A stretch of 64,000 nucleotides of DNA, taken from the NCBI RefSeq assembly GCF_009602465.1, contig NZ_WBKP01000012.1:1-64000 (forward strand). Reading direction: 5' to 3'. This DNA is from Cumulibacter manganitolerans. GTDB lineage: Bacteria > Actinomycetota > Actinomycetes > Mycobacteriales > Antricoccaceae. Shown piece after piece: positions 1 through 64,000 of the stretch (position 1 is its first letter; every line of letters starts with the position of its first letter). A model generated the notes under the pieces. The model made no database searches and was not told the origin of the DNA. It saw only the letters and a program-made list of their open reading frames with translations. Made by a program: the position numbers and the translations under genes.

Positions 1-1
1 G

Positions 2-874
2 GGGTGGCGGGACACCGCCCGCGCTCGTTTCGCCGGCGCGCACGACAGCCCGCATGCCGATCCCGCCGAGCGTGCCGGCGTGCCGAACGGCGGCCACACC
101 GCGCTCGGGGTGACGGGGAGGTCGCCGGCTGCGGCGCGGCTGCGGGAGGCGATGCTCCGCGCGAGCGGCCTGGGGCGTCCGGTGCTGGTCACCGGCGAGG
201 AAGGCGCCGGACGTCGTCGTCTCGCCGGCACGCTGCTGGCCCGATGGTCACCGCAGCGACCGGTCGTCATCGACGGCACGGCGCCGGAATGGCTCCGCCG
301 TCTCGACGCCGCGGTGGACGCCGGCGCACCGGTGCTGGTGACCGACCTGATCGCCTCCGATCCCGTCCCGCTCCGCGCAGCCGTCGCCCGAGCGCACCGG
401 CAGCAGGTACCGCTGGTGGCGACGGCCGTCGACGCAGGTCGCCTCGCCGGCGTGTTCCCGTTCGGCATCGCCGTCCCACCGCTGCGCGAGCGGCGCGCCG
501 ACGTCCGCGACCTCACCGCCGAGCTGATCGCCAAGCTCGCGCCAGGGCGGTCGCTCGCGGCACACCCGCGCGCCCTGCTCACGCTCGAGGCGCATGCGTG
601 GCCGGGCAACGTACGGGAGCTGCAGTACGTGCTGTCACTGGCGATCCAGGAGTGCATCGGCGAGGAGCTGCTCGAGCGGCATCTGCCGCTGAGCGGCACC
701 GCGCGGGACCACGGGCTGACACCGATCGAGAGGGCCGAGCGGGACGCGATCGTCACGGCGCTCACCGAGCTCGGTGGCAACAAGGTCGCGGCGGCGGCCG
801 CGCTCGGATTCGCCCGATCGACGCTCTACCGCAAGATGCGGGCGCTGCGCATCGACGACCGGGCGCCGTTCTAG
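2..874 (+). CDS. Fis-type transcriptional regulator, degenerate sigma54-activator fold (5' truncated)
   Basis: The reading frame is open from the left edge, so the N-terminus (probably a GAF or other sensor domain) is outside the window. The visible part is a shortened AAA+ domain followed by a Fis-type helix-turn-helix. The Walker A region reads GEEGAGRRR, with Arg where Lys is expected. The later motif VPPLRERRADV and the WPGNVREL box are intact. The GAFTGA loop that contacts sigma54 is absent. The last 45 residues hold the HTH (GGNKVAAAAALGFARSTLYRKM). This resembles AcoR-like actinobacterial regulators, which work without sigma54. The regulated operon is unknown. An internal ATG at position 80 is unlikely to be the true start. 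Confidence 0.8.
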   Translation, partial: GWRDTARARFAGAHDSPHADPAERAGVPNGGHTALGVTGRSPAAARLREAMLRASGLGRPVLVTGEEGAGRRRLAGTLLARWSPQRPVVIDGTAPEWLRRLDAAVDAGAPVLVTDLIASDPVPLRAAVARAHRQQVPLVATAVDAGRLAGVFPFGIAVPPLRERRADVRDLTAELIAKLAPGRSLAAHPRALLTLEAHAWPGNVRELQYVLSLAIQECIGEELLERHLPLSGTARDHGLTPIERAERDAIVTALTELGGNKVAAAAALGFARSTLYRKMRALRIDDRAPF

Positions 875-899
875 AGCGGCCGCGGGCCGGACGTGCGGC

Positions 900-1051
900 A
901 TGCAGTGGGACCTGTGCCTCGCGAACGGAGTCGGGACACGCGAGCGGAGTCGGGACTCGGGATCGGGCTTGTGCCTCGGGACCGGACTCCAGACTCAGGG
1001 GCGGACTTGTGACCCGCGAGCGGACATGGGACTCGCGAGCGGACCGATCGG
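900..1051. repeat. 19-bp tandem repeat array, 7 units plus 1 degenerate
   Basis: Units start at 919, 938, 957, 976, 995, 1014 and 1033, exactly 19 bp apart. A weaker copy starts at 900. The best-conserved core is TCGCGAGCGGA, followed by a variable 8 bp that often ends in GGGAC. The period is not a multiple of 3, so the array is non-coding. It fills most of the 332-bp gene-free gap between the Fis regulator and the RidA gene. I see no promoter inside it. Function is unknown: a regulator-binding array, an iteron-like array or a minisatellite are all possible. Confidence 0.85.
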
Positions 1052-1057
1052 TCCGCT
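1038..1057. repeat. 20-bp perfect palindrome at the end of the 19-bp array
   Basis: AGCGGACCGATCGGTCCGCT is self-complementary over 20 bp and overlaps the last tandem unit. It could be an operator or a hairpin at the end of the array. Confidence 0.7.
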
Positions 1058-1206
1058 GCAGGGACACAACCCCGCTCGCCGGCCGTTGAGGGCGGCGTTC
1101 CCCGGCTGCCGAGCGCTCGCCAGCGGCGGACGAGCGGTCGCGTAGGGACGGTCCCGGACCATATGCTCGGGCTCCTGACGCCCGTCCACCATTGGAGGCC
1201 CCACCC

Positions 1207-1602
1207 ATGACCGTGCAGACGATCTCCCCCGCCGGCTGGAAGCCCGCCCGCGGCTACTCGCACGCCGTCCGCGCCGGTGACCGCATCGCCGTCGCTGGAC
1301 TCGTCGGATGCGACCCCGCCGTCGGGAGCGTTCCGGAAGGCGCCGACTTCGTCGCCCAGTGGAGCGCGATCTGGGACAACCTCTCGGCGCTGCTCGCCGG
1401 GGCGGGCAGCAGCCCCGGGCAGGTGTCGATGCTGCGGATCTACCTCACCGACCTCGACGCCTACCGGTCCGCCGGCCGCGCCCTCGGCGAGTCGTGGAAG
1501 AAGGCCTTCGGCGACCATCTGCCGGCGATCACCATGGTGGAGGTCACCGGTCTGCTCGACCCCAACGCGTTGCTCGAGGTGGACGCCGAGGCCGTGGTCT
1601 GA
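1207..1602 (+). CDS. RidA/YjgF family protein
   Basis: 131 residues, the usual length for the RidA family of small trimeric proteins. Canonical RidA hydrolyses reactive enamine/imine intermediates made by PLP enzymes. The order of conserved segments (HAVRAGDRIAVAGLVG, then W..I..NL..LL, LRIYLTD, and a C-terminal hydrophobic strand MVEVTGLLDPNALLEVDAEA) fits. The catalytic Arg of true RidA sits in an R-x-C/A context near the C-terminus and I do not see it, so this may be a non-RidA subgroup. ATG 1207 is chosen because GGAGG ends 8 nt upstream. It converges on the AlkZ-like gene with a 34-bp gap. Confidence 0.8.
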   Translation: MTVQTISPAGWKPARGYSHAVRAGDRIAVAGLVGCDPAVGSVPEGADFVAQWSAIWDNLSALLAGAGSSPGQVSMLRIYLTDLDAYRSAGRALGESWKKAFGDHLPAITMVEVTGLLDPNALLEVDAEAVV

Positions 1603-1636
1603 TCTGCCGCGGGGCGGCCAAGCGCGGCGCGTCCGG

Positions 1637-2737
1637 TCAGCCGTCGACGAGTACGAGGCCGAGCGCGCCGGCCAGCGAGAGCAGCTCACGCCGTACGCCG
1701 TCCTCCAGCGCCCGGGACGGCGCCTCGTCGTAGTGCACCGCGTGCAGGTGCAGACGTCCGTCGAGGTGGTCCGCCTCGACGTCCACCTTGCCCACCAACC
1801 GGTCACCGTGCAGCACCGGCAACGCGAAGTAGCCCCACCTGCGCCGGGCGGCCGGCTTGTACATCTCGAGTGCGTAGTCGAACTCGAACAGCTCCGTCAT
1901 CCGCTTGCGGTCGAAGACCAGCCGGTCGAGCGGCGAGAGCAGCGCCGTCCGCCCGCGGAAGGGGCCGGCATCCAGCAGCGCCGGGTCTGCGCGCCAGGTG
2001 CCGCGGACGCCGTCGACGGCGACCTGGACCCCCGTCGTGCCGACGTCCCACGGCTCGTCGGGTGCCTCCGCGGCCTTCGCGCGGGCGATGCCGAGCGCTC
2101 GCAGCCGGCGCTCGTTCCGAGCGGCAGCGGCCTGCGTCGCGGGGACTGCGGCGACGTCCGGGTAGATCCGCGACGCGAGGTCCCAATGCCGCTCGGCCCG
2201 CTCTCGGTGCGACACCGCCACCTCGCCGCGCGCCTCCAGCTGCTCGACGAGCATGGTGGTGTTCTTGCGGTTGTTCCAGCCCGAGGAGCGCCAGTCCACG
2301 TCGCAGCAGTCGGGGAGGTCGCGCACCGGCAGCGGGCCGTCGGTGCGGAGCACCTCGAGGATCTCCTCGGCGCATCCGCGGTTGAGGTCGTGCCACTCGG
2401 CCGTCGCCAGCCGCCAGTCCGAGGCGTCCGGCCCCGGCCACGCGGCCATGTCGGCGAGATACAACGCGATGTCCTCCGCGACTCTCAGCCAGCCGCGGAA
2501 CTCGACGAGCCGCCGGTCGGTCTGCGCCGCGTCGAGCGCGGCGGCGTCGTACGCCGGTCCGAGCCGGCTGCACAGCACCAGCTCGACGTTGGGTGCGACG
2601 TACGCCGTTCCGTCGACCTTCGTCGCGGCGAGGTGCCGGACGACGTCCGTCAGCCCGGTCGGGCGGTTCGCGTCGAGCAGCTGGGCGCGGACGGCGATCC
2701 GCCGGGCGTCCTGCCGAGAGATGGTCCGTACCCCCAT
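1637..2737 (-). CDS. AlkZ/YcaQ-like winged-helix protein (DNA crosslink repair family)
   Basis: 366 residues, full length for the HTH_42 family (E. coli YcaQ/AlkZ unhooks interstrand crosslinks). The C-terminal signature is strong: LLSPLDRLVFDRKR, FDYALEMY, RRWGYFALPVLHGDRLVGKVD. From memory the catalytic motif in YcaQ is QID; the aligned segment here reads KVD (before GTAYVAPNVELVLCSRLG), so the first catalytic Gln seems to be Lys. Activity is therefore uncertain. Start: ATG 2737 with CAGGAT six nt upstream, a leaderless arrangement. A second family member lies at 27631-28809. Confidence 0.85.
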   Translation of the reverse strand: MGVRTISRQDARRIAVRAQLLDANRPTGLTDVVRHLAATKVDGTAYVAPNVELVLCSRLGPAYDAAALDAAQTDRRLVEFRGWLRVAEDIALYLADMAAWPGPDASDWRLATAEWHDLNRGCAEEILEVLRTDGPLPVRDLPDCCDVDWRSSGWNNRKNTTMLVEQLEARGEVAVSHRERAERHWDLASRIYPDVAAVPATQAAAARNERRLRALGIARAKAAEAPDEPWDVGTTGVQVAVDGVRGTWRADPALLDAGPFRGRTALLSPLDRLVFDRKRMTELFEFDYALEMYKPAARRRWGYFALPVLHGDRLVGKVDVEADHLDGRLHLHAVHYDEAPSRALEDGVRRELLSLAGALGLVLVDG

Positions 2738-2757
2738 ACCGCCATCCTGCCCGAGCG

Positions 2758-3063
2758 TTACGGCATGCCCAGCTGACGCGCGAGGACCGCGCCGAGCGCG
2801 GCGACGGCGACCACCGCTATGAACGGCGCCCTCAGTCTGATCGCCACGATCGCGAGGAAGACGCCGACCACCCGCGCGTCGACGACCAGCCGCTCACCCG
2901 TCCCGAACGTCTGGGTGGCGGCCAGCGCGGCGAGCAGGCCCACCGGCAGCAGCAACGCCACCCGGCGTACGGCCGCGGAGTCGAGGATCCGCTGCGGGAT
3001 CGACATCCCGGCGTACTTCAGCGCGTAGCAGCCGACGCACGCGAGGAGCACCCCGAGCCACAT
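2758..3063 (-). CDS. azlD: AzlD branched-chain amino acid exporter subunit
   Basis: 101 residues, small and very hydrophobic, with about three or four membrane helices (from LGVLLACVGCYALKYAGM to FIAVVAVAALGAVLA). It pairs with AzlC as the small subunit of the AzlCD branched-chain amino acid exporter in the cytoplasmic membrane. Its ATG overlaps the azlC stop by one base (TGATG), so the two are translationally coupled. Family assignment rests on size, hydropathy and its AzlC partner. Confidence 0.85.
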   Translation of the reverse strand: MWLGVLLACVGCYALKYAGMSIPQRILDSAAVRRVALLLPVGLLAALAATQTFGTGERLVVDARVVGVFLAIVAIRLRAPFIAVVAVAALGAVLARQLGMP

Positions 3064-3953
3064 CACCGACCGCCGCCGGGCGCGCCGTCGGGACCGTCGC
3101 TCTGCGGGACGTCGGTCGATCCGCCGCCGGGCGCGCCCTCGGGACCGTCGCTCTGCGGGACGTCGTGCGACCGGTCCCCGTGAGACCGGATCACCCCGTG
3201 CGCATCGTGCCCCGGCTCGCCCTCGGTCATCGGATCCGGGTCGGTCGCCGCGTGCGGGGTGCTCGGCGCGCCCACGCGGGCCAGCAGCGCGTAGCCGGCG
3301 ACGGCCACGGCAGCCACGATCACCGGCAGCCCGGGCGGCACGAGCGGGACGACGCCGAGGGCGACGACCGCACCGACCGCCGCGGCGATCCACGCCTGCG
3401 CCGTCCGCAGCCGCGGCGCGAACAGGAACACGAAGGCGGCCGGGGCGACCGCGTCGAGCCCGAGGGCGCGCGGGTCCGGCAGCGCGCCCGCGGCCACCGC
3501 GCCGATCAGCGTCGAAGCGTTCCAGAAGACGAAGATGCCGATGCCGGTCGACCAGAAGGCGGTGAGCTGCAGCCGCTTCCCCGTCTCGCCCATCGCCATC
3601 GCCGTCGACTCGTCGATCACCAGCTGCGACGCAGCGAGCTTGCGGGCGCCGCGCACCCGCAGCAGCGGACCGACGGTCAGCCCGTACAGCATGTTGCGCG
3701 CGCCGAGCAGCGTCGCCGCGGCCGCGCCGGCGAGCGGCGAGCCGCCACCGGCGACGACCCCCACGAAGGCGAACTGGGAGCCGCCGGTGAACATCACCAG
3801 GGACAGGACGCAAGTCTGCAGGATGCTCAGGCCGGCTGCGACCCCGAGCGCGCCGAACGTCAGGCCGTAGGCACCCGTCGCCGCGCCCATCACCACGCCG
3901 TTGCGGACGACGCGTCGCCGCTCGGTGCGGTGGACGGAATCGGCGGCAGGCAC
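3063..3953 (-). CDS. azlC: AzlC branched-chain amino acid exporter subunit, with repeated tail
   Basis: 296 residues. The first ~230 form the AzlC membrane domain (FGALGVAAG, FTGGSQFAFVGVV, GARNMLYGLTVGP, DESTAMA, followed by several helices). The family is usually 220-250 residues; here a hydrophilic tail of about 60 residues follows, ending in two copies of a 17-residue unit containing DVPQSDGP and GAPGGG (51-bp direct repeat in the DNA, second copy from about 3122). Start: GTG 3953, with TACCGT six nt upstream (leaderless). Probably exports branched-chain amino acids with AzlD. Confidence 0.88.
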   Translation of the reverse strand: MPAADSVHRTERRRVVRNGVVMGAATGAYGLTFGALGVAAGLSILQTCVLSLVMFTGGSQFAFVGVVAGGGSPLAGAAAATLLGARNMLYGLTVGPLLRVRGARKLAASQLVIDESTAMAMGETGKRLQLTAFWSTGIGIFVFWNASTLIGAVAAGALPDPRALGLDAVAPAAFVFLFAPRLRTAQAWIAAAVGAVVALGVVPLVPPGLPVIVAAVAVAGYALLARVGAPSTPHAATDPDPMTEGEPGHDAHGVIRSHGDRSHDVPQSDGPEGAPGGGSTDVPQSDGPDGAPGGGR

Positions 3954-3959
3954 GCTCGC

Positions 3960-3965
3960 ACGGTA
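3960..3965 (-). promoter_or_regulatory. -10 element of leaderless azlC
   Basis: TACCGT on the minus strand ends six nt before the GTG of azlC, so transcription should begin at the start codon. No clear -35. Confidence 0.5.
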
Positions 3966-4162
3966 CCGCCGCGCCCGGCGGGTGATGCGCGGTGCACGCG
4001 GCCGGGCCCGGGGTCGGCGCCGGGGCGACCGCCGCCGGCGCCCGGGAAGCGGGCATCGTCGTCCGAAGCGGGGAAACCAGCCCGCCTCGGCCCGCGAACC
4101 CCGCCCGGCCCTCCGCGTGGAGGCGTGACCGAATTGAGACGGTGACGTTGCGCATCGCGCTA

Positions 4163-4191
4163 TTGACGATCCTTGTAGCGTCCCCCACAGT
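4163..4191 (+). promoter_or_regulatory. Promoter of the peptide-binding lipoprotein gene
   Basis: TTGACG (4163-4168), a 17-bp spacer, then CACAGT (4186-4191). This gives a leader of about 65 nt carrying AGGGAG at 4246-4251, ten nt before ATG 4262. Confidence 0.5.
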
Positions 4192-4261
4192 TCTCACAAC
4201 TCGATCACGTCCGGCCGGTCGCCGTCCGACTCGCCCTCATCGACCAGGGAGCCACGCCCAC

Positions 4262-5794
4262 ATGAGTTCCACCCTCAAGCGACTGATCGTCGCGCTCATC
4301 GCGTCCACCCTCGCGGTCGCCGGCTGCTCGAGCAGCTCGAGCGGCGGTGGTTCGTCGGACAGCGGCAGCGGCACCAAGTTCGAGGGCGACAAGGTCACCC
4401 TCGGCCTCGTCGCCGAGCCTGCCAGCCTCGACTTCACGACCGCCGACGGCGCCGCGATCCCGCAGCTGCTGCTGGACAACGTCTACGAGACCCTGGTGAA
4501 GGTCGACGCGAAGGGCAAGTTCCGGCCCGCGCTCGCCAAGGAGTGGAAGATCAGCGACGACCGGCTGACCTACACCTTCACGCTGACCGACAAGGCCAAG
4601 TTCACCAACGGCAAGCCGTTCACCGCGGACGACGCGAAGTTCTCGATCGAGCGGGTCAAGACCGCGTGGACCACCAAGCTCGCGAAGCAGATGCAGGTCG
4701 TCGAGTCGGTGACCGCGAACAGCCCCACCGAGCTGGTGGTGAAGCTGGCGCACCCGTCCAACTCGTGGCTGTACTCCATGACTACCCGCATCGGCGCGAT
4801 GTTCTCCAAGGACGGCGTCGCTGATCTGGCCAACTCCCCGATCGGCACCGGACCGTACAAGTTCACCGACTGGAAGCGCGGCGACCAGATCACCCTCGAG
4901 CGCAACGACGGCTACTGGGGCGACAAGCCGCACTTCAAGACCGTCGTCTGGAAGTACTTCAAGGACCCGACCTCGATGAACAACGCCCTCCTCGGCGGCA
5001 CCATCGACGTGGTCACCACGGTCCAGGCGCCCGAAGCGCTCGACCAGTTCACCAGCGGACCGAAGGCCGCCGGCTTCCAGGTCATCGAGGGGACGACGAA
5101 CGGTGAGGTCGTGCTGTCCTTCCACCAGACCCAGGGCCCGCTCGCGGACGTGAAGGTCCGCCAGGCGATCCGCTACGGCATCGACCACAAGAAGCTGCTG
5201 GAGAACTGCTGGGCGGGCAAGGGCAAGCTGATCGGCTCGATGGTCCCGCCGACCGACCCCTGGTACGAGGACCGCACCGGCGACTTCCCGTACGACCAGG
5301 CCAAGGCCAAGGAGCTGCTCGCGCAGTCCGGCCAGCAGAACACCACGCTGCGGCTGCGGATCCCGTCGCTGCCCTACGCGCAGGCGTGCGGGCCGGAGGT
5401 GCAGTCGCAGCTGTCGAAGATCGGCATCAACGTCGTCATCGACACCCTCGAGTTCCCCGCCGCCTGGGTCAAGACGGTCATGACCGACCAGGACTTCGAC
5501 ATGTCGATCGTGGCGCACGTCGAGCCGCGCGACCTGCCGGTGGTGTTCGGCAACCCGGCCTACTACACGTCGTACAACAACCCGAAGGTGCAGCAGCTCA
5601 TCGCCGAGGCGGACGCCGGCTCGGAGCAGGACCAGATCAGCAAGATGAAGGAGGCGGCGAAGATCATCTCGCAGGACGCCGCGGCCGACTTCCTGTTCCT
5701 GCTGCCCAACCTCATCGTCGCCAAGGACGGCATCAAGGGGCTGCCCAAGAACGCCATCGGCGAGTCGCTGCGGGTCGCGGACCTCACCGCATAG
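4262..5794 (+). CDS. ABC transporter substrate-binding lipoprotein, peptide/opine type (SBP_bac_5)
   Basis: 510 residues. The signal peptide ends in a lipobox, LAVAGC (Cys about residue 21), followed by a Ser/Gly linker, so it is a membrane-anchored extracellular binding protein. The mature part is a classic family 5 protein: VTLGLVAEPASLDF, YETLVKVDAKGKFRPALAKEWKISDD, SPIGTGPYKF, VRQAIRYGIDHKKLL. Ligands in this family are peptides, nickel or opines. The matching permeases and ATPases are probably the dppBCDF-like genes at 9774-13624, although the cluster is interrupted by unrelated genes. ATG 4262 follows AGGGAG. Confidence 0.9.
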   Translation: MSSTLKRLIVALIASTLAVAGCSSSSSGGGSSDSGSGTKFEGDKVTLGLVAEPASLDFTTADGAAIPQLLLDNVYETLVKVDAKGKFRPALAKEWKISDDRLTYTFTLTDKAKFTNGKPFTADDAKFSIERVKTAWTTKLAKQMQVVESVTANSPTELVVKLAHPSNSWLYSMTTRIGAMFSKDGVADLANSPIGTGPYKFTDWKRGDQITLERNDGYWGDKPHFKTVVWKYFKDPTSMNNALLGGTIDVVTTVQAPEALDQFTSGPKAAGFQVIEGTTNGEVVLSFHQTQGPLADVKVRQAIRYGIDHKKLLENCWAGKGKLIGSMVPPTDPWYEDRTGDFPYDQAKAKELLAQSGQQNTTLRLRIPSLPYAQACGPEVQSQLSKIGINVVIDTLEFPAAWVKTVMTDQDFDMSIVAHVEPRDLPVVFGNPAYYTSYNNPKVQQLIAEADAGSEQDQISKMKEAAKIISQDAAADFLFLLPNLIVAKDGIKGLPKNAIGESLRVADLTA

Positions 5795-5801
5795 CCGCTC
5801 C

Positions 5802-5897
5802 TCCCCGGATGCGGTGGGTATTACCCCGCTACAGCGCGAACAGCGGGGCGGAAGCCACCGCATCCGGGCAGAGCGGGGCGAAAGCCACCGCATGCGG
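5802..5897. repeat. Repeat family A, locus 1 (three units, one inverted to two)
   Basis: One forward unit (about 5802-5831) and two reverse units (5842-5868 and 5872-5897) of a ~27-bp sequence. The reverse complement of the middle unit reads CCCGGATGCGGTGGCTTCC then GCCCCGCT. Nearly identical units lie at 12681-12770. The opposing units can fold into a long hairpin, which may end transcription between the convergent lipoprotein and TRIC genes. Confidence 0.8.
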
Positions 5898-5953
5898 CGC
5901 GGGAACCGCGCATAACCCGCGGCGGCACCGCGCTACTCGGCGGCGGCGGCGGG

Positions 5954-6667
5954 CTACTCGGCGGCGTCGTCGGCTGCGGCGGCGTCCTCGTCGGTGCCGC
6001 GGCGTCGGCGGTCCACGATGCGGCGCACCGGGGTCGCGCCCCAGTAGATGCGGTCCGGCAGGATCCAGCCGCGCCAGCGCGCCAGCAGCGTGATCGCCGC
6101 GCCGACGACGCTGGCCACGGGCGTCGCGATGCTCGGGTGGATGACGACGCTCAACGCGGCGAGCGTGCCGCCGGCCGCGAGCGCGGCCGTCGCGTAGAGG
6201 GTGTTCCCGCCCAGCACCGTCGGGATCTTGCCGAGCGCGATGTCGCGCACCGCGCCGCCGCCGACCGCGGTGATCGCGCCGAGCAACACGGACGGGACGA
6301 CGCCCAGCCCGTGCGACAGCGCGCGTTGGGTGCCGACCGCGGCCCAGGTGCCGAGCGCGAGCGCGTCGACCCACGGGAAGATCCGATCCCACCACTTGGT
6401 GCCCTCGAACGTGATCAGGAAGGCGAGGCCGGCACCGACCAGCGCGGTGCCGAGATACCACGGGTCGGTGAGCGCGACCGGCGGCCCGGCCTGGATCAGG
6501 ACGTCGCGCAGCATGCCGCCGCCGAGGCCGGAGAGCACCGCGAGTACGGCGAAGCCGACCGGGTCGAGACGGTGCTGCCGGGCCACCGCACCGCCCAGGA
6601 GCGCGTTGGCGAGCACGCCCGTCAGGTCGAGGACGTTGACGACCTGCGACAGCACCTGCGTCTCCAT
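5954..6667 (-). CDS. TRIC-type / UPF0126 membrane protein (YicG-like)
   Basis: 237 residues, with about seven membrane helices. Two tandem UPF0126 halves are visible, each with a glycine-rich motif: GLGGGMLRDVL near residue 60 and AVGGGAVRDIALGKIP near residue 145. Proteins of this family resemble trimeric intracellular cation channels. The acidic tail is TDEDAAAADDAAE. ATG 6667 is chosen over an upstream start because GGAGG lies 5 nt before it and the membrane domain begins just after. It is divergent from bluB. Ion specificity cannot be inferred. Confidence 0.85.
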   Translation of the reverse strand: METQVLSQVVNVLDLTGVLANALLGGAVARQHRLDPVGFAVLAVLSGLGGGMLRDVLIQAGPPVALTDPWYLGTALVGAGLAFLITFEGTKWWDRIFPWVDALALGTWAAVGTQRALSHGLGVVPSVLLGAITAVGGGAVRDIALGKIPTVLGGNTLYATAALAAGGTLAALSVVIHPSIATPVASVVGAAITLLARWRGWILPDRIYWGATPVRRIVDRRRRGTDEDAAAADDAAE

Positions 6668-6754
6668 GCGCCCTCCGTTCCGACCGTCAGAGAGTACCGA
6701 GCGGGCGGTGAGGATCGGGCGGGTCCGCGTGACGAGCGCACAATCGCCGTCGGG

Positions 6755-6760
6755 CAGAGT
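6755..6760 (+). promoter_or_regulatory. -10 element of leaderless bluB
   Basis: CAGAGT ends seven nt before ATG 6768. Weak match (xAxxxT) but the spacing repeats across the window. Confidence 0.35.
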
Positions 6761-6767
6761 AGGCGGC

Positions 6768-7409
6768 ATGGATGTCTACGAGGCGATCGCGAGACGTCGC
6801 GACGTGCGGGCCGAGTTCACCGGCGAGCCGGTGGCGGACGACGTGCTGCTGCGGATGCTCGCCGCCGCCCATCGGGCGCCGAGCGTCGGACTGAGCAGCC
6901 CGTGGGACTTCGTCGTGGTCCGCGACCCGCAGCGGCTCGCCGCGATGGCGCAGCACGTCGCCGAGGCGCGGCAGCGGTTCGCCGACTCGCTGCCGGCGGA
7001 TCGCCGCGAGACCTTCGACCCGATCAAGATCGAGGGCATCTGCGAGAGCGGCACCGGCGTCGTCGTCAGCTACGACCACTCCCGCGGCGGCGCGCACGTC
7101 CTCGGCCGGCACACGATCGCCGACACCGGCCTGCTGTCGGTGGCGCTGGCGATCGAGAACCTCTGGCTCGCCGGGGTCGCCGAGGGCGTCGGTGTCGGGT
7201 GGGTGTCGTTCTACGACGAGGACTTCCTCGCAGGGCTCGTCGGGCTGCCGGACGGCGTGCGCCCGGTGGCCTGGCTGTGCGTCGGCCCGGTGCATCACCT
7301 GGAGGAGACCCCCGACCTCGAACGCTTCGGTTGGCGCGGACGGCGACCGTTGGAGCAGGCGATCCACCACGAGACCTGGGGGTCTGTGGACGCCGTCCGG
7401 CCGCGCTAG
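6768..7409 (+). CDS. bluB: 5,6-dimethylbenzimidazole synthase BluB
   Basis: 213 residues, nitroreductase fold. BluB splits reduced FMN with oxygen to give 5,6-dimethylbenzimidazole, the lower ligand of B12. BluB-type features are the N-terminal RRDVRAEF, RAPSVGLSSPWDF, a middle section with IADTGLLSVALAIENLWLAGVAEGVGVGWVSFYD, and a C-terminal RPLEQAIHHETWG. It stands alone rather than in a cobalamin operon. The B12-dependent regulator at 34876-35769 would use a cofactor made with this ligand. A generic nitroreductase is the alternative, but the motifs favour BluB. Confidence 0.85.
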   Translation: MDVYEAIARRRDVRAEFTGEPVADDVLLRMLAAAHRAPSVGLSSPWDFVVVRDPQRLAAMAQHVAEARQRFADSLPADRRETFDPIKIEGICESGTGVVVSYDHSRGGAHVLGRHTIADTGLLSVALAIENLWLAGVAEGVGVGWVSFYDEDFLAGLVGLPDGVRPVAWLCVGPVHHLEETPDLERFGWRGRRPLEQAIHHETWGSVDAVRPR

Positions 7410-7461
7410 TGCCGGACGCCGGGTGGCCCGGGCAGGCAGCCGGTGTCGCCACGGACCGGCG

Positions 7462-7467
7462 TAGCCT
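7462..7467 (+). promoter_or_regulatory. -10 element of leaderless lipB
   Basis: TAGCCT is followed by six nt and GTG 7474. It supports the GTG over the in-frame ATG at 7489. Confidence 0.55.
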
Positions 7468-7473
7468 CGTCCC

Positions 7474-8406
7474 GTGAGCCAGTCCCCAATGGTGCCGCCG
7501 GCCGCCCCGCCCGCCGGCCATCCGGCGCTCGAGATCGAGCACCTCGGGCTCGCCGACGGCCGCCGCATCGACTACCAGTGGGCCTGGGACTACCAGCGGG
7601 AGGTGCACGCCCGGGTCGCCACCGGCGAGCTGCCCGCCCGGGTGCTGCTGCTCGAGCACGAACCGGTGTACACCGCCGGACGCCAGACCCTCCCCGAGGA
7701 GCGCCCGTTCGACGGCACGCCGGTCATCGACGTCGACCGCGGCGGGAAGATCACCTGGCACGGTCCGGGACAGCTCGTCGGCTACCCGATCGTCCGGCTG
7801 CCCTCGCGCGTCGGCGTCGTCGACCACGTCCGGCGCATGGAGCAGGCGGTCATCGACCTGCTGGCCGAGCTCGGCATCGCCGCCGGCCGCGTGGAGGGGC
7901 GCACCGGTGTCTGGCTGCCCGCCGTCCCGTCTCGTCCGGTGACCACGAGCGCCGCCGGGATCTGGGACGCCGACCCGGCCCGCGCCGAGCGCCCCGCGCC
8001 GGACGCCGCCGCCCGGCTGATCCCGGACGGCCGGCCCGCGCCCGCGGTCGACTCCGCTCCGGACCACCGCGCCGTCCCGGCCGCGGCACCGTCAGCCGCC
8101 CCGGTGCCGCCGTCGCTGCGCAATGTGATCGCCGCTCCGGCGCGGCCCGAGCGCAAGATCTGCGCGATCGGCATCCGGGTCGCCCGGCGTACGACGATGC
8201 ACGGCTTCGCCGTCAACGTCACCAACTCGACCGCAGCCTTCGAGAACATCATCCCGTGCGGCATCAGCGACGCCGGCGTCACCTCGATCGCCGCCGAGCT
8301 CGGCGCGGCGCCCTCGCTGCCCGAGCTGGCGGCGCAGCTGACGCCGCACCTGCGCCGGTGCCTGGACTACGAGATCCCGCTGTCGGACGTCGTACGACGC
8401 GGATAG
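7474..8406 (+). CDS. lipB: Lipoyl(octanoyl) transferase LipB with an inserted Pro/Ala-rich segment
   Basis: 310 residues; the family is usually 210-250. LipB moves octanoyl from acyl carrier protein to lipoyl domains. Visible motifs: [17 protein letters not shown] (residues 89-105), the EGRTGVW strand ending at 147, catalytic Lys228 ([10 protein letters not shown]), TMHGFAVNV and catalytic Cys262 (IIPCGI). Between GVW147 and Lys228 sits a low-complexity insert of about 78 residues (149-226) rich in Ala, Pro, Arg and Asp. Both catalytic residues are present, so activity is likely. Start: GTG 7474, leaderless. lipA follows after 41 bp. Confidence 0.93.
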
Positions 8407-8435
8407 CGCGCTCCGACGGATCCGCCGTCCGGGAG

Positions 8436-8441
8436 TACCCT
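8436..8441 (+). promoter_or_regulatory. -10 element of leaderless lipA
   Basis: TACCCT ends six nt before GTG 8448, so lipA probably has its own leaderless promoter in addition to any read-through from lipB. Confidence 0.55.
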
Positions 8442-8447
8442 GGCCGC

Positions 8448-9383
8448 GTGACTGTCGCACCCGAAGGACGCCGCCTGCTGCGGGTCGAGGCCAAGAACGC
8501 GCAGAGCCCGATCGAGCGCAAGCCGGCGTGGATCAAGACGCGCGCCAAGATGGGCCCGGAGTACCGCGAGCTGCAGTCGCTGGTGAAGTCCGAGGGGCTG
8601 CACACCGTCTGCCAGGAGGCCGGCTGCCCGAACATCTTCGAGTGCTGGGAGGACCGCGAGGCGACGTTCCTCATCGGCGGCGACGCGTGCACGCGGCGCT
8701 GCGACTTCTGCCAGATCGAGTCGGCCAAGCCGACGTCGTACGACACCGGGGAGCCGCTGCGCGTCGCCGAGTCGGTGCGCACGATGGGGCTGCGTTACGC
8801 CACCGTGACCGGCGTCTGCCGCGACGACCTGCCCGACGAGGGCGCCTGGCTGTACGCCGAGACGATCCGGCAGATCCACGCGCTCAACCCCGGCACCGGC
8901 GTCGAGATGCTGGCGCCGGACTTCTCCGGCAAGCCCGAGCTGCTCGGGCAGCTGTTCGACGCGCGCCCCGAGGTGTTCGCGCACAACGTGGAGACGGTGC
9001 CGCGGATCTTCCGGCGGATCCGTCCCGGGTTTCGCTACGAGCGCTCGCTCGACGTCCTCACCCAGGCGCGGGACGCCGGGCTGGTCACGAAGTCCAACCT
9101 GATCCTCGGCATGGGCGAGACCCGCGACGAGGTCGGCGAGGCGCTGCGCCAGCTGCACGATGCCGGCTGCGACCTGGTCACCATCACGCAGTACCTGCGC
9201 CCGAACATCCGGCTGCTGCCGGTCGACCGGTGGGTCAAGCCCGAGGAGTTCGTCGAGCTGGCCGATGAGGCCCGCGCGATCGGGTTCGCCGGCGTGATGT
9301 CCGGGCCGCTGGTGCGGTCGTCGTACCGCGCCGGCCGGCTCTACCAGCAGGCCCTCGACGCGCGCGCGGCCCGCCCCGCGTGA
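8448..9383 (+). CDS. lipA: Lipoyl synthase LipA (radical SAM)
   Basis: 311 residues. Inserts two sulfurs into protein-bound octanoyl to give lipoyl cofactor. The auxiliary cluster ligands are Cys55, Cys60 and Cys66 ([12 protein letters not shown]). The radical-SAM ligands are Cys81, Cys85 and Cys88 (CTRRCDFC). The C-terminal serine ligand is in [22 protein letters not shown] and [10 protein letters not shown] are also typical. It acts after LipB in the cytoplasm and serves pyruvate and 2-oxoglutarate dehydrogenases and the glycine cleavage system. Confidence 0.97.
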
Positions 9384-9459
9384 CCCAGCGGACGGCGAGC
9401 GGACGCCGACGCGCGAAAACCGCGTTGCGATGTCCGCCGCCGGATGCGACGGTGGAGCG

Positions 9460-9654
9460 ATGAGCACCGAAAGCACCCAGGACCACTCCGGCGCGCCCGA
9501 GGACATCAAGGCCAAGTTCCGGGAGGCGCTGGAGAAGAAGCACCAGCGCAACCATCGGCACGAGGACGAGGCCGGCGCGCACGGCGACTCCAAGGCGCAC
9601 GGCGAGCACCGGCGCTCCGGCAACGACAAGACGTTCCGCCGCAAGTCCGGCTGA
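9460..9654 (+). CDS. DUF5302 small charged protein
   Basis: 64 residues, very hydrophilic, rich in His, Lys, Glu and Asp, without a membrane segment. The helical segment EDIKAKFREALEKKHQRNHRHEDE and the C-terminal KTFRRKSG are characteristic of the actinobacterial DUF5302 family. ATG 9460 follows GGTGGAG. Function is unknown. It lies between lipA and the permease operon and need not belong to either. Confidence 0.75.
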   Translation: MSTESTQDHSGAPEDIKAKFREALEKKHQRNHRHEDEAGAHGDSKAHGEHRRSGNDKTFRRKSG

Positions 9655-9760
9655 CGCGGCCGCGGCGTCCCGCCGCAAACCCGGCCGACGCGGCGGAGCC
9701 GCCTGCTCGGGCTGCGCGACCGAGCCGTCGCGGCGTCCCGCCCGGTAGCGACCCGTTCGG

Positions 9761-9766
9761 TACTGT
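9761..9766 (+). promoter_or_regulatory. -10 element of the dpp-type operon
   Basis: TACTGT is followed by seven nt and ATG 9774. This would make the first permease mRNA leaderless. Confidence 0.5.
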
Positions 9767-9773
9767 TGCGCCC

Positions 9774-10721
9774 ATGGCCGTGAAGATCCTGACGCGCGTC
9801 GGCATCTTCCTGCTCACGCTGATCGTCGCGTCGCTCGTCGTCTTCGCGTTCATGAACCTGCTGCCGGGCGACCCGGCCCGCACCGCGCTCGGGCTCAACG
9901 CCGACGACGCGTCGGTGGCCGCGCTGCGCGAGCGCTTCGGGCTCGACCGGCCGTGGCCCGTCCGGTACTTCGAATGGGTGGGCGGCATGCTGCACGGCGA
10001 CTTCGGGCGTGCCTGGATCGGCGACTTCGACCTCACTCCCCAGATCTGGGAGAAGCTCTCGCGCACCCTCATCCTGGTGGTCTGCGGCATGATCGTCGCC
10101 CTGGTCGTCGCGGTGCCGTTCGGCGTGGTGATGGCCGTGCGCCACCGCCGGCCCAGCGGCGTCGCACTCTCGGTGCTCTCCCAGGTCGGCGTCGCGATCC
10201 CCGCCTTCGTGCTCGGCCTGATCTTCATCAACTACCTCGCCCTGCACCTGGACTGGTTCAAGGTCGGCGGGTACACCGCGCCGCAGGACGACTTCGTGCT
10301 GTTCCTGCGCCAGATCACCCTGCCGGCCCTCTCGCTCGGGCTCGTGCAAGGCGCGGTCCTCAGCCGGTACGTGCGTTCGGCGATGCTCGACGTCCTCGGC
10401 ACCGACTACCTGCGGACCGCCCGGGCCAAGGGCCTCACGCCGTACCGCGCGATCATCCGGCACGGGCTGCGCAACGCGTCCATCCCGGTGGTCACCGTCC
10501 TCGGGCTGCAGCTGGCCACCCTGCTGGTCGGCGCCGTGGTCGTCGAACGGGTCTTCGTGATCCCGGGCCTGGGCGACATGCTGCTCAACGAGGTGGCCAA
10601 CCGCGACCTCATCGGCGTGCAGTCGATCGTGATGGTGCTGGTCTTCATCACGCTGTTCATCACCCTCGTCGTCGAGCTGCTGTACGTCGTCCTCGACCCG
10701 CGCCTGCGGAGCAACCGGTGA
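9774..10721 (+). CDS. dppB: Peptide ABC transporter permease, DppB/OppB type
   Basis: 315 residues, six expected membrane helices. N-terminal MNLLPGDPA is the typical periplasmic-loop motif of DppB/OppB. The EAA-type cytoplasmic loop (DYLRTARAKGLTPYRAIIRHGLRNASIPVVTVLG) contacts the ATPases. First gene of a coupled operon: its TGA overlaps the GTG of the next permease (GTGA). Likely partner of the lipoprotein at 4262-5794. The substrate (dipeptide, oligopeptide or nickel) cannot be told from sequence. Confidence 0.92.
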   Translation: MAVKILTRVGIFLLTLIVASLVVFAFMNLLPGDPARTALGLNADDASVAALRERFGLDRPWPVRYFEWVGGMLHGDFGRAWIGDFDLTPQIWEKLSRTLILVVCGMIVALVVAVPFGVVMAVRHRRPSGVALSVLSQVGVAIPAFVLGLIFINYLALHLDWFKVGGYTAPQDDFVLFLRQITLPALSLGLVQGAVLSRYVRSAMLDVLGTDYLRTARAKGLTPYRAIIRHGLRNASIPVVTVLGLQLATLLVGAVVVERVFVIPGLGDMLLNEVANRDLIGVQSIVMVLVFITLFITLVVELLYVVLDPRLRSNR

Positions 10722-11572
10722 CCGCGCCGGCGCCGGCCGCGACGCGGCGCGGCCGGGGACGCAACCTGAACCTGATCATCGGTGGCGTGCTCGTCGGGCT
10801 CATCGTGCTGGTAGGGCTGGTGTCGGTGTTCTGGACGCCGTACCCGCCGAACCTCAACTCGGTCGCGCCGAAGTACTCCCCGTTCTCCGGCGACCACCTG
10901 CTCGGCGGCGACGTGTACGGGCGGGACGTCCTGAGCCGGATCATGGTCGGCGCTCGCACGACCCTGCTCGTCGGGGTCGTCGCGGTCGGCATCGCGGCCT
11001 GCGTCGGCGTCCCGCTGGGCATCTGGGCGGCGATGACGCCCCGCCGCTGGGTCAGCGAGCTGGTGATGCGCGGCAACGACCTGCTGCTGGCGTTCCCCGC
11101 GCTGCTGCTGGCGATCATGCTCAAGTCGATCTACGGCGCGTCGACGCTCATCGCGATGGTCGCGATCGGCATCGCGACGATCCCGTCGTTCGCGCGCGTC
11201 TCCCGCGCCGGCACCCTGCAGGTGATGCAGACCGACTTCGTGATGGCCGCGCGCGCCGCCGGGCACGGCTCGTGGGCGATCGCCGTACGGCACGTGCTGC
11301 GCAACGTCGCGAGCGTCATCATCGTCCAGGCGTCCGTCGCGTTCGCGATCGCGATCCTCGCCGAGGCCGGCCTGTCGTTCCTCGGGCTGGGCACCCCGCC
11401 GCCCAACGCGACGTGGGGCACGATGCTGTTCGACTCGCAGGCGGTGCTCTACAAGGCGCTGCGGCTCGGCTTCGTCCCCGGGTTCGCGATCGCGCTCGCG
11501 GTCATCGGGTTCAACCTGCTCGGCGACGGGCTGCGCGACCGGCTCGACGTCACCCTCTCGGAGGCGCGATGA
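10718..11572 (+). CDS. dppC: Peptide ABC transporter permease, DppC/OppC type
   Basis: 284 residues. An N-terminal helix is followed by the DppC signature HLLGGDVYGRDVLSRIMVGARTTLLVG, and the EAA loop DFVMAARAAGHGSWAIAVRHVLRN. A C-terminal LSFLGLGTPPPNATWG is diagnostic of DppC/OppC. GTG start at 10718 overlaps the dppB stop; its own TGA overlaps the ATG of the ATPase (ATGA). Forms the membrane pore with DppB. Confidence 0.93.
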   Translation: MTAPAPAATRRGRGRNLNLIIGGVLVGLIVLVGLVSVFWTPYPPNLNSVAPKYSPFSGDHLLGGDVYGRDVLSRIMVGARTTLLVGVVAVGIAACVGVPLGIWAAMTPRRWVSELVMRGNDLLLAFPALLLAIMLKSIYGASTLIAMVAIGIATIPSFARVSRAGTLQVMQTDFVMAARAAGHGSWAIAVRHVLRNVASVIIVQASVAFAIAILAEAGLSFLGLGTPPPNATWGTMLFDSQAVLYKALRLGFVPGFAIALAVIGFNLLGDGLRDRLDVTLSEAR

Positions 11573-12636
11573 GCACCCCTCGGCCCCCACACGGCACGTC
11601 GGACGACGCCGCGCCGCGCGTGGGCACCGCTGCGGTCCCGCCCGCGGCGGGACGGCGCGTCCTGGAGGTCACCGACCTCTGCATCGACGCGGCCAACTTC
11701 CGGCTGCTCGACGGGGTGTCGTTCACCATCGACGGCGACGAGCGAGTGGGCCTCATCGGCGAGTCGGGATCGGGAAAGTCGCTCACCTCGCTGTCGATCA
11801 TCGGCGTGCTCCCGGACAACCTGACCGCCTCCGGCTCGGTCGACCTCGCCGGCACCGAGCTGATCGGGCGTCGCGAGCGCGACCTCGCCCGGCTGCGCGG
11901 CAAGGACGTCGCGATGGTGTTCCAGGAACCGATGACCGCGCTCAACCCCACGATGAAGATCGGCACCCAGATCGCCGAGGCGATGCTGCTGCACGGCACC
12001 CGGGCCTCGAAGAAGGACGCCGTCCGCGAGGCCGTCGGGCTGCTCGAGCAGGTCGGGCTGCCCGACCCCCAGGAGTCGGCCGAGAAGTACCCGCACCAGC
12101 TCTCCGGCGGCCAGCGGCAGCGCGTGGTGATCGCCATCGCGCTGGCCAACGACCCGGCACTGCTGATCTGCGACGAGCCGACGACCGCGCTCGACGTGAC
12201 GGTCCAGGCGCAGGTGCTCGACCTGATCCGCACCGAGGTCGACGAGCACAACGCCGCGCTGCTGTTCATCACCCACGACCTCGCCGTCGTCGCGCTGATG
12301 TGCCACCGCGTGCTGGTGATGTACGGCGGACGGGTCGTCGAGGCGGGCCGCGTGCACGAGGTCTTCCAGGCCCCCCGCCACCCGTACACCGCCGGGCTGC
12401 TGGCGTCGTCCGACCTCGACCGGGTGGACGCCGACGGCAACCTGCCCACCATCCCCGGATCGGTCCCGCCCGCCGGCCGGTTCCCCGACGGCTGCGTCTT
12501 CCGCAACCGGTGCGATCGGGCGACCGCCGAGTGCGCCGCCGTACCGCCCTGGACCACCCGCGACGGAGCCGCGACGGACGTCGCCAGCGGCAACAGCGGG
12601 TACGCCTGCTTCCATCCGATCGGAGGGTCCTTATGA
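11569..12636 (+). CDS. dppD: Peptide ABC transporter ATPase, DppD/OppD type
   Basis: 355 residues. Walker A GESGSGKS, Q-loop MVFQEPMTALNP, signature LSGGQRQRV, Walker B LLICDEPTTALDV and switch His ITHDL are all intact. The C-terminal extension contains CVFRNRCDRATAEC and a later YACFHP. This four-Cys set matches the region that carries an iron-sulfur cluster in some DppD proteins. The ATG overlaps the dppC stop. The TGA overlaps the ATG of a 52-codon ORF rather than that of the second ATPase. Confidence 0.93.
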   Translation: MSTPRPPHGTSDDAAPRVGTAAVPPAAGRRVLEVTDLCIDAANFRLLDGVSFTIDGDERVGLIGESGSGKSLTSLSIIGVLPDNLTASGSVDLAGTELIGRRERDLARLRGKDVAMVFQEPMTALNPTMKIGTQIAEAMLLHGTRASKKDAVREAVGLLEQVGLPDPQESAEKYPHQLSGGQRQRVVIAIALANDPALLICDEPTTALDVTVQAQVLDLIRTEVDEHNAALLFITHDLAVVALMCHRVLVMYGGRVVEAGRVHEVFQAPRHPYTAGLLASSDLDRVDADGNLPTIPGSVPPAGRFPDGCVFRNRCDRATAECAAVPPWTTRDGAATDVASGNSGYACFHPIGGSL

Positions 12637-12791
12637 CGGCCCGGACCTCCTCGACGGCACGGGGACCGCGCCCCGGCCGCTCCCGGACGCGGTGGCTTCC
12701 GCCCCGCTCTTCCCGGACGCGGTGGCTTCTGCCCCGCTATCGAGCATGTAGCGGGGCACAACCCACCGCGAGCGTGGGGACTCCGGCGTGA
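12633..12791 (+). CDS. 52-codon coupled ORF made largely of repeat family A
   Basis: ATG 12633 overlaps the dppD stop (ATGA) and has GGAGGG 5 nt upstream. The TGA at 12789-12791 overlaps the GTG of the next ATPase (GTGA). The predicted peptide is basic and repetitive (RSRTRWLPPRSSRTRWLLPRY) and resembles no family I know. Its DNA contains three family A repeat units. The ORF may simply keep ribosomes moving to the downstream ATPase rather than make a useful protein. Confidence 0.45.
   Translation: MTARTSSTARGPRPGRSRTRWLPPRSSRTRWLLPRYRACSGAQPTASVGTPA
12681..12770. repeat. Repeat family A, locus 2 (two direct units, one inverted)
   Basis: Two 30-bp direct units, 12681-12710 and 12711-12740, differ at only two positions and begin TCCCGGACGCGGTGGCTTC. 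An inverted, less exact unit covers about 12748-12770. The first unit differs from the middle unit at 5842-5868 by a single base over their shared ~27 bp. This copy lies inside the dpp operon between the two ATPase genes. Confidence 0.85.
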
Positions 12792-13624
12792 GGGCGGACG
12801 ATGGCGGGCGCGAGCCGATGATCAGCGTGCGCGACCTGACGCGGTCCTACCCGCGGCGGCGAACCTCCCTGCTCGGCAAGCCCGGGCACACCCTCGGCCT
12901 CGACGGTGTCGGCTTCGACGTCGCCGCCGGCGAGCGGTTCGCCATCGTCGGGGAGTCCGGCTCGGGCAAGTCCACGCTGCTGCGGATCCTCGCCGGGCTC
13001 GACCAGCCGACGTCCGGCAGCGTCTCGGTCGCCGGTATCGACCTCACCCGGCACGGCAAGCACGTGCGGGCGCTGCGCCGGAAGCTGCAGATGGTCTTCC
13101 AGGACCCGATGAGCTCGCTCGACCCGCGGATGCGGGTGCGCGACATCGTCGCCGAGCCGCTCGTCGCACAGCGCATCAAGCACTCGCGCGCCGACATCGA
13201 GCAGCTGCTGCAGGACGTCGGGATCAATCCCGAGAGCGCCGACCGCTACCCGCACCAGTTCTCCGGGGGCCAGCGGCAGCGGATCTCGATCGCCCGCGCG
13301 CTGGCGCCGAACCCCAGCATCCTGATCGCCGACGAGCCGGTCTCCGCGCTCGACGTGTCGGTGCGCGCCCAGGTGCTCAACCTCATCAACACGCTGGTCC
13401 GCGAGCGCGAGCTCACCCTGGTGTTCGTCTCCCACGACCTGTCGGTGGTGCGGCACCTGTGCCAGCGGATCGCCGTCCTCAAGGACGGCAGGCTCATCGA
13501 GATCGGGGACACGGCGCAGGTGTACGACGACCCGCAGACGGAGTACACCAAGCGACTCGTGGCGGCGATCCCGACGCTCGCCAAGGCGCTGTCCGGCGCC
13601 GGCACCGGCGACCTGCTGACCTGA
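12788..13624 (+). CDS. dppF: Peptide ABC transporter ATPase, DppF/OppF type
   Basis: 278 residues, short for the family (about 320). Walker A GESGSGKS, MVFQDPMSSLDP, signature FSGGQRQRI, Walker B LIADEPVSALDV and VSHDL are present. The usual C-terminal Cys-containing oligopeptide extension is missing. GTG 12788 overlaps the stop of the repeat-derived ORF; an in-frame ATG at 12818 (MISVRDL) is the alternative start. Second nucleotide-binding subunit of the transporter. Confidence 0.92.
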   Translation: MRADDGGREPMISVRDLTRSYPRRRTSLLGKPGHTLGLDGVGFDVAAGERFAIVGESGSGKSTLLRILAGLDQPTSGSVSVAGIDLTRHGKHVRALRRKLQMVFQDPMSSLDPRMRVRDIVAEPLVAQRIKHSRADIEQLLQDVGINPESADRYPHQFSGGQRQRISIARALAPNPSILIADEPVSALDVSVRAQVLNLINTLVRERELTLVFVSHDLSVVRHLCQRIAVLKDGRLIEIGDTAQVYDDPQTEYTKRLVAAIPTLAKALSGAGTGDLLT

Positions 13625-13635
13625 GGCGCTCCGAC

Positions 13636-13688
13636 AGGACGTCGCCGATTCGGGGCCCTGTCCATCCGGGGTGGACAGGGCCCGTCCT
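13636..13688. terminator. Bidirectional hairpin between dppF and acyl-CoA dehydrogenase
   Basis: GGGCCCTGTCCA (13653-13664) pairs perfectly with TGGACAGGGCCC (13672-13683) around a 7-nt loop. An outer AGGAC/GTCCT pair (13636-13640 and 13684-13688) encloses it. It lies between convergent genes. No T-run, as is usual in high-GC genomes. Confidence 0.7.
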
Positions 13689-13735
13689 GCGTGACGTTCT
13701 CCGGAGGTCTCCCCGCCGAAGCGGGCTGCTCCTGG

Positions 13736-14890
13736 CTACAGCGAGCGGGCGACGAGCTCCTTCATGATCTCGTTGGTGCCGCCGTAGATCTTCTGCACGC
13801 GGGCGTCGGCGTACATCCGGGCGATCGGGTACTCCCACATGAAGCCGTAGCCGCCGAACAGCTGCAGGCACCGGTCGACGACCTTGTTCTGCATGTCGGT
13901 GCTGAAGAACTTGGCCATGGAGGCGCCGGCCGTGTCGAGCTCGCCGCGCAGGTGCCGCTCGATGCAGTTGTCGACCATGGTGCGGGTGGCGAAGGCGTCG
14001 GCGACGCACTCGGCCAGCACGAACCGGGTGTTCTGCTGCTCGAGCAGCGTCTTGCCGAACGCCTTGCGCTGCTTGGCGTAGTCGATGGCCAGCCGGACGG
14101 CGGCCTCGCACGCGACCGCGGCACCGACCGCGATGGTCAGCCGCTCCTGCGGGAGGGCGCCCATCAGGTGCCGCATCCCGTAGCCCTCCTCGCCGCCGAG
14201 GATGTTGGCCGCGGGGACCCGCATGTCCTCGAAGAACAGCTCGCGGGTGTCCTGGCCGTGGGTGCCGAGCTTCTTCAGGGCGCGGCCGCGCTGGTAGCCC
14301 GGCAGGTCCTGCGTCTCGGCGACCAGCAGCGACAGGCCCTTGCCGCCAGGCTGGTCGCCGGTGCGGACGACGAGCACCATGAGGTCGGCGTGCGTGCCGT
14401 TGGAGATGAACGTCTTGGCGCCGTTGACGACGTACTCGTCACCGTCGCGGACGGCGCGGGTGGCGATCGCCTGCAGGTCCGATCCGGTGCCCGGCTCGGT
14501 CATCGCGATGCCGCACACGTACTCGCCCGACGCGAGCTTGGGCAGCCAGTTGCGCTTCTGCTCCTCGGTGCCGTACGAGGCGAAATAATGCGCGACGATC
14601 GTCGAGTGCACCGAGTTGGCCCACGCGGTGTCGTACACGTAGCCCTGCTCCTCGATGATCACCGCCTCGTGCGCGAAGGTGCCACCGCCGCCGCCGTACT
14701 CCTCGGGGATGCTGATGCACAGCAGGCCCTGCTCCCCCGCCTTGCGCCAGAAGTCGCGGTCGACCTGCTGCTGCTCGTCCCACCGCTCCTCGTGCGGGAC
14801 CATCTCGCGCTCGAGGAAGGTGCGGGTCATCGCGCGGAGATCGGCCAGCTCCTCGGTCATCCAGGGCTTGGTGTACTCGTCCAGAATCAT
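13736..14890 (-). CDS. Acyl-CoA dehydrogenase, long-chain (LCAD) type
   Basis: 384 residues. Catalyses FAD-dependent alpha,beta-desaturation of acyl-CoA, the first step of beta-oxidation. The C-terminal IYGGTNEIMKELVARSL has Gly where medium-chain enzymes have the catalytic Glu. As in mitochondrial LCAD, the base should be the Glu of ALPQERL. KQRKAFGKTL and LFGGYGFMWEYPIARMY are also LCAD-like. ATG 14890 has AAGGA upstream. It is the last gene of the four-gene operon starting at 18578. Confidence 0.9.
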   Translation of the reverse strand: MILDEYTKPWMTEELADLRAMTRTFLEREMVPHEERWDEQQQVDRDFWRKAGEQGLLCISIPEEYGGGGGTFAHEAVIIEEQGYVYDTAWANSVHSTIVAHYFASYGTEEQKRNWLPKLASGEYVCGIAMTEPGTGSDLQAIATRAVRDGDEYVVNGAKTFISNGTHADLMVLVVRTGDQPGGKGLSLLVAETQDLPGYQRGRALKKLGTHGQDTRELFFEDMRVPAANILGGEEGYGMRHLMGALPQERLTIAVGAAVACEAAVRLAIDYAKQRKAFGKTLLEQQNTRFVLAECVADAFATRTMVDNCIERHLRGELDTAGASMAKFFSTDMQNKVVDRCLQLFGGYGFMWEYPIARMYADARVQKIYGGTNEIMKELVARSL

Positions 14891-14916
14891 GCGGTCGTTC
14901 CTTCGTGTGTGGGCGG

Positions 14917-15693
14917 CTACTTGCCGGTGAACTCGGGCCGGCGCTTCTCCAGGAACGCCGCCTGCCCCTCGTGGCAGTCGTCGGAGGCGAGGGCGATCTT
15001 GAAGTTCCGCCGTTCGTACTCGAGGCCGGTGGCCAGCGGGACGTCGACGGAGGCGAGGGCGGCGTCCTTCGCGAGACCGACCGCGAGCGGCGAGTTGCCC
15101 GCGATCGTCGCGGCGATCCGCTTCGCCGCCTCCAGCGCACCGCCGCTCTCGGCCAGATCGCTGACCAGCCCGGCCCGTTCGGCGTCCTCTCCGGAGATCG
15201 GCTCGCCGGTCAGCAGCATCCGCATCGCCTTGGCCTTGCCGACGGCGGTGATCAGCCGCTGGGTGCCGCCGGCGCCGGGAATCACGCCCAGCTTGACCTC
15301 GGGGACGCCGATCTTCGCGTCGCGGGCCGCCACGACGATGTCGCACGCCAGCGCGAGCTCGCAGCCACCGCCCAGCGCGAGCCCCTCGACCGCCGCGATG
15401 ACGGGGATCCGCAGCGCCGCGAGGGACTGCCACATGCTCAGGGTGTCCGATTGCGCGGACTCCATCACCGGGGACTCGCGCAGGCCCTCGAAGCCGGTGA
15501 TGTCGGCTCCGGCGCAGAACGCACCTCCGGCCCCGGTGACGACGACGGCGCGGGCCCCGTCGCGCCGGGCCCGCGCGAATGCGTCGGCCAGGCCGGCGCT
15601 CACCGCGGGGTTCATCGCGTTCTTGCGCTCGGGCCGGTCGATGGTGACGACGGCGACCGCGTCGTCGAGCTCGTAGCGGACCTGCTCGGTCAT
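14917..15693 (-). CDS. Enoyl-CoA hydratase/isomerase family protein
   Basis: 258 residues, crotonase fold. The oxyanion-hole motifs (GGAFCAGADITGF and AAVEGLALGGGCELALACD) are intact. VPEVKLGVIPGAGGTQRL carries the first catalytic Glu of hydratases. In the helix that normally carries the second (AMEMVLTG in rat crotonase, from memory) this protein has AMRMLLTG, so Arg replaces Glu. It may be a hydratase variant or another crotonase activity. It lies between the acyl-CoA dehydrogenase and the ligase and shares their operon. Confidence 0.87.
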   Translation of the reverse strand: MTEQVRYELDDAVAVVTIDRPERKNAMNPAVSAGLADAFARARRDGARAVVVTGAGGAFCAGADITGFEGLRESPVMESAQSDTLSMWQSLAALRIPVIAAVEGLALGGGCELALACDIVVAARDAKIGVPEVKLGVIPGAGGTQRLITAVGKAKAMRMLLTGEPISGEDAERAGLVSDLAESGGALEAAKRIAATIAGNSPLAVGLAKDAALASVDVPLATGLEYERRNFKIALASDDCHEGQAAFLEKRRPEFTGK

Positions 15694-15727
15694 CCTGCTC
15701 CTCGGCTGGGGGTGGGACGGCGGCCGG

Positions 15728-17404
15728 CTACTCGCCGGCGCCTCGGTAGCGATCGCCGTACGTCGCGCGCATCCGCTTCTTGTCGAGCTTGCCGACGCTG
15801 GTGCGCGGCAGCTCTTCGACGATCTCGATGTGGTCCGGCAGCTGCCACTTGGCGAAGCTCTTCGACAGCAGCTCGTGCACCTCCTCGAGCGTGACCGGGT
15901 CGGCGGGGTCGGTGACCACGACCGGCAGCGGACGCTCCTGCCACTGCGGGTGCGGGACGCCCACGACGCCGGCGTCCTTGATCTTCGGGTGGCTGATCAG
16001 CAGGTTCTCCATGTCGATGGAGGAGATCCACTCGCCGCCGCTCTTGACGACGTCCTTGATGCGGTCGGTGAGCTTCAGGTAGCCGGTCGGGTAGATCTTC
16101 CCGACGTCGCCGGAGCGCCAGTAGCCGTCCATGAACCGCGCGGCCGCCTCCTCCGGCGACTCCTCGAGCCGGTAGTAGCTGCTGATGATCCACGGCCCGC
16201 GCAGCAGGACCTCGCCCTGCGCCTCGCCGTCGAACGGCAGGTCGTTGCCGTCGGCGTCCACCAGCCGGAAGTCGACCCCGTTGAGCATGAGCCCCTGGTT
16301 GCGCTTGAGGTCCCACCGCTGGTCGTCGTCGAAGGCGTCGCCCAGCGTCGCCTTGACGCCGACGTTGGTGGCGACCATCGGGGTGGTCTCGGTCGCGCCG
16401 TACGCGTGGATGACGTCGGCGCCGGTGATCTCCTTGAAGTCCCGCATCAGCGACACCGGTGGCTCGGTCGCGCCGGACAGCAGCCGCGCCCGGCTGAAGT
16501 CGGGCTTCTCGTCCAGGGTCTTGATGTAGTTCATCATCGGCTGGAAGATCGCCGGCGCGCCGTTGGCGACGGTCACCTGCTCGTTGATCATGGCGTCGAC
16601 GAGCACCGAGGTGTCGTCGGCCGTGTACCGGCCCGGAAGCACGACCTTGGCGGCGGCCAGCACGCTGGAGTGCACCAGTCCCCAGCAGTTGCCGTGGAAC
16701 ATCGGCGTGATCAGGCAGACGCTGTCCTCGGCGCTCATCCCGAGGTTGGTGGCCTGGCTCATGGTGTGCAGGTACATGCCGCGGTGCGAGTAGTAGACGC
16801 CCTTGGGCCGACCAGTCGTGCCGGTCGTGTAGCAGGCGCCGTACGCGGAGGTCTCGTCGATCATCGGCCAGTCGTACGTCGTGGGCTGCTGCGCGAGCAG
16901 GTCGTCGAGGTGCCGGACGTTCGGCAGCGTCGTGGAGAGGTCGCCCAGCGGCTTGTCGCTCATCACGATCCAGCCCTCGACGCCGGGCGCGTGCGGCGCG
17001 AGCTGCTCGGCGAGCGGAAGCAGCGACTCGTCGACGAGCACGAACCGGGCACCGGAGTGCGTCGTGACGTAGCCGAGGTCCTCGGTGCCCAGGCGCAGGT
17101 TCATCTGCAGCAGCACCGCGCCGACGGCGGGGATCGACCAGTAGAGCTCGAAGAACCGCCGGCTGTTCCAGTCGAGCACGCCGATGACGTCACCGGGGCG
17201 CACGCCGATCGCGTCGAAGAGGTTGGCCTGCTGCGCGATCCGCGCGAAGGCCTCCGCGTAGGTGTAGCGCTCCCAGTCCCCCTCCGCGGTGCGGTAGACG
17301 ATCTGCTGCTCCGGGTAGGTGCGCGCCGCGTGCCGGATGAGGGTCGTGGTGTTGAGCTGGTAGTCGTCGCCGTGCGTGGACGGCCGGCCCTTGATGATGT
17401 CCAT
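15728..17404 (-). CDS. fadD: Fatty-acid--CoA ligase (AMP-forming)
   Basis: 558 residues, ANL superfamily. P-loop-like motif YTTGTTGRPKGVYYSH, acceptor site motif HAYGATETTP, YWRSGDVG, and the C-terminal LKLTDRIKDVVKSGGEWISS hinge followed by the catalytic-Lys region SVGKLDKKRM. Activates a fatty acid to acyl-CoA through acyl-AMP. Most like medium/long-chain ligases of the FadD group. It starts only 4 bp after the thiolase stop, in the same operon. Confidence 0.9.
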   Translation of the reverse strand: MDIIKGRPSTHGDDYQLNTTTLIRHAARTYPEQQIVYRTAEGDWERYTYAEAFARIAQQANLFDAIGVRPGDVIGVLDWNSRRFFELYWSIPAVGAVLLQMNLRLGTEDLGYVTTHSGARFVLVDESLLPLAEQLAPHAPGVEGWIVMSDKPLGDLSTTLPNVRHLDDLLAQQPTTYDWPMIDETSAYGACYTTGTTGRPKGVYYSHRGMYLHTMSQATNLGMSAEDSVCLITPMFHGNCWGLVHSSVLAAAKVVLPGRYTADDTSVLVDAMINEQVTVANGAPAIFQPMMNYIKTLDEKPDFSRARLLSGATEPPVSLMRDFKEITGADVIHAYGATETTPMVATNVGVKATLGDAFDDDQRWDLKRNQGLMLNGVDFRLVDADGNDLPFDGEAQGEVLLRGPWIISSYYRLEESPEEAAARFMDGYWRSGDVGKIYPTGYLKLTDRIKDVVKSGGEWISSIDMENLLISHPKIKDAGVVGVPHPQWQERPLPVVVTDPADPVTLEEVHELLSKSFAKWQLPDHIEIVEELPRTSVGKLDKKRMRATYGDRYRGAGE

Positions 17405-17408
17405 GTGG

Positions 17409-18578
17409 CTACACCCTCTCGATGATGGTCGCGTTGGCGGTCCCCGACGCCTCGCAGATGGTCTGCAGACCGTATCGCCCGCCCGAGCGCTCGAGCTCGT
17501 GCAGCAGGTCGGTCAGCATCCGCGCGCCGGTGGATCCGAGCGGGTGCCCGATCGCCACCGATCCGCCGTTGACGTTGAGCTTGTCGTCGGGCACGCCGAA
17601 GGTCTTCTGGAACATCAGCGGTACGCCGGCGAACGCCTCGTTGACCTCGAAGAGGTCGATGTCGTCGATCTCCAGCCCGGCCTGCTTCAGCGCCTTGCGG
17701 GTCGCGGGCAGCACCGCGGTGAACTGGATGATCGGGTCGTCGGCCGCGACCGCCAGGGCGCGCAGCCGGGCCCGCGGACGCAGGCCGTGGGCGGCGGCGT
17801 ACTCCTCGCTGGTGATCAGCAGTGCGGCGGCGCCGTCGGAGATCTGCGAGGAGTTGCCGGCCGTCGTCGCGCCGTCCTCGGCGAACACCGCGCGCAGGGC
17901 GGCCATCTTCGCGGGGTCGAGCTCCCGGCGGATGCCCTCGTCGCGGTCGACCGCCGGGCTGGTCGGGTCGAGCGGGTCGGTGGTGATCGGCACCAGCTGC
18001 TCGCGGAACCGGCCGGCGTCGGTGGCCGCGAGCGCTCGCCGGTGGCTGCGGATCGAGTAGCCGTCGAGGGCCTCGCGGGAGAGCTCGAACCGGGTGTTCA
18101 TCAGCTCGGACGACGCACCCTGGGCGAGCAGGCCGCCGTCGTAGCGGGCGAGCTCGAGCGGTGCGTACTGCGGACCGAGGGCGGCGCCGGGCTGGAAGGC
18201 GTTGGGCAGCGGCGTCTGCGACATCGACTCGACGCCGCAGGCGATGACGACGTCCATCGAGCCGGCCATGATCGCCTGCGCCGCGAAGCTGACCGCCTGC
18301 TGCCCCGAGCCGCACTGCCGGTCGAGGGTCACCGCCGGGACGGACTCGGGGAGGCCGGCCGACAGCACCGCGTGCCGGCCGAGGTTGCCCGACTGGTGCT
18401 CGTGCTGCATGGCGCAGCCGGCGATCACGTCCTCGATGTCGTCGGGGCGGATGCCGCTGCGCTCGACGAGGTACCGCAGGGTGTGGCCCAGCAGGTCGAC
18501 GGGGTGCCACTTGGCGAGGGCGCCGCCCCGACGCCCCACCGGGGTCCGTACGGCGTCGACGATGACGGCTTCGGGCAT
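17409..18578 (-). CDS. fadA: Acetyl-CoA acyltransferase (thiolase)
   Basis: 389 residues. Nucleophile Cys89 (LDRQCGSGQQA), NEAF, the GGSVAIGHPLGSTGAR His motif and a C-terminal Cys (TICEASGTANAT) are visible. The last motif departs from the common CxGGGMG form. Releases acetyl-CoA in the last step of beta-oxidation. First gene of the operon: AGGAGG lies 5 nt before ATG 18578. A -10 TATAGT (18610-18615, minus strand) overlaps the proposed TetR operator. A 3-hydroxyacyl-CoA dehydrogenase is missing from the cluster. Confidence 0.92.
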   Translation of the reverse strand: MPEAVIVDAVRTPVGRRGGALAKWHPVDLLGHTLRYLVERSGIRPDDIEDVIAGCAMQHEHQSGNLGRHAVLSAGLPESVPAVTLDRQCGSGQQAVSFAAQAIMAGSMDVVIACGVESMSQTPLPNAFQPGAALGPQYAPLELARYDGGLLAQGASSELMNTRFELSREALDGYSIRSHRRALAATDAGRFREQLVPITTDPLDPTSPAVDRDEGIRRELDPAKMAALRAVFAEDGATTAGNSSQISDGAAALLITSEEYAAAHGLRPRARLRALAVAADDPIIQFTAVLPATRKALKQAGLEIDDIDLFEVNEAFAGVPLMFQKTFGVPDDKLNVNGGSVAIGHPLGSTGARMLTDLLHELERSGGRYGLQTICEASGTANATIIERV

Positions 18579-18610
18579 CGGGCCTCCTACAGTGCGAGTC
18601 GTTGCCGGTA

Positions 18611-18626
18611 CTATACATCTGTACAG
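18611..18626. promoter_or_regulatory. Putative TetR operator in the thiolase/tetR divergent region
   Basis: CTATACATCTGTACAG is an imperfect palindrome (7-bp half sites, one mismatch). It overlaps the minus-strand -10 of the thiolase operon. A related GTACA occurs at 18641-18645, next to the tetR -10 (TACACT, 18642-18647). Confidence 0.5.
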
Positions 18627-18656
18627 CCCACTGGTCATGAGTACACTTGGCGGATC

Positions 18657-19232
18657 ATGCAGACGCCCCAGGACGACCTCACCGCGAAGGCGCGGATCCG
18701 CAACGTGGCGCTCGAGCTGTTCGCCACCAGCGGGCTGGCCGGGGCCCCGCTGCGCGCGATCGCCGACCGGGCGGGCGTGACCGTCGGCCTGATCACCCAT
18801 CACTTCGGGTCCAAGGACGGGTTGCGGGTCGCCGTCGACCAGTACGTCGTCGACACCTACCGGCACGCGCTCGAGGCGATCCCGCTGGACACCCCCGGCC
18901 TGGCGGCCGAGCGCGACCGCAGCGTCGCGCAGATGCTGCGTGCCGAGCCCGCGATCGCCGCGTACCTGCGCCGCGCGTACCTCGATCCGATCGACGGCGG
19001 CGTGCTCGACCGGCTCACCGACCTCACCCTGGAGGAGGTCCGCCGGCTGCGCGCCCGGAAGCTGGCCTCGGTCGCGCGCACCGAGCAGGTGCAGGCGACG
19101 CACGTCATCGTCCGGCAGCTCGGCGACCTCCTGCTGCAGCCGCTCGCGGACCGGGTCTGGCGGCGGCTCACCGGACAGGACGAGGCCGCACCTCGGGTCT
19201 CGACCGGCATCGGCGCGGCGTCCGGCTCGTGA
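18657..19232 (+). CDS. TetR/AcrR family repressor of the fatty-acid operon
   Basis: 191 residues. N-terminal TetR DNA-binding domain: RIRNVALELFATSGLAGAPLRAIADRAGVTVGLITHHFGSKDGL (residues ~13-56). The C-terminal ligand domain is helical and unclassified; it probably binds an acyl-CoA. Divergent from the thiolase/ligase/hydratase/dehydrogenase operon, which is its likely target. TACACT lies nine nt before ATG 18657, leaving almost no leader. Confidence 0.88.
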   Translation: MQTPQDDLTAKARIRNVALELFATSGLAGAPLRAIADRAGVTVGLITHHFGSKDGLRVAVDQYVVDTYRHALEAIPLDTPGLAAERDRSVAQMLRAEPAIAAYLRRAYLDPIDGGVLDRLTDLTLEEVRRLRARKLASVARTEQVQATHVIVRQLGDLLLQPLADRVWRRLTGQDEAAPRVSTGIGAASGS

Positions 19233-19371
19233 CGGCGCGCCGCGCTCGGCCGGCGCGGGCGGCGAGCGCCGGACCGCGGGCGGCGCGAGCGCCGGGTTGC
19301 GCGGCGTGTCAGGCTAGCCTCGAGATCAGCGGTCCGCCGCCGGCGTACCGCTTCGGACTCTAGGAGCACGC

Positions 19372-20586
19372 ATGAGCCGTCGCTGGGCACTCGACGAGGA
19401 CGAGCTGGTCGAGTACGTCCAGCAGCTGGTGAGGATCGCGAGCGTCTTCGACACCGGTCCGCCGTACTCGATCGAGCAGCCGCACACCGAGGCCGAGGCG
19501 GCGGAGGCCGTCGCGGCGAAGATGCGCGAGTGGGGCTGGGACCCCATCGTCGAGGAGGTCGTCCCCGGCCGGCCCAACGTGGTCGCCGTGCTCGACTGCG
19601 GCCTGCCCGGCCCGACCCTGATGTTCGAGGGGCACACCGACGTCGTGAGCGAGGGCGACCGCGCCGAGTGGTCCTTCGAGCCGTACGGCGCCGAGATCCG
19701 CGACGGGCGGCTGCTCGGCCGCGGATCGGCGGACATGAAGGCGGGGCTCGCCGCCGCGATGTACGCCGCCAGGGCGGTGCAGCAGGCCGGCGACTTCCCC
19801 GGCCGGATCGTCGTCGCGGCGCTGTGCGACGAGGAGGGGATGATGATCGGCGCGAAGCACTTCGCGCAGCAGCCGCTGGCGAAGCAGATCGACGGGGTCG
19901 TCGTGTGCGAGCCGGAGGACTACGAGGTGTGCGCCGTCAGCAAGGGCGCGATCCGCCTCAAGGTGACGGTGCACGGCAAGATGGCGCACGGCGCCATGCC
20001 GCAGCACGGGCGCAACCCGGTGCCCGTCGCCGCTCGGATCATCGTCGCGCTCACCGACCTGCAACGCCGGCTGCAGGAGCGCAACGGCACCCACGAGCAC
20101 CTCGGCGACGACTACCTGACCACCACCGTGGTGCAGGGCGGCGACCCCGACCAGCTCAACGTCATCCCCCGCCAGGCGTACTTCCTCTGCGACATCCGCA
20201 CCACACCGGCGGTCGACCACGAGGACCTGCTGTTCCAGATCCGGCAGATCGTCGAGGAGACCGCCCTCGCGGCCGACTGCAAGGCCGAGGCGGAGGTGAT
20301 CGACAACCGGCCGCCCGTGGACACCCCGGTCGACACCCCGGTCGTCGCGGCGCTGGTGCAGGCGCACGTCAACGTCGTCGGCGCCCAGCCGGCGTACGGC
20401 GGGGTGCCCGGCACGACCGACGGCACCATCCTGGTGCGCGACGCGGCGCTGCACAGCGTGGTCTACGGCCCTGGGGACAAGTGGATCGCGCACCAGGCCG
20501 ACGAGTGGGTCGGCGTCGAGGACATCAAGGTCTGCGCCCAGGTGTACGCCGAGACGGCATCGATTTTCCTGAATGGAGCGAAGTAA
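19372..20586 (+). CDS. M20 family metallohydrolase (ArgE/DapE/ACY1 type)
   Basis: 404 residues. Zinc-site motifs are complete: EGHTDVV, GRGSADMKAGLAAA, CDEEGMM (catalytic Glu), VVCEPEDYEV and the C-terminal WIAHQADEWV His. The dimerisation lid lies between. The family removes acyl or amino-acid groups from small amides. The adjacent aldehyde dehydrogenase suggests a small catabolic pathway, but the substrate is unknown. Start ATG 19372 follows AGGAG; a -10 TAGCCT at 19315-19320 gives a leader of about 45 nt. Its TAA overlaps the next ATG (TAATG). Confidence 0.88.
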   Translation: MSRRWALDEDELVEYVQQLVRIASVFDTGPPYSIEQPHTEAEAAEAVAAKMREWGWDPIVEEVVPGRPNVVAVLDCGLPGPTLMFEGHTDVVSEGDRAEWSFEPYGAEIRDGRLLGRGSADMKAGLAAAMYAARAVQQAGDFPGRIVVAALCDEEGMMIGAKHFAQQPLAKQIDGVVVCEPEDYEVCAVSKGAIRLKVTVHGKMAHGAMPQHGRNPVPVAARIIVALTDLQRRLQERNGTHEHLGDDYLTTTVVQGGDPDQLNVIPRQAYFLCDIRTTPAVDHEDLLFQIRQIVEETALAADCKAEAEVIDNRPPVDTPVDTPVVAALVQAHVNVVGAQPAYGGVPGTTDGTILVRDAALHSVVYGPGDKWIAHQADEWVGVEDIKVCAQVYAETASIFLNGAK

Positions 20587-22028
20587 TGGCGAACTACCCT
20601 GCCGGGCTGCCGATCGGGGACGAGTGGGTGCCGGTCGCGACGTACGACGACGTGCTGTTCCCGTACGACGGCGCGGTAGTCGGCCAGGCGCCCATCGGAT
20701 CGAAGGAGCTCGCTTCGAAAGCTGTGGATATCGCTGTGGAGAACCGCGCGGCGATGGCCGCGCTGCCCTCCCACGTGCGGGCCCGCGCGCTACGCCTCGC
20801 ACACGAGAGGTTCCTCGCCCACCAGGAGGAGATCGAGCAGCTGCTCGTGCAGGAGACCGGCAAGCCGCTGGTCGACTGCAAGGTCGAGACGGCGCGCTCG
20901 GCACTCACCCTCGCGACCGCGGCCGAGGAGGTCGCGCGGCTGCACGGCGAGACCGTGCCCCTCGACGTCATCCCCGCCGGCGAGGGGCTGATCGGGTTCT
21001 GGACCCGCAAGCCGATCGGGGTGGTCGTCGGCATCACCGGCTTCAACTATCCGGTGCTGCTGGCCTGCCACAAGCTCGCCCCGGCCGTCGCGGCCGGCTG
21101 CCCCGTCGTCGTGAAGCCGCCGCCGCAGGCGCCGCTGGCCACCTTGTGGCTCGTCCACCTCATGCGGGAGGCGCTCGTCGAGGCCGGCGGCCCGGCAGCC
21201 GGCATCCAGCTGGTGACCGGCGGGGTCGAGGTCGGCGAGGCGCTGACGACCGACCCGCGGATCGGCATGGTGTCGTTCACCGGGTCCGCGGCCGTCGGCC
21301 ACCACATCGCGCGCGCGGCCGCGCCCCGCAAGGTGGTCCTGGAGCTCGGGTCGAACGCCGCGCTCGTCGTCGCCGCCGACGCCGACCTGGACGCCGCCGC
21401 CGACGCGGTGATCCGTGGCGGGTTCTACGCCAACGGACAGGCCTGCATCTCCGTGCAGCGAGTCCTCGTCGAGCAGGCCGTGGCCGATCGGTTCGCATCG
21501 AAGGTCGTCGATGCTCTGGACCGCGTGGTGGTGGGCGACCCCCGGTCGCCCGACACCCGGGTGGCGCCGCTGATCGACGCGGGCTCGACCGAGCGGGTGC
21601 AGGCGTGGGTGGACGCCGCAGTGGCGGCGGGCGCCACCGTCCTCGCCGGGGGTGCCACCGACGGCCGCACGGTGCAGCCCACCGTGCTGACGGACGTCCC
21701 CGAGGACGCCGACGTCTGGTGCGAGGAGATCTTCGGCCCCGTGGTCGCGCTGCGCGCCGTCCCCGACCTTCCCACCGCGTACGCGATGGTCAACAACTCC
21801 CGCTACGGCCTGCACTGCGCGGTGTACACCTCGTCCCTGGACACCGCGTTCGCCGCCATCGATGCGATCGAGGCCGGTGGGGTGGTCGTCAACGAGGTGC
21901 CGGGCTTCCGCTCCGACATCGCGCCGTACGGCGGAGTCAAGGACTCCGGCATCGGTCGCGAGGGTCCGCGCTTCGCGATCGAGGAGATGACGGTGACCCG
22001 GATGGCCACCATCCGGCCCCGGCCGTAG
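20586..22028 (+). CDS. NAD(P)-dependent aldehyde dehydrogenase family protein
   Basis: 480 residues. FNYPVLLACHKLAPAVAAGCPVVVKPPPQAP (Lys binding the cofactor), FTGSAAVG, catalytic base Glu in LELGSNA, and catalytic Cys in GFYANGQACISVQR are present, as is EEIFGPVV and the C-terminal PYGGVKDSGIGREGP. The substrate is unknown. It is translationally coupled to the M20 hydrolase by a one-base overlap, so the aldehyde may derive from that enzyme's product. Confidence 0.92.
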   Translation: MANYPAGLPIGDEWVPVATYDDVLFPYDGAVVGQAPIGSKELASKAVDIAVENRAAMAALPSHVRARALRLAHERFLAHQEEIEQLLVQETGKPLVDCKVETARSALTLATAAEEVARLHGETVPLDVIPAGEGLIGFWTRKPIGVVVGITGFNYPVLLACHKLAPAVAAGCPVVVKPPPQAPLATLWLVHLMREALVEAGGPAAGIQLVTGGVEVGEALTTDPRIGMVSFTGSAAVGHHIARAAAPRKVVLELGSNAALVVAADADLDAAADAVIRGGFYANGQACISVQRVLVEQAVADRFASKVVDALDRVVVGDPRSPDTRVAPLIDAGSTERVQAWVDAAVAAGATVLAGGATDGRTVQPTVLTDVPEDADVWCEEIFGPVVALRAVPDLPTAYAMVNNSRYGLHCAVYTSSLDTAFAAIDAIEAGGVVVNEVPGFRSDIAPYGGVKDSGIGREGPRFAIEEMTVTRMATIRPRP

Positions 22029-22033
22029 ATGCC

Positions 22034-22062
22034 TTGACGGGCATATTCTTTCGGGGTTAACT
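22034..22062 (+). promoter_or_regulatory. Strong leaderless promoter of the arsR-SRPBCC operon
   Basis: TTGACG (22034-22039), 17-bp spacer, TTAACT (22057-22062), then seven nt to GTG 22070. It is the best housekeeping-type promoter in the window. Confidence 0.7.
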
Positions 22063-22069
22063 AGGAGGC

Positions 22070-22399
22070 GTGCTGGATTCTGTCTGGACCGCCCTCGCCG
22101 AGCCGCGACGCAGAGAGCTGCTCGCCGCGATGAACGGTGCCGAACGCACCGTCACCGAGTTGGCGCGGCGCACCGGGCTGAGCCAGCCCGCGACGTCCAA
22201 GCACCTGAAGGTGCTGCGCGACGCCGGCCTGGTGACCGTGCGCCGGCATCGACAGACGCGGTGGCACTCGATCGACCCGGAGGTCTTCGACGACCTCGCG
22301 GGCTGGGTCGACCCGTACCGACGCCGCTGGAACGGCGCTCTCGACCGGCTCGACGAGCGGCTGGCCGAGACCTCCGGCGAGACGACCGAGGAGAGCTGA
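22070..22399 (+). CDS. ArsR family winged-helix regulator
   Basis: 109 residues. Winged helix: LAEPRRRELLAAMNGAERTVTELARRTGLSQPATSKHLKVLRDAGLVTVRRHRQTRWHSID. No Cys-rich metal site, so it is not a metal sensor. ArsR proteins of this type are usually coupled to an SRPBCC (AHSA1) protein, as here. GTG start sits seven nt after TTAACT; AGGAGG is also just upstream but only 1-2 nt away, too close to act normally. Confidence 0.88.
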   Translation: MLDSVWTALAEPRRRELLAAMNGAERTVTELARRTGLSQPATSKHLKVLRDAGLVTVRRHRQTRWHSIDPEVFDDLAGWVDPYRRRWNGALDRLDERLAETSGETTEES

Positions 22400-22403
22400 G
22401 GAC

Positions 22404-22934
22404 ATGAGCGAGATCCGTAATGACGGAACGTACGTCGAGGTCGGTGGGCGGCCCGCCGTCCGCTTCGAGCGGCGCTACCCGTACCCGGTCGAGCGGCTGT
22501 GGCAGGCGGTGACCGACCCCGGCGAGCTGCGGCACTGGTTTCCCAGCCCGAACGTCGAGTACGACCCCCGCGAGGGCGGCCGGATCTCGCTGACCGGCGA
22601 TCCGTACGACCCCGAGGGCTCGGTGGGCACCGTCCTCATCTGGGACCCGCCGCACCGGTTCGCGTTCGAGTGGGGCGAGGACCAGCTGCACCTGACGATC
22701 GCGCCGGACGGCGACGGCTGCCGGCTCGAGCTGCTCGATCTGCTCGCCACCCGCGGCGGCGCGGCCCGCAACGGCACCGGCTGGGACTTCTGCCTCGCCG
22801 GCCTGGGCCGCCACCTCGCCGGAACCGACGGGGACGACGGTGACTTCCTGCCGGTGCTGCAGCAGTACATCGACGCCGGGCTGCCCGATGACGGCTGGCG
22901 CCCCGGCGACGGCACCCCGCCGCCTGGCACCTGA
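22404..22934 (+). CDS. SRPBCC / AHSA1 domain protein
   Basis: 176 residues, START-like fold of the AHSA1 group: FERRYPYPVERLWQAVTDPGELRHWFP, GSVGTVLIWDPPHRFAFEWG. Binds an unknown hydrophobic ligand or acts as a co-chaperone-like protein. Its ATG lies 5 bp after the arsR stop, so both are one transcript. Confidence 0.85.
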   Translation: MSEIRNDGTYVEVGGRPAVRFERRYPYPVERLWQAVTDPGELRHWFPSPNVEYDPREGGRISLTGDPYDPEGSVGTVLIWDPPHRFAFEWGEDQLHLTIAPDGDGCRLELLDLLATRGGAARNGTGWDFCLAGLGRHLAGTDGDDGDFLPVLQQYIDAGLPDDGWRPGDGTPPPGT

Positions 22935-23062
22935 GCCGGTGGCACTCGACCCCACAGCGCCAGGGTCCGGTGGCAGCCCGAGCGGGATCCAGGGGCGGCG
23001 CGCGGCGGAACGGGCGCCGACCCGCGCCGGCGTACCGTCCCGAATGACGAGCGGAGGTCCGC

Positions 23063-23743
23063 ATGGCGACATTCATCCTGATCCCGGGCGCCGGCGGCGC
23101 CGGCCTCGCCTACTGGGGCGACGTCGTCGCCGATCTGCGCCGGCGTGGGCATCTCGGGGTGCCGGTGGAGATCCAGGCGGACGACCCGGCCCTCGGGCTC
23201 CCGGAGTACGCCGCGATCACCGATGCCGCGATCGGCACGCATCGCGACGTGGTGCTCGTGGCTCAGTCGATGGGCGGGTTCACCGCTCCGATGGTCGCCC
23301 AGCGGGAGGCCGTGCGCCGCATCGTGCTGCTCAACGCGATGATCCCGCTGCCGGATGAGTCACCCGCCGACTGGTTCCAGACCACCGGCGCCGAGGCCGC
23401 CCGCCGCGCCGCGAACGCGGCGGCCGGGCTCCCGGCCGAGCTGAGCATCGAGGAGCTGTTCCTGCACGATCTGCCGCCGCAGGCCGTGGCGGAGATGCGC
23501 GGCGCCGACCGCGAGCCGGCCGCCACCCCGTTCGGGCAGCCGTGCACGTTCGAGGCGTGGCCGGACGTGCCGATCCACGTGCTCGTCGCCGCCGAGGACC
23601 GGATGTTCCCGGCGACCTTCCAGCAGCGCATCGCGCGCGACCGGCTCGGCATCACGGCCGACTTCATGCCCGGCGGCCATCTGGTGGCGCGCAGCCGCCC
23701 CCACGAGCTGGTCGACCGGCTCGTCGGCTACCTCGACGCCTGA
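23063..23743 (+). CDS. Alpha/beta hydrolase
   Basis: 226 residues. N-terminal ILIPGAGGAGLAYW gives the oxyanion strand; VLVAQSMGGF contains the nucleophile Ser; DRMFPATFQQR probably supplies the acid and MPGGHLVARSRPHEL the catalytic His. Similar to EstC/salicylate-esterase-like hydrolases of actinobacteria. The substrate is unknown. GGAGG lies 8 nt before ATG 23063. Confidence 0.85.
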   Translation: MATFILIPGAGGAGLAYWGDVVADLRRRGHLGVPVEIQADDPALGLPEYAAITDAAIGTHRDVVLVAQSMGGFTAPMVAQREAVRRIVLLNAMIPLPDESPADWFQTTGAEAARRAANAAAGLPAELSIEELFLHDLPPQAVAEMRGADREPAATPFGQPCTFEAWPDVPIHVLVAAEDRMFPATFQQRIARDRLGITADFMPGGHLVARSRPHELVDRLVGYLDA

Positions 23744-23801
23744 CCGCTCCGGGCCCGCGTGCCGGGCGCTTCCCGCCGGCCCGAAGGCTGAACCGCCTCG
23801 G

Positions 23802-24983
23802 CTAGGCCGGGCTCGGCGTCACGTCGACCTCCACCTCGCGCCAGGCCTTCTCGACCGCCCGGTACTGGGCGGACTCCGCGCCGTGCAGCGTCTGCGCCGC
23901 CGTGAGGGTGGCCGAGGCGAACCGGGCGAAGTCGGCGTCCTTCGGAAGGCCGCCCTCGAGGACGGCGTGGTACCAGATGGGCCCCGCTCCCTCCCACGAG
24001 GAGCCGCCGATGGCCGTCGCGGCCAGGTAGAACGCGCGATTGGGGATCCCGGAGTTGATGTGCACGCCGCCGTTGTCGTGCGCCTCGTCGTGCGGAAGAT
24101 CGGCGTACCCGGACATCGAGGCCGGCTGCGGGTCCTTGCCCAGGTGCGGGTCGTCGTACGCGGTTCCGGGCGCCTTCATCGAGCGCAACGCGACGCCGTG
24201 CACCTTGGCGGTGAACAGCCCCTCGCCGATCAGCCAGTCGGCGTCATCGGCCTGCTGGCGCAGCACGCGTTGCTTGACCATCGAGCCGAAGCAGTCCGAG
24301 AGGGACTCGTTGAGCGCACCGGACTGCCCGACGTACGTGAACCCGGCGGTGTACTGGGTGAAGCCGTGGGTCAGCTCGTGCCCGATGACGTCGACGGAGT
24401 TGGTGAACGACTGGAAGTACACGCCGTCGCCGTCGCCGAACACCATCTGCTCGCCGTCCCAGTAGGCGTTGTCGAAGTCGCGGTCGAAGTGCACGCTGGC
24501 GATCAGCGGCAGCCCGCGGCCGTCGAGGGAATCACGCCCGTACACATCGTGGAACAGCCGCCACGTCGCTCCCAGGCCGTCGTAGGCCTCGTCGGCCGAT
24601 TCGTCACCGGAGGGCGCCGCGCCTTCCGCGCGTACCAAGTGCCCGGGCAGGTCGGTCTTCTGCAGGGCGTCGTACACCGACCGCCGAGGAGTCGCGGGCG
24701 GACGGGTCGCCGTGGCCGGCTCGCCGCCGGCTCGGGGGCGCTCGGGGCTCACCCGGCGCTGCGCGCGCTCCTGCAGGTCCGGCGGGACGAGCCCGGCGGT
24801 CCGCGGCAGCCCGCGGCGGTCGGCCCGTGCGCCGCGGACCTCGCGGCGGCCGATCACCTCGATGCCGATCGCGAGGGTGCGCTGCGCCGCTCGGACGACC
24901 CGCTCGTCGTCCGACTCGGCCAGGCGCCGCAGGATGTGCGGCGGGATGATGCCGCAGACGTGCGGCGCCGGCGTGGTGTTCAT
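23802..24983 (-). CDS. M4 family (thermolysin-like, protealysin-type) metalloprotease
   Basis: 393 residues. Zinc site HELTH (His202, Glu203, His206) in DVIGHELTHGF, third ligand Glu226 in NESLSDCFG, and active-site His308 in GGVHINSGIPN. The N-terminus HVCGIIPPHILRRLAE is the short propeptide of protealysin-like enzymes. There is no signal peptide, so export, if any, is by a non-Sec route. Start ATG 24983; an in-frame ATG at 24998 is possible. Confidence 0.92.
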   Translation of the reverse strand: MNTTPAPHVCGIIPPHILRRLAESDDERVVRAAQRTLAIGIEVIGRREVRGARADRRGLPRTAGLVPPDLQERAQRRVSPERPRAGGEPATATRPPATPRRSVYDALQKTDLPGHLVRAEGAAPSGDESADEAYDGLGATWRLFHDVYGRDSLDGRGLPLIASVHFDRDFDNAYWDGEQMVFGDGDGVYFQSFTNSVDVIGHELTHGFTQYTAGFTYVGQSGALNESLSDCFGSMVKQRVLRQQADDADWLIGEGLFTAKVHGVALRSMKAPGTAYDDPHLGKDPQPASMSGYADLPHDEAHDNGGVHINSGIPNRAFYLAATAIGGSSWEGAGPIWYHAVLEGGLPKDADFARFASATLTAAQTLHGAESAQYRAVEKAWREVEVDVTPSPA

Positions 24984-25043
24984 CGCCCCAGCATGCACCC
25001 CGTCACCGACACCTCGCGACGCCGCGAACCGCCGCCGCAGGCC

Positions 25044-26591
25044 TCAGACGCCGGGCTTGAGGTACGGCATCCAGGAGGCCACGCCGAGCTGGGCCTCCGC
25101 CGGGCGCAACGCCAGGTCGTCGCGGAGCGCCGTGAGCCGCCCGCGGATCTCCTCACCCGCGGTGGCGGCTCCGGCGGCGACGTGGTCCGGCGGGAAGCCG
25201 CGCGTCGCGAGCTCGGCGAGCGCACCGAGGGCGTGCAACCGGCTGACGATGAAGCCGACGTCGACGATGCGGCGCTGGCTGGGGCGATCGGGCAGCGAGA
25301 CGTCGAGCTCGGCGCCCAGCTTCGCGAGGTCGACGCCCTCCGGGTAGTCGGCGCGCAGCTGCGCCCCGAGGTCGCTGGTTCCGCGCTTGCGCATCTGGTC
25401 GGTGGTCTTCGCCCCGATCTGCGCGTAGAGCACGTCGTTGGAGCCCTCGAAGATCTGGAACGGTCGGGCGTCGACGACGCTGCGCCCGGCGATGTGGTCG
25501 GTGGCGTAGCCGCGGGCGCCGACCAGCTGCAGCAGCGACTGCGCGGCGTCGTGCATGTAGTCCGAGCACACCGTCTTGGCGGCGTTGGACGCGACGGCCG
25601 CCCGCGACAGGTCGACGTCCGCCGCGGCGTGCTCCGCGGCGTACAGGCTCAGCGCCGACACCAGCGCCAGCCGCCCCTGGATCCGCGCGACCCGCGCCTG
25701 CACCTGGTCGTAGCCGATCAGCGGCGAGCCGGAGACGGTGCGCTCGCGGGTGTGCCGCACGGCCTCGTCGGCGATCCGGCGCAGGAACCCGATCGCCATG
25801 CCGGGGAACTGCATGCGGCTGTGGTGCAGCATGTCGAGCATCATCCGCAGGCCGCCGCGGCCACCGTCGAGCCGGTGATCGAGCGGCACCCGGACGTCGA
25901 CCTTGTTGCGCCCGTACGGCAGGCCGTAGAGCCCCAGGTTCGGGTAGCGGCTGATGACCTCGATGCGCTGGTCGGCGTGGTCCTGCTCGCAGATGAACAG
26001 GTCGACGCCCTGGCTCAGGCCGCCGTCCTCGTTCATCGGGCGCGCCATGACCAGCCAGTAGTCGGCCCAGCCGGTGAGCCCGGCCCAGTGCTTGGTGCCC
26101 TGGATGGTGTAGCTCTGGCCGTCCTGGCGCCAGGCGGTCTGCATGGACAGCGCGTCGGTGCCGAAGTCCGGCTCGGTGATCATCAGCCCGCCCATCGCGT
26201 GGCCGGCGGCCATCCGCTTGAGCACGCGGCGTCCGACCTGCTCGTCGGCGTACTTCGCGACCGGCTGGATGAAGAGGGCGCCGTTGATGCCCATCATCAG
26301 GCCGAGCGACATCGACTGGTAGGACATCACGTCGAGCATGCCCTGGATCGCGACCGGCGAGTCGCCGAAGCCGCCGTACTGGTCCGGGATGAACGCGGAG
26401 AGCGGCTTGGCGGCCATGATGTCCCGGAGCACGAACGGCGGCAGGCCGCGGTTGCTTTCCATGAAGTCGGCGTCGACACGGCCGCGCATCACGCGGTTCA
26501 CCGTCTCGTCGAGGTTCGCGAGGAAGTCCGCGATCGCGCTGTCGCGCGCGGACGCGCTCGTGGTCAGGACTCGGTCGGCTGTCGCCGTCAT
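25044..26591 (-). CDS. Acyl-CoA dehydrogenase family protein (515 aa)
   Basis: Longer than typical acyl-CoA dehydrogenases (about 390 residues). The core spans roughly residues 20-415: MITEPDFGTDALSMQT (FAD/substrate loop), GLPYGRNKVDVRVPLD, GYDQVQARVARIQGRLALVSA, and QIFEGSNDVLYAQ carrying the putative catalytic Glu. About 100 further residues form an extra helical C-terminal domain. AGGAG lies 5 nt before ATG 26591. The divergent methyltransferase shares an intergenic palindrome. Substrate unknown. Confidence 0.88.
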   Translation of the reverse strand: MTATADRVLTTSASARDSAIADFLANLDETVNRVMRGRVDADFMESNRGLPPFVLRDIMAAKPLSAFIPDQYGGFGDSPVAIQGMLDVMSYQSMSLGLMMGINGALFIQPVAKYADEQVGRRVLKRMAAGHAMGGLMITEPDFGTDALSMQTAWRQDGQSYTIQGTKHWAGLTGWADYWLVMARPMNEDGGLSQGVDLFICEQDHADQRIEVISRYPNLGLYGLPYGRNKVDVRVPLDHRLDGGRGGLRMMLDMLHHSRMQFPGMAIGFLRRIADEAVRHTRERTVSGSPLIGYDQVQARVARIQGRLALVSALSLYAAEHAAADVDLSRAAVASNAAKTVCSDYMHDAAQSLLQLVGARGYATDHIAGRSVVDARPFQIFEGSNDVLYAQIGAKTTDQMRKRGTSDLGAQLRADYPEGVDLAKLGAELDVSLPDRPSQRRIVDVGFIVSRLHALGALAELATRGFPPDHVAAGAATAGEEIRGRLTALRDDLALRPAEAQLGVASWMPYLKPGV

Positions 26592-26629
26592 CGCACTCCT
26601 AGGGGGTTTGGGAAGCTCGGGGCTCGGCA

Positions 26630-26657
26630 TAACCTACGGTACCGTAGCCGTAGGTTA
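26630..26657. promoter_or_regulatory. 28-bp palindromic operator between divergent genes
   Basis: TAACCTACGG (26630-26639) and CCGTAGGTTA (26648-26657) are perfect inverted repeats. Nested within is the perfect palindrome CTACGGTACCGTAG (26634-26647). TAGGTT on the minus strand could be the -10 of the acyl-CoA dehydrogenase gene, so the site would control it directly. The regulator is not adjacent. Confidence 0.65.
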
Positions 26658-26700
26658 CGGTGTCGTAAGTGTGATCCTGGTGATCAAGTCGCCCCCCGCG

Positions 26701-26706
26701 CATACT
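26701..26706 (+). promoter_or_regulatory. -10 element of the leaderless methyltransferase gene
   Basis: CATACT, six nt, then ATG 26713. Confidence 0.45.
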
Positions 26707-26712
26707 GAGCGC

Positions 26713-27516
26713 ATGTCCGCCGACGACGTGTTCGCGGGATCCATCCCGCAGCTGTACGACTCGGTCCTCGTGCCGATGGTGTTCCTGGACTATGCCGAGG
26801 AAGTGGCGCGCGCCGCGAGCGCCGGCGAACCGCGTGACGTGCTGGAGACCGCGGCCGGGACGGGCGTGCTGACCCGCACGATCCACCGGGTGCTGCCCCA
26901 GGCGAGGATCACCGCCACCGACCTCAACCCCGCGATGCTCGCCCGCGCCGCGGAGAGGCTGCCGGAGTCCGACCGGGTGCGCTGGCGGCCGGCCAACGCC
27001 CAGTCGTTGCCGTTCGACGACAGGTCCTTCGACGCGGTGCTGTGCCAGTTCGGCGCGATGTTCTTCCCCGACCGCCCTGGCGCCTACGCCGAGGTCCGCC
27101 GGGTCCTGCGGCCGGGCGGCCGGTTCGTCACGGCGACCTGGGGCGCTCTGGAGGACAACGAGGTGGCGCTCGTCGTCGAGGATGCGCTGCGCGAGCTGTA
27201 CCCGGACGACCCGCCGGTGTTCTTCCGCCGGGTCCCGTTCGGCTACACCGATGCCGGGCTGATCCGGCACGAGCTGGAGGGCGCCGGGCTGCGGGACGTC
27301 GAGGTCCGGGAGGTGCGCTACCGCAACGCCCCGGCGTCCGCCCGCGAGATCGCGCTCGCGCACTGCCAGGGCACGCCGATGGCCAACGTGCTCGCCGAGC
27401 GGGGGCTGTCCCTTCCCCAGGTCACCGACGCGGTCACCGCGCTGCTGGAGCAGCGGCTGGGTACCGCGCCGTACGAGGGCCGGATCCTGGCCAACATCGC
27501 GACGGCCACCGCCTGA
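26713..27516 (+). CDS. Class I SAM-dependent methyltransferase
   Basis: 267 residues. Motif I VLETAAGTGVLTRTI, the acidic ATDLNP after strand 2, FDAVLCQFGAMFFPD and RVLRPGGRFV (post-I motifs) define a UbiE/type-11 methyltransferase. The substrate domain gives no clue to the acceptor. Divergent from the acyl-CoA dehydrogenase gene and perhaps co-regulated through the palindrome at 26630-26657. Followed by a family B repeat. Confidence 0.87.
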   Translation: MSADDVFAGSIPQLYDSVLVPMVFLDYAEEVARAASAGEPRDVLETAAGTGVLTRTIHRVLPQARITATDLNPAMLARAAERLPESDRVRWRPANAQSLPFDDRSFDAVLCQFGAMFFPDRPGAYAEVRRVLRPGGRFVTATWGALEDNEVALVVEDALRELYPDDPPVFFRRVPFGYTDAGLIRHELEGAGLRDVEVREVRYRNAPASAREIALAHCQGTPMANVLAERGLSLPQVTDAVTALLEQRLGTAPYEGRILANIATATA

Positions 27517-27536
27517 CCCGCCCCCGCGACGACACT

Positions 27537-27591
27537 CTGCGGGGCAGCGGCACACGCTAGCGCCCCGATACCGTCACCGGCTGCCCCGCAG
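27537..27591. repeat. Repeat family B, copy 1 (palindromic, 55 bp)
   Basis: CTGCGGGGCAGC (27537-27548) and GCTGCCCCGCAG (27580-27591) are perfect 12-bp inverted arms around a ~31-bp centre with CACGCTAGCGCCCCGATA. Two related copies lie at 28797-28853 and 30702-30762. Can act as a terminator after the methyltransferase gene. Confidence 0.8.
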
Positions 27592-27630
27592 AAGGGCTCG
27601 GCTGTCGGTGCGGACGGCGATACTGCAGGC

Positions 27631-28809
27631 ATGCTCTTCAGCGACGAGGCCCGGCGGGCACGGCTGGCCCGCCGGCACGCGATCCACCCGCGGCATCGGC
27701 TCGGCTCCCCGGCGGCGGTCGCCGATGCGCTGGGCGCCCTGCACGCCACCGAGGCGCACGCCGTCCATCTCGCCGTCGCCGCCCGCACCGACGGCGTGTC
27801 CGCCGCGGACGTCGATCGCGCGCTGTACGTCGAGCGCAGCCTGGTCAAGCAGCTGGCGATGCGCCGCACGCTGTTCGCGTTCCCGCGCGACCTGCTGCCG
27901 GCGACGCTCGGCAGCGCCTCCGCCCGCGTCGCGGCCCAGCAGCGCGTGCTGATCGCGAAGGACGTCCAGAAGCACGGCGTCACCGACGACGGCCCGGCGT
28001 GGGTCGAGCGGGCGTGCGCCGCCGTCCTCGCCCGGCTCGCCGACGGCGAGGCGCTGACCGCCCGGGAGCTGCGCGAGCAGCTGCCCGAGCTCGACGGGCG
28101 TTCGGTGGCGGGAGCCCGGAAGTGGGACGTGTCGACGCCGTTCGCGCCGCGCGTGCTGACCCTCCTCGGCGCCGAGGGCCGCATCGTCCGCGGCGAGAAC
28201 GACGGCCACTGGCGCACCTCCCGGCCGCGCTGGATGCTGACCGAGAGCTGGCTGGGCGAGCGTCCGGAACCGCTGGACGAACGCTGCGGCTACGCCGAGC
28301 TGGTACGCCGGTGGCTGGGCGCCTTCGGCCCCGGGACGGAGGCCGACCTGGCGTGGTGGCTCGGCGCGACGAAGGCCGCCGTCCGCGCCGCGCTCGCGGA
28401 CGTCGCAGCCCAGACCGTCGAGCTGGAATCCGGCGCCACCGGCTACGTCCTGCCCGGGGACGACCAGCCCGACGAGCCGGACGGCGGCTGGGCGGCGCTG
28501 CTGCCGGTACTCGACCCGAGCACCATGGGCTGGAAGGTGCGCGACTTCTACCTGCCGCCGGCGTACGTCCCGGAGCTCTTCGACGGCAACGGCAACGCCG
28601 GCTCGACCGCCTGGCTCGACGGGCGCGTGGTGGGCTGCTGGGTGCAGGACGACGCGGGCCGCGTCCAGGTCGTCCCCGTCGAGCCGATCCCCGCCGCGGG
28701 CCGCCGGCTGCTCGAGGCCGAGGCCGAACGGCTCACCGCCTTCCTGGACGGCGTCGTCATCCGAAACATCTACAAGTCCCCGCTGACGCTGCGTTCCGCG
28801 GTGCAGTAG
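27631..28809 (+). CDS. AlkZ-like winged-helix DNA-binding protein, second paralogue
   Basis: 392 residues, HTH_42 family. Recognisable segments: LGALHATEAHAVHLAVAART (where glycosylase members often have an LxxQxQ-like motif), MRRTLFAFPRDLLP, SWLGERPEPLD, ELVRRWLGAFGPGTEADLAWWLG, LLPVLDPSTMGWKVRDFYL, and the C-terminal GRVVGCWVQD. The putative catalytic Gln pair appears as His and Thr, so lesion-processing activity is doubtful. GATACT six nt before ATG 27631 suggests a leaderless start. The stop codon lies inside a family B repeat. Confidence 0.82.
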   Translation: MLFSDEARRARLARRHAIHPRHRLGSPAAVADALGALHATEAHAVHLAVAARTDGVSAADVDRALYVERSLVKQLAMRRTLFAFPRDLLPATLGSASARVAAQQRVLIAKDVQKHGVTDDGPAWVERACAAVLARLADGEALTARELREQLPELDGRSVAGARKWDVSTPFAPRVLTLLGAEGRIVRGENDGHWRTSRPRWMLTESWLGERPEPLDERCGYAELVRRWLGAFGPGTEADLAWWLGATKAAVRAALADVAAQTVELESGATGYVLPGDDQPDEPDGGWAALLPVLDPSTMGWKVRDFYLPPAYVPELFDGNGNAGSTAWLDGRVVGCWVQDDAGRVQVVPVEPIPAAGRRLLEAEAERLTAFLDGVVIRNIYKSPLTLRSAVQ

Positions 28810-28853
28810 CGCACGCTATCCGCGCCCGATCGTGCACCACTGCCCCGCAGATC
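28797..28853. repeat. Repeat family B, copy 2, overlapping a stop codon
   Basis: The right half (CACGCT, GCGCCCGAT, then CTGCCCCGCAGATC-like) matches copies 1 and 3. The left arm is degenerate (CCGCGGTGCAG) and runs through the last codons and TAG of the preceding winged-helix gene. Confidence 0.6.
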
Positions 28854-28902
28854 ACCACACGGCGACGTTGCGCCGACCGCGCGGAGTGGGAAGATGTGTG
28901 GC

Positions 28903-29826
28903 ATGCCTGTCAACATCCCTCGTGATCTCCCCGCGCGCGCCACGCTCGAGGCGGAGAACATCTTCGTGATGTCCGATGAGCAGGCCAGCCATCAGGACAT
29001 CCGACCGCTGAAGATCGCGATCCTCAACCTGATGCCCCTCAAGATCGCCACCGAGACGCAGTTGCTGCGGATGCTCGGCAGCACCCCGCTGCAGGTGGAG
29101 GTCACCCTGCTGCACATGGCGACCCACGAGTCCCGCAACACCTCGCCGGCGCACCTCGACGCGTTCTACGCGACCTGGGAGGACGTCCAGGACGAGTACT
29201 TCGACGGACTGATCATCACCGGCGCGCCCATCGAGAAGCTGCCCTTCGAGGACGTCGGCTACTGGCCGGAGATGACGCAGATCCTCGACTGGAGCCGCGA
29301 CCACGTCTTCTCGACCATGCACGTCTGCTGGGGAGCGCAGGCGGCGCTGTACCACCACTACGGCGTCGGCAAGCACGAGCTGCCGGAGAAGATCTTCGGG
29401 GTCTTCGACCACGAGGTGCTCAAGCCGCGCGCGAAGCTGCTCAGCGGGTTCGACGAGCGGTTCGTCGCGCCGCACTCGCGGCACACCGACGTCCGGGCGG
29501 ACGAGATCGAGGCCACCGGCAAGATCGAGCTGCTGGCGATCAGCGAGGAGGCCGGCGTCTTCCTGGCCGCCACGCCCGACTGCCGGCAGGTGTTCGTCAC
29601 CGGGCATCCGGAGTACGACAGCGACACGCTCGACCTGGAGTACCGGCGCGACCTCGCCAGCGGCCAGCAGATCGCGGTGCCCAAGCACTACTTCCCGAAC
29701 GACGACCCCTCGCAGAAGCCGGTCATCCGGTGGCGAGGGCACGGCTTCCTGCTGTACGCCAACTGGCTGAACTACTGCGTGTACCAGGAGACGCCGTTCG
29801 ACCGCAGGGCGATGCGCCGCGACTGA
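28903..29826 (+). CDS. metA: MetA-type homoserine O-acyltransferase, predicted acetyl-CoA-dependent
   Basis: 307 residues, MetA family. Catalytic Cys142 (MHVCWGAQ), His235 and Glu237 (VTGHPEYD) are all in place. Position 111, which separates acetyl- from succinyl-CoA users, is Glu ([12 protein letters not shown]); succinyl users have Gly there. So the product is predicted to be O-acetylhomoserine, for methionine synthesis. Start ATG 28903, with GAAGAT seven nt upstream. No other methionine gene is nearby. Confidence 0.93.
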
Positions 29827-29875
29827 GCCGCGCCCACGCGACCCGGATCCACCGACCGAGAGGACACCCTCAGCG

Positions 29876-30670
29876 ATGACCGACCCGACCGCGGCCCCGG
29901 CGAGCTACGCCTCCCTGTTCGACCTGACCGGCAAGCGCGCGATGGTGGTCGGGGGCGCGTCGGGCATCGGCCGCGAGGTCGCCCGGGGGCTGGCCGACCA
30001 CCACGCCCAGGTCGTCGTCGCCGATCGCAACCTCGACGGCGCGCGGGAGACCGCGGCGCTGCTCGCCGACGGCACGGCCATCGAGCTCGACGTCCTGGAC
30101 GTCACGCAGATCGACCGGGCGGCCGCCGAGCACCCCGACCTCGACGTGCTGGTCTTCACGGCCGCGACCAACGTGCGCAAGCGGGTCGTCGACTACTCGC
30201 CCGAGGAGCTGGACCGGGTCATCGACCTCAACCTCAAGGCGTCCTTCCACCTGGTCCGGGCGTTCGGGTCGGCGATGGCCCGGCGCCCGAACGGCGGCTC
30301 GATCATCGGCTTCTCGTCGATCCGGGCGGTGGCCGTCGAGCCCGGGCAGTCGGTGTACGCCGCCACCAAGGCCGGCGTCATCCAGCTGCTGCGCACCGCG
30401 GCGGCCGAGCTGGGCCCGCAGCGGGTGCGCTGCAACGCCATCGCCCCCGGCGTGGTCACCACCGCGCTGACCCAGCAGATCCGCGACGACAAGGCGTGGA
30501 ACGACGCGTACGCGCAGAAGTCCGCGCTCGGCCGCTGGGCGGCGCCGCACGAGATGGTCGGCGCGGCGGTCTACCTCGCCAGCGACGCCGCGAGCTTCGT
30601 GACCGGCTCGGTGCTGTTCGTCGACGGCGGCTGGACCGCGATCGACGGCCGGTTCGAGCCACCCAACTAG
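29876..30670 (+). CDS. Short-chain dehydrogenase/reductase
   Basis: 264 residues, classical SDR. Cofactor motif VVGGASGIGREVA, Asp at the end of strand 2 (VVADRN; suggests NAD preference), TAATN in place of NNAG, catalytic Ser in GFSSIRA, and YAATK with the Tyr/Lys pair. C-terminal VTGSVLFVDGGWTA. Like sugar-alcohol or gluconate dehydrogenases; substrate unknown. GAGAGGA lies upstream of ATG 29876. Confidence 0.88.
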   Translation: MTDPTAAPASYASLFDLTGKRAMVVGGASGIGREVARGLADHHAQVVVADRNLDGARETAALLADGTAIELDVLDVTQIDRAAAEHPDLDVLVFTAATNVRKRVVDYSPEELDRVIDLNLKASFHLVRAFGSAMARRPNGGSIIGFSSIRAVAVEPGQSVYAATKAGVIQLLRTAAAELGPQRVRCNAIAPGVVTTALTQQIRDDKAWNDAYAQKSALGRWAAPHEMVGAAVYLASDAASFVTGSVLFVDGGWTAIDGRFEPPN

Positions 30671-30701
30671 CCCCTCACCGACGTCCACCCGCCCGCCGGC
30701 G

Positions 30702-30762
30702 GATCTGCGGGGCAGCCGGTGACGCTCGCCGCCCGATATCGTCACCCGCAGCCCCGCAGATC
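30702..30762. repeat. Repeat family B, copy 3 (nested palindrome, 61 bp)
   Basis: Outer arms GATCTGCGGGGC (30702-30713) and GCCCCGCAGATC (30751-30762) are perfect inverted repeats. Inner arms GGTGAC (30718-30723) and GTCACC (30741-30746) pair as well. The centre shares CGCCCGATAT with the other copies. Confidence 0.8.
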
Positions 30763-30779
30763 GTCGGAGAGGACGTGCC

Positions 30780-31445
30780 ATGGGTGTACCGGCGAGGCCG
30801 GCCGACGATCCGGCCGCCTGGTTCACGCGCCCCACCCTGCGCGGCGGCCACGTCACGCTGCGTCCGCTGCGTCTCGCGGACGCCGAGGCGTGGCCGGCGC
30901 TGCTCGGCGACGAGGCCACGGCTCGGGAGGTGTGGGCGTGGATGACCGTCGCCCGGCCGCGCGATGCCGAGCAGGCGCGCGCGGTGGTGCGGGCGCACCT
31001 GCAGCGGCAGGACGATCGCCAGTCGGTGTGCTTCACGCAGACCACGCCGCGGGACGACGCGCCGATCGGGATGACCAGCTTCTACGACATCGATCCGGCC
31101 GTGCGCACCCTCGCGATCGGCTGGACGTGGATCGCCAAGCCGTACTGGGCGAGCGGTGTCAACACCGAGGCCAAGCTGCTGTTGCTGAGCCGGGCGTTCG
31201 ACGAGCTGGGTGCGGCACGGGTGGTGTGGCACGTCGACATCAACAACGCCCGCTCGCAGGCAGCGGTGCGCGCGCTCGGCGCGGTGCAGGAGGGGATCCT
31301 GCGCAAGCACCGCATCCGCCCCGACGGCAGCTGGCGCGACACCGTGCAGTTCTGCATGACGGACGACGACTGGCCGGCCGCGCGTGCGGCGTTGCGCATT
31401 CGGCTGGCAGCGAAAGCCCGAACGGGGCCGCGCGAGGTTTCGTAG
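30780..31445 (+). CDS. GNAT family acetyltransferase (RimJ/RimL-like)
   Basis: 221 residues. The order TLRGGHVTLRPLRLADAEAW, then IGMTSFYDIDP, LAIGWTWIAKPYWASGVNTEAKLLLLSRAFDELGAARVVWHVDINNARSQAAVRALGAVQEGILRKH fits the N-acetyltransferase fold of RimJ/RimL-type proteins. An alternative is a ribosomal-protein or small-molecule acetylase. GGAG precedes ATG 30780 at 8-10 nt. Confidence 0.85.
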   Translation: MGVPARPADDPAAWFTRPTLRGGHVTLRPLRLADAEAWPALLGDEATAREVWAWMTVARPRDAEQARAVVRAHLQRQDDRQSVCFTQTTPRDDAPIGMTSFYDIDPAVRTLAIGWTWIAKPYWASGVNTEAKLLLLSRAFDELGAARVVWHVDINNARSQAAVRALGAVQEGILRKHRIRPDGSWRDTVQFCMTDDDWPAARAALRIRLAAKARTGPREVS

Positions 31446-31448
31446 TGT
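31443..31448 (+). promoter_or_regulatory. -10 element of the leaderless 104-codon gene
   Basis: TAGTGT, six nt, ATG 31455. It overlaps the stop region of the acetyltransferase gene. Confidence 0.5.
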
Positions 31449-31454
31449 GGAGCC

Positions 31455-31769
31455 ATGTCTGATCTGTCCACGCCGAACGAGCTGCTCGAGCGGCTCGCCC
31501 AGCACACCGCCGACATCGAGCGCCGCGCCGCCGAGGATTCGGGCTTCGAGCCGTACGCCGTGCTCGGGCTGCACGCCGACGTCCGGCCCTACCTCGACAA
31601 CTGGGCGTCGTACAACACCGAGCAACGCACCGTGATCGCCGAGACGGTCAACTACATCACGCAGGTCGCCGATCCGTTCGCGGACGCCGGCGCCGACGGC
31701 TACGACGACGACCGGGCGATGGTGGCCGAGCTCCCGGGGCGCATCAAGGCGCTGGCCGACCCGGAGTAG
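31455..31769 (+). CDS. Hypothetical acidic protein, 104 aa
   Basis: I do not recognise a family. The protein is soluble and acidic with alternating helices (NELLERLAQHTADIERRAAED, EQRTVIAETVNYITQVADPF, DRAMVAELPGRIKALADPE). The codon use matches its neighbours and the leaderless promoter supports it as a real gene. No nucleic-acid-binding or metal motif is visible. Confidence 0.65.
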   Translation: MSDLSTPNELLERLAQHTADIERRAAEDSGFEPYAVLGLHADVRPYLDNWASYNTEQRTVIAETVNYITQVADPFADAGADGYDDDRAMVAELPGRIKALADPE

Positions 31770-31819
31770 CGGACCCGCTCGGGGGGCGCGGCGGATGACG
31801 CCGGCGAGCATCGACCGCG

Positions 31820-32533
31820 CTATGCGCCGGCCCGCGGGTCGGTGTCCGTCGGGTCGTAGTCGGCGGCATCGCTCATCGGCACGCTGAGCGCGTCGCGGGC
31901 GAACCGGGGGACGATGAACAGGCCCGACGCCTCGACCGTCACCCGGCCCTCTGCGTCCAGCACCTGGCCGCGCACGTAGGTGCGCCAGCCTGCGACCCGC
32001 TCCAGCCAGGCCTCGGCGGTGAGATCCTGCTGCAGCGGCGACGGTCGCCGGTACGAGACCTCCAGGGACGCCGTCATGCCCGGCCGGCCGGCCAGCGGCG
32101 GGACCGACCCGAGCACCTGGTCGAGCACCAGCGCCAGGACGCCGCCGTGCACGTGCCGCGGCGGCCCCTCGTAGGCCGCGCCCAGGTTGAACCGGCAGGT
32201 CACCCGCTTGGCCGCCTTGTCCCGCTCCATCCGCAGCGGCGGCGCGAACGCGTTGCGGCGGCCGACCGCGGGATTGCCCGGGTCGCGCAGCCGCCCGTCG
32301 CTGCTGACCTGCAGCCCGACCGGTCCGTCGTGCGCGTCCGCGAGCAGCCGCCGGCCGACGGCACGGACCTCCGCCGTCAGCGCGTCGAGGTCGGCGACGT
32401 CGACGCGGGTGCGGATCGTCGCGTCGAGCAGCTCGCGGACCGCGTCCGCGAGCGCCTCGTGGGCGCGCTCCTTCTCGCGAAGCCCCTCCGGGTCCTCGAC
32501 CTCGACAGTGACCGGCACGAATCCATCTGACAC
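31820..32533 (-). CDS. PaaI-type thioesterase (hotdog fold)
   Basis: 237 residues: an N-terminal helical extension of about 90 residues, then a hotdog domain with HVHGGVLALVLDQVLG (the conserved HGG-x-D pattern) and SLEVSYRRPSPLQQDLTAEAWLERVAGW. Predicted acyl-CoA thioesterase in the cytoplasm. The start is taken as GTG 32533 because GACAAT ends six nt upstream on the minus strand. It is divergent from the molybdopterin oxidoreductase gene. Confidence 0.83.
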   Translation of the reverse strand: MSDGFVPVTVEVEDPEGLREKERAHEALADAVRELLDATIRTRVDVADLDALTAEVRAVGRRLLADAHDGPVGLQVSSDGRLRDPGNPAVGRRNAFAPPLRMERDKAAKRVTCRFNLGAAYEGPPRHVHGGVLALVLDQVLGSVPPLAGRPGMTASLEVSYRRPSPLQQDLTAEAWLERVAGWRTYVRGQVLDAEGRVTVEASGLFIVPRFARDALSVPMSDAADYDPTDTDPRAGA

Positions 32534-32539
32534 CCGCTC

Positions 32540-32545
32540 ATTGTC
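32540..32545 (-). promoter_or_regulatory. -10 element of the leaderless thioesterase gene
   Basis: GACAAT on the minus strand, six nt before GTG 32533. Confidence 0.4.
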
Positions 32546-32611
32546 CGCCAGCCGGGCGCGTCGGCGTCGCGCGGGGCGGCCACGGCCGGCTCCCGGGGTT
32601 GCCCGCCGGGC

Positions 32612-32617
32612 TACCCT
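32612..32617 (+). promoter_or_regulatory. -10 element of the leaderless molybdopterin oxidoreductase gene
   Basis: TACCCT, six nt, ATG 32624. Confidence 0.55.
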
Positions 32618-32623
32618 CGGCGT

Positions 32624-34879
32624 ATGGGAACGATCCACATCAGCCACTGGGGAACGTTCGAGGCAGAGGTGCAGGACGGGCGCATCACGGCCGTCACGCC
32701 GTACTCCGACGACCCCGACCCGCACCGCATCATCGAGAACGTCGTCGCGATGCAGGACCACCCGACGCGCATCGACCGGCCGTACGTGCGCCGCGGATGG
32801 CTCGAGAACGGCCCGGGGCCCAGCGAGCGGCGCGGCCGCGACGAGTTCGTGCCGGTCTCCTGGGACCGGGCGCTCGACCTCGTCGCCGCCGAGCTGCGCA
32901 GGCTGTACGACGGGCCCGGACCGGAGTCGATCTACGGCGGCTCCTACGGCTGGTCCAGCGCCGGCCGGTTCCACCACGCCCAGTCCCAGCTCAAGCGCTT
33001 CCTGTCCGCGGCCGGCGGCTACGTCGGGCACGTCAACAACTACAGCTTCGGCGCCTCGGCGCCGTTCCTGAGCCACGTCATCGCCACCGAGGCGCAGTGG
33101 GAGACGAAGGCGACGACCTGGAAGTCGATCGCGGAGAACGCCGAGCTCATCGTCGCCATCGGCGGTCTGGCCCGCAAGAACTCCGGCATCGCCAACGGCG
33201 GCGCCATTCGCCATGACCTGGTCGGCTGGCTGGAGCAGGCCCGCGCCAACGGGGCCGAGGTGGTCAGCCTCTCGCCGCTGCGGGACGACCTGCCGGTCGA
33301 GGGCCGCTGGATCCCGGTCCGTCCGGCCTCCGACGGCGCGCTGCTGCAGGCGGTGGCGCACACCCTCGTCGAGGAGGATCTGTACGACAAGGAGTTCATC
33401 GCCAACTACACGGTCGGCTTCGACCTGTTCGCCCAGTCCCTCGAGGGGCGCACCCCCGAGTGGGCGGCGGAGCAGTGCGGCGTGCCGGCCGAGCAGATCC
33501 GCGAGCTGGCCCGCGAGATGGCAGCCAAGCGCACGTTCCTGACGATGTCGTGGTCGATGCAGCGCCAGCAGTACGGCGAGCAGACGATGTGGCTCGGCGT
33601 GTGCGTGGCCGCGTTGCTCGGGCAGATCGGCCTGCCCGGTGGCGGCTTCGGGCACGGCTACGCGAGCACCAACCGGGTCGGGCACAGCGAGATGGCGCTG
33701 GGGCTGCCGACGTTCAGCAAGGGGCACAACCCGGTCCGGACGTTCATCCCCGTCAGCCGCATCTCCGACATGATGCTGCAGCCCGGCCGGCAGTACTCCT
33801 ACGACGGCAAGACCCTCACCTACCCGGACATCAAGCTGGTCTATTGGGCCGGCGGCAACCCGTTCCACGCGCACCCGGACCTGAAGCGGCTGCGCGAAGC
33901 ATTCAGCCGCATCGATACGTTCGTGGTCCAGGAGTCGGCGTGGACGGCCACCGCCCGGCACGCCGACATCGTGCTGCCGGCGACGCTCTCGATCGAGCGC
34001 GACGACCTCGGGGCCGCGGTCACCGAGGACAAGCTGGTCCCGATGCGCCAGATCGTCCAGCCGTACCGGGAGGCGCGCGACGACTACTGGATCCTCCAGC
34101 AGCTCGCGCGCAGGCTCGGCTGCGATGACGCGTTCTCCGAGGGCAAGACGGTCATCGAGTGGCTGCAGTGGATGTACGAGCGGTTCGTCGCGAAGTACGC
34201 CTCCCGGGGGCACGAGCTGCCGACGTGGGAGCAGTTCTGGGGCGGCGGCCGGCCCATCGACGTCCCCAAGTCCGATCCCGACCGCGTGATGCACAGCGAG
34301 TTCCGCGCCGATCCCACCGGCGCGCCGCTGCGCACCCCCAGCAAGCGCATCCACCTGCAGTCGGACGAGATCGAGGAGTTCGGCTACGACGACTGCCCGG
34401 GGACGCCGACCTGGAAGGCACCGGACGACTGGGCCAACCGCGCCGACTATCCGCTCGCCCTGATCGCCAACCAGCCCAAGACGCGGCTGCACAGCCAGCT
34501 CGATCCCGGCGGCTACTCGGCCGCGTCGAAGGTGGCCGGGCGCGAGCCGATCCGCCTGCATCCCGCGGACGCGGCCGAGCGGGGCATCGCCGACGGCGAC
34601 GTCGTGAAGGTCTCGAGCCCGCGCGGCTTCTGCCTGGCGGGGGCCATGCTGTCCGAGGACCTGATGCGCGGTGTCGTACAGCTCTCGACGGGTGCCTGGT
34701 ACGACCCCGACGACGACGGCAACTGCATGCACGGCAACCCCAACGTGCTGCTCAAGGACATCCCGACCTCGAAGTTCAGCCGCGGCAACGTCGGACAGCA
34801 CGTGCAGGTGCAGGTCGAGAAGTACGCCGGCAGCCCGCCGCCGGTGACCGTGTGGTCGCCGCCGCGCATCGCCGGCTAG
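32624..34879 (+). CDS. Molybdopterin-dependent oxidoreductase, BisC/DMSO reductase type
   Basis: 751 residues. GGSYGWSSAGRFHHAQSQLKRFL (residues 105-127) holds the predicted molybdenum ligand Ser112, as in DMSO, TMAO and biotin sulfoxide reductases. No N-terminal Fe-S cluster motif. The bis-MGD binding segments (YWAGGNPFHAHPDLKRL, WTATARHADIVLPAT, and the C-terminal LIANQPKTRLHSQLDPG, FSRGNVGQHVQ) are complete. No Tat signal, so it is cytoplasmic and likely repairs biotin or methionine sulfoxides. The stop codon overlaps that of the convergent MerR gene. Confidence 0.9.
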   Translation: MGTIHISHWGTFEAEVQDGRITAVTPYSDDPDPHRIIENVVAMQDHPTRIDRPYVRRGWLENGPGPSERRGRDEFVPVSWDRALDLVAAELRRLYDGPGPESIYGGSYGWSSAGRFHHAQSQLKRFLSAAGGYVGHVNNYSFGASAPFLSHVIATEAQWETKATTWKSIAENAELIVAIGGLARKNSGIANGGAIRHDLVGWLEQARANGAEVVSLSPLRDDLPVEGRWIPVRPASDGALLQAVAHTLVEEDLYDKEFIANYTVGFDLFAQSLEGRTPEWAAEQCGVPAEQIRELAREMAAKRTFLTMSWSMQRQQYGEQTMWLGVCVAALLGQIGLPGGGFGHGYASTNRVGHSEMALGLPTFSKGHNPVRTFIPVSRISDMMLQPGRQYSYDGKTLTYPDIKLVYWAGGNPFHAHPDLKRLREAFSRIDTFVVQESAWTATARHADIVLPATLSIERDDLGAAVTEDKLVPMRQIVQPYREARDDYWILQQLARRLGCDDAFSEGKTVIEWLQWMYERFVAKYASRGHELPTWEQFWGGGRPIDVPKSDPDRVMHSEFRADPTGAPLRTPSKRIHLQSDEIEEFGYDDCPGTPTWKAPDDWANRADYPLALIANQPKTRLHSQLDPGGYSAASKVAGREPIRLHPADAAERGIADGDVVKVSSPRGFCLAGAMLSEDLMRGVVQLSTGAWYDPDDDGNCMHGNPNVLLKDIPTSKFSRGNVGQHVQVQVEKYAGSPPPVTVWSPPRIAG

Positions 34880-35769
34880 CCGGCTGCGCCGCCTTGCTCG
34901 GCCATCAGCCGGGCAAGCGCCTGGGAGGCCGCGCCGACCTCGTGACCGAGCGGCACGGTGGCGCCGCCCACGACGTCCTGCTGTGCCCCGCCGAGCGCCA
35001 CCAGCGTGCCCGGGTGGGCGTGTTGGACGGCCTGGACGAGCTGCTGCGCGGCCGGCACGTCGCCCGCCCGTGGCACGGCCAGCACGATCGCCGTCGCCTC
35101 GCGGGCGGCGACCGCCGCCACCCAGTCGGCGACCGGCAGGTCGGCGCCGAGGTAGTCGACGGACAGGCCGCGTCGGCGGGCGGCGATCGCGAAGCTCAGC
35201 GCGCCGATCTCGTGCCGCGCGCCCGGCGGCAGGCCGACCAGCACGCGTGGCCCGGTCTCGTGCGCGCCGGCTGCCTCGAAGCCGACGGCCAGCCGGCGCA
35301 TGACGGCGTTGGAGGCGAGATGCTCGCCGGCCACGCTGACCGAGCCGTCTGCCCACGCCTCACCGAGGGCTCTCATCGCCGGAAGGACGTGGGTGTCCGC
35401 GACGGTCTCGTGGCCGCCGGACGCGAACATCTCGTCCAGGCTGGCGGCGAGCCGCTCGGCGTCCAGCGCGGCCGCGGCCGCCAGCAGCTCCGCGCGGAGC
35501 TCGGGCCGGGGGGCCCGCGCGCCGGGCGGCGGATCGACGTCGGGTAGCCGCTCGACGCGGGCTCGCGCCTCGCTGGCCGCGAGACTCGGCGTCCAGCCGG
35601 CAGCGACCAGGCGCGCCATCTCGGCGAGCACGCGTAGGTCGGCCTCGTCGTAGAGCCGGTATCCGCCTTCGCTGCGCGTGGGGGTGACCACGCCGTACCG
35701 GCCCTCCCAGGCCCGCAGGGTGGCGGCGCTGATGCCCAGCCGGGCCGCGGCTGCCTTGATCGTCAGCAC
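34876..35769 (-). CDS. MerR family regulator with B12-binding photosensor domain (CarH/LitR type)
   Basis: 297 residues. MerR-type HTH at residues 1-55 (TIKAAAARLGISAATLRAWEGRYGVVTPTRSEGGYRLYDEADLRVL). A helical cap follows (about 90-170) with Trp139 and the Glu149-His150 pair of the CarH capping region. Then a Rossmann-like B12 domain whose His186 (RHEIG) matches the cobalt-ligand position. In CarH and LitR, adenosylcobalamin bound in the dark is released by light and DNA binding ends. It is divergent from a photolyase-containing operon, its probable target. GTG 35769 is the only start that fits the domain edge. Confidence 0.87.
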   Translation of the reverse strand: MLTIKAAAARLGISAATLRAWEGRYGVVTPTRSEGGYRLYDEADLRVLAEMARLVAAGWTPSLAASEARARVERLPDVDPPPGARAPRPELRAELLAAAAALDAERLAASLDEMFASGGHETVADTHVLPAMRALGEAWADGSVSVAGEHLASNAVMRRLAVGFEAAGAHETGPRVLVGLPPGARHEIGALSFAIAARRRGLSVDYLGADLPVADWVAAVAAREATAIVLAVPRAGDVPAAQQLVQAVQHAHPGTLVALGGAQQDVVGGATVPLGHEVGAASQALARLMAEQGGAAG

Positions 35770-35844
35770 CGCGCCGCCCCCGCTGGGCGGGACCTCGCCG
35801 CGCGGTCCGTCATGTCGTCCGCACCATGGGCTGCGCCTCCAACT

Positions 35845-35894
35845 TTCGACAATCCTTTGACAAAGGTTACACGGACCTTCTACAGTTTGTCGAA
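35845..35894. promoter_or_regulatory. Overlapping divergent promoters and repeated operator of the light operon
   Basis: Three related boxes: TTCGACAA (35845-35852), TTTGACAA (35856-35863) and the inverted TTTGTCGAA (35886-35894). CCTTTGACAAAGG (35854-35866) is a perfect odd palindrome. For the plus operon, TTGACA (35857-35862) and TACAGT (35881-35886) form a promoter with an 18-bp spacer. For the regulator gene, TCGACA (35893-35888) and TAACCT (35869-35864) form one on the minus strand, also with 18 bp. A repressor bound here would cover both. Confidence 0.7.
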
Positions 35895-35986
35895 GGTTCT
35901 CGCATACCAAACCGCATCCGGCGGCCGCGACGAACACCGGGCATGCGCAGGGCGCGCACGCACCGCCAGAGACCAGGAGGACGTCG

Positions 35987-37261
35987 ATGTCCGTTCCCAC
36001 CCGGCCGAGCGTCGCCGTGATCGGCGCCGGAGTGTCCGGCCTCAGCGCCGCCTACCTGCTGCGGCGCAACCACGACGTGACGCTCTTCGAGTCCGACGGC
36101 CGGGTCGGCGGGCACGCCCACACCCACGACGTGACCGGGTCGCGGTCCCAGCCGCTGCACATCGACACCGGCTTCATCGTGATGAACGACAAGACCTACC
36201 CCAACCTGCTGAGGCTGTTCGGTGAGCTCGGCGTGCAGACCCGCCCTGCCGAGATGAGCATGAGCATCTCGTGCCAGGAGTGCGGGCTCTCGTACGCCGG
36301 CGGCAGCGGCGTCGGCGGCATCCTGGCCCAGCCGGGACGGCTGCGGGACTCCCGGTTCCGCAGCCTGCTGGCCCAGGTGCCGCAGTTCCACCGCGACGCG
36401 CGCCGGCTGCTGGCCAGCACCCAGCAGGCGGACCTCGAGCTCACGTGGGGCCAGTTCCTGCAGCGGGGGGCGTACGGTGCCTACTTCGTCGAGCACTTCG
36501 CCATACCGCTGGTCTCCTGCGTGTGGTCGTGCGGGCACCAGGATGCCGAGAGCTATCCGGCACGGCACCTCTTCCAGTTCCTCGAGCACCACGGCATGCT
36601 GCGGATCACCGGCTCCCCCACCTGGCGCACCGTGGTCGGCGGCTCGCGCACCTACGTCTCGCGGATCGTCGAACGGCTCGACGACGTGCGGATCGGCTCC
36701 GCGGTGACGGCGGTGGAACGCCACGACGACGGCGTCGACGTCCGCTCGGCGAGCGGCCTGGAACGGTTCGACCGGGTCGTCGTGGCCACCCACGCCGATC
36801 AGGCCCTGGACCTGCTGGCGGACGCGACTCCGGACGAGAAGACCGACCTGATGGCGATCCGCTACTCCACGAACGAGACGTGGCTGCACACCGACGAGTC
36901 GGTGCTGCCGACGCTGCGGCGAGCGCGGGCCTCCTGGAACTACCGCCTCCCCACGTGCCGCGGCAACACCGACGACGTGACCGTGAGCTACTGGATGAAC
37001 CGCCTGCAGGGACTGGACGACGACGTCGAGCACCTGGTGACGCTCGGCGCCAGCGGACGGGTCGACCCGGAGCGGGTGACGGCGAGAATGACGTACACCC
37101 ACCCGATCTTCACCGCCGCGGCGGTGGCCGCGGCGGAGCGGCTGCGGGACTCCGGCGGCGACCGGCTGGCGTTCGCCGGCGCGCACCTCGGCTGGGGGTT
37201 CCACGAGGACGGCTGCCGCTCCGGGATCGCGGCGGCCGCGAAGTTCGGGGCGACGTGGTGA
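35987..37261 (+). CDS. FAD/NAD(P)-binding oxidoreductase (COG2907-like, amine-oxidase fold)
   Basis: 424 residues. N-terminal dinucleotide fold VIGAGVSGLSAAYLLRR with ESDGRVGGHAHT, then IDTGFIVMNDKTYPN and a C-terminal FAGAHLGWGFHEDGCRSGIAAA that closes the FAD site. Proteins of this type are commonly followed by DUF1365 genes in light- or singlet-oxygen-induced clusters; their substrate is probably a lipid. First gene of the operon. Its stop overlaps the next GTG. ATG 35987 has AGGAGG at 35974-35978. Confidence 0.85.
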   Translation: MSVPTRPSVAVIGAGVSGLSAAYLLRRNHDVTLFESDGRVGGHAHTHDVTGSRSQPLHIDTGFIVMNDKTYPNLLRLFGELGVQTRPAEMSMSISCQECGLSYAGGSGVGGILAQPGRLRDSRFRSLLAQVPQFHRDARRLLASTQQADLELTWGQFLQRGAYGAYFVEHFAIPLVSCVWSCGHQDAESYPARHLFQFLEHHGMLRITGSPTWRTVVGGSRTYVSRIVERLDDVRIGSAVTAVERHDDGVDVRSASGLERFDRVVVATHADQALDLLADATPDEKTDLMAIRYSTNETWLHTDESVLPTLRRARASWNYRLPTCRGNTDDVTVSYWMNRLQGLDDDVEHLVTLGASGRVDPERVTARMTYTHPIFTAAAVAAAERLRDSGGDRLAFAGAHLGWGFHEDGCRSGIAAAAKFGATW

Positions 37262-38010
37262 GAATCGCCAGCGTGCCCGAGGTTCCGGCGCTCGTCGTCG
37301 GCGAGGTGCGGCACACCCGGCGGCAGCCGATCCGCCACGGCTTCCGCAACCGGACCTACCAGTGGCTGGTGGACGTCGAGGACCTGCCGCGGCTGCCCCG
37401 GTGGATCCGGCCGCTGGCCCGCTTCGACGTGGCCGACCACCTCGACGGCGCGCGCCTCGGCGGCGGGATCCGTGGCGACCTCGCCCGCTTCCTGGCCGGC
37501 CGAGGGGTGTTCCTGGCAGCCGACGATCGCGTGCTGATGCTCGCGAACGCCCGGGTCCTCGGCCACGTCTTCGACCCGCTGACCGTGTTCTGGTGCCTGC
37601 GCCCCGACAACTCCGTGGTCGCCATCGTCTTCGAGGTGCACAACACCTACGGCGAGCGGCATGCCTACCTGCTGGACGTCGACGACGCAGGTCGCGCGCA
37701 GCTGCCGAAGACCTTCTATGTCTCGCCGTTCAACGACGTCACCGGCCACTACGACGTCCGCACCCGGTTGACCGATCAGGTCGTCTCGACCACGATCGCG
37801 CTCACCCGCGACGGCGAGGCCGCCTTCAGCGCCTCGACGCGCGGCACGCCGCGCCGAGCCACCGTCCCCGCGCTGCTGCGCGCGGCGCTCACCCACCCGC
37901 TCATGACCCAGCGGACGAGTGCGCTGATCCGCCTGCACGGAATCTGGCTATGGTTGCGACGACTGCCGATCATGCCCCGACCGCCGCACTCCCCGGAGGC
38001 CGTCCGATGA
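37258..38010 (+). CDS. DUF1365 family protein
   Basis: 250 residues. Characteristic DUF1365 segments: HTRRQPIRHGFRNRTYQWLVDVEDL, RVLGHVFDPLTVFWC, VVAIVFEVHNTYGERHAYLL, PKTFYVSPFNDVTGHYD. No signal peptide; a short hydrophobic C-terminus (LWLWLRRLPIM). Biochemical role unestablished; association with FAD oxidoreductases suggests fatty-acid or lipid modification. GTG 37258 overlaps the upstream stop (GTGA), and its TGA overlaps the next ATG. Confidence 0.85.
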   Translation: MRIASVPEVPALVVGEVRHTRRQPIRHGFRNRTYQWLVDVEDLPRLPRWIRPLARFDVADHLDGARLGGGIRGDLARFLAGRGVFLAADDRVLMLANARVLGHVFDPLTVFWCLRPDNSVVAIVFEVHNTYGERHAYLLDVDDAGRAQLPKTFYVSPFNDVTGHYDVRTRLTDQVVSTTIALTRDGEAAFSASTRGTPRRATVPALLRAALTHPLMTQRTSALIRLHGIWLWLRRLPIMPRPPHSPEAVR

Positions 38011-38771
38011 GCACAGTGACACTGCGCGACCGACGCTGCTGGATCGTCGGGGCCTCGAGCGGCATCGGGGCCGCACTCGCCACCGAACTGCGCGCCCGCG
38101 GAGCCCACGTCGCCATCAGCGCTCGCCGCGCGGATCGGCTCGAGGGGGTGTCGCGAGGGGACATGGTCACCGTTCCCTGCGACGTCACCGATCCCGCGGC
38201 GGTCGCCACGGCGGCGGCGAGCGTGGAGGCGCAGCTCGGTGGGATCGACCTGGTGGTCTGGAGTGCCGGGATGTGGGGGCAGCTGGACGCCCTGCAGTGG
38301 GACCGCGAGTCGTTCGCCGAGCACGTGGAGGTCAACCTCCTCGGCCTGAACAACGTGCTCGCCGCGGTGGTGCCGCAGATGGTGGCCCGCGGCGCCGGCC
38401 AGATCGTCGGAATCGCCTCGGTCGCCGGCTACCGCGGCCTGCCCGGCGCCGAGGCGTACGGCGCGACGAAGGCGGCCCAGCTGGTCCTGCTGGAGTCGCT
38501 GCGCGCCTCCTTGGCGAAGCGCAACGTCGCCGTCACGACCGTCGCGCCGGGCTTCGTGCGCACCGAGATGACGGAGTCCAACTCCTTCCCGATGCCGTTC
38601 ATCATCGATCCCGACGAGGCGGCCCGCGCGATCGCCGACGGGCTCGAGAAGGGGCGGCACGAGATCGTCTTCCCGCTGCCGATGGCGGTGCTGATGAAGG
38701 TGGCCAGGCTGCTGCCGCAGCGCGCATGGGACGCGATCGCGGCCCGCTTCGCCGCAGGGAGGCGTCGATGA
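38007..38771 (+). CDS. Short-chain dehydrogenase/reductase of the light operon
   Basis: 254 residues. Cofactor motif IVGASSGIGAAL with Arg-rich ISARRADR after strand 2 (suggests NADP). Active site Ser in GIASVAG and YGATK with Tyr and Lys. PGFVRTEM is typical for lipid-type SDRs. C-terminal hydrophobic segment VFPLPMAVLMKVARLLP may touch the membrane. Coupled to both neighbours by ATGA overlaps. Confidence 0.87.
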   Translation: MSTVTLRDRRCWIVGASSGIGAALATELRARGAHVAISARRADRLEGVSRGDMVTVPCDVTDPAAVATAAASVEAQLGGIDLVVWSAGMWGQLDALQWDRESFAEHVEVNLLGLNNVLAAVVPQMVARGAGQIVGIASVAGYRGLPGAEAYGATKAAQLVLLESLRASLAKRNVAVTTVAPGFVRTEMTESNSFPMPFIIDPDEAARAIADGLEKGRHEIVFPLPMAVLMKVARLLPQRAWDAIAARFAAGRRR

Positions 38772-40111
38772 GCACCGCCCTGATGTGGTTTCGCCGGGAC
38801 CTGCGCCTGAGTGATCACCCCGCGCTGCAGGCCGCGGCCGAGGTGGCCGGCGACGTCCTGCCGTTGTTCGTGCGCGATCCGGCGCTCACCTCCTCCGGCG
38901 GCGCGCGTACCGCCCGGCTCGAGGCGTCCCTGGGCGCGCTGCGCGGCGGCACCGACGACGCGCTGGTGATCCGGACCGGCGACCCGTCGCTCATCGTCCC
39001 GCAGGTCGCCGCCGAGGTGGGCGCCGAGCGGGTGTTCATCTCCGCGGAGACCACGCCGTACGGCCGCCGCCGCGATTGCGCGGTGCACCGAGCGCTCGCG
39101 GCGGACGGTCGCGAGCTGGTCGCCGTCGGCAGCCCGTACGCGGTCACCCCCGGCCGGGTGCGCAACGGCGACGACGGGCCGTACCGGGTCTTCACCGCCT
39201 TCCGGAAGGCGTGGTCCCGGCACGGCTGGCCGCAGCCTGCCGGCGACGCCCGACCCAGCTGGCGCACCGGGCTCGCCAGCGAGCCGCTGGACCCGATCGA
39301 CGGCGTGGACGCCGGCGAGCGGGCGGCGTTGCGGCGCTGGCGCGAGTTCCTGGACACCGACCTGGCCTCCTACGACGAGGGACGGGACCGCCCCGACCTG
39401 CACGCGACGAGCCGGATGTCGGCCGCCCTCAAGTACGGCGAGATCCATCCGCGCACGCTGCTGGCCGACCTCGCCGACCTACGCGGCGAGCATCGCGAGG
39501 CCACCGACCGCTACGTCACCGAGCTGGCGTGGCGGGAGTTCTACGCGGACGTGCTGTTCCACGACCCCGGCTCCGCGTGGCGCGACTGGCGGCCGGAGCT
39601 GCGCAGTATCCGCTACGACCACGACGACGCGCTGGTCGAGGCGTGGCGCACGGGCCGCACCGGCTATCCGTTCGTCGACGCCGGCATGCGCCAGCTGCTG
39701 GCCGAGGGGTGGATGCACAACCGGCTGCGGATGGTGACGGCGAGCTTCCTCGTGAAGGACCTGCACGTGTGGTGGCCGGTGGGGGCCCGCTACTTCCTGC
39801 AGCACCTGCTGGACGGTGATCTCGCCTCGAACAACCACGGGTGGCAGTGGGTGGCCGGTACCGGCACCGATGCGGCGCCGTACTTCCGCGTCTTCAACCC
39901 GGTGCTGCAGGGCCAGCGCTTCGATCCGGACGGCGAGTACGTCCGGCGCTGGGTGCCCGAGCTCAGGCACCTCAAGGGCGCCGACGCGCATGAGCCGTGG
40001 CGTCACGACGACGGCTACCGCGACGGCTACCCCCAGCGCGTCGTCGACCACGCCGAGGAGCGGCGGGAGGCCCTGCAGCGCCTCGACGAGCTCAAGGCGC
40101 GGCGCCCTTGA
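38768..40111 (+). CDS. phr: Deoxyribodipyrimidine photolyase (CPD class I type)
   Basis: 447 residues. N-terminal antenna-binding Rossmann domain (MWFRRDLRLSDHPAL) and a C-terminal FAD domain (SRMSAALKYGEIHPRTL, ELAWREFYADVL, TGYPFVDAGMRQLLAEGWMHNRLRMVTASFLVKDL, NNHGWQWVAGTGTDAAPYFR). Repairs cyclobutane pyrimidine dimers with blue light. Co-transcribed behind the FAD, DUF1365 and SDR genes, in line with light induction. ATG overlaps the SDR stop. Confidence 0.94.
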   Translation: MSTALMWFRRDLRLSDHPALQAAAEVAGDVLPLFVRDPALTSSGGARTARLEASLGALRGGTDDALVIRTGDPSLIVPQVAAEVGAERVFISAETTPYGRRRDCAVHRALAADGRELVAVGSPYAVTPGRVRNGDDGPYRVFTAFRKAWSRHGWPQPAGDARPSWRTGLASEPLDPIDGVDAGERAALRRWREFLDTDLASYDEGRDRPDLHATSRMSAALKYGEIHPRTLLADLADLRGEHREATDRYVTELAWREFYADVLFHDPGSAWRDWRPELRSIRYDHDDALVEAWRTGRTGYPFVDAGMRQLLAEGWMHNRLRMVTASFLVKDLHVWWPVGARYFLQHLLDGDLASNNHGWQWVAGTGTDAAPYFRVFNPVLQGQRFDPDGEYVRRWVPELRHLKGADAHEPWRHDDGYRDGYPQRVVDHAEERREALQRLDELKARRP

Positions 40112-40833
40112 TCTCGCCGATCGCCGAGCTCCGCCGCTTCATCGCGGCGGCGCTCATCGTGCCGGTACGGCCCCGGCCGCCGGCGGTCGGACGCCGCGAG
40201 CTGACCCGCCGCCGCGTGATCGCCGGGCTGACCATCGTCGCCGGGGCCGTCCTGCTGACCCTCACGGTCCGCACCGAGCCCGGCAGCACCGCCTTCTTCG
40301 TCCTCGGGCTGGTGCTCGCCGCGGTGTGGCTGGTCGGCGCGGTGGCGTCGGGACCGCTGCGGCTGGGTACCGCGAGAACGCGTGCGGGCGGCCGGTCGCT
40401 CGCCGTCGTGCAGTCGCTGGCGCTGGCCGCCGCGCTGATCGCGCTGTTCCTGGCCGGCGCACTCGTCGTCGCGCAGCTGCCCGGGCTGCGCAACCCGGTG
40501 CTGGCGCTGCTCGAGCACAACACCGGCCCGCAGATCCTCGTCGTTCTGGTGACCGTCGTCAACGGGATCGCCGAAGAGGTGTTCTTCCGCGGCGCGCTCT
40601 ACTCCGCAATCGGCGCCAGCGTCCCGGCCGTGGTGATCACGACGCTGCTCTACGGGCTGACCACCGTGGGCAGCGGGGTCCCGCTGCTGTCGCTCGCCGC
40701 GGTCATGCTCGGCGTGGTGACCGCCCTGCAGCGGCGGGTCACCGGAGGCGTGCTCGGCCCCATCATCACGCACGTGACCTGGTCGGTCGCGATGCTGCTG
40801 CTCCTGCCCCTAGTACTCGATCTCGCGAGGTGA
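40108..40833 (+). CDS. CPBP (Abi/CaaX-type) intramembrane protease
   Basis: 241 residues, about six membrane helices. The catalytic CPBP motifs are Glu156-Glu157 and Arg161 (NGIAEEVFFRGALYS) and a C-terminal His222 (IITHVTW). Family members cleave within membranes or act in bacteriocin immunity. TTG 40108 is the likely start: it overlaps the photolyase stop as TTGA, the same coupling as the other junctions. A CPBP gene in a photolyase operon is unexpected. Confidence 0.82.
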   Translation: MISPIAELRRFIAAALIVPVRPRPPAVGRRELTRRRVIAGLTIVAGAVLLTLTVRTEPGSTAFFVLGLVLAAVWLVGAVASGPLRLGTARTRAGGRSLAVVQSLALAAALIALFLAGALVVAQLPGLRNPVLALLEHNTGPQILVVLVTVVNGIAEEVFFRGALYSAIGASVPAVVITTLLYGLTTVGSGVPLLSLAAVMLGVVTALQRRVTGGVLGPIITHVTWSVAMLLLLPLVLDLAR

Positions 40834-40838
40834 GGCGA

Positions 40839-42326
40839 ATGTCCCACGAGTCCACGCACCACGGCTCCCCCGATCCGGCGTCGTCGGCGGCCGCTCCTCG
40901 AGGCGGCCGCACGGCGCTCGTGACGGGCGCCACCGGCTACATCGGTGGCGCGCTGATACCGGTCCTCCTCGCCGACGGCTTCACCGTGCGAGTGCTCACG
41001 CGGGACGCGCACCGCCTGGACGGCACTGAGTGGCAGCGCCAGGTGGAGGTCGTCGAGGGCGACGGGGGGTCCGCCGCGGACCTCGATCGCGCGCTCGACG
41101 GCGTCGACGTGGCGTACTACCTCATCCACTCGATGGGCTCCAGCGAGGACTTCGTCGCCCGCGACCGCGCGCTGGCCACTGCATTCGCCGCCGCGGCCGA
41201 CAGGGCCGGGGTCGGGCGCATCGTCTACCTCGGCGGCATCCATCCGCACGACGAGGAGCTGTCCGCGCACCTGGCGTCCCGTGCGGAGGTCGGTCGCATC
41301 CTGCTCGGCTCGAGCGTCCCGACGGCTGTCCTTCAGGCGGCCGTGATCCTCGGAACCGGTTCCGCGTCGTTCGACATGCTGCGCCACCTGGCGTCGAGAC
41401 TGCCGGTGATGGTGGCACCGCGGTGGCTGCGCAACCGCGTCCAGCCGATCGCGATCGCCGACGTCGTGCGCTATCTGCGCGGTGCGGCGGACCTGCCGGC
41501 CGAGGTCAACCGGACCTTCGACATCGGCGGTCCCGACGTGCTGACGTACCGCGAGATGCTCGTGCGCTACGCGCGCCTGACCGGGCACGGGCGCCGGCTG
41601 ATCGTCACGGTCCCGGTGCTCACCCCGCGGCTGGCGAGCCGCTGGATCGGCCTGGTGACCCCGCTGAACGTCCCGCTGGCCAGGGCGCTCATCGACAGCC
41701 TGGTGCACGAGGTGGTCTGTTCCGAGGACGACATCCGCGGCTACGTGCCGGACCCCGCGGGTGGTCTGGCGGGCTTCGACGAGGCGGTCGGCTCGACCCT
41801 GGGAAGCACCCCGACGGACGGCGGTCCCCGCAACCTGGCACTCACCTCGGCCGCGACGGTCGCGGCCGCCGCGGTCGGCTCGCTCGCCACCACCCCGGGT
41901 TCGCGCTGGTACCGGTCCCTGGACCTGCCGTCGTGGCAGCCGCCGACCATCGCGTTCCCGGTGGTGTGGACGGCGCTGTACGCCGACATCGCCGCCACGT
42001 CCGCGGTCGTGCTGACCGACCTGGAACGGCGGGAGAAGGCCTCCGAGGCAGCCGCGTACAAGCGGGCGCTGTGGGCGAACCTCGCGCTGAACGCGGGCTG
42101 GAGCGTGCTGTTCTGGCGGGTGCGCCGGCCGTGGCTGGCTGCGCTGGAGAGCGCCGTGCTCACCGCGAGCTCGGCCGATCTCGCCCGCCGGGCGGCCGCC
42201 TCGAGCCCGCAGCGCGGCGCCCGGTTGGCGCCCTACGCGGCGTGGACCGGTTTCGCCACCGCGCTGAGCACGGCGATCGCGCGCCGCAACCGACCCGCTG
42301 CGCTCAGGGGGCGCCGGAGTCGGTGA
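40839..42326 (+). CDS. Fusion of NmrA-like NAD(P)-binding domain and TspO/MBR domain
   Basis: 495 residues. Residues ~25-320 form an atypical SDR/NmrA domain (ALVTGATGYIGGALIPVLL, YYLIHSMGSSEDF, VNRTFDIGGPDVLTYREMLVRYARLTG). The C-terminal ~165 form a TspO domain with about five helices (WYRSLDLPSWQPPTIAFPVVWTALY, NLALNAGWSVLFWRVRRPWLA). TspO proteins bind porphyrins and, in phototrophs, help control light and oxygen responses. It starts five bp after the CPBP stop and closes the operon. The last 23 bp overlap the convergent DUF2382 gene. Confidence 0.85.
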   Translation: MSHESTHHGSPDPASSAAAPRGGRTALVTGATGYIGGALIPVLLADGFTVRVLTRDAHRLDGTEWQRQVEVVEGDGGSAADLDRALDGVDVAYYLIHSMGSSEDFVARDRALATAFAAAADRAGVGRIVYLGGIHPHDEELSAHLASRAEVGRILLGSSVPTAVLQAAVILGTGSASFDMLRHLASRLPVMVAPRWLRNRVQPIAIADVVRYLRGAADLPAEVNRTFDIGGPDVLTYREMLVRYARLTGHGRRLIVTVPVLTPRLASRWIGLVTPLNVPLARALIDSLVHEVVCSEDDIRGYVPDPAGGLAGFDEAVGSTLGSTPTDGGPRNLALTSAATVAAAAVGSLATTPGSRWYRSLDLPSWQPPTIAFPVVWTALYADIAATSAVVLTDLERREKASEAAAYKRALWANLALNAGWSVLFWRVRRPWLAALESAVLTASSADLARRAAASSPQRGARLAPYAAWTGFATALSTAIARRNRPAALRGRRSR

Positions 42327-42753
42327 CCGGGTCGATCTCCTGCAGCTCCAGGCTGCCGTCCGCGTCGACCTCGAGCACCTCGCGGCGGCGTTCCAGCGGC
42401 CCCGCGACGGTGGCGTGCTTGACCTGCCGGCCCCACAGCACGCGCTCGACCGGGACGACCCGCTTGTGCACGACCGGCTCCTCGCGGTACAGGATCAGCT
42501 CGGTGGGCTGCTCGTCGACGAACAGCGCTCCCGGCGCCGGTGTGGGGTCCACCGCGTCGTCGTACTCGACGTAGAACTCCTCCCGGCTCACGTCCACCTC
42601 GATGGTGATCGTCTCGGTCACGATCCGCTTGCCGATCCGGGCGGTCCCGTAGCGGCCGGGCAGCACCCTCGCGGTCTCGCGCTGCTCGTGCAGCACCAGT
42701 GCGGGCTCGCGCTCATGCCCGCCGGCCATGTCCTCGTCGGATAGCTCGCTCAC
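42304..42753 (-). CDS. DUF2382 stress protein (YsnF/AvaK-like), short form
   Basis: 149 residues: one DUF2382 domain (EQRETARVLPGRYGTARIGKRIVTETITIEVDVSREEFYVEYDD) and part of a second (PTELILYREEPVVHKRVVPVERVLWG). Lacks the PRC-barrel domain of its neighbour. Such proteins are induced by desiccation, cold and oxidative stress; their mechanism is unknown. GTG 42753 has GGAGG about 8 nt upstream. It overlaps the 3' end of the NmrA-TspO gene by 23 bp on the other strand. Confidence 0.82.
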   Translation of the reverse strand: MSELSDEDMAGGHEREPALVLHEQRETARVLPGRYGTARIGKRIVTETITIEVDVSREEFYVEYDDAVDPTPAPGALFVDEQPTELILYREEPVVHKRVVPVERVLWGRQVKHATVAGPLERRREVLEVDADGSLELQEIDPVTDSGAP

Positions 42754-42782
42754 TGCGGTACCTCCATACCCGCTCGATGAGA

Positions 42783-42819
42783 GGGACGCCGGGCGGAGCG
42801 CTGCTCCGCCCGGCGTCCC
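42783..42819. terminator. 17-bp perfect hairpin between the two DUF2382 genes
   Basis: GGGACGCCGGGCGGAGC (42783-42799) pairs without mismatch with its complement at 42803-42819 around a 3-nt loop. On the minus strand it lies 16 nt after the stop of the PRC/DUF2382 gene. No T-run. Confidence 0.75.
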
Positions 42820-42834
42820 GAGGGCCGATCGCGA

Positions 42835-43659
42835 CTAGAGCCGGTCGGTCCGGTCGTCGCGGACGCCGGTCTCCTCGATCTCCACCTGCTCCTTCTGGAC
42901 GTCGGCCTGGACGTTCTCGGTGTCCTGCACGGTGCGCTTGTCCACGTCGATCCGCTCGACGGGCACGGTCTCCTTCTCGATGACCGGACGCTCTTCGTGC
43001 AGCGGCACCTCGACCTCCTCCTCGCTGAGGCTCGCGTTGCCGCCGCGGACCGTCTCGCCGTCCGCGATCGGGGTGCGCTCGACGCGCACCTCCTCGCGGC
43101 GCACCGGTACCTCGACGTTCTCCCGCTCGGTCACGACGTGCTTGCGCAGCCGCAGCCGTCCGGTCTCCCGCTCCTCGGTGCCCACGTCGAGACGCTCCTC
43201 GCGCCGCACCACGCCCTCGCCGGTGTCGCCGTCGTCGACGACGGCCTCGCGATCGCGGTCGATGCCCGAGTCGCGTCCGACGCGAGCGCCGTCCCCGACA
43301 GCAGCCCCGTCGTGCCGGATGCCGTCACCGCCGCGGGTGTAGTACTCGTAGAGCCGCCGTTCCTCGTCGAGGCTCAGGTGCTGATCGGCCGCCACGTTCG
43401 GCGCGTCCTTGACGTAGGACTTCTCGTACGGGACGTGGATCTCGTCGCCCGAGACCCGGGCCTCGCGCAGCGGCACGAAGGTCTCGTTCGTGCCGAACAG
43501 TCCGGTGTTCACCGTCACCCAGCTCGGACGGCCCGAGTCGTCGTCGGTGTACAGGGTTCCGACGCTGCCGATCTTGTCACCGTCGCGGTCGTAGACCTTG
43601 GCGTCGAGAAGCTCGTCGAAGCTGTCACGGGAGGTGAGGTCGTTACGGTCGTGTGCCAT
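42835..43659 (-). CDS. PRC-barrel and DUF2382 stress protein
   Basis: 274 residues. PRC-barrel at residues ~14-70 (LLDAKVYDRDGDKIGSVGTLYTDDDSGRPSWVTVNTGLFG), then a linker and a DUF2382 domain at ~160-270 (EERLDVGTEERETGRLRLRKHVVTERENVEVPVRREEVRVERTPI). Typical actinobacterial YsnF-like protein, abundant in stress. AGGAG precedes ATG 43659. A short DUF2382 paralogue follows in the same direction after a strong hairpin. Confidence 0.9.
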   Translation of the reverse strand: MAHDRNDLTSRDSFDELLDAKVYDRDGDKIGSVGTLYTDDDSGRPSWVTVNTGLFGTNETFVPLREARVSGDEIHVPYEKSYVKDAPNVAADQHLSLDEERRLYEYYTRGGDGIRHDGAAVGDGARVGRDSGIDRDREAVVDDGDTGEGVVRREERLDVGTEERETGRLRLRKHVVTERENVEVPVRREEVRVERTPIADGETVRGGNASLSEEEVEVPLHEERPVIEKETVPVERIDVDKRTVQDTENVQADVQKEQVEIEETGVRDDRTDRL

Positions 43660-43913
43660 TGTTGCGCTCCTTGCATGTGATCGCGCGCGCAATGCCGCCG
43701 CGCGCGGTTCTGCGATGGGCGCCCGGCGCAACCCAGTGGGGGCGGGCGCCGGGCTCTGCTTTCTGCAGTGGCTGCCGGCGCTTCTTGTCGGCTGAGGCCG
43801 ACACTAACCCCTGATGCGAGGACGGCGGGCGGAAATCTCGGGCCGCCTCACAAGGCGCTCACCTGGCCGAGGGCCGGGAGCGGGGAAACGGCTGCTGCCC
43901 GCACGCATGGAAG

Positions 43914-43954
43914 TGCCGATGTGGTGGCTTCTTCCCCAAGCCACCACACCGGCA
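43914..43954. terminator. Hairpin downstream of algH, related to repeat family A
   Basis: TGTGGTGGCTT (43920-43930) pairs with AAGCCACCACA (43938-43948) across a CTTCCCC loop; TGCCG/CGGCA extends the stem outward. GATGTGGTGGCTTCTTCCCC resembles the family A core. It sits 57 bp past the algH stop and is the only structure seen in the gene-free stretch 43660-44010. Confidence 0.65.
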
Positions 43955-44010
43955 GTGCCTATTAAAGCGCACCCGGGCGGGAGCGCGCCCGCAGACACGC
44001 CGCCCAACAT

Positions 44011-44628
44011 CTAGTTGCGGGCGGGATTGTCGGGGCAGGCCCGCAGGAACGCGGCGCCGCCCACCTGCCGGGAGAGCACCGTGCGCCACAACGTGGCCGA
44101 CACCGCAGACACCGCGTCGTCGGCCACGCTCGGCACGACGAGCCAGGCACCGAGCGCGATCTCGTACTCGAGCTGGCCCGGGTCCCAGCCGGCGTACCCG
44201 CGAAACAGCCGGACGCCGGCGACGGACGGCAGGATCACGTCGGGGTCGACGTCCCCCTCGACGCGATACAGGCTCTGGTGGCGGTACGCCTTGACCTCGA
44301 CCAGCCCGGGGACGTCGAGGCCCTTGCGGCCGACCGCCAGGCACAGCACGAGCTCGGGATCGCACGGGCCGCCGCGGTGCAGCTTGCGCGGCGGCAGCGC
44401 CGAGCGCCACCAACGCGGCAGCGCGGTGCGCACGTCGTCGCGGGTGGGCTCGGAGAGGATCACGCCCTGGTAGCCGTCGTCGAAGTCGCCCACGATCAGC
44501 ACCACCGTGCGCTCGAAGCCGGGGTCGCCGAGGGACGGCATCGCCACCAGGAGCGCGCCGACCTCTGGACGGTCGAGGCCCGCCGGCCCCACGCCGTCCA
44601 GCCAGTCGGTCACGTCGTCGCGGTGCAT
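44011..44628 (-). CDS. YqgE/AlgH family protein (UPF0301)
   Basis: 205 residues. Family motifs: GALLVAMPSLGDPGFERTVVLIVGDFDDGYQGVILSEPT, RGGPCDPELVLCLAV, VRLFRGYAGWDPGQLEYEI, GAWLVVP. Function unknown; in pseudomonads AlgH affects alginate and stress gene expression. ATG 44628 is chosen because the minus-strand -10 GACAAT (44636-44641) runs into the upstream in-frame ATG 44637, which would leave that codon untranscribed. Confidence 0.87.
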   Translation of the reverse strand: MHRDDVTDWLDGVGPAGLDRPEVGALLVAMPSLGDPGFERTVVLIVGDFDDGYQGVILSEPTRDDVRTALPRWWRSALPPRKLHRGGPCDPELVLCLAVGRKGLDVPGLVEVKAYRHQSLYRVEGDVDPDVILPSVAGVRLFRGYAGWDPGQLEYEIALGAWLVVPSVADDAVSAVSATLWRTVLSRQVGGAAFLRACPDNPARN

Positions 44629-44743
44629 CCTTCTCATTGTCCCAGCCGCGCGGCCGGGCACCCTGCCGGGCACCCCGGCGCCCGAACCGACCGCCCCACG
44701 CACGCCGCACCCCCGTCTCAGCCAGCCCCGCACACAAGGGTCG

Positions 44744-44749
44744 TAGGCT
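44744..44749 (+). promoter_or_regulatory. -10 element of the leaderless MFS gene
   Basis: TAGGCT, seven nt, GTG 44757. Confidence 0.5.
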
Positions 44750-44756
44750 GGTGCTC

Positions 44757-46094
44757 GTGAGCGAGCGGCTGGAGAAGACCTACCCGGCCCACGCACATCC
44801 GCATCTGGACGCCCTGCGCGGCTCGCACGCCGTGAAGGCGATCCTGGGCCTCCCGGGATTCCGCCGGCTGTACGGCGCCCGTCTCGCCTCCCAGTGGTCC
44901 GACGGGATGTTCCAGGCCAGCCTCGCCGGCACCGTGCTGTTCAATCCCCAGCACGCCGCCACCCCGGCGGACATGGCCGCCAGCTTCGCGGTGATGCTGC
45001 TGCCGTACTCGTTGATCGGCCCGTTCGTCGGCGTCCTGCTCGACCGGTACAGCCGGCGGCACCTGATGACCATCGCGCAGCTGCTGCGTGCGGTGGCCGT
45101 GGTGGCGACCTGCGTGCTGGTCTGGGCCGGCTACCAGGGCTTCGGCTTCTACGCGCTGGCCCTGGTGTCGCTGTCGCTGTCCCGGTTCTTCCTGTCCGGC
45201 CTGTCCGCGGCGCTGCCGCACGTCGTTCCCCGCAACACGCTGGTCACCGCCAACGCGTTCTCCACGACCAGCGGCACGGTCGTCTCGATCCTCGGCGGGG
45301 CCTGCTCCATCGCGCTGCTGAGCCTGACCGGCAAGAGCGACCACGGCTACGCGGTCGTGGCCGCGACCAGCCTGCTCGGACCGCTGCTGTCGGCGTGGCT
45401 GATGAGCCTGTTCGCGCCGGCCGCGATCGGCCCCGACCACGCCACCCGGCAGTCCGCGCAGCGGATCGTCGACGTGCTGCGGGGCGTCGTCGAGGGCGCC
45501 CGGCACATCTACGCGCACCGCGAGGTGGCCGGCGTGCTGACCTCCATCGCCGCACACCGGTTCATCTTCGGCGCGGTCGGTGTCTCGATCCTGCTGCAGT
45601 TCAAGAACCACGTCCCGGCCGGTGGCCTCGTCCCGCGGGACATCGCCGGCATCGGGATGGCGCTCGGCATCGGCGGTCTCGGCGCGCTCATCGCGGCGGC
45701 GATCACCCCGGCCGTGGCGCGCGCAATCGGGAAGAACGCCTGGATCGTGATCGCGTACGGCACGCTCGGCACGGCGTCCGGGCTGATCATGCTGATCGAC
45801 CGGCCGTGGTCGATGATCGTCGCGTCGTTCTGCCTCGGCTTCGCCGGGCAGGCCGTGAAGGTGTGCGCCGACACGATCGCGCAGGAGACCATCGACGAGT
45901 CCTTCCAGGGCCGCACCTTCGCCGTCTACGACACGACCTTCAACGTGTCGTTCGTGATCGGTGTCGTGCTCGCGGCGTACGCGCTGCCGGGCTCCGGGCG
46001 CACCAGCTGGTTCTTCGTGTCGATCGCGGTCATGTACGCCGCGGTCGCCGCGCTGTACCGGCTGATCGCGCTCAAGCACGAGGTCCGCCGCTAG
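44757..46094 (+). CDS. MFS transporter
   Basis: 445 residues with about 12 membrane helices. The loop motif LLDRYSRRHLM between helices 2 and 3 is the MFS signature. An N-terminal cytoplasmic extension of about 35 residues precedes the first helix. The Mtb neighbour Rv3906-type context has no such gene, so this may be lineage-specific. The substrate is unknown; drug or macrolide efflux-like (MefA group) transporters have a similar layout. GTG start fixed by the leaderless -10. Confidence 0.85.
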   Translation: MSERLEKTYPAHAHPHLDALRGSHAVKAILGLPGFRRLYGARLASQWSDGMFQASLAGTVLFNPQHAATPADMAASFAVMLLPYSLIGPFVGVLLDRYSRRHLMTIAQLLRAVAVVATCVLVWAGYQGFGFYALALVSLSLSRFFLSGLSAALPHVVPRNTLVTANAFSTTSGTVVSILGGACSIALLSLTGKSDHGYAVVAATSLLGPLLSAWLMSLFAPAAIGPDHATRQSAQRIVDVLRGVVEGARHIYAHREVAGVLTSIAAHRFIFGAVGVSILLQFKNHVPAGGLVPRDIAGIGMALGIGGLGALIAAAITPAVARAIGKNAWIVIAYGTLGTASGLIMLIDRPWSMIVASFCLGFAGQAVKVCADTIAQETIDESFQGRTFAVYDTTFNVSFVIGVVLAAYALPGSGRTSWFFVSIAVMYAAVAALYRLIALKHEVRR

Positions 46095-46156
46095 CCCCCG
46101 TTGTGTCGTGCCCACTTCGGGCGACGTCGCCCGGAGTCGTCACACGACAACGGGGG
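46095..46156. terminator. Bidirectional nested hairpin between MFS and CCA-enzyme genes
   Basis: Outer arms CCCCCGTTGT (46095-46104) and ACAACGGGGG (46147-46156) are perfect. Inside lies the 16-bp palindrome CGGGCGACGTCGCCCG (46118-46133). It directly follows the MFS stop and ends 16 bp before the stop of the convergent gene. Confidence 0.75.
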
Positions 46157-46172
46157 ACGTCGACCGCGGGAG

Positions 46173-47606
46173 CTACAGGCCCTCGCGGGCGGCCCACGCG
46201 CGCAGCTCGGCGACCGCCTCGTCGTGATCCAGCGGACCGCGGTCCAGACGCAGCTCCTTGAGGAACTTCCACGCCCGGCCGACCGTGGGGCCGGGCGGCA
46301 GGCCCAGGATGCGCATGATCTCGTTGCCGTCGATGTCCGGGCGCACCGCCGCCAGATCCTCCGCCTGCCGCAGGTGCTCGATGCGCGCCTCCAGTGCGTC
46401 GTACGACGCGGACAGCCGCGCGGCGCGCCGCTTGTTGCGGGTGGTGGAGTCGGAGCGGACCAGCACGTGCAGCCGCGGGAGCAGGTCGCCGGCGTCGGTG
46501 ACGTAGCGCCGGACGGCGGAGTCCGTCCACTGGCCGTCGCTGAAGCCGTGGAAGCGCAGGTGCAGGAACGTCAGGTTGCCGACGTCCTCGACGATCTGCT
46601 TCGAGTAGCGCAGCGCGCGCAGCCGCTTGCGGACCAGCTTGGCGCCGACCACCTCGTGGTGATGGAAGCTGACGCCGCCGGCCGGCTCGTGGCGACGGGT
46701 GGCTGGCTTGCCGACGTCGTGCAGCAGCGCCGCCAGCCGGATCACCAGGTCGGGCCCCGGGAGGCCGAGCCGCGGCTCCAGGTCGATCGCCTGGTCGAGC
46801 ACGGTCAGCGAGTGCGTGTAGACGTCCTTGTGCTGGTGGTGCTCGTCGATCTCCATCCGCAGCGCGGCCAGCTCCGGCAGCACGACGTCCGCGATGCCCA
46901 GCTCGACCATCGCCTCGAGGCCAGGCCTGGGCCGGGCGGTGAGCAGCAGCTTGGTCAGCTCTCCCTGCAGCCGCTCGGCGGTGATCCGGCTGAGCTCCCC
47001 GGACATCCGGGCGGCGGCCGCAGCGGTCGCCGGGTCCGCCGCGAAGCCGAGCTGGGCGATGAACCGGACCAGCCGGAAGATCCGCAGCGGGTCGTCGGCG
47101 AATGACTCCTCGGGTGCGGCCGGCGTACGCAGCAGCCGGCGCCGGAGATCGCCCGCGCCGTCGTACGGGTCGTGGAAGGTCCCGTCGAGCAGGGAGACCG
47201 CCATCGCGTTGACGGTGAAGTCGCGCCGGGCGAGGTCCTCGGTGATCGAGTCACCGAAGGCCACCTCGGGGTTGCGGCTGATGCGGTCGTAGCGGTCGGC
47301 GCGGTAGGTGGTGATCTCGATCTGGAAGCCGCGATGAGTCAGCGCGACGGTCCCGAACTCGATGCCGGTGGTCCAGACCGCCTCGGCGTATCCCTCGATC
47401 AGCTCCAGCACCTGCTGCGGGTGCGCGGACGTCGTCATGTCGAGATCGGTCGAGCGCCGCAGGTCCAGGATGCCGAGCACGGCGTCGCGAACCGGGCCGC
47501 CGACGAGGGCCAGCTCGTGGCCGGCGTCCCGGAACCGGGTGACCAGCGGGCCCAGCACGGGTTGCAGCACGGCGACCAGCTGGGCGGTCTGCTCGGGGAT
47601 AGTCAT
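46173..47606 (-). CDS. pcnA: CCA tRNA nucleotidyltransferase / poly(A) polymerase family
   Basis: 477 residues. Nucleotidyltransferase head: LVGGPVRDAVLG and DLRRSTDLDMTTSA (catalytic Asp pair), ITTYR and RRDFTVNAMA, then RADDPLRIFRLVRFIAQLGF-like neck (here FADDPLRIFRLVRF) and a C-terminal HD domain with LAALLHDVGKP. Adds or repairs the 3' CCA of tRNAs. Conserved neighbour of the mutT4-like gene in mycobacteria (Rv3907c). The ATG overlaps the upstream stop (TGATG). Confidence 0.93.
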   Translation of the reverse strand: MTIPEQTAQLVAVLQPVLGPLVTRFRDAGHELALVGGPVRDAVLGILDLRRSTDLDMTTSAHPQQVLELIEGYAEAVWTTGIEFGTVALTHRGFQIEITTYRADRYDRISRNPEVAFGDSITEDLARRDFTVNAMAVSLLDGTFHDPYDGAGDLRRRLLRTPAAPEESFADDPLRIFRLVRFIAQLGFAADPATAAAAARMSGELSRITAERLQGELTKLLLTARPRPGLEAMVELGIADVVLPELAALRMEIDEHHQHKDVYTHSLTVLDQAIDLEPRLGLPGPDLVIRLAALLHDVGKPATRRHEPAGGVSFHHHEVVGAKLVRKRLRALRYSKQIVEDVGNLTFLHLRFHGFSDGQWTDSAVRRYVTDAGDLLPRLHVLVRSDSTTRNKRRAARLSASYDALEARIEHLRQAEDLAAVRPDIDGNEIMRILGLPPGPTVGRAWKFLKELRLDRGPLDHDEAVAELRAWAAREGL

Positions 47607-48181
47607 CACGGATGAGGGTACCGAGGGGTGGCCGGCTGGTATCCCGGCCGGCCGGGGTCGCCGGGATACGGCCGGGCGGTAGGGGCGGACCCGTGCGGCC
47701 ACTGCGGACGTCCCGCCGGAGGTGCCCAGCGGTGCGGGACGGGCGCGTACGGCGGCTGCCCGCCGCGGCCGGCGATCGCCGCGATCTGGCGCATCCGCGC
47801 CCGGGCCGCGCCCCAGCCGGCCACCCGCTCGGCGTACCGGGCACCGGAGCCGTGCCGCACGTCCACCTCGACCGGGACCCATCCCGCCGCGCGGGCCAGC
47901 ACGGCGAAGGGCAGCACCAGCCACTGCAGAATCGACTCGGCGAGGAAGAACGGGGTGATGAGCAGCGCCGGGATCATGAACGGCAGCGTGACGACGAGGA
48001 CGATCAGCCCCAGGACGGCGGAGACCGGATCGTCGCCGAAACCGGTGCCCCAGTCGGGCACCAGCTGCCAGGCGCCGGTGAACGCGCGCCGGGTGGTGCT
48101 GCGCCACGGGAGCCAGCGGCGCCCGATGACGACCCTGACCGGCGTGGCCTCCGGCGGCGCCGCGAACCCGTCCACGCGCAC
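47606..48181 (-). CDS. Hypothetical membrane protein, Pro-rich C-terminus
   Basis: 191 residues. Two closely spaced hydrophobic segments (AVLGLIVLVVTLPFMIPALLITPFFLA and WLVLPFAVLARAAGW, residues ~55-100) with an N-terminal soluble part and a Pro/Gly/Arg-rich tail. No family recognised. GTG 48181 has GGAGG six nt upstream. Its TGA overlaps the ATG of the CCA enzyme, so they are co-translated. Divergent from the NUDIX gene. Confidence 0.75.
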   Translation of the reverse strand: MRVDGFAAPPEATPVRVVIGRRWLPWRSTTRRAFTGAWQLVPDWGTGFGDDPVSAVLGLIVLVVTLPFMIPALLITPFFLAESILQWLVLPFAVLARAAGWVPVEVDVRHGSGARYAERVAGWGAARARMRQIAAIAGRGGQPPYAPVPHRWAPPAGRPQWPHGSAPTARPYPGDPGRPGYQPATPRYPHP

Positions 48182-48305
48182 GGCCGTCCTCCCCGAGCAG
48201 ATCTGTCCCGATGCCGGCGAGAACGCTACCGCGTCCCGCAGCCACCGGCCGACCCCCGGTCCCCGTCGCCGCTGCTGCTTTCCGGAAATTGAACGGCGAC
48301 TTGGT

Positions 48306-48311
48306 TAACGT
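48306..48311 (+). promoter_or_regulatory. -10 element of the leaderless NUDIX-murJ operon
   Basis: TAACGT, six nt, ATG 48318. Start of the transcript for NUDIX, DUF6049 and MurJ. Confidence 0.55.
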
Positions 48312-48317
48312 AGGACC

Positions 48318-48920
48318 ATGGCTCGTTCGCTTCCCCCGGATCAGGCAGTTGGTCCCGCCGATCCTCGTGATGCGCGCGGCGAGGCGGCCGAGGAGAAGCC
48401 CCGGGGACGCCGTCCGAGCCCGATCGACGTCATCGCGCACCGCAGCGGCAAGCAGCCGGGCCGCACCACGAAGCCCCGCCGCCACATGCCGCGTAGCGAC
48501 GAGTTCTCCGCGGGCGGCCTCGTCGTACGGCGCAACGGCACCCCGCCGTCCGCCGCCATCATCGGCCGGACCGACCGTCGCGGCCGGTTGCTCTGGTCGC
48601 TGCCGAAGGGCCACATCGAGGCCGGGGAGACCGCCGCGCAGGCCGCCGTCCGCGAGGTCGAGGAGGAGACCGGCATCGTGGGAAGCGTCGTGGCGCACCT
48701 CGGTAAGATCGACTACTGGTTCGTGGCCGACGGACGCCGCGTGCACAAGACAGTCACCCACTTCCTGATGAACGCCATCGGTGGAGAGCTCAGTGACGAG
48801 GATGCCGAGGTGGTCGCGGTCGCATGGGTGCCACTCGACGACCTGGCACGCCGCCTGGCCTACGCCGACGAGCGGCGGATCGCGATCGACGCCATCCGGA
48901 TGCTGGCCGATACCGCGTGA
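48318..48920 (+). CDS. NUDIX hydrolase (MutT4-like)
   Basis: 200 residues. NUDIX box [23 protein letters not shown] (GX5EX7REVXEEXGI) is exact. A basic N-terminal extension of about 60 residues precedes the domain. It corresponds in position to Rv3908 (mutT4) of M. tuberculosis, which hydrolyses nucleoside di-/triphosphates. Its TGA overlaps the GTG of the DUF6049 gene. Confidence 0.9.
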
Positions 48921-51166
48921 GCGGACCGGCCCGCCGTCCGCTGCCGAACCTGCTCATCGCGCTCTTCGCGGCGTTGCTGGCCGTCGGCGCGCAGCCCGGG
49001 TTCGCCGACCCGACGTCCGGCCCGCCGCGCAAGGAACCGCTGCCGGTCAAGGTCACGATCACCACCATCGCGCCGACGGTCTCCAAGGGGGACGAGCCGG
49101 TCCAGGTCACGGCCGAGGTCACCAACAACGGCGATCGCGCCATCACCGACATGTGGGCGCGGCTGCAGCGTGACAAGCGGGTCGTCGATCGGGCCGGTCT
49201 GCTGGCGCTGGACAAGCGCCAGCCCGCCTACGCCTCGGCGATCGGCCCGAACACCGACCTCGGCATCACGCTCGAGCCCGGCCAGACCAGGACCATCCAG
49301 CTGAGCGCAGCCCGCAGCGCCCTCGGGATCACCGATGCCGGCAGCTACCCGATCATGCTCAATCTGCAGGGCGCGATCGGCGGCACCGAGGGCCGCGTGG
49401 GACAGGCCGCGTTCACGCTGCCCCGCTCGCCGGTCGCCCCTGCCGCGCGCCTGCAGGTGGGATGGGTGCTGCCCCTGATCGACCGGCCGCATCGCTCCCG
49501 GTCGGCGACGGTGTTCACCGACGACGACCTGCGGCCGCTGATCGAGACCGGCGGCCGGCTGGAGAACATCCTCGCGGCGGCCGAGACGTACGGCGCGGCG
49601 GCGCAGGTGACCCTCGTGGTGGACCCCGAGCTCGTCGACGAGCTCAGCGCGATGGCGGCGGGATACCAGGTGAAGGGCAAGGGCGGCCCCACGACCGGCC
49701 CCGGCAAGGCCGTCGCCGCCGCGTTCCTCGAGCGTCTGACGAAGCTGGCCGAGACGACCCCCATCGTGAGCACGGCGTACGCCGACATCGACGTCGTCGC
49801 CACCGTCCGCGCGGGGCTCGGCGGCCTGCTCAAGCAGGCCCGGCAGCGCGGTGCGGAGGTCGTCAAGCAGGTTCTCGGCGTCCCGCCGGTCACCACGGTC
49901 GCGTGGCCCGCGGACGGCATCGTCACCGAGACCGCCCTCGGGGTGCTGCGCGACGACCAGGTCAGCGACGTCCTGCTCGGCGGCGCGTCCTTCGGCCAGG
50001 AGGACTACCTCGCCTCGGAGGACGACGTCACCGAGAGCGCGGCGACGGCGCTGCCGGGAATCCGGGCGACGGTGGCCGACCCCGCGCTGACCCGCATCCT
50101 CGGCCAGGGCTCGCAGTACGCCGGCGGCCCGGCCGCAGCGACCGAGCAGCTCGCCGCCGAGCTGATGGCCATCCTCGCGCAGGCGCCGAATCGGGCCCGC
50201 ACCGTCCTGCTGCTCCCGCCCCGGCAGTGGCAGGTCTCCGCGGATCTCGCCGACCGGCTGATGACGCTCACCACCACCGCGCCGTGGCTGCAGCCGGTGC
50301 CGTTGGACGACGTCGTCTCCGGGCAGCCGCAAGACCGCGGGCCGCTGCAGTACCCCTCGACGATGTCCACCCAGGAGCTGCCCGCGTCCGCCCTCGCGCA
50401 GCTGCAGGGCCCGATCACCCAGGTCGGCGAGCTCGGCACCGCGTTCGACCCAGGGGCCGATCGCCAGGAGGTGCTCGGACCGATCGAGGAGATCATCTTC
50501 CGGGGCGCCAGCTCCGCCTGGCGCGGCGACGGCAAGCAGGTCACCGCGGGCGCGCTGGACGCCGGCGCGGCGCTCGACGACGTGCGCGACCAGATCCGCA
50601 TCGTGACTCCGAACAACGGCTCCTACACGCTCTCCTCCAGCGACGCACCGCTGGTGCTCACCGTCGAGAACAACCTCGCCGTCCCCGTGCACTTCCGCAT
50701 CGGTCTCGACCCGCGCCAGTCCTCGGGGCTGTCGCCGGCGGACATCGGCGTGCAATCGATCCCCGCGCGCTCGCGCGCCACCATCAAGCTGCCGACCAAG
50801 GTCGAGCGCTCCGGCACGTTCAGCGTCGTCGCGCAGATCAGCACGCCCGAGGGCAAGCCGCTCGGCAAGGACGTGATGGTGAAGGTGTCGTCGTCGGCCT
50901 ACGGCACCGTCGCGCTCCTCGTCACCGGCGTCGCGTTCACCCTGCTCCTCGCGCTGATCGCCCGGCGCTGGTGGCGGCGACGCCAGTTCCAGGCCCAGGA
51001 ACGCGCCCGCGAGTCCGGCCGGCTCCAGGGCGGCGAACCACCTCTGGACGGCGCGGCGCTGCCGGAGGCCGGGCACCTTCCGGAGGATGGCCGTCGTCCG
51101 GACGCCGAGCACCTCCCCGATGACGAGCTGCACCACACTCCCGGCACGAAGGACGAGACCCCATGA
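48917..51166 (+). CDS. DUF6049 family secreted/membrane protein (Rv3909-like)
   Basis: 749 residues. Signal peptide ([22 protein letters not shown]), a large extracytoplasmic region with Ig-like strands near both ends ([52 protein letters not shown]), and one C-terminal helix ([25 protein letters not shown]) followed by a charged tail. Always next to MurJ in actinobacteria, so it likely supports lipid II flipping or cell-wall assembly. Function is unproven. GTG 48917 and its own stop overlap both neighbours. Confidence 0.85.
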
Positions 51167-52797
51167 GCCAAGGCGGCTTGCTCCGCTCCGCAGGCCAGGT
51201 CGCCGCCGGCACCCTGATGTCGCGGATCACCGGCTTCGCGCGCACCCTGGCGCTGGCCGCACTGCTCGGGTCGACGCTCACCAACGACGCCTACAACGTC
51301 GCCAACACGCTGCCCAACATGGTCTTCGAGCTGCTCCTCGGCGGCGTCCTGACCTCGGTCATCGTGCCGCTTCTGGTGCGGGCGGAGAAGGACGCCGAGG
51401 AGCGCGGCGGCGACCCGAACGCCTACGCGCAACGGCTGTTCACCCTCGCCACGCTCGGGCTGACCGCTGCCACGGTCGTCGGCATGCTCGCCTCCGGGCT
51501 GCTGGTCACCATGATGGGTCTGGGCCCGTCCCGCCCGAACCACGGCACCGCCACCCTCATGGCGGTGTTGCTGCTGCCACAGATGATCTTCTACGGCATC
51601 GGGGCGCTCGCGGGCGCCGTCCTGAACACTCGCGAGTCGTATCGCGCGTTCGCGTGGGCTCCGGTGCTGAACAACATCGTGGTCATCCTCGTGGCCGTCG
51701 GCATGATCTGGCTGCGCCAGGACCGCGCCGAGCTGTCGACCACCGGCGTGGTCGTCCTGTCGGTGGGGACGACGCTGGGCATCGTGGCGCAGGCGCTCGT
51801 GCTCATCCCGAGCTGGCGCAAGGCCGGCTTCCGATGGAAGTGGCGGACCGACTTCCGCGGAGTGGGGCTCGGTGAGCTGCGCTCGCTCGCGGGCTGGGTG
51901 CTGGCGTACGTGGTCATCGGGCAGATCGGGTTCATCGTCGCGACCAACGTGGCCAACGTCGCGTCCGCCCGTCTCACGCCGGGCGAGCAGTCGAAGTGGA
52001 CCTACGCCGCGCTGCTGTTCCAGCTGCCGTACGGCATCCTCGGCGTGTCGCTGCTGACCGCGCTGATGCCCAAGATGTCCCGCGCGGCGCGCGACCACGA
52101 CTGGCCGCGCGTCAAGGAGTACCTCGCGGACGGCACCCGGCTCACCGGCCTCGGGCTGATCCCGGTGAGCGTCGCCTTCTGGCTGCTCGCCGTCCCGCTG
52201 ACGGTGCTGTTCTTCGACGTCGGAGCGTTCGGCGGCGAGGCCGCCCGCTCGACCGGCCTGATCCTCGCGGCCGCCTCCTTCGGGCTGCTGCCGTACGCCG
52301 TCACCCTCCTGCAGCTGCGGGTGTTCTTCGCCGCGAAGGACGCGCGGACGCCGTCCCTCGTCATGGTCGGCATCGTCGCCGTGCGCATCGTGCTGAGCCT
52401 CGGGTGCCTCCTGCTCCCCGCTCGGTACATCGTGCTCGGCCTTGCGGTGGCCAACAGCGTCGCCTTCCTGGTGGGCGCGGTGGTCGGCGACGTCGTCCTG
52501 CGGCGCCGCTTCGGCCGGCTCGGCACCGGCGCGGTGCTGGCGCAGCTCGTGCGGATCACGGCGGCCGCCCTCGTCGGCGTGGCCCTCGCCACCCCGGTCT
52601 ACCTGTGGCTCAGCACCCTGCTGTCCGGCGTCGACGCGTGGAACCTCGAGGGGCTCACCGGCGTACCCCTGCTGTCGATGAGCAAGCTGCAGATCGCGAC
52701 AGTGCTGGCCGTCGCCGCTGCGGTCGGGCTCGTCGGGTTCGTCGCTGCCGGCATCGGTCTGCGCATTCCCGACCTGCGCAGGCTGGTCCGCCGGTAG
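51163..52797 (+). CDS. murJ: Lipid II flippase MurJ (MviN core, no pseudokinase)
   Basis: 544 residues, 14 expected membrane helices. Typical MurJ segments: GTLMSRITGFARTLALAALLG, NDAYNVANTLPNMVFELLLGGVLTSVIVPLL, LFQLPYGILGVSLLTALMPKMSRAARD. Flips lipid II across the membrane. The mycobacterial homologue is about 1180 residues and continues into a pseudokinase and an extracellular domain; here the protein stops after the membrane core. ATG overlaps the DUF6049 stop (ATGA). Confidence 0.94.
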   Translation: MSQGGLLRSAGQVAAGTLMSRITGFARTLALAALLGSTLTNDAYNVANTLPNMVFELLLGGVLTSVIVPLLVRAEKDAEERGGDPNAYAQRLFTLATLGLTAATVVGMLASGLLVTMMGLGPSRPNHGTATLMAVLLLPQMIFYGIGALAGAVLNTRESYRAFAWAPVLNNIVVILVAVGMIWLRQDRAELSTTGVVVLSVGTTLGIVAQALVLIPSWRKAGFRWKWRTDFRGVGLGELRSLAGWVLAYVVIGQIGFIVATNVANVASARLTPGEQSKWTYAALLFQLPYGILGVSLLTALMPKMSRAARDHDWPRVKEYLADGTRLTGLGLIPVSVAFWLLAVPLTVLFFDVGAFGGEAARSTGLILAAASFGLLPYAVTLLQLRVFFAAKDARTPSLVMVGIVAVRIVLSLGCLLLPARYIVLGLAVANSVAFLVGAVVGDVVLRRRFGRLGTGAVLAQLVRITAAALVGVALATPVYLWLSTLLSGVDAWNLEGLTGVPLLSMSKLQIATVLAVAAAVGLVGFVAAGIGLRIPDLRRLVRR

Positions 52798-52851
52798 CCG
52801 CCGCGATTGTGGCGGTGCCGACGGCTCGCCCGGCCCTTACCGGCGGCGCGG

Positions 52852-52857
52852 TAGTTT
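52852..52857 (+). promoter_or_regulatory. Possible -10 upstream of the discoidin-like membrane protein
   Basis: TAGTTT, about 47 nt before ATG 52905. No clear -35. Confidence 0.3.
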
Positions 52858-52904
52858 GGGTACGCCCACGCACCACGTGCACCCGACCCCGAGCGAACGA
52901 GGCC

Positions 52905-53813
52905 ATGGCAGAGCGCACCGACCACGACCCCGATCGTGACCCCGTCGCGGCGTCCCCCGCGGGCGCGGAGCACCCCGCCGGCCACCTTCCGCCGGAGCCG
53001 ACCGGCGACGACCGCGACTGGGTGCACGCCACCGCACCGATCCCGGCGTACCGCGAGGCACCCGCACCGACCGACTCGACCGAGCAGGAGGACGGCCCCG
53101 TGGTCGCCGACGAACCCGCCACCCGCACCGCGACCGCCGCCGCCGCCGCCGCGGGAGCATCGCCGGCACGGCCCCGGCGCAAGCGGGCGGCTCGCAACAA
53201 GTGGCAGGTGCTCGGCCTGGCCGCGCTCGCGCTGGTCGGGGCGCTGCTGCTCGGCTGGTTCGGCGGGCTGCTCGCCGGCAAGGCGTTCGGGCCGGAGCAG
53301 CCCAAGCCGAGCGCCGCCGCGACCAAGACCACCGACGCGAAGGCCACCGGCGAAGGCACCACGCCCGGCGAGTCGATCAAGATCACCGGCGCCAGCCTGT
53401 TCGACCCACCGCCGGGAGACGGGCAGGAGAACCCGGACCGGATCGCGCTGTCGTACGACGGGCAGCCCGGCACCACCTGGCCGACGCTGCAGTACAAGGG
53501 CTCGGCCAAGTTCGGCAACCTCAAGCCCGGCGTCGGAATCGTCTACGACCTGGGCGCCGAGAAGTCGGTCTCGAAGGTGCAGATCCGGACCACCCTGCCG
53601 GGTGCGACGGTCGAGATCCGCACCGGCGCCGCTTCCGGCGGCACCCTCGATCAGTTCCCGGCGGTCGCCGGGCCCGTGCAGCTGCAGGAGACCACCGACA
53701 TCCCGCTGCCGGGTGGCACCAAGACCCGCTACGTGCTGGTGTGGATCACCCAGCTGGTCAACCAGCAGGGCTTCTACCAGGCCTCCCTGTCCGAGGTCGG
53801 CATCATCAGCTAG
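52905..53813 (+). CDS. Single-pass membrane protein with extracellular jelly-roll (MviN C-terminal-like) domain
   Basis: 302 residues: a disordered acidic cytoplasmic N-terminus (1-90), a basic stretch PRRKRAARNK, one helix (about 100-127) and an extracellular domain of ~150 residues (SIKITGASLFDPPPGDGQENPDRIALSYDGQPGTTWPTLQYKGSAKFGNLKPGVGIVYDLG) ending GFYQASLSEVGIIS. In mycobacteria the same type of domain forms the C-terminus of the MviN chain. Here it is a separate gene without the pseudokinase. Probably works with MurJ. Confidence 0.8.
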   Translation: MAERTDHDPDRDPVAASPAGAEHPAGHLPPEPTGDDRDWVHATAPIPAYREAPAPTDSTEQEDGPVVADEPATRTATAAAAAAGASPARPRRKRAARNKWQVLGLAALALVGALLLGWFGGLLAGKAFGPEQPKPSAAATKTTDAKATGEGTTPGESIKITGASLFDPPPGDGQENPDRIALSYDGQPGTTWPTLQYKGSAKFGNLKPGVGIVYDLGAEKSVSKVQIRTTLPGATVEIRTGAASGGTLDQFPAVAGPVQLQETTDIPLPGGTKTRYVLVWITQLVNQQGFYQASLSEVGIIS

Positions 53814-53892
53814 TTGAGCTACCAGCGAGAATGCCGGAAGATGACGGCACACCACGCCACGTGGCCGCCGCTGGCCGCGCCCGACGCCCCCG

Positions 53893-53898
53893 TAAGGT
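53893..53898 (+). promoter_or_regulatory. -10 element of leaderless sigM
   Basis: TAAGGT, six nt, GTG 53905. Confidence 0.5.
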
Positions 53899-53904
53899 GA
53901 TCGC

Positions 53905-54477
53905 GTGACCACATTCGCCGTCGACGACGACCCGCGCTCCGACAAGGAGCTGCTCGCCGACCATGTCACCGGCGATCCGTACGCGTTCGAGCGCATCGTC
54001 CAGCGGCACCGCAGCCGGTTGTACGCCGTGGCGCTGCGCACGATGCGCGACCCCGAGGATGCCGCCGACGCCTTGCAGGACGCCCTCATCTCGGCGTTCC
54101 GCGCGGCGTCGTCATTCCGCGCCGAGGCGCAGGTCACCACCTGGCTGCACCGCATCGTCGTCAACGCCTGCCTGGACCGCATCCGGCGCAAGCAGGCTCG
54201 CCCCACCTCGCCCCTTCCAGAAGAAGGCCCCGGCGAGCCCGCCGATCCGCGGGACGCCCTCGGTGAGCGTGACATGTCCATGCTCATTCAGGACGCGCTC
54301 ATGAAGATTCCGGAGGATCAGCGCGCAGCGATCGTCCTCGTCGACGTCCAGGGCTATTCGGTCGCCGATGCGGCCGCCGTCCTCGACGTCCCCGAGGGCA
54401 CCATCAAGAGCCGGTGTGCCCGGGGCCGTACCAAGCTCTCGGTAATTCTCGGGCACCTGCGGAACCGGGACGGCTGA
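53905..54477 (+). CDS. sigM: ECF sigma factor SigM
   Basis: 190 residues. Region 2: DPYAFERIVQRHRSRLYAVALRTMRDPEDAADALQDALISAFRAASSFRAEAQVTTWLHRIVVNACLDRIRRK. Region 4: IPEDQRAAIVLVDVQGYSVADAAAVLDVPEGTIKSRCARGRTKL. Position between MurJ and an anti-sigma gene, ahead of trxBA, matches SigM of mycobacteria. GTG start is set by the leaderless -10. Confidence 0.92.
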   Translation: MTTFAVDDDPRSDKELLADHVTGDPYAFERIVQRHRSRLYAVALRTMRDPEDAADALQDALISAFRAASSFRAEAQVTTWLHRIVVNACLDRIRRKQARPTSPLPEEGPGEPADPRDALGERDMSMLIQDALMKIPEDQRAAIVLVDVQGYSVADAAAVLDVPEGTIKSRCARGRTKLSVILGHLRNRDG

Positions 54478-54584
54478 CCGTCCGTCCCACTGGCACCGCA
54501 GCCAGACCACCCACCGGCTCGCCTGGGGCAGCGCGCTGTCCTAGGCTAGTTAGTTGAACGTTCACCTTGCCTTTCGGCAGGGAT

Positions 54585-54613
54585 GACGTCGCGGCCGGTC
54601 GAGCCGCGCCGTC
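54585..54613 (+). other. Hairpin in the leader of the anti-sigma gene
   Basis: GACGTCGCGGC (54585-54595) pairs with GCCGCGCCGTC (54603-54613), one mismatch, 7-nt loop. It ends eight nt before the AAGGAG ribosome-binding site, so it could affect initiation or mRNA stability. A -10 TAGGCT lies at 54542-54547. Confidence 0.45.
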
Positions 54614-54632
54614 ATGCACCCAAGGAGACGTC

Positions 54633-55502
54633 ATGACCCAGAACCCCCACGACGCGGGCGTGCCCGGGGCATGCCCGGACGTGGACACGCTGGCCGACCT
54701 GCATGCCGGCGTGCTCGATGACGTCACCGCGCGCACCCTGCGCGCGCACGCGGCCTCGTGCGAGGCGTGCACCGAGGTGCTGGCCGCGCTCGATGCGACG
54801 GTCGCGTCCCTGGGCTCGATGCCGTCGCCGCAGATCCCGCCCGACGTCGCGGCCCGGCTGGATCGAGCGCTGGCCATCGAGGCCGGTCGCGTCGACCCCG
54901 GCCACGGCGCCGGCGGGTTCTCGGCGCCACCCACCTCGGCCGACGTGCGCCGGCTCCCGGTCGACCGGTCCCGCGGCACCGCCTCGCCGACGGACGGCCC
55001 AGGGAGCGCGGTCGCCAGCCTCGCGGCGCACCGCGAGCGCCGCGCCGGCCGGGGAAGGCTGCTGATGGCCGCGGCGGCCGCGGCCGCCGTGCTGGGCATC
55101 GGAACGCTCGTCATCACGCAGAACGGCAACGGCTCCACGAGCACCCAGGCGGCGAGCCAGTCGACGGCGACCGACGCATCGCCGGGGCGCAGCGGAAACG
55201 GCACCGTACAGAGCTTCAGCTCTCCCAAGGACGTCCTCGAGCGGGGTGCGATCCAGAACGACCAGGTGGCGCCGGAGGTCGCCGGCAAGATGGCCGAGCT
55301 GGCCGAGCGCAACAAGTGCCTCAGCCAGATCATCCCGCGCCCGGCGGCGGCCCCGGAGGCCGTCGAGGCGGGCTCGCACAACGGCACCAAGGCGTACGCG
55401 TTCGTCTTTCCGACCAAGGACCCCGACATCGTCGAGATGATCATCGTCGACGCCGCCGACTGCTCGGTGCGCCTGGACACCGTCACCGGCCCCCGCAAGT
55501 AG
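54633..55502 (+). CDS. Membrane anti-sigma factor of SigM with zinc-type ASD
   Basis: 289 residues. N-terminal anti-sigma domain with the H-x3-C-x2-C motif at His39, Cys43 and Cys46 (HAASCEAC). One membrane helix at about 143-162 (LLMAAAAAAAVLGIGTLVIT), and an extracellular domain of about 120 residues that may sense envelope or redox state. It should bind SigM. AAGGAG lies five nt before ATG 54633. Same place as Rv3912 in M. tuberculosis. Confidence 0.87.
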   Translation: MTQNPHDAGVPGACPDVDTLADLHAGVLDDVTARTLRAHAASCEACTEVLAALDATVASLGSMPSPQIPPDVAARLDRALAIEAGRVDPGHGAGGFSAPPTSADVRRLPVDRSRGTASPTDGPGSAVASLAAHRERRAGRGRLLMAAAAAAAVLGIGTLVITQNGNGSTSTQAASQSTATDASPGRSGNGTVQSFSSPKDVLERGAIQNDQVAPEVAGKMAELAERNKCLSQIIPRPAAAPEAVEAGSHNGTKAYAFVFPTKDPDIVEMIIVDAADCSVRLDTVTGPRK

Positions 55503-55549
55503 CCGCCGCGCGCGGACGTGCTCCGGTGCCCGCGTTCGCCGGTGCACCC

Positions 55550-55575
55550 GGAATAGCCCGCCTACGATGTACGTT
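55550..55575 (+). promoter_or_regulatory. SigR/SigH-type promoter of trxB-trxA
   Basis: GGAAT (55550-55554), an 18-bp spacer, then GTT (55573-55575). This is the exact consensus of the thiol-stress sigma factor SigR of Streptomyces (SigH in mycobacteria). trxBA is a classic target. A housekeeping-like -10, TACGAT (55563-55568), overlaps. Confidence 0.75.
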
Positions 55576-55616
55576 GCACCTACTCCGGTCAAACACATCG
55601 AGATGGGTTAACTGCG

Positions 55617-56582
55617 TTGAGCACAGACGTCCGTAACGTGATCATCATCGGCTCCGGCCCTGCGGGCTACACCGCTGCCATCTATACGGCCCGCGCCAAC
55701 CTCCACCCATTGGTCTTCGAGGGCAGCCAGTACGGCGGCGCCCTGATGACCACGACCGAGGTCGAGAACTTTCCCGGCTTCGTCGAGGGCATCGACGGCC
55801 CGCTGCTCATGAGCAACCTACGCGGCCAGGCCGAGCGCTTCGGCGCCGACCTGCGCTCGGAGGACGTCACCGAGGTCGACCTCACGTCGTCCCCGAAGGT
55901 GGTCAAGGTGGGTGACGAGACCTATCTCGCGAACGCCGTCATCATCGCGACCGGCTCGAAGTACCGCTACATCGGCCTGCCCAACGAGGAGCGACTGCTC
56001 GGCCGCGGCGTGTCGGCGTGCGCGACGTGTGACGGGTTCTTCTTCCGCGACCAGGACATCGCCGTCGTCGGCGGCGGCGACAGCGCGATGGAGGAAGCGA
56101 CCTTCCTGACCCGCTTCGCCCGGTCCGTGACGATCGTGCACCGCCGGGAGGAGTTCCGTGCCTCCCAGATCATGCTCGACCGCGCCCGGGCGAACGAGAA
56201 GATCCGCTGGGCGCTGAACGAGCGGGTCGTGGACGTCGTCGGGGACGAGAAGGTCTCCGCTCTGGAGCTCGAGAACACCCAGACCGGCGAGCGTCGGACG
56301 CTCGAGGTGGGCGGCTTGTTCGTGGCCATCGGCCACGACCCCCGCAGCGAGCTGTTCGCCGGTCAGGTCGACCTGGACGACGCCGGTTACGTGCTCGTCA
56401 AGGGGCGCTCCACCAGCACGAACCTGCAGGGGGTGTTCGCCTGCGGCGACGTGGTGGACCACACCTACCGCCAGGCCATCACGGCGGCCGGCACCGGCTG
56501 CTCGGCCGCGATCGACGCCGAGCGCTGGCTCGCGGAGCGTCCGGCCGTCGACGCGCAGCCCTCGCTGGCCGAGCGCTCGTAG
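55617..56582 (+). CDS. trxB: Thioredoxin reductase TrxB
   Basis: 321 residues. FAD motif [19 protein letters not shown], redox pair Cys135/Cys138 in [15 protein letters not shown] motif [12 protein letters not shown], and the C-terminal [24 protein letters not shown]. Reduces thioredoxin with NADPH. The best start is TTG 55617, which fits the family's N-terminus; no ATG is in frame near it. Followed by trxA after 48 bp. Confidence 0.96.
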
Positions 56583-56630
56583 ATCCACATCCATCGATAT
56601 CAACGCCATCCACCTACCAGAGGAGACTCC

Positions 56631-56957
56631 ATGGCAGCCAACATCGTCACCGTCACCGAGCAGAGCTTCGCCGCAGACGTCCTGAACAGCGATAAGCCCG
56701 TGCTCGTCGACTTCTGGGCCGAGTGGTGCGGCCCCTGCAAGATGGTCGCCCCGGTCCTCGAGGAGATCGCCGGCGAGGTGAAGGACAAGCTGACCATCGC
56801 CAAGGTCAACATCGACGAGAACCCGCAGATCGCTCAGAACTACCAGATCATGTCCATTCCGACCATGACGGTGTTCTCCGGCGGCGAGGCCGTCAAGAGC
56901 ATCGTCGGGGCGAAGCCGAAGGCGGCCATCAAGGCCGAGCTGTCGCAGTGGATCTAG
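56631..56957 (+). CDS. trxA: Thioredoxin TrxA
   Basis: 108 residues. Active site WCGPC (Cys33, Cys36) in VDFWAEWCGPCKM; cis-Pro in SIPTMTVF. Cytoplasmic disulfide reductase, partner of TrxB directly upstream and probably on the same SigR-controlled transcript. GAGGAG precedes ATG 56631. Confidence 0.97.
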   Translation: MAANIVTVTEQSFAADVLNSDKPVLVDFWAEWCGPCKMVAPVLEEIAGEVKDKLTIAKVNIDENPQIAQNYQIMSIPTMTVFSGGEAVKSIVGAKPKAAIKAELSQWI

Positions 56958-57075
56958 ACTGATCAACCGAAGTCCAGCCGCGGGCGCCGTCCATGGCGAC
57001 GGCGCCCGCGGCATTTCCGGAGCGGTTCATCGTCACCCGTCGATGCTCGGCTCTCGGCAGCCCGCAGGAGTAGCG

Positions 57076-58179
57076 ATGATGAAGACGATCACCCTCGGCG
57101 ATCGAGGCCCCTCCGTCATCGAGGTCAGATCGATGCTGCACGCCCTCGGGCTGCTGGCCGCCGGGCCACGGCCCGATTCCCAGGACCTCGCCTCCGAGTA
57201 CGACCAGAGCTGCATGCTCGCCGTCCGGCAGTTCCAGCAGGAACGCGGTCTGGTGGCTGATGGCGCGGTCGACGTCGACACCTATCTCGAGCTCACCGGT
57301 GCGCAGTACCACCTCGGCGACCGGGTCCTGCGGATGGTGCCCGAGCGGGTTCTGCGGGGCGACGACGTGCGGCAGCTTCAACAGCAGCTCGCCGAGCTCG
57401 GCTTCCACATCGGCAACGTCGACGGAATCTTCGCCCTGCAGACGGCCGACAGCGTCCGCGCCTTCCAGAGCGACTACGGCCTGGTGGCCGACGGGGAATG
57501 TGGCCCCAAGACCACCCGCGCCCTGCGCAACCTGTTTCCGAAGGTGACCGGGGGGTCGTTGTCGCATCTGCGTTCGCGGGCCCACCGTCGCTCGTCCGGC
57601 CCCGAGCTGGTCGGGCGACACATCTACCTGGACGTCGCCAGCGGCGATGACGCGGCCGGTTTCACGTGGAACGTCGGCGAGCGGGTCCGCGACCACCTCG
57701 AGCTCCTCGGCGCCAACGCCACGCTCCTCGATACGCGGCGCCGGCCCAACAGCGCCGCCGAGCGGGCCGAGAACGCCAACGCGGTGTCCGCCGACCTCTT
57801 CGTGAGCGTGCAGGTCGCCTCGCACACCGCCGACCGCGCAGAAGGCAGCGCGACCTACTACTTCGGCTCGCCGTCCTACGTCTCCACCGTCGGGCGCGAG
57901 ATCGCCGGCCTGCTGCATCGGGAGGTCGCCGCCCGCACCCCGTTCGTCGACCTAGGCGTCTTTCCGCAGGTCGTGGAGGTCCTGCGGCTCACCCGCATGC
58001 CGGCGGTGCTGCTCGAAGTCGGGCATGTGACCAACCCAGCGGACCTGGAGCGCATGCTGATGGAGGACGTCCGTGCGTCGGTCGCGGAGGGCATCGTGGC
58101 GGCGATCCAGCGGTTCTATCTGGATGCCCCCGACGAGTACCCGACGGGCACCTGGCGAATCCCGAGTGGCGTCTTCTAG
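57076..58179 (+). CDS. cwlM: CwlM-like regulator: two peptidoglycan-binding domains and inactive amidase_3
   Basis: 367 residues. Two PG_binding_1 repeats (about 4-70 and 85-150) and an Amidase_3 domain (about 180-345). The zinc-binding DPGHGG is replaced by DVASGDD, and the usual SIHxN His is replaced by SVQVAS; only the C-terminal Glu (LLEVGHVTNP) remains. No signal peptide. In M. tuberculosis, CwlM is a cytoplasmic, phosphorylated activator of MurA, not an enzyme; the same role is likely here. Start ATG 57076 after GGAG. A one-mismatch parS lies inside the gene. Confidence 0.87.
   Translation: MMKTITLGDRGPSVIEVRSMLHALGLLAAGPRPDSQDLASEYDQSCMLAVRQFQQERGLVADGAVDVDTYLELTGAQYHLGDRVLRMVPERVLRGDDVRQLQQQLAELGFHIGNVDGIFALQTADSVRAFQSDYGLVADGECGPKTTRALRNLFPKVTGGSLSHLRSRAHRRSSGPELVGRHIYLDVASGDDAAGFTWNVGERVRDHLELLGANATLLDTRRRPNSAAERAENANAVSADLFVSVQVASHTADRAEGSATYYFGSPSYVSTVGREIAGLLHREVAARTPFVDLGVFPQVVEVLRLTRMPAVLLEVGHVTNPADLERMLMEDVRASVAEGIVAAIQRFYLDAPDEYPTGTWRIPSGVF
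57659..57672. other. Degenerate parS-like site inside cwlM
   Basis: GTTTCACGTGGAAC differs from the consensus GTTTCACGTGAAAC at one base. The change turns a would-be in-frame TGA into TGG. Confidence 0.45.
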
Positions 58180-58182
58180 TCC

Positions 58183-59592
58183 CTACCTCTCGCGGTCGGC
58201 ACCCGGCTGCTCGCCGCCGGCGTCGCCGTCGCGCACCCTGCTGGTCGCAAGGGGCGGCGCCATCATCGAGATGATGCGCTCGAGATCGTCCACCGACGCG
58301 AACTCCACGACGATCTTGCCCTTGCTGCGCCCGAGCTGAACCAGTGCGCGCGTGTCGAAGTGGTCGGAAAGGCGTTCCGCGAGAGCGCTCAACGCCGGGG
58401 CAGTCACCGTTCGGCGGCGAGACGAGCGGCGCGTCGGCTCGCCCTGCGAGGCGTGCAGGGACACCGCCTCCTCGGTTGCCCGCACCGAAAGGCCCTCGGC
58501 GACGATCCGGTTGGCCAGCGCCTCCTGGGCGTCCGAATCCTCCAACGACAGCAGCGCTCGGGCGTGCGACCCCGACAGCACGCCGGCTGCGACCCGATTC
58601 TGCACCCGCGTCGGGAGCTTCAGCAGCCGGATCGTGTTGGAGATGACCGGACGGCTGCGCTTGATCCGCTGCGCGAGCTCCTCGTGGGTCACCCCGAACT
58701 CGTCGATCAGCTGCTGGTAGGCCGCGGCCTCCTCCAAGGGGTGCAGCTGTACGCGATGGATGTTCTCCAGCAGCGCATCGCGCAGCATGGCGTCGTCGTC
58801 CGTCTGGCGGACGATCACCGGAATCCGGTCCACCCCGGCGAGCCGGGCGGCGCGCAGTCGTCGCTCGCCCATGATCAGCTCGAAGCCGTCGCCGGCCTCG
58901 CGGACCACGATCGGCTGCAGGAGCCCGAACTCCTTGATGGATTCGGACAGCTCGCCCAGCTCGTCGTCATCGAAGACCTGCCGGGGGTTCTTCGGGTTGG
59001 CGGAGATCCGAGAGGGGTCCAGCTCGAGCAGCACCGCAGCCGGCTCGCCGGGGCTGGTTTCACGTGAAACGTCGTCCGGCGCGACCGACGGGGGTCGGTG
59101 GCCGGGGCCGTCCGATGATGAGTCCTTCGCCGTCGCGGCAGCGGGCTCTTCGTCTGGTTCGGCAGCGCCCACAACGCCGGCTGGGGCGGAAGCGGCCACG
59201 CCGTCCGGTACCGGGATGCCGTCCCCTTGCCCCTCCACGGGGCCGGACAGCGGCGAGTTGTCCACATCCTCGTCCACAGCCGCAGACGACGTCCGTTCCG
59301 TCGCGGCGCTCGCCGCGGAGCGGGTGTCGTCGTCGGGTGCAGGCTCCTGACCTGGGCCTTCTGCGGGCGAGCCGCTATCCGGTCGGTCGGCTCGGGCGCT
59401 CAGCACGTCGTCCACGAGCTGCTGCTTCGTCTCGTCATCCACAACAGGAGGGTTGTCCAGGGCCGACCAGAAGTGTCCCTTGCCGGAGGAGGAGCCGGGT
59501 AGCGGCGCCGAGGGGATCAACGCGCCGAGGCCACGTCCCAGCCCGCCCCTGCGGGTCGGCTGCTCGGGCTTCCGGTCGGGCGCGTCAGACAT
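58183..59592 (-). CDS. parB: Chromosome partition protein ParB
   Basis: 469 residues, longer than the usual 300-350 because of a disordered, acidic, Ala/Pro-rich region at about 60-180. N-terminal [11 protein letters not shown] is the ParA-stimulating motif. The CTPase/DNA-binding core runs from [19 protein letters not shown] through [12 protein letters not shown] and [53 protein letters not shown]-terminal dimer domain [29 protein letters not shown] parS site lies within it. It ends 3 bp from convergent cwlM. Confidence 0.95.
59057..59070. other. parS: parS site 1 (inside parB)
   Basis: Perfect GTTTCACGTGAAAC palindrome; read as VSRET at ParB residues 175-179, in the disordered region. Confidence 0.93.
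59258..59278. other. DnaA-box-like pair inside parB
   Basis: TTGTCCACA (59258-59266) matches the DnaA box of high-GC actinobacteria; TCGTCCACA (59270-59278) differs by one base. The pair is coding and isolated. Confidence 0.3.
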
Positions 59593-59610
59593 CGGCTCTC
59601 CGTTCAATCG

Positions 59611-59624
59611 GTTTCACGTGAAAC
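59611..59624. other. parS: parS site 2 (parA-parB intergenic)
   Basis: Perfect GTTTCACGTGAAAC in the 50-bp space between parA and parB. Confidence 0.95.
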
Positions 59625-59642
59625 GTTGGTGCGGGTGGCATC

Positions 59643-61094
59643 CTACTGCCTCGCGGAGAGCTCGCGAGCCGCGGCCGCGTAGGCGACGGCGCCGCGGGAG
59701 TCGCCGTCGTAGCTCATCACCGACATCCCATAGCTGGGCGCCTCGCTGACCTTGACGCTGCGCGGGATGATGGTGCGCATGACCGTGTCGCCGAAGTGGG
59801 CACGGACCTCGTCGACCACCTGCCCGGCGAGCTTGGTACGGGCGTCGAACATCGTCAGCAGCATGGTGGACACGTGCAGCGCGGGGTTGAGATAGCCCTT
59901 GATCAGCTCGACGGTCTCGAGCAGCTGACCGAGCCCTTCGAGGGCGTAGTACTCGCACTGGACGGGTATCAGCACCTCCGCCGCCGCGGCCAGCGCGTTC
60001 ACCGTGAGCAGCCCGAGGGACGGCGGGCAGTCGATGAAGACGTAGTCGTAGCGATCATCGTCGACATGGGCAGCCAGGTAGTTCGTGATCGCCTGTCGCA
60101 GACGGAACTCGCGGCCCACCATCACACCGGCGAGCTCCACCTCCGCACCGGCGAGATCGCTCGTCGCCGGAACGCAGAAGAGCCGGCCGTCCGGCACGCC
60201 CGGGGCGGAGACGGCCTGAGCGGCCTTCTCGAGGGGGAGCTTGTCGACGATCACGTCGTAGGTGGACGGTGTGCCCTGTGGATGGTCGATGCTGAATCCG
60301 GTGCTGGCATTGCCCTGCGGATCCAAGTCGATGACGAGGACCTTCAGACCGGCCATGGCCAGGGCGGCCGCGAGGTTGACCGTGGTCGTCGTCTTGCCCA
60401 CGCCGCCCTTCTGGTTCGAGACGGTCATCACGCGCGGCGTCTCGGGGCGCTGGAGGTGCGGGATCTGTGCCGTGGCGGCCTCCGGTTCGAGCGCTGACGG
60501 AGGGGGCGCCGCGACGTCGGGGTCCCCGGAGCCGACGTTCATGGGTGCGCCGTCCTCCTCGGGCGCGAGCCGCACTGTCTCGCGCGCCGGCGTCGTCGTC
60601 ACCGCAGGGCGCGCCACGGACGGCTCCGCAGCGGCGGCGGGTCGGTCGAGCGTCGCCGCGGCTGTCGTTTCACGTGAAACACCGTTCCGGGAGGGGGCTC
60701 CGCCGCCCGTCGTCGGAGCTGGCGAGAGCGGCGCGGAGGCGGTGCGCGCCACCGCCGGCAGCCCGTCGGTGTCACTTGTGGTTTCACGTGAAACGCGACG
60801 GTCGTGACGCGGCGGGATAGAGGGGGAGCCGGCGGAAGCCGACGAGCGTGGCACGTCGGTCGTACGCTCGCCGCTCGTTTCACGTGAAACGTCGCCGATG
60901 TCGTTGCGACGGTCCTCCGACACCCGATCAGCCGACGGAGTCGGCGACGCGTAGTCTGCACCCACCGGCCGGCTGGTTTCACGTGAAACCAGGGCAACGG
61001 CTTCCGGATTCCACCCCAGGCCGGTCGCCGACTCCTTGTGCTCGACCGGCCGCCGCTTACGGGGCCATCCCAGCTTCGACGACGTGAAGCTCAC
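59643..61094 (-). CDS. parA: Chromosome partition ATPase ParA with long N-terminal extension
   Basis: 483 residues; typical ParA is about 260-320. Deviant Walker A NQKGGVGKTTTTVN begins at about residue 227. Walker A', DLDPQGNAS, and the switch FIDCPPSLGLLTVNAL follow, with AEVLIPVQCEYYALEGL and RSVKVSEAPSYGMSVMSYD. The first ~220 residues are low-complexity (Arg, Ser, Thr, Ala, Pro) and contain VSRET at 36-40, 69-73, 101-105 and 139-143, each encoded by a parS site. GTG 61094 overlaps the rsmG stop (GTGA) and has GGAGG five nt upstream. Confidence 0.93.
   Translation of the reverse strand: MSFTSSKLGWPRKRRPVEHKESATGLGWNPEAVALVSRETSRPVGADYASPTPSADRVSEDRRNDIGDVSRETSGERTTDVPRSSASAGSPSIPPRHDRRVSRETTSDTDGLPAVARTASAPLSPAPTTGGGAPSRNGVSRETTAAATLDRPAAAAEPSVARPAVTTTPARETVRLAPEEDGAPMNVGSGDPDVAAPPPSALEPEAATAQIPHLQRPETPRVMTVSNQKGGVGKTTTTVNLAAALAMAGLKVLVIDLDPQGNASTGFSIDHPQGTPSTYDVIVDKLPLEKAAQAVSAPGVPDGRLFCVPATSDLAGAEVELAGVMVGREFRLRQAITNYLAAHVDDDRYDYVFIDCPPSLGLLTVNALAAAAEVLIPVQCEYYALEGLGQLLETVELIKGYLNPALHVSTMLLTMFDARTKLAGQVVDEVRAHFGDTVMRTIIPRSVKVSEAPSYGMSVMSYDGDSRGAVAYAAAARELSARQ
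60667..60680. other. parS: parS site 3 (inside parA)
   Basis: Perfect GTTTCACGTGAAAC; encodes VSRET at ParA residues 139-143. Confidence 0.95.
60781..60794. other. parS: parS site 4 (inside parA)
   Basis: Perfect GTTTCACGTGAAAC; encodes VSRET at residues 101-105. Confidence 0.95.
60877..60890. other. parS: parS site 5 (inside parA)
   Basis: Perfect GTTTCACGTGAAAC; encodes VSRET at residues 69-73. Confidence 0.95.
60976..60989. other. parS: parS site 6 (inside parA)
   Basis: Perfect GTTTCACGTGAAAC; encodes VSRET at residues 36-40. Confidence 0.95.
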
Positions 61095-61747
61095 CGTATC
61101 CTCCGGCTCGATCGGGGTTGGGCGGCGAGCACCCGCGCGGAATGCACGCCATCGGGACTGGCCAGGTCCAGGATATCGAAGCCGGTCACCAGGGCTCGCT
61201 GGCGCGGGCTCAGCTCGCCGATCTCGCGCTCCACCGAACGGCCCTTCATCGCGGCGATGAAGCCGTCGGGGTTCGTCAACGGGACACACCATTCCAGCAG
61301 CCGCCCCAATGGGGCAACCGCCCGCGACGTAACGACCGCATAGCGGCCGATCTCACGCGGGGACGATGGTTCACCGGCGCGGGCGCGAACCACCCGTACG
61401 TTCTCCAGGCCCAGGTCCGTCACGATCTCACGCAGGTAGTCGGTACGGCGCTGCAGCGGATCGACTAGCGTCACCAGGAGATCGGGGCGCGCGATCGCGA
61501 GCGGGATGCCGGGCAGCCCGCCACCGCTTCCGACGTCGCACACGGTGGCGCCCGACGGCAGGATTCGGACCGGCAGAAACGCCAGCAACGCGCTGTTGAT
61601 GATGTGGCGATCCCACAGCACCGGCAGCTCCCGGGGACCGTTGAGCCCGCGGATCGGGCCGGCCTCGGACAGCGAGGCGTGGAAGCGCTCGGCGAGCGGG
61701 AGCCGCTCACCGAAGATGGCGGCCGCCGACGCTGGCGTCGGCTGCAT
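61091..61747 (-). CDS. rsmG: 16S rRNA (guanine(527)-N(7))-methyltransferase RsmG
   Basis: 218 residues. SAM motif VCDVGSGGGLPGIPLAIARPD, LVDPLQRRTDYLREIVTDLGLENVRVVRARA, and VTSRAVAPLGRLLEW define RsmG (GidB), which methylates G527 of 16S rRNA. Loss gives low-level streptomycin resistance in other bacteria. Its stop overlaps the parA GTG; jag ends 3 bp upstream of its ATG. Conserved order. Confidence 0.95.
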   Translation of the reverse strand: MQPTPASAAAIFGERLPLAERFHASLSEAGPIRGLNGPRELPVLWDRHIINSALLAFLPVRILPSGATVCDVGSGGGLPGIPLAIARPDLLVTLVDPLQRRTDYLREIVTDLGLENVRVVRARAGEPSSPREIGRYAVVTSRAVAPLGRLLEWCVPLTNPDGFIAAMKGRSVEREIGELSPRQRALVTGFDILDLASPDGVHSARVLAAQPRSSRRIR

Positions 61748-61749
61748 GC

Positions 61750-62253
61750 CTACGAGGCGCGGCGGATGACGACGCGGCGGTTGGGCTCCTCGCCGGTCGA
61801 CTCGCTGAGCACGTCGTCCTCGGCAGCGACGACGTCGTGCACGACCTTGCGCTCGAACGGGTTCATCGGCGACAGCCGGCGCTCCTCGCCGGTCTCCCGC
61901 ACGTCCGCGATCGCCGACGTCGCGAGCTTCGTCAGGCGGTCACGCTCACCGGCTCGGTAGCCGTCGATGTCCAGCATCAGCCGGCTGCGGACGCCGGTGC
62001 GCGCGGTGACGGCGAGGCGCGTCAGCTCCTGCAGCGCGTCGAGCGTCTGGCCCTTGTGGCCGACGAGATGCTGGAGGTCACCGCCGTCCACCGCGACGAC
62101 CGCGCGGGACCCCTCCACGTCGAGATCGATGTCGCCATCCAGGTCGAGGATGTCGAGCAGCCGCTCGAGGTAGTCCCCGGCGATGTCGCCCTCCACCACC
62201 AAAGGGTCGTCGTTGTCCAGGTCGTCCTGCTCCGCGTGCTGGGCTTCAGTCAT
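61750..62253 (-). CDS. jag: RNA-binding protein Jag/KhpB
   Basis: 167 residues. An acidic N-terminus, a type II KH domain with the GxxG loop (VGHKGQTLDALQELTRLAV) and a C-terminal R3H domain (MNPFERKVVHDVVAAEDDVLSESTGEEPNRRVVIRR). Probably binds RNA with KhpA and affects cell elongation. Same operon as yidC and rsmG. Confidence 0.93.
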   Translation of the reverse strand: MTEAQHAEQDDLDNDDPLVVEGDIAGDYLERLLDILDLDGDIDLDVEGSRAVVAVDGGDLQHLVGHKGQTLDALQELTRLAVTARTGVRSRLMLDIDGYRAGERDRLTKLATSAIADVRETGEERRLSPMNPFERKVVHDVVAAEDDVLSESTGEEPNRRVVIRRAS

Positions 62254-62301
62254 TGGTGCTGCCTTTCGGACGGCGTCGTAGTACTGCTTGCAGATGGGTG
62301 A

Positions 62302-63354
62302 TCAGCGCTTCTTGCGCTTGGCCGGTGGGCGACCGGCGGGCCGAGCGCCGGGCGCCGGCTTGGCTGCGGCCGACGGTCGCGCGGCGGTGTCGGCCGGCTT
62401 GTCGTCGGCAATCGGCACCGGCTCGGCCTCAGCGTCCGGCTCCGCTGCCCCGGCGGGCTTCACGATCTTCGTCTTGGCCGGCTTCGCGCCCGGACGGGGT
62501 GCCAGCTTGCTGCGGTCGACGTCCGCCTTGGCCGCCGCGGCCCGCGCCCCGGGGGCGGGCATCCGCTTGAGCACCCAGAACTGCTGGCCGATCGTCCAGA
62601 GGTTGTTGAAGAACCAGTAGAGCAGCACACCGAGCGGGAAGAAGGTGCCCGAGACGAGCAGGCCGAGCGGCGCGCCGTACAGCATGAGCTTCTGGACGAG
62701 CTCCATCTGCGAGGCCTGCGGGTTGTCGGCCAGCGCCGCGTTCTGCGCCTTGGTGCGCTTCATGATCTGCTTGGTGGTGATGAACTGTGTGATCGCCATC
62801 ACAACGATCAGCACGCCGGTGACCATCTTGATGGTCGTCGACGTCGTACCCGTCGCGTCGATGATCTTCTGCAGCTTGACGCCGCTCATCGTGAAGAACG
62901 ACGAGATCGGCGCGCCGAAGACCTGCGCCGTCGCAGCGTTCTGCGTCAGCGCGGAGTCCCAGGAGTACAGCCCCGGCTTTCCGGGCTCGAGGCGACGCAG
63001 CACGTGCAGGAGGGCGATGAACACCGGCGCCTGGATGATCATCGGCATGCAGCCGGCCAGCGGATTCACGCCGCGTTCCTTCTGCAGCTTCATCATCGCC
63101 TCGGACATGCCCTGGCGATCCGAGCCGTACTCCGCGCGGAGCTTCGAGATCTCCGGCTGCAGCTCCTGCATGGCGCGCTGGCTCTTGATCATCTTCACGA
63201 ACAGCGGGAACAGCAGGATCCGCACCGTGAAGACGAGGAACATGATCGCCAGAACCCACGAGGCGCCGCTGTGGCTGCCGAATACACCACCCCAGAGCTG
63301 GTGCCAGAGCTTCAGCACCCAGGCGATCGGGTAGTAGAGGAAATCGAGGTTCAT
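62302..63354 (-). CDS. yidC: Membrane protein insertase YidC/Oxa1
   Basis: 350 residues, Oxa1-type without the large periplasmic P1 domain. First helix at [17 protein letters not shown], then the conserved core ([46 protein letters not shown], with the groove Arg in TVRILLFP), [23 protein letters not shown] and [18 protein letters not shown] basic Ala/Pro/Lys-rich tail follows and may bind the ribosome. ATG overlaps the yidD stop (ATGA). Confidence 0.95.
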
Positions 63355-63617
63355 GACTCTCCGTTGTCGCGGATGCGCGCGTCGGTGGTGGTTCGGCGGG
63401 GGCGTACCGGATCGTAGCCGCCAGGATGCCAGGGGCCGCACTTGAGCAACCGCCAGACGGCGTACCCGGTTCCCCGGAGGGCTCCGTGCATCTGGACCGC
63501 CTCGAGCGCATACTGGCTGCACGTGGGATAGAACCGGCAGCTCGGTGGCAGCAGTGGCGAGATCGCCCGCTGGTAGAAGCGGATGGCGGCGATCGCCAGC
63601 CGGCCGACCGGGGTCAT
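63351..63617 (-). CDS. yidD: Membrane insertion efficiency factor YidD
   Basis: 88 residues. The family signature is complete: [58 protein letters not shown], with its conserved Cys residues. Aids YidC-dependent insertion. Both ends overlap their neighbours (ATGA with rnpA and with yidC). Confidence 0.95.
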
Positions 63618-63961
63618 GACCGAGCCTGCGTCAACGCCTTGCTGGTCGTGAAGGCCAGCGCGCTGCCGCGCAGCTCCGCGTACGGCGTCCGTGCCGCAGC
63701 GGGCAGCGCCCGGACGACGAGCCGCGCACCCGCCGGGAGCTCTGGATAGATCTCCCGGCAGACGCTGCGCAGACGACGTGTCACTCGGTGCCGGACGACG
63801 GAGCCGCCGACCGCCTTGGACACGATGAAGCCGCAGCGCCGCTCCGAATCCGGCGCGATGCCGAGATGGAAGACCAGCGCGCCGTGCGTGAACCTGCGTC
63901 CACGACGCATCGCGACGGTGAAGTCGTCGCCGCCGCGCATGCGTTGCTCGGAGGACAGCAC
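63614..63961 (-). CDS. rnpA: Ribonuclease P protein component RnpA
   Basis: 115 residues, typical length. N-terminal [31 protein letters not shown], then the basic helix [20 protein letters not shown]. The usual RNR core reads RHR. Binds the RNase P RNA for 5' maturation of tRNAs. GTG 63961 is the likely start; the frame stays open to the window edge, so an upstream start cannot be excluded. rpmH should follow beyond the edge. Confidence 0.93.
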
Positions 63962-64000
63962 CCGTCGCCGGCTGGGTCGCTCGAGATCGGCGGTTACGCC

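Follow-up and report, generated by a model that had tools for sequence, protein, structure and literature searches.

A tandem 11-bp repeat array beside a CarH/LitR-family gene of Cumulibacter manganitolerans as a probable operator of a divergent flavoenzyme-photolyase operon

Results

A repeat array lies over the predicted promoter of the divergent operon

The array of direct repeats at positions 35842-35885 of the window, which is the whole 64,000-nucleotide stretch of DNA analysed here, very probably represents a CarH/LitR operator controlling an operon divergent from a litR/carH-like gene (rough probability 0.85, judged from sequence). It would add another example to the published operator type of CarH/LitR B12 photoreceptors. 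The array is very probably the docking site of the B12 light sensor predicted from the neighbouring gene. The flavoenzyme-DUF1365-SDR-photolyase operon on the divergent side is likely to be under light-controlled repression, because the predicted CarH/LitR oligomer site lies over the promoter of that operon.

The CarH proteins of Thermus and Bacillus are described as binding tandem 11-bp nnnnTnnACAn repeats that overlap a -35 or -10 element; the Thermus operator has three such units, and the Bacillus operators have either four or three joined by a pseudorepeat (PMC9304148). Reading the plus strand in 11-bp steps from 35842 gave ACTTTCGACAA, TCCTTTGACAA, AGGTTACACGG, ACCTTCTACAG and TTTGTCGAAGG. 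The published motif was matched exactly by the first unit (DR1, 35842-35852), the second (DR2, 35853-35863) and the fourth (DR4, 35875-35885), and the third (dr3, 35864-35874) is a degenerate unit that departs from it by one base (TnnACG). DR1-DR2-dr3-DR4 therefore comprises at least three tandem 11-bp units when degenerate ones are allowed, as in known CarH operators. The G+C content falls to 42% in the 60 bases around the array, compared with 72% across the window.

The promoter of the divergent operon, TTGACA-N18-TACAGT (35857-35886, plus strand), is well supported by the sequence. Its -35 element (35857-35862) coincides with the core of DR2, and its -10 element (35881-35886) starts two bases inside the core of DR4, so that both elements overlap the array. 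It matches the consensus at 10 of 12 positions, its spacing is kept in relatives, and its predicted start lies at about 35893. A promoter search returned one such hit in 3 kb, as against 0.0 ± 0.2 in shuffled sequence. Three of the four tandem units were recovered in 0 of 2000 dinucleotide-preserving shuffles of the 66-bp core, and a 10/12 promoter on either strand in 4 of 2000. A minus-strand pair of at least 8/12 appeared in 131 of 2000. By these counts the array exceeds chance and so does the plus promoter, but the minus promoter does not.

A sequence-only reading had placed here an operator of two direct boxes, TTCGACAA (35845-35852) and TTTGACAA (35856-35863), and one inverted box, TTTGTCGAA (35886-35894, minus strand), bound by a MerR-B12 oligomer. 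All three boxes and the plus promoter were found as described, and an oligomer site over the promoter of the divergent operon agrees with the sequence evidence. However, dr3 and DR4 had been overlooked and the third box falls outside the 11-bp register. Since the fixed register includes these further units, the operator is better described as a direct-repeat array. The inverted box did not hold as an operator part: the conserved element is the direct repeat, and TTGTCnAA occurred in 2 of 60 upstream regions of litR-like genes, the window's included. The arrangement with two direct boxes and an inverted one was thus rejected, inverted TnnACA having no strongly preferred position near arrays (no single offset accounted for more than 4 of the 59 arrays, and the window's offset accounted for 2). 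A classic MerR spacer-twisting dyad was likewise discarded, as the spacer is 18 bp and the symmetry is limited to the outer 8 bp.

The 3.9 Mb genome was searched with a pattern of four TnnACA/R units at 11-bp pitch, allowing up to three mismatches. The only exact match was the array at 35842-35885. The other matches on either strand carried three mismatches each, one lying elsewhere and one being the array shifted by one unit. A looser two-unit pattern again matched the array alone. Thus, apart from that single three-mismatch place, neither pattern indicated a wider regulon at the thresholds used. Another pattern search returned three other places with two to three mismatches, versus two for a reversed control pattern.

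The neighbouring gene encodes a CarH/LitR-family protein

The litR/carH-like gene (34876-35769, minus strand; GTG start predicted from alignment) encodes a predicted B12 photoreceptor of the CarH/LitR family, as identified from its sequence. A MerR-type HTH (PF13411), a helix-bundle B12-binding domain (B12-binding_2, PF02607) and a Rossmann B12-binding domain (PF02310) all scored above the Pfam cut-offs, and the best PDB matches were Thermus CarH/LitR (E ~1e-29). In the alignment, the equivalents of Thermus CarH Trp131, Glu141/His142 and His177 are kept as W140, E150-H151 and H187, which provide the Wx9EH motif of the adenosyl pocket and the lower axial His. The protein reached 136.1 bits against the NCBIfam CarH equivalog NF052513, far under its 400-bit cut-off, and is therefore named CarH/LitR-family here and not assigned to CarH. 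No second CarH-like gene was found in the genome, where the three other matches were to the HTH only. A plasmid search returned only distant relatives, each of which shared less than 60% identity with the query and covered less than 80% of its length.

The residue corresponding to Thermus CarH His132, the upper cobalt ligand of the light state, is Ala141. Among 60 actinomycete proteins, the residue after the pocket Trp was not His in 59, the window's included; one of the 60 (L082) is a broken protein that aligns badly, and the peptide pattern behind one of the searches favours Ala at this position, which touches at most six of the 60. The remaining AdoCbl pocket is mostly conserved in these proteins. 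The actinomycete proteins therefore form a natural His132-less group, and no statement of this loss for actinomycetes was found in the accessible open literature. A His132-type residue is published as present in many, not all, CarH homologues (PMC9304148), so it does not define the CarH/LitR family. A Thermus H132A variant is reported to be largely tetrameric in the light (PMC10442372), and CtMerR, with Arg at this position, is reported still to monomerise (PMC11796333). The substitution by Ala counts against light release by LitR, an objection that CtMerR tempers.

The divergent operon may have a photoprotective role

The first gene of the divergent operon (35987-37261, plus strand) encodes an FAD-dependent amine-oxidase-family enzyme identified by Pfam, with AGGAGG preceding its ATG. 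It is followed on the same strand by genes for a DUF1365 protein of the UfaO family (37261-38010, Pfam; start approximate), an SDR, that is, a short-chain dehydrogenase-like ORF (about 38010-38690, translation read by eye), and a DNA photolyase (38690-40111, domain scan). Farther along the plus strand lie genes for a CAAX-protease-like protein and then an NmrA/TspO-like protein. The latter (40830-42326), in which NmrA-like and TspO domains are fused, closes the putative light operon. On the other side, a molybdopterin S/N-oxide reductase gene of the bisC/TorA type (32624-34879) is convergent with litR.

UfaO has a DUF1365 domain, and the furan fatty acid pathway includes an NAD/FAD enzyme, UfaD (PMC7380195). 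No furan fatty acid methylase was seen among these operon genes; CMAS-family genes occur elsewhere in the genome. Neither a crt gene among the eight genes examined nor an ECF sigma factor gene like that of LitS was found, the latter among litR, six domain-scanned neighbours and the SDR-like ORF. The operon may serve in protection against light damage.

The 11-bp pitch recurs upstream of actinomycete litR genes

The comparison took in as much as 700 bp of upstream sequence from each of 60 litR-like genes, namely the window's own locus, ten near relatives, 21 loci from a class search and 28 from a phylum search. These loci are not independent, as four genomes contributed two loci each and some genera were shared. 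Exact TnnACA pairs at 11-bp pitch directed away from litR were present in 28 of the 60 (the window, 7/10 near relatives, 9/21 class and 11/28 phylum loci), versus 3/60 directed toward litR. Each of twelve other pitches between 7 and 19 was seen in 0-3 of the 60 loci, and the 11-bp pitch occurred once within litR genes. Graded scoring yielded 59 arrays in 38 loci, with a unit consensus of about AC(C/T)TTnGACAA. The 22 loci without an array count against the operator reading, as does the shortfall against NF052513.

A further search had returned 44 loci, of which six (L015-L020) entered the set of 60. Of the 38 left out, 33 belonged to other phyla or lacked an assignment, and five (L053-L057) were HTH-only matches with no high-scoring array at the match. 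Among the 33, L023, L026, L027, L029, L052 and L058 carried arrays of at least 11/12 immediately upstream of the match; array matches in L037 and L050, far from the gene match, were taken as chance.

A TAnnnT element 17 or 18 bp past a unit core was found in 16 of the 38 array-bearing loci of the set of 60, as against none at control spacings of 13/14 bp and one at 21/22 bp. This recurrence indicates that the rightward promoter is part of a recurrent architecture. The arrays point at the divergent gene, often the same flavoenzyme as in the window. Other divergent genes encode photolyase, a NUDIX-polyprenyl synthase (its NUDIX part IPP-isomerase-like), polyprenyl synthase, SDR, DUF4397 and other amine-oxidase-family proteins; this survey rests on 32 extracted ORFs, some of them probably not real genes, of which seven were domain-scanned. 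In L086, L088 and L091 the product downstream of the array looks secreted, with DUF4397 in the scanned L086 and the other two read as alike. Such proteins would be unexpected targets for a light regulator. In L012 and L014-L018 the array lies ~435-510 bp from litR, leaving room for an ORF possibly cotranscribed with litR (SRPBCC-like by reading in L014).

Two or three arrays precede litR in 17 of the 38 array loci (L018, L019, L066-L069, L073, L077, L082, L083, L086, L088, L090-L092, L095 and L109), compared with one in the window. Their spacing is mostly 23-76 bp, reaching 134 bp in L090, and every array was scored on the strand away from litR. A TAnnnT element facing litR 10-12 bp beyond the first unit was found in 14 of the 38; it is missing at the window locus.

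Control of litR and alternative readings

Control of litR by the array is less well supported. A leftward pair, TCGACA (35893-35888), 18 bp and TAACCT (35869-35864), is present on the minus strand as the earlier reading had proposed, with a predicted start at about 35857. It scores 8/12, a level no better than chance given the shuffle counts above. Its -35 is the inverted box, and its -10 is the repeat half AGGTTA read on the reverse strand. The two promoters had been called face-to-face, which is wrong: their predicted starts diverge, and the elements of the two promoters interleave in a back-to-back arrangement that would keep RNA polymerase from occupying both. The array carries one strong promoter and one weak candidate. 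Autoregulation is in doubt because the minus promoter is weak and the recurrent litR-ward -10 is absent here; it is still plausible, at about even odds, by analogy with Sorangium CarH, for which one site is proposed to serve two overlapping divergent promoters (PMC9304148).

The array may instead govern only the rightward operon. In that case litR would be transcribed from a different promoter, perhaps a constitutive one, and chance would account for the minus promoter and its inverted box. The shuffle frequency of the minus pair, the origin of TAACCT in the repeat's own half AnnTTA, the rarity of the inverted box among the 60 loci and the orientation of strict pairs toward the divergent gene all favour this reading. 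Nevertheless, the intergenic region yielded nothing better for litR, TCGACA-N18-TAACCT being the sole litR-ward candidate of at least 8/12. In addition, the relatives with several arrays or a litR-ward -10 beside the array suggest that litR is commonly controlled, and the Sorangium precedent points the same way. Confinement to the operon is accordingly a serious contender that we place somewhat below an even chance. LitR could also be a light-dependent activator and not a dark repressor; the host is an actinomycete, and Streptomyces LitR is said to promote litS transcription in the light (PMC12705666). However, the site spans both elements of a near-consensus promoter, which should need no activator, and the other studied CarH/LitR proteins are repressors, which makes activation unlikely. 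Together with the inverted box, DR1 makes up a perfect inverted repeat of 8 bp, which could suggest the dyad of a different regulator or a chance cluster of boxes. That this dyad is not conserved, while the 11-bp pitch recurs across the phylum and the tandem units were never recovered in shuffles, renders such an origin highly improbable.

Discussion

The proposed mechanism of dark repression by LitR builds on features shown by the sequence: the repeat units, the rightward promoter, the family to which the protein belongs and the conserved 11-bp pitch. In the dark, an oligomer of AdoCbl-bound LitR would read DR1-DR2-dr3-DR4 and cover the rightward -35 within DR2 and the -10 overlapping DR4, thereby excluding RNA polymerase from the operon. 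In the light, breakage of the Co-C bond of AdoCbl would take the oligomer off the DNA, and the protective operon would be expressed. Binding, dark repression and light release are all inferred properties of LitR. The same bound oligomer would probably repress litR too, because the candidate leftward promoter falls within the same 30 bp; this is the weakly supported step.

Several known systems offer comparison. The operators of Bacillus megaterium CarH likewise consist of either four 11-bp units in tandem or three DRs with a pseudorepeat, and overlap a -35 or -10 element (PMC9304148), whereas the window array belongs to a high-G+C actinomycete and would control a flavoenzyme/DUF1365/photolyase operon. 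Thermus thermophilus CarH and its operator (PDB 5c8d-f) share with the window the protein family, the AdoCbl pocket residues, the TnnACA units and a -35 lying in one unit, but the window has four units instead of three and Ala in place of the light-state ligand His132. The Sorangium cellulosum site PcrtSc1 is proposed to silence divergent promoters that overlap, including the one of the carH transcription unit; it has one DR and two drs and serves carotenoid genes, in contrast to three DRs and one dr here (PMC9304148). Streptomyces LitR is also a B12-dependent MerR light regulator of an actinomycete, yet its output passes through the sigma factor LitS (PMC12705666), and the eight window genes examined included no such factor.

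A broader proposal is that the CarH/LitR photoreceptors of actinomycetes mostly lack His132 by nature and let go of DNA without needing the bis-His switch of Thermus CarH. Under the same proposal the window would be a compact case, its single four-unit array serving two divergent promoters where many relatives use two or three arrays. This combined view is tentative and falls just short of an even bet. With these findings the 11-bp operator code of CarH reaches a broad range of litR loci in actinomycetes (28 of 60 in the strict test), and the window gives an exact, testable site in which a fixed lattice carries both promoter elements. Moreover, a large natural set of His132-less B12 photoreceptors would be useful for the disputed role of His132 in light release.
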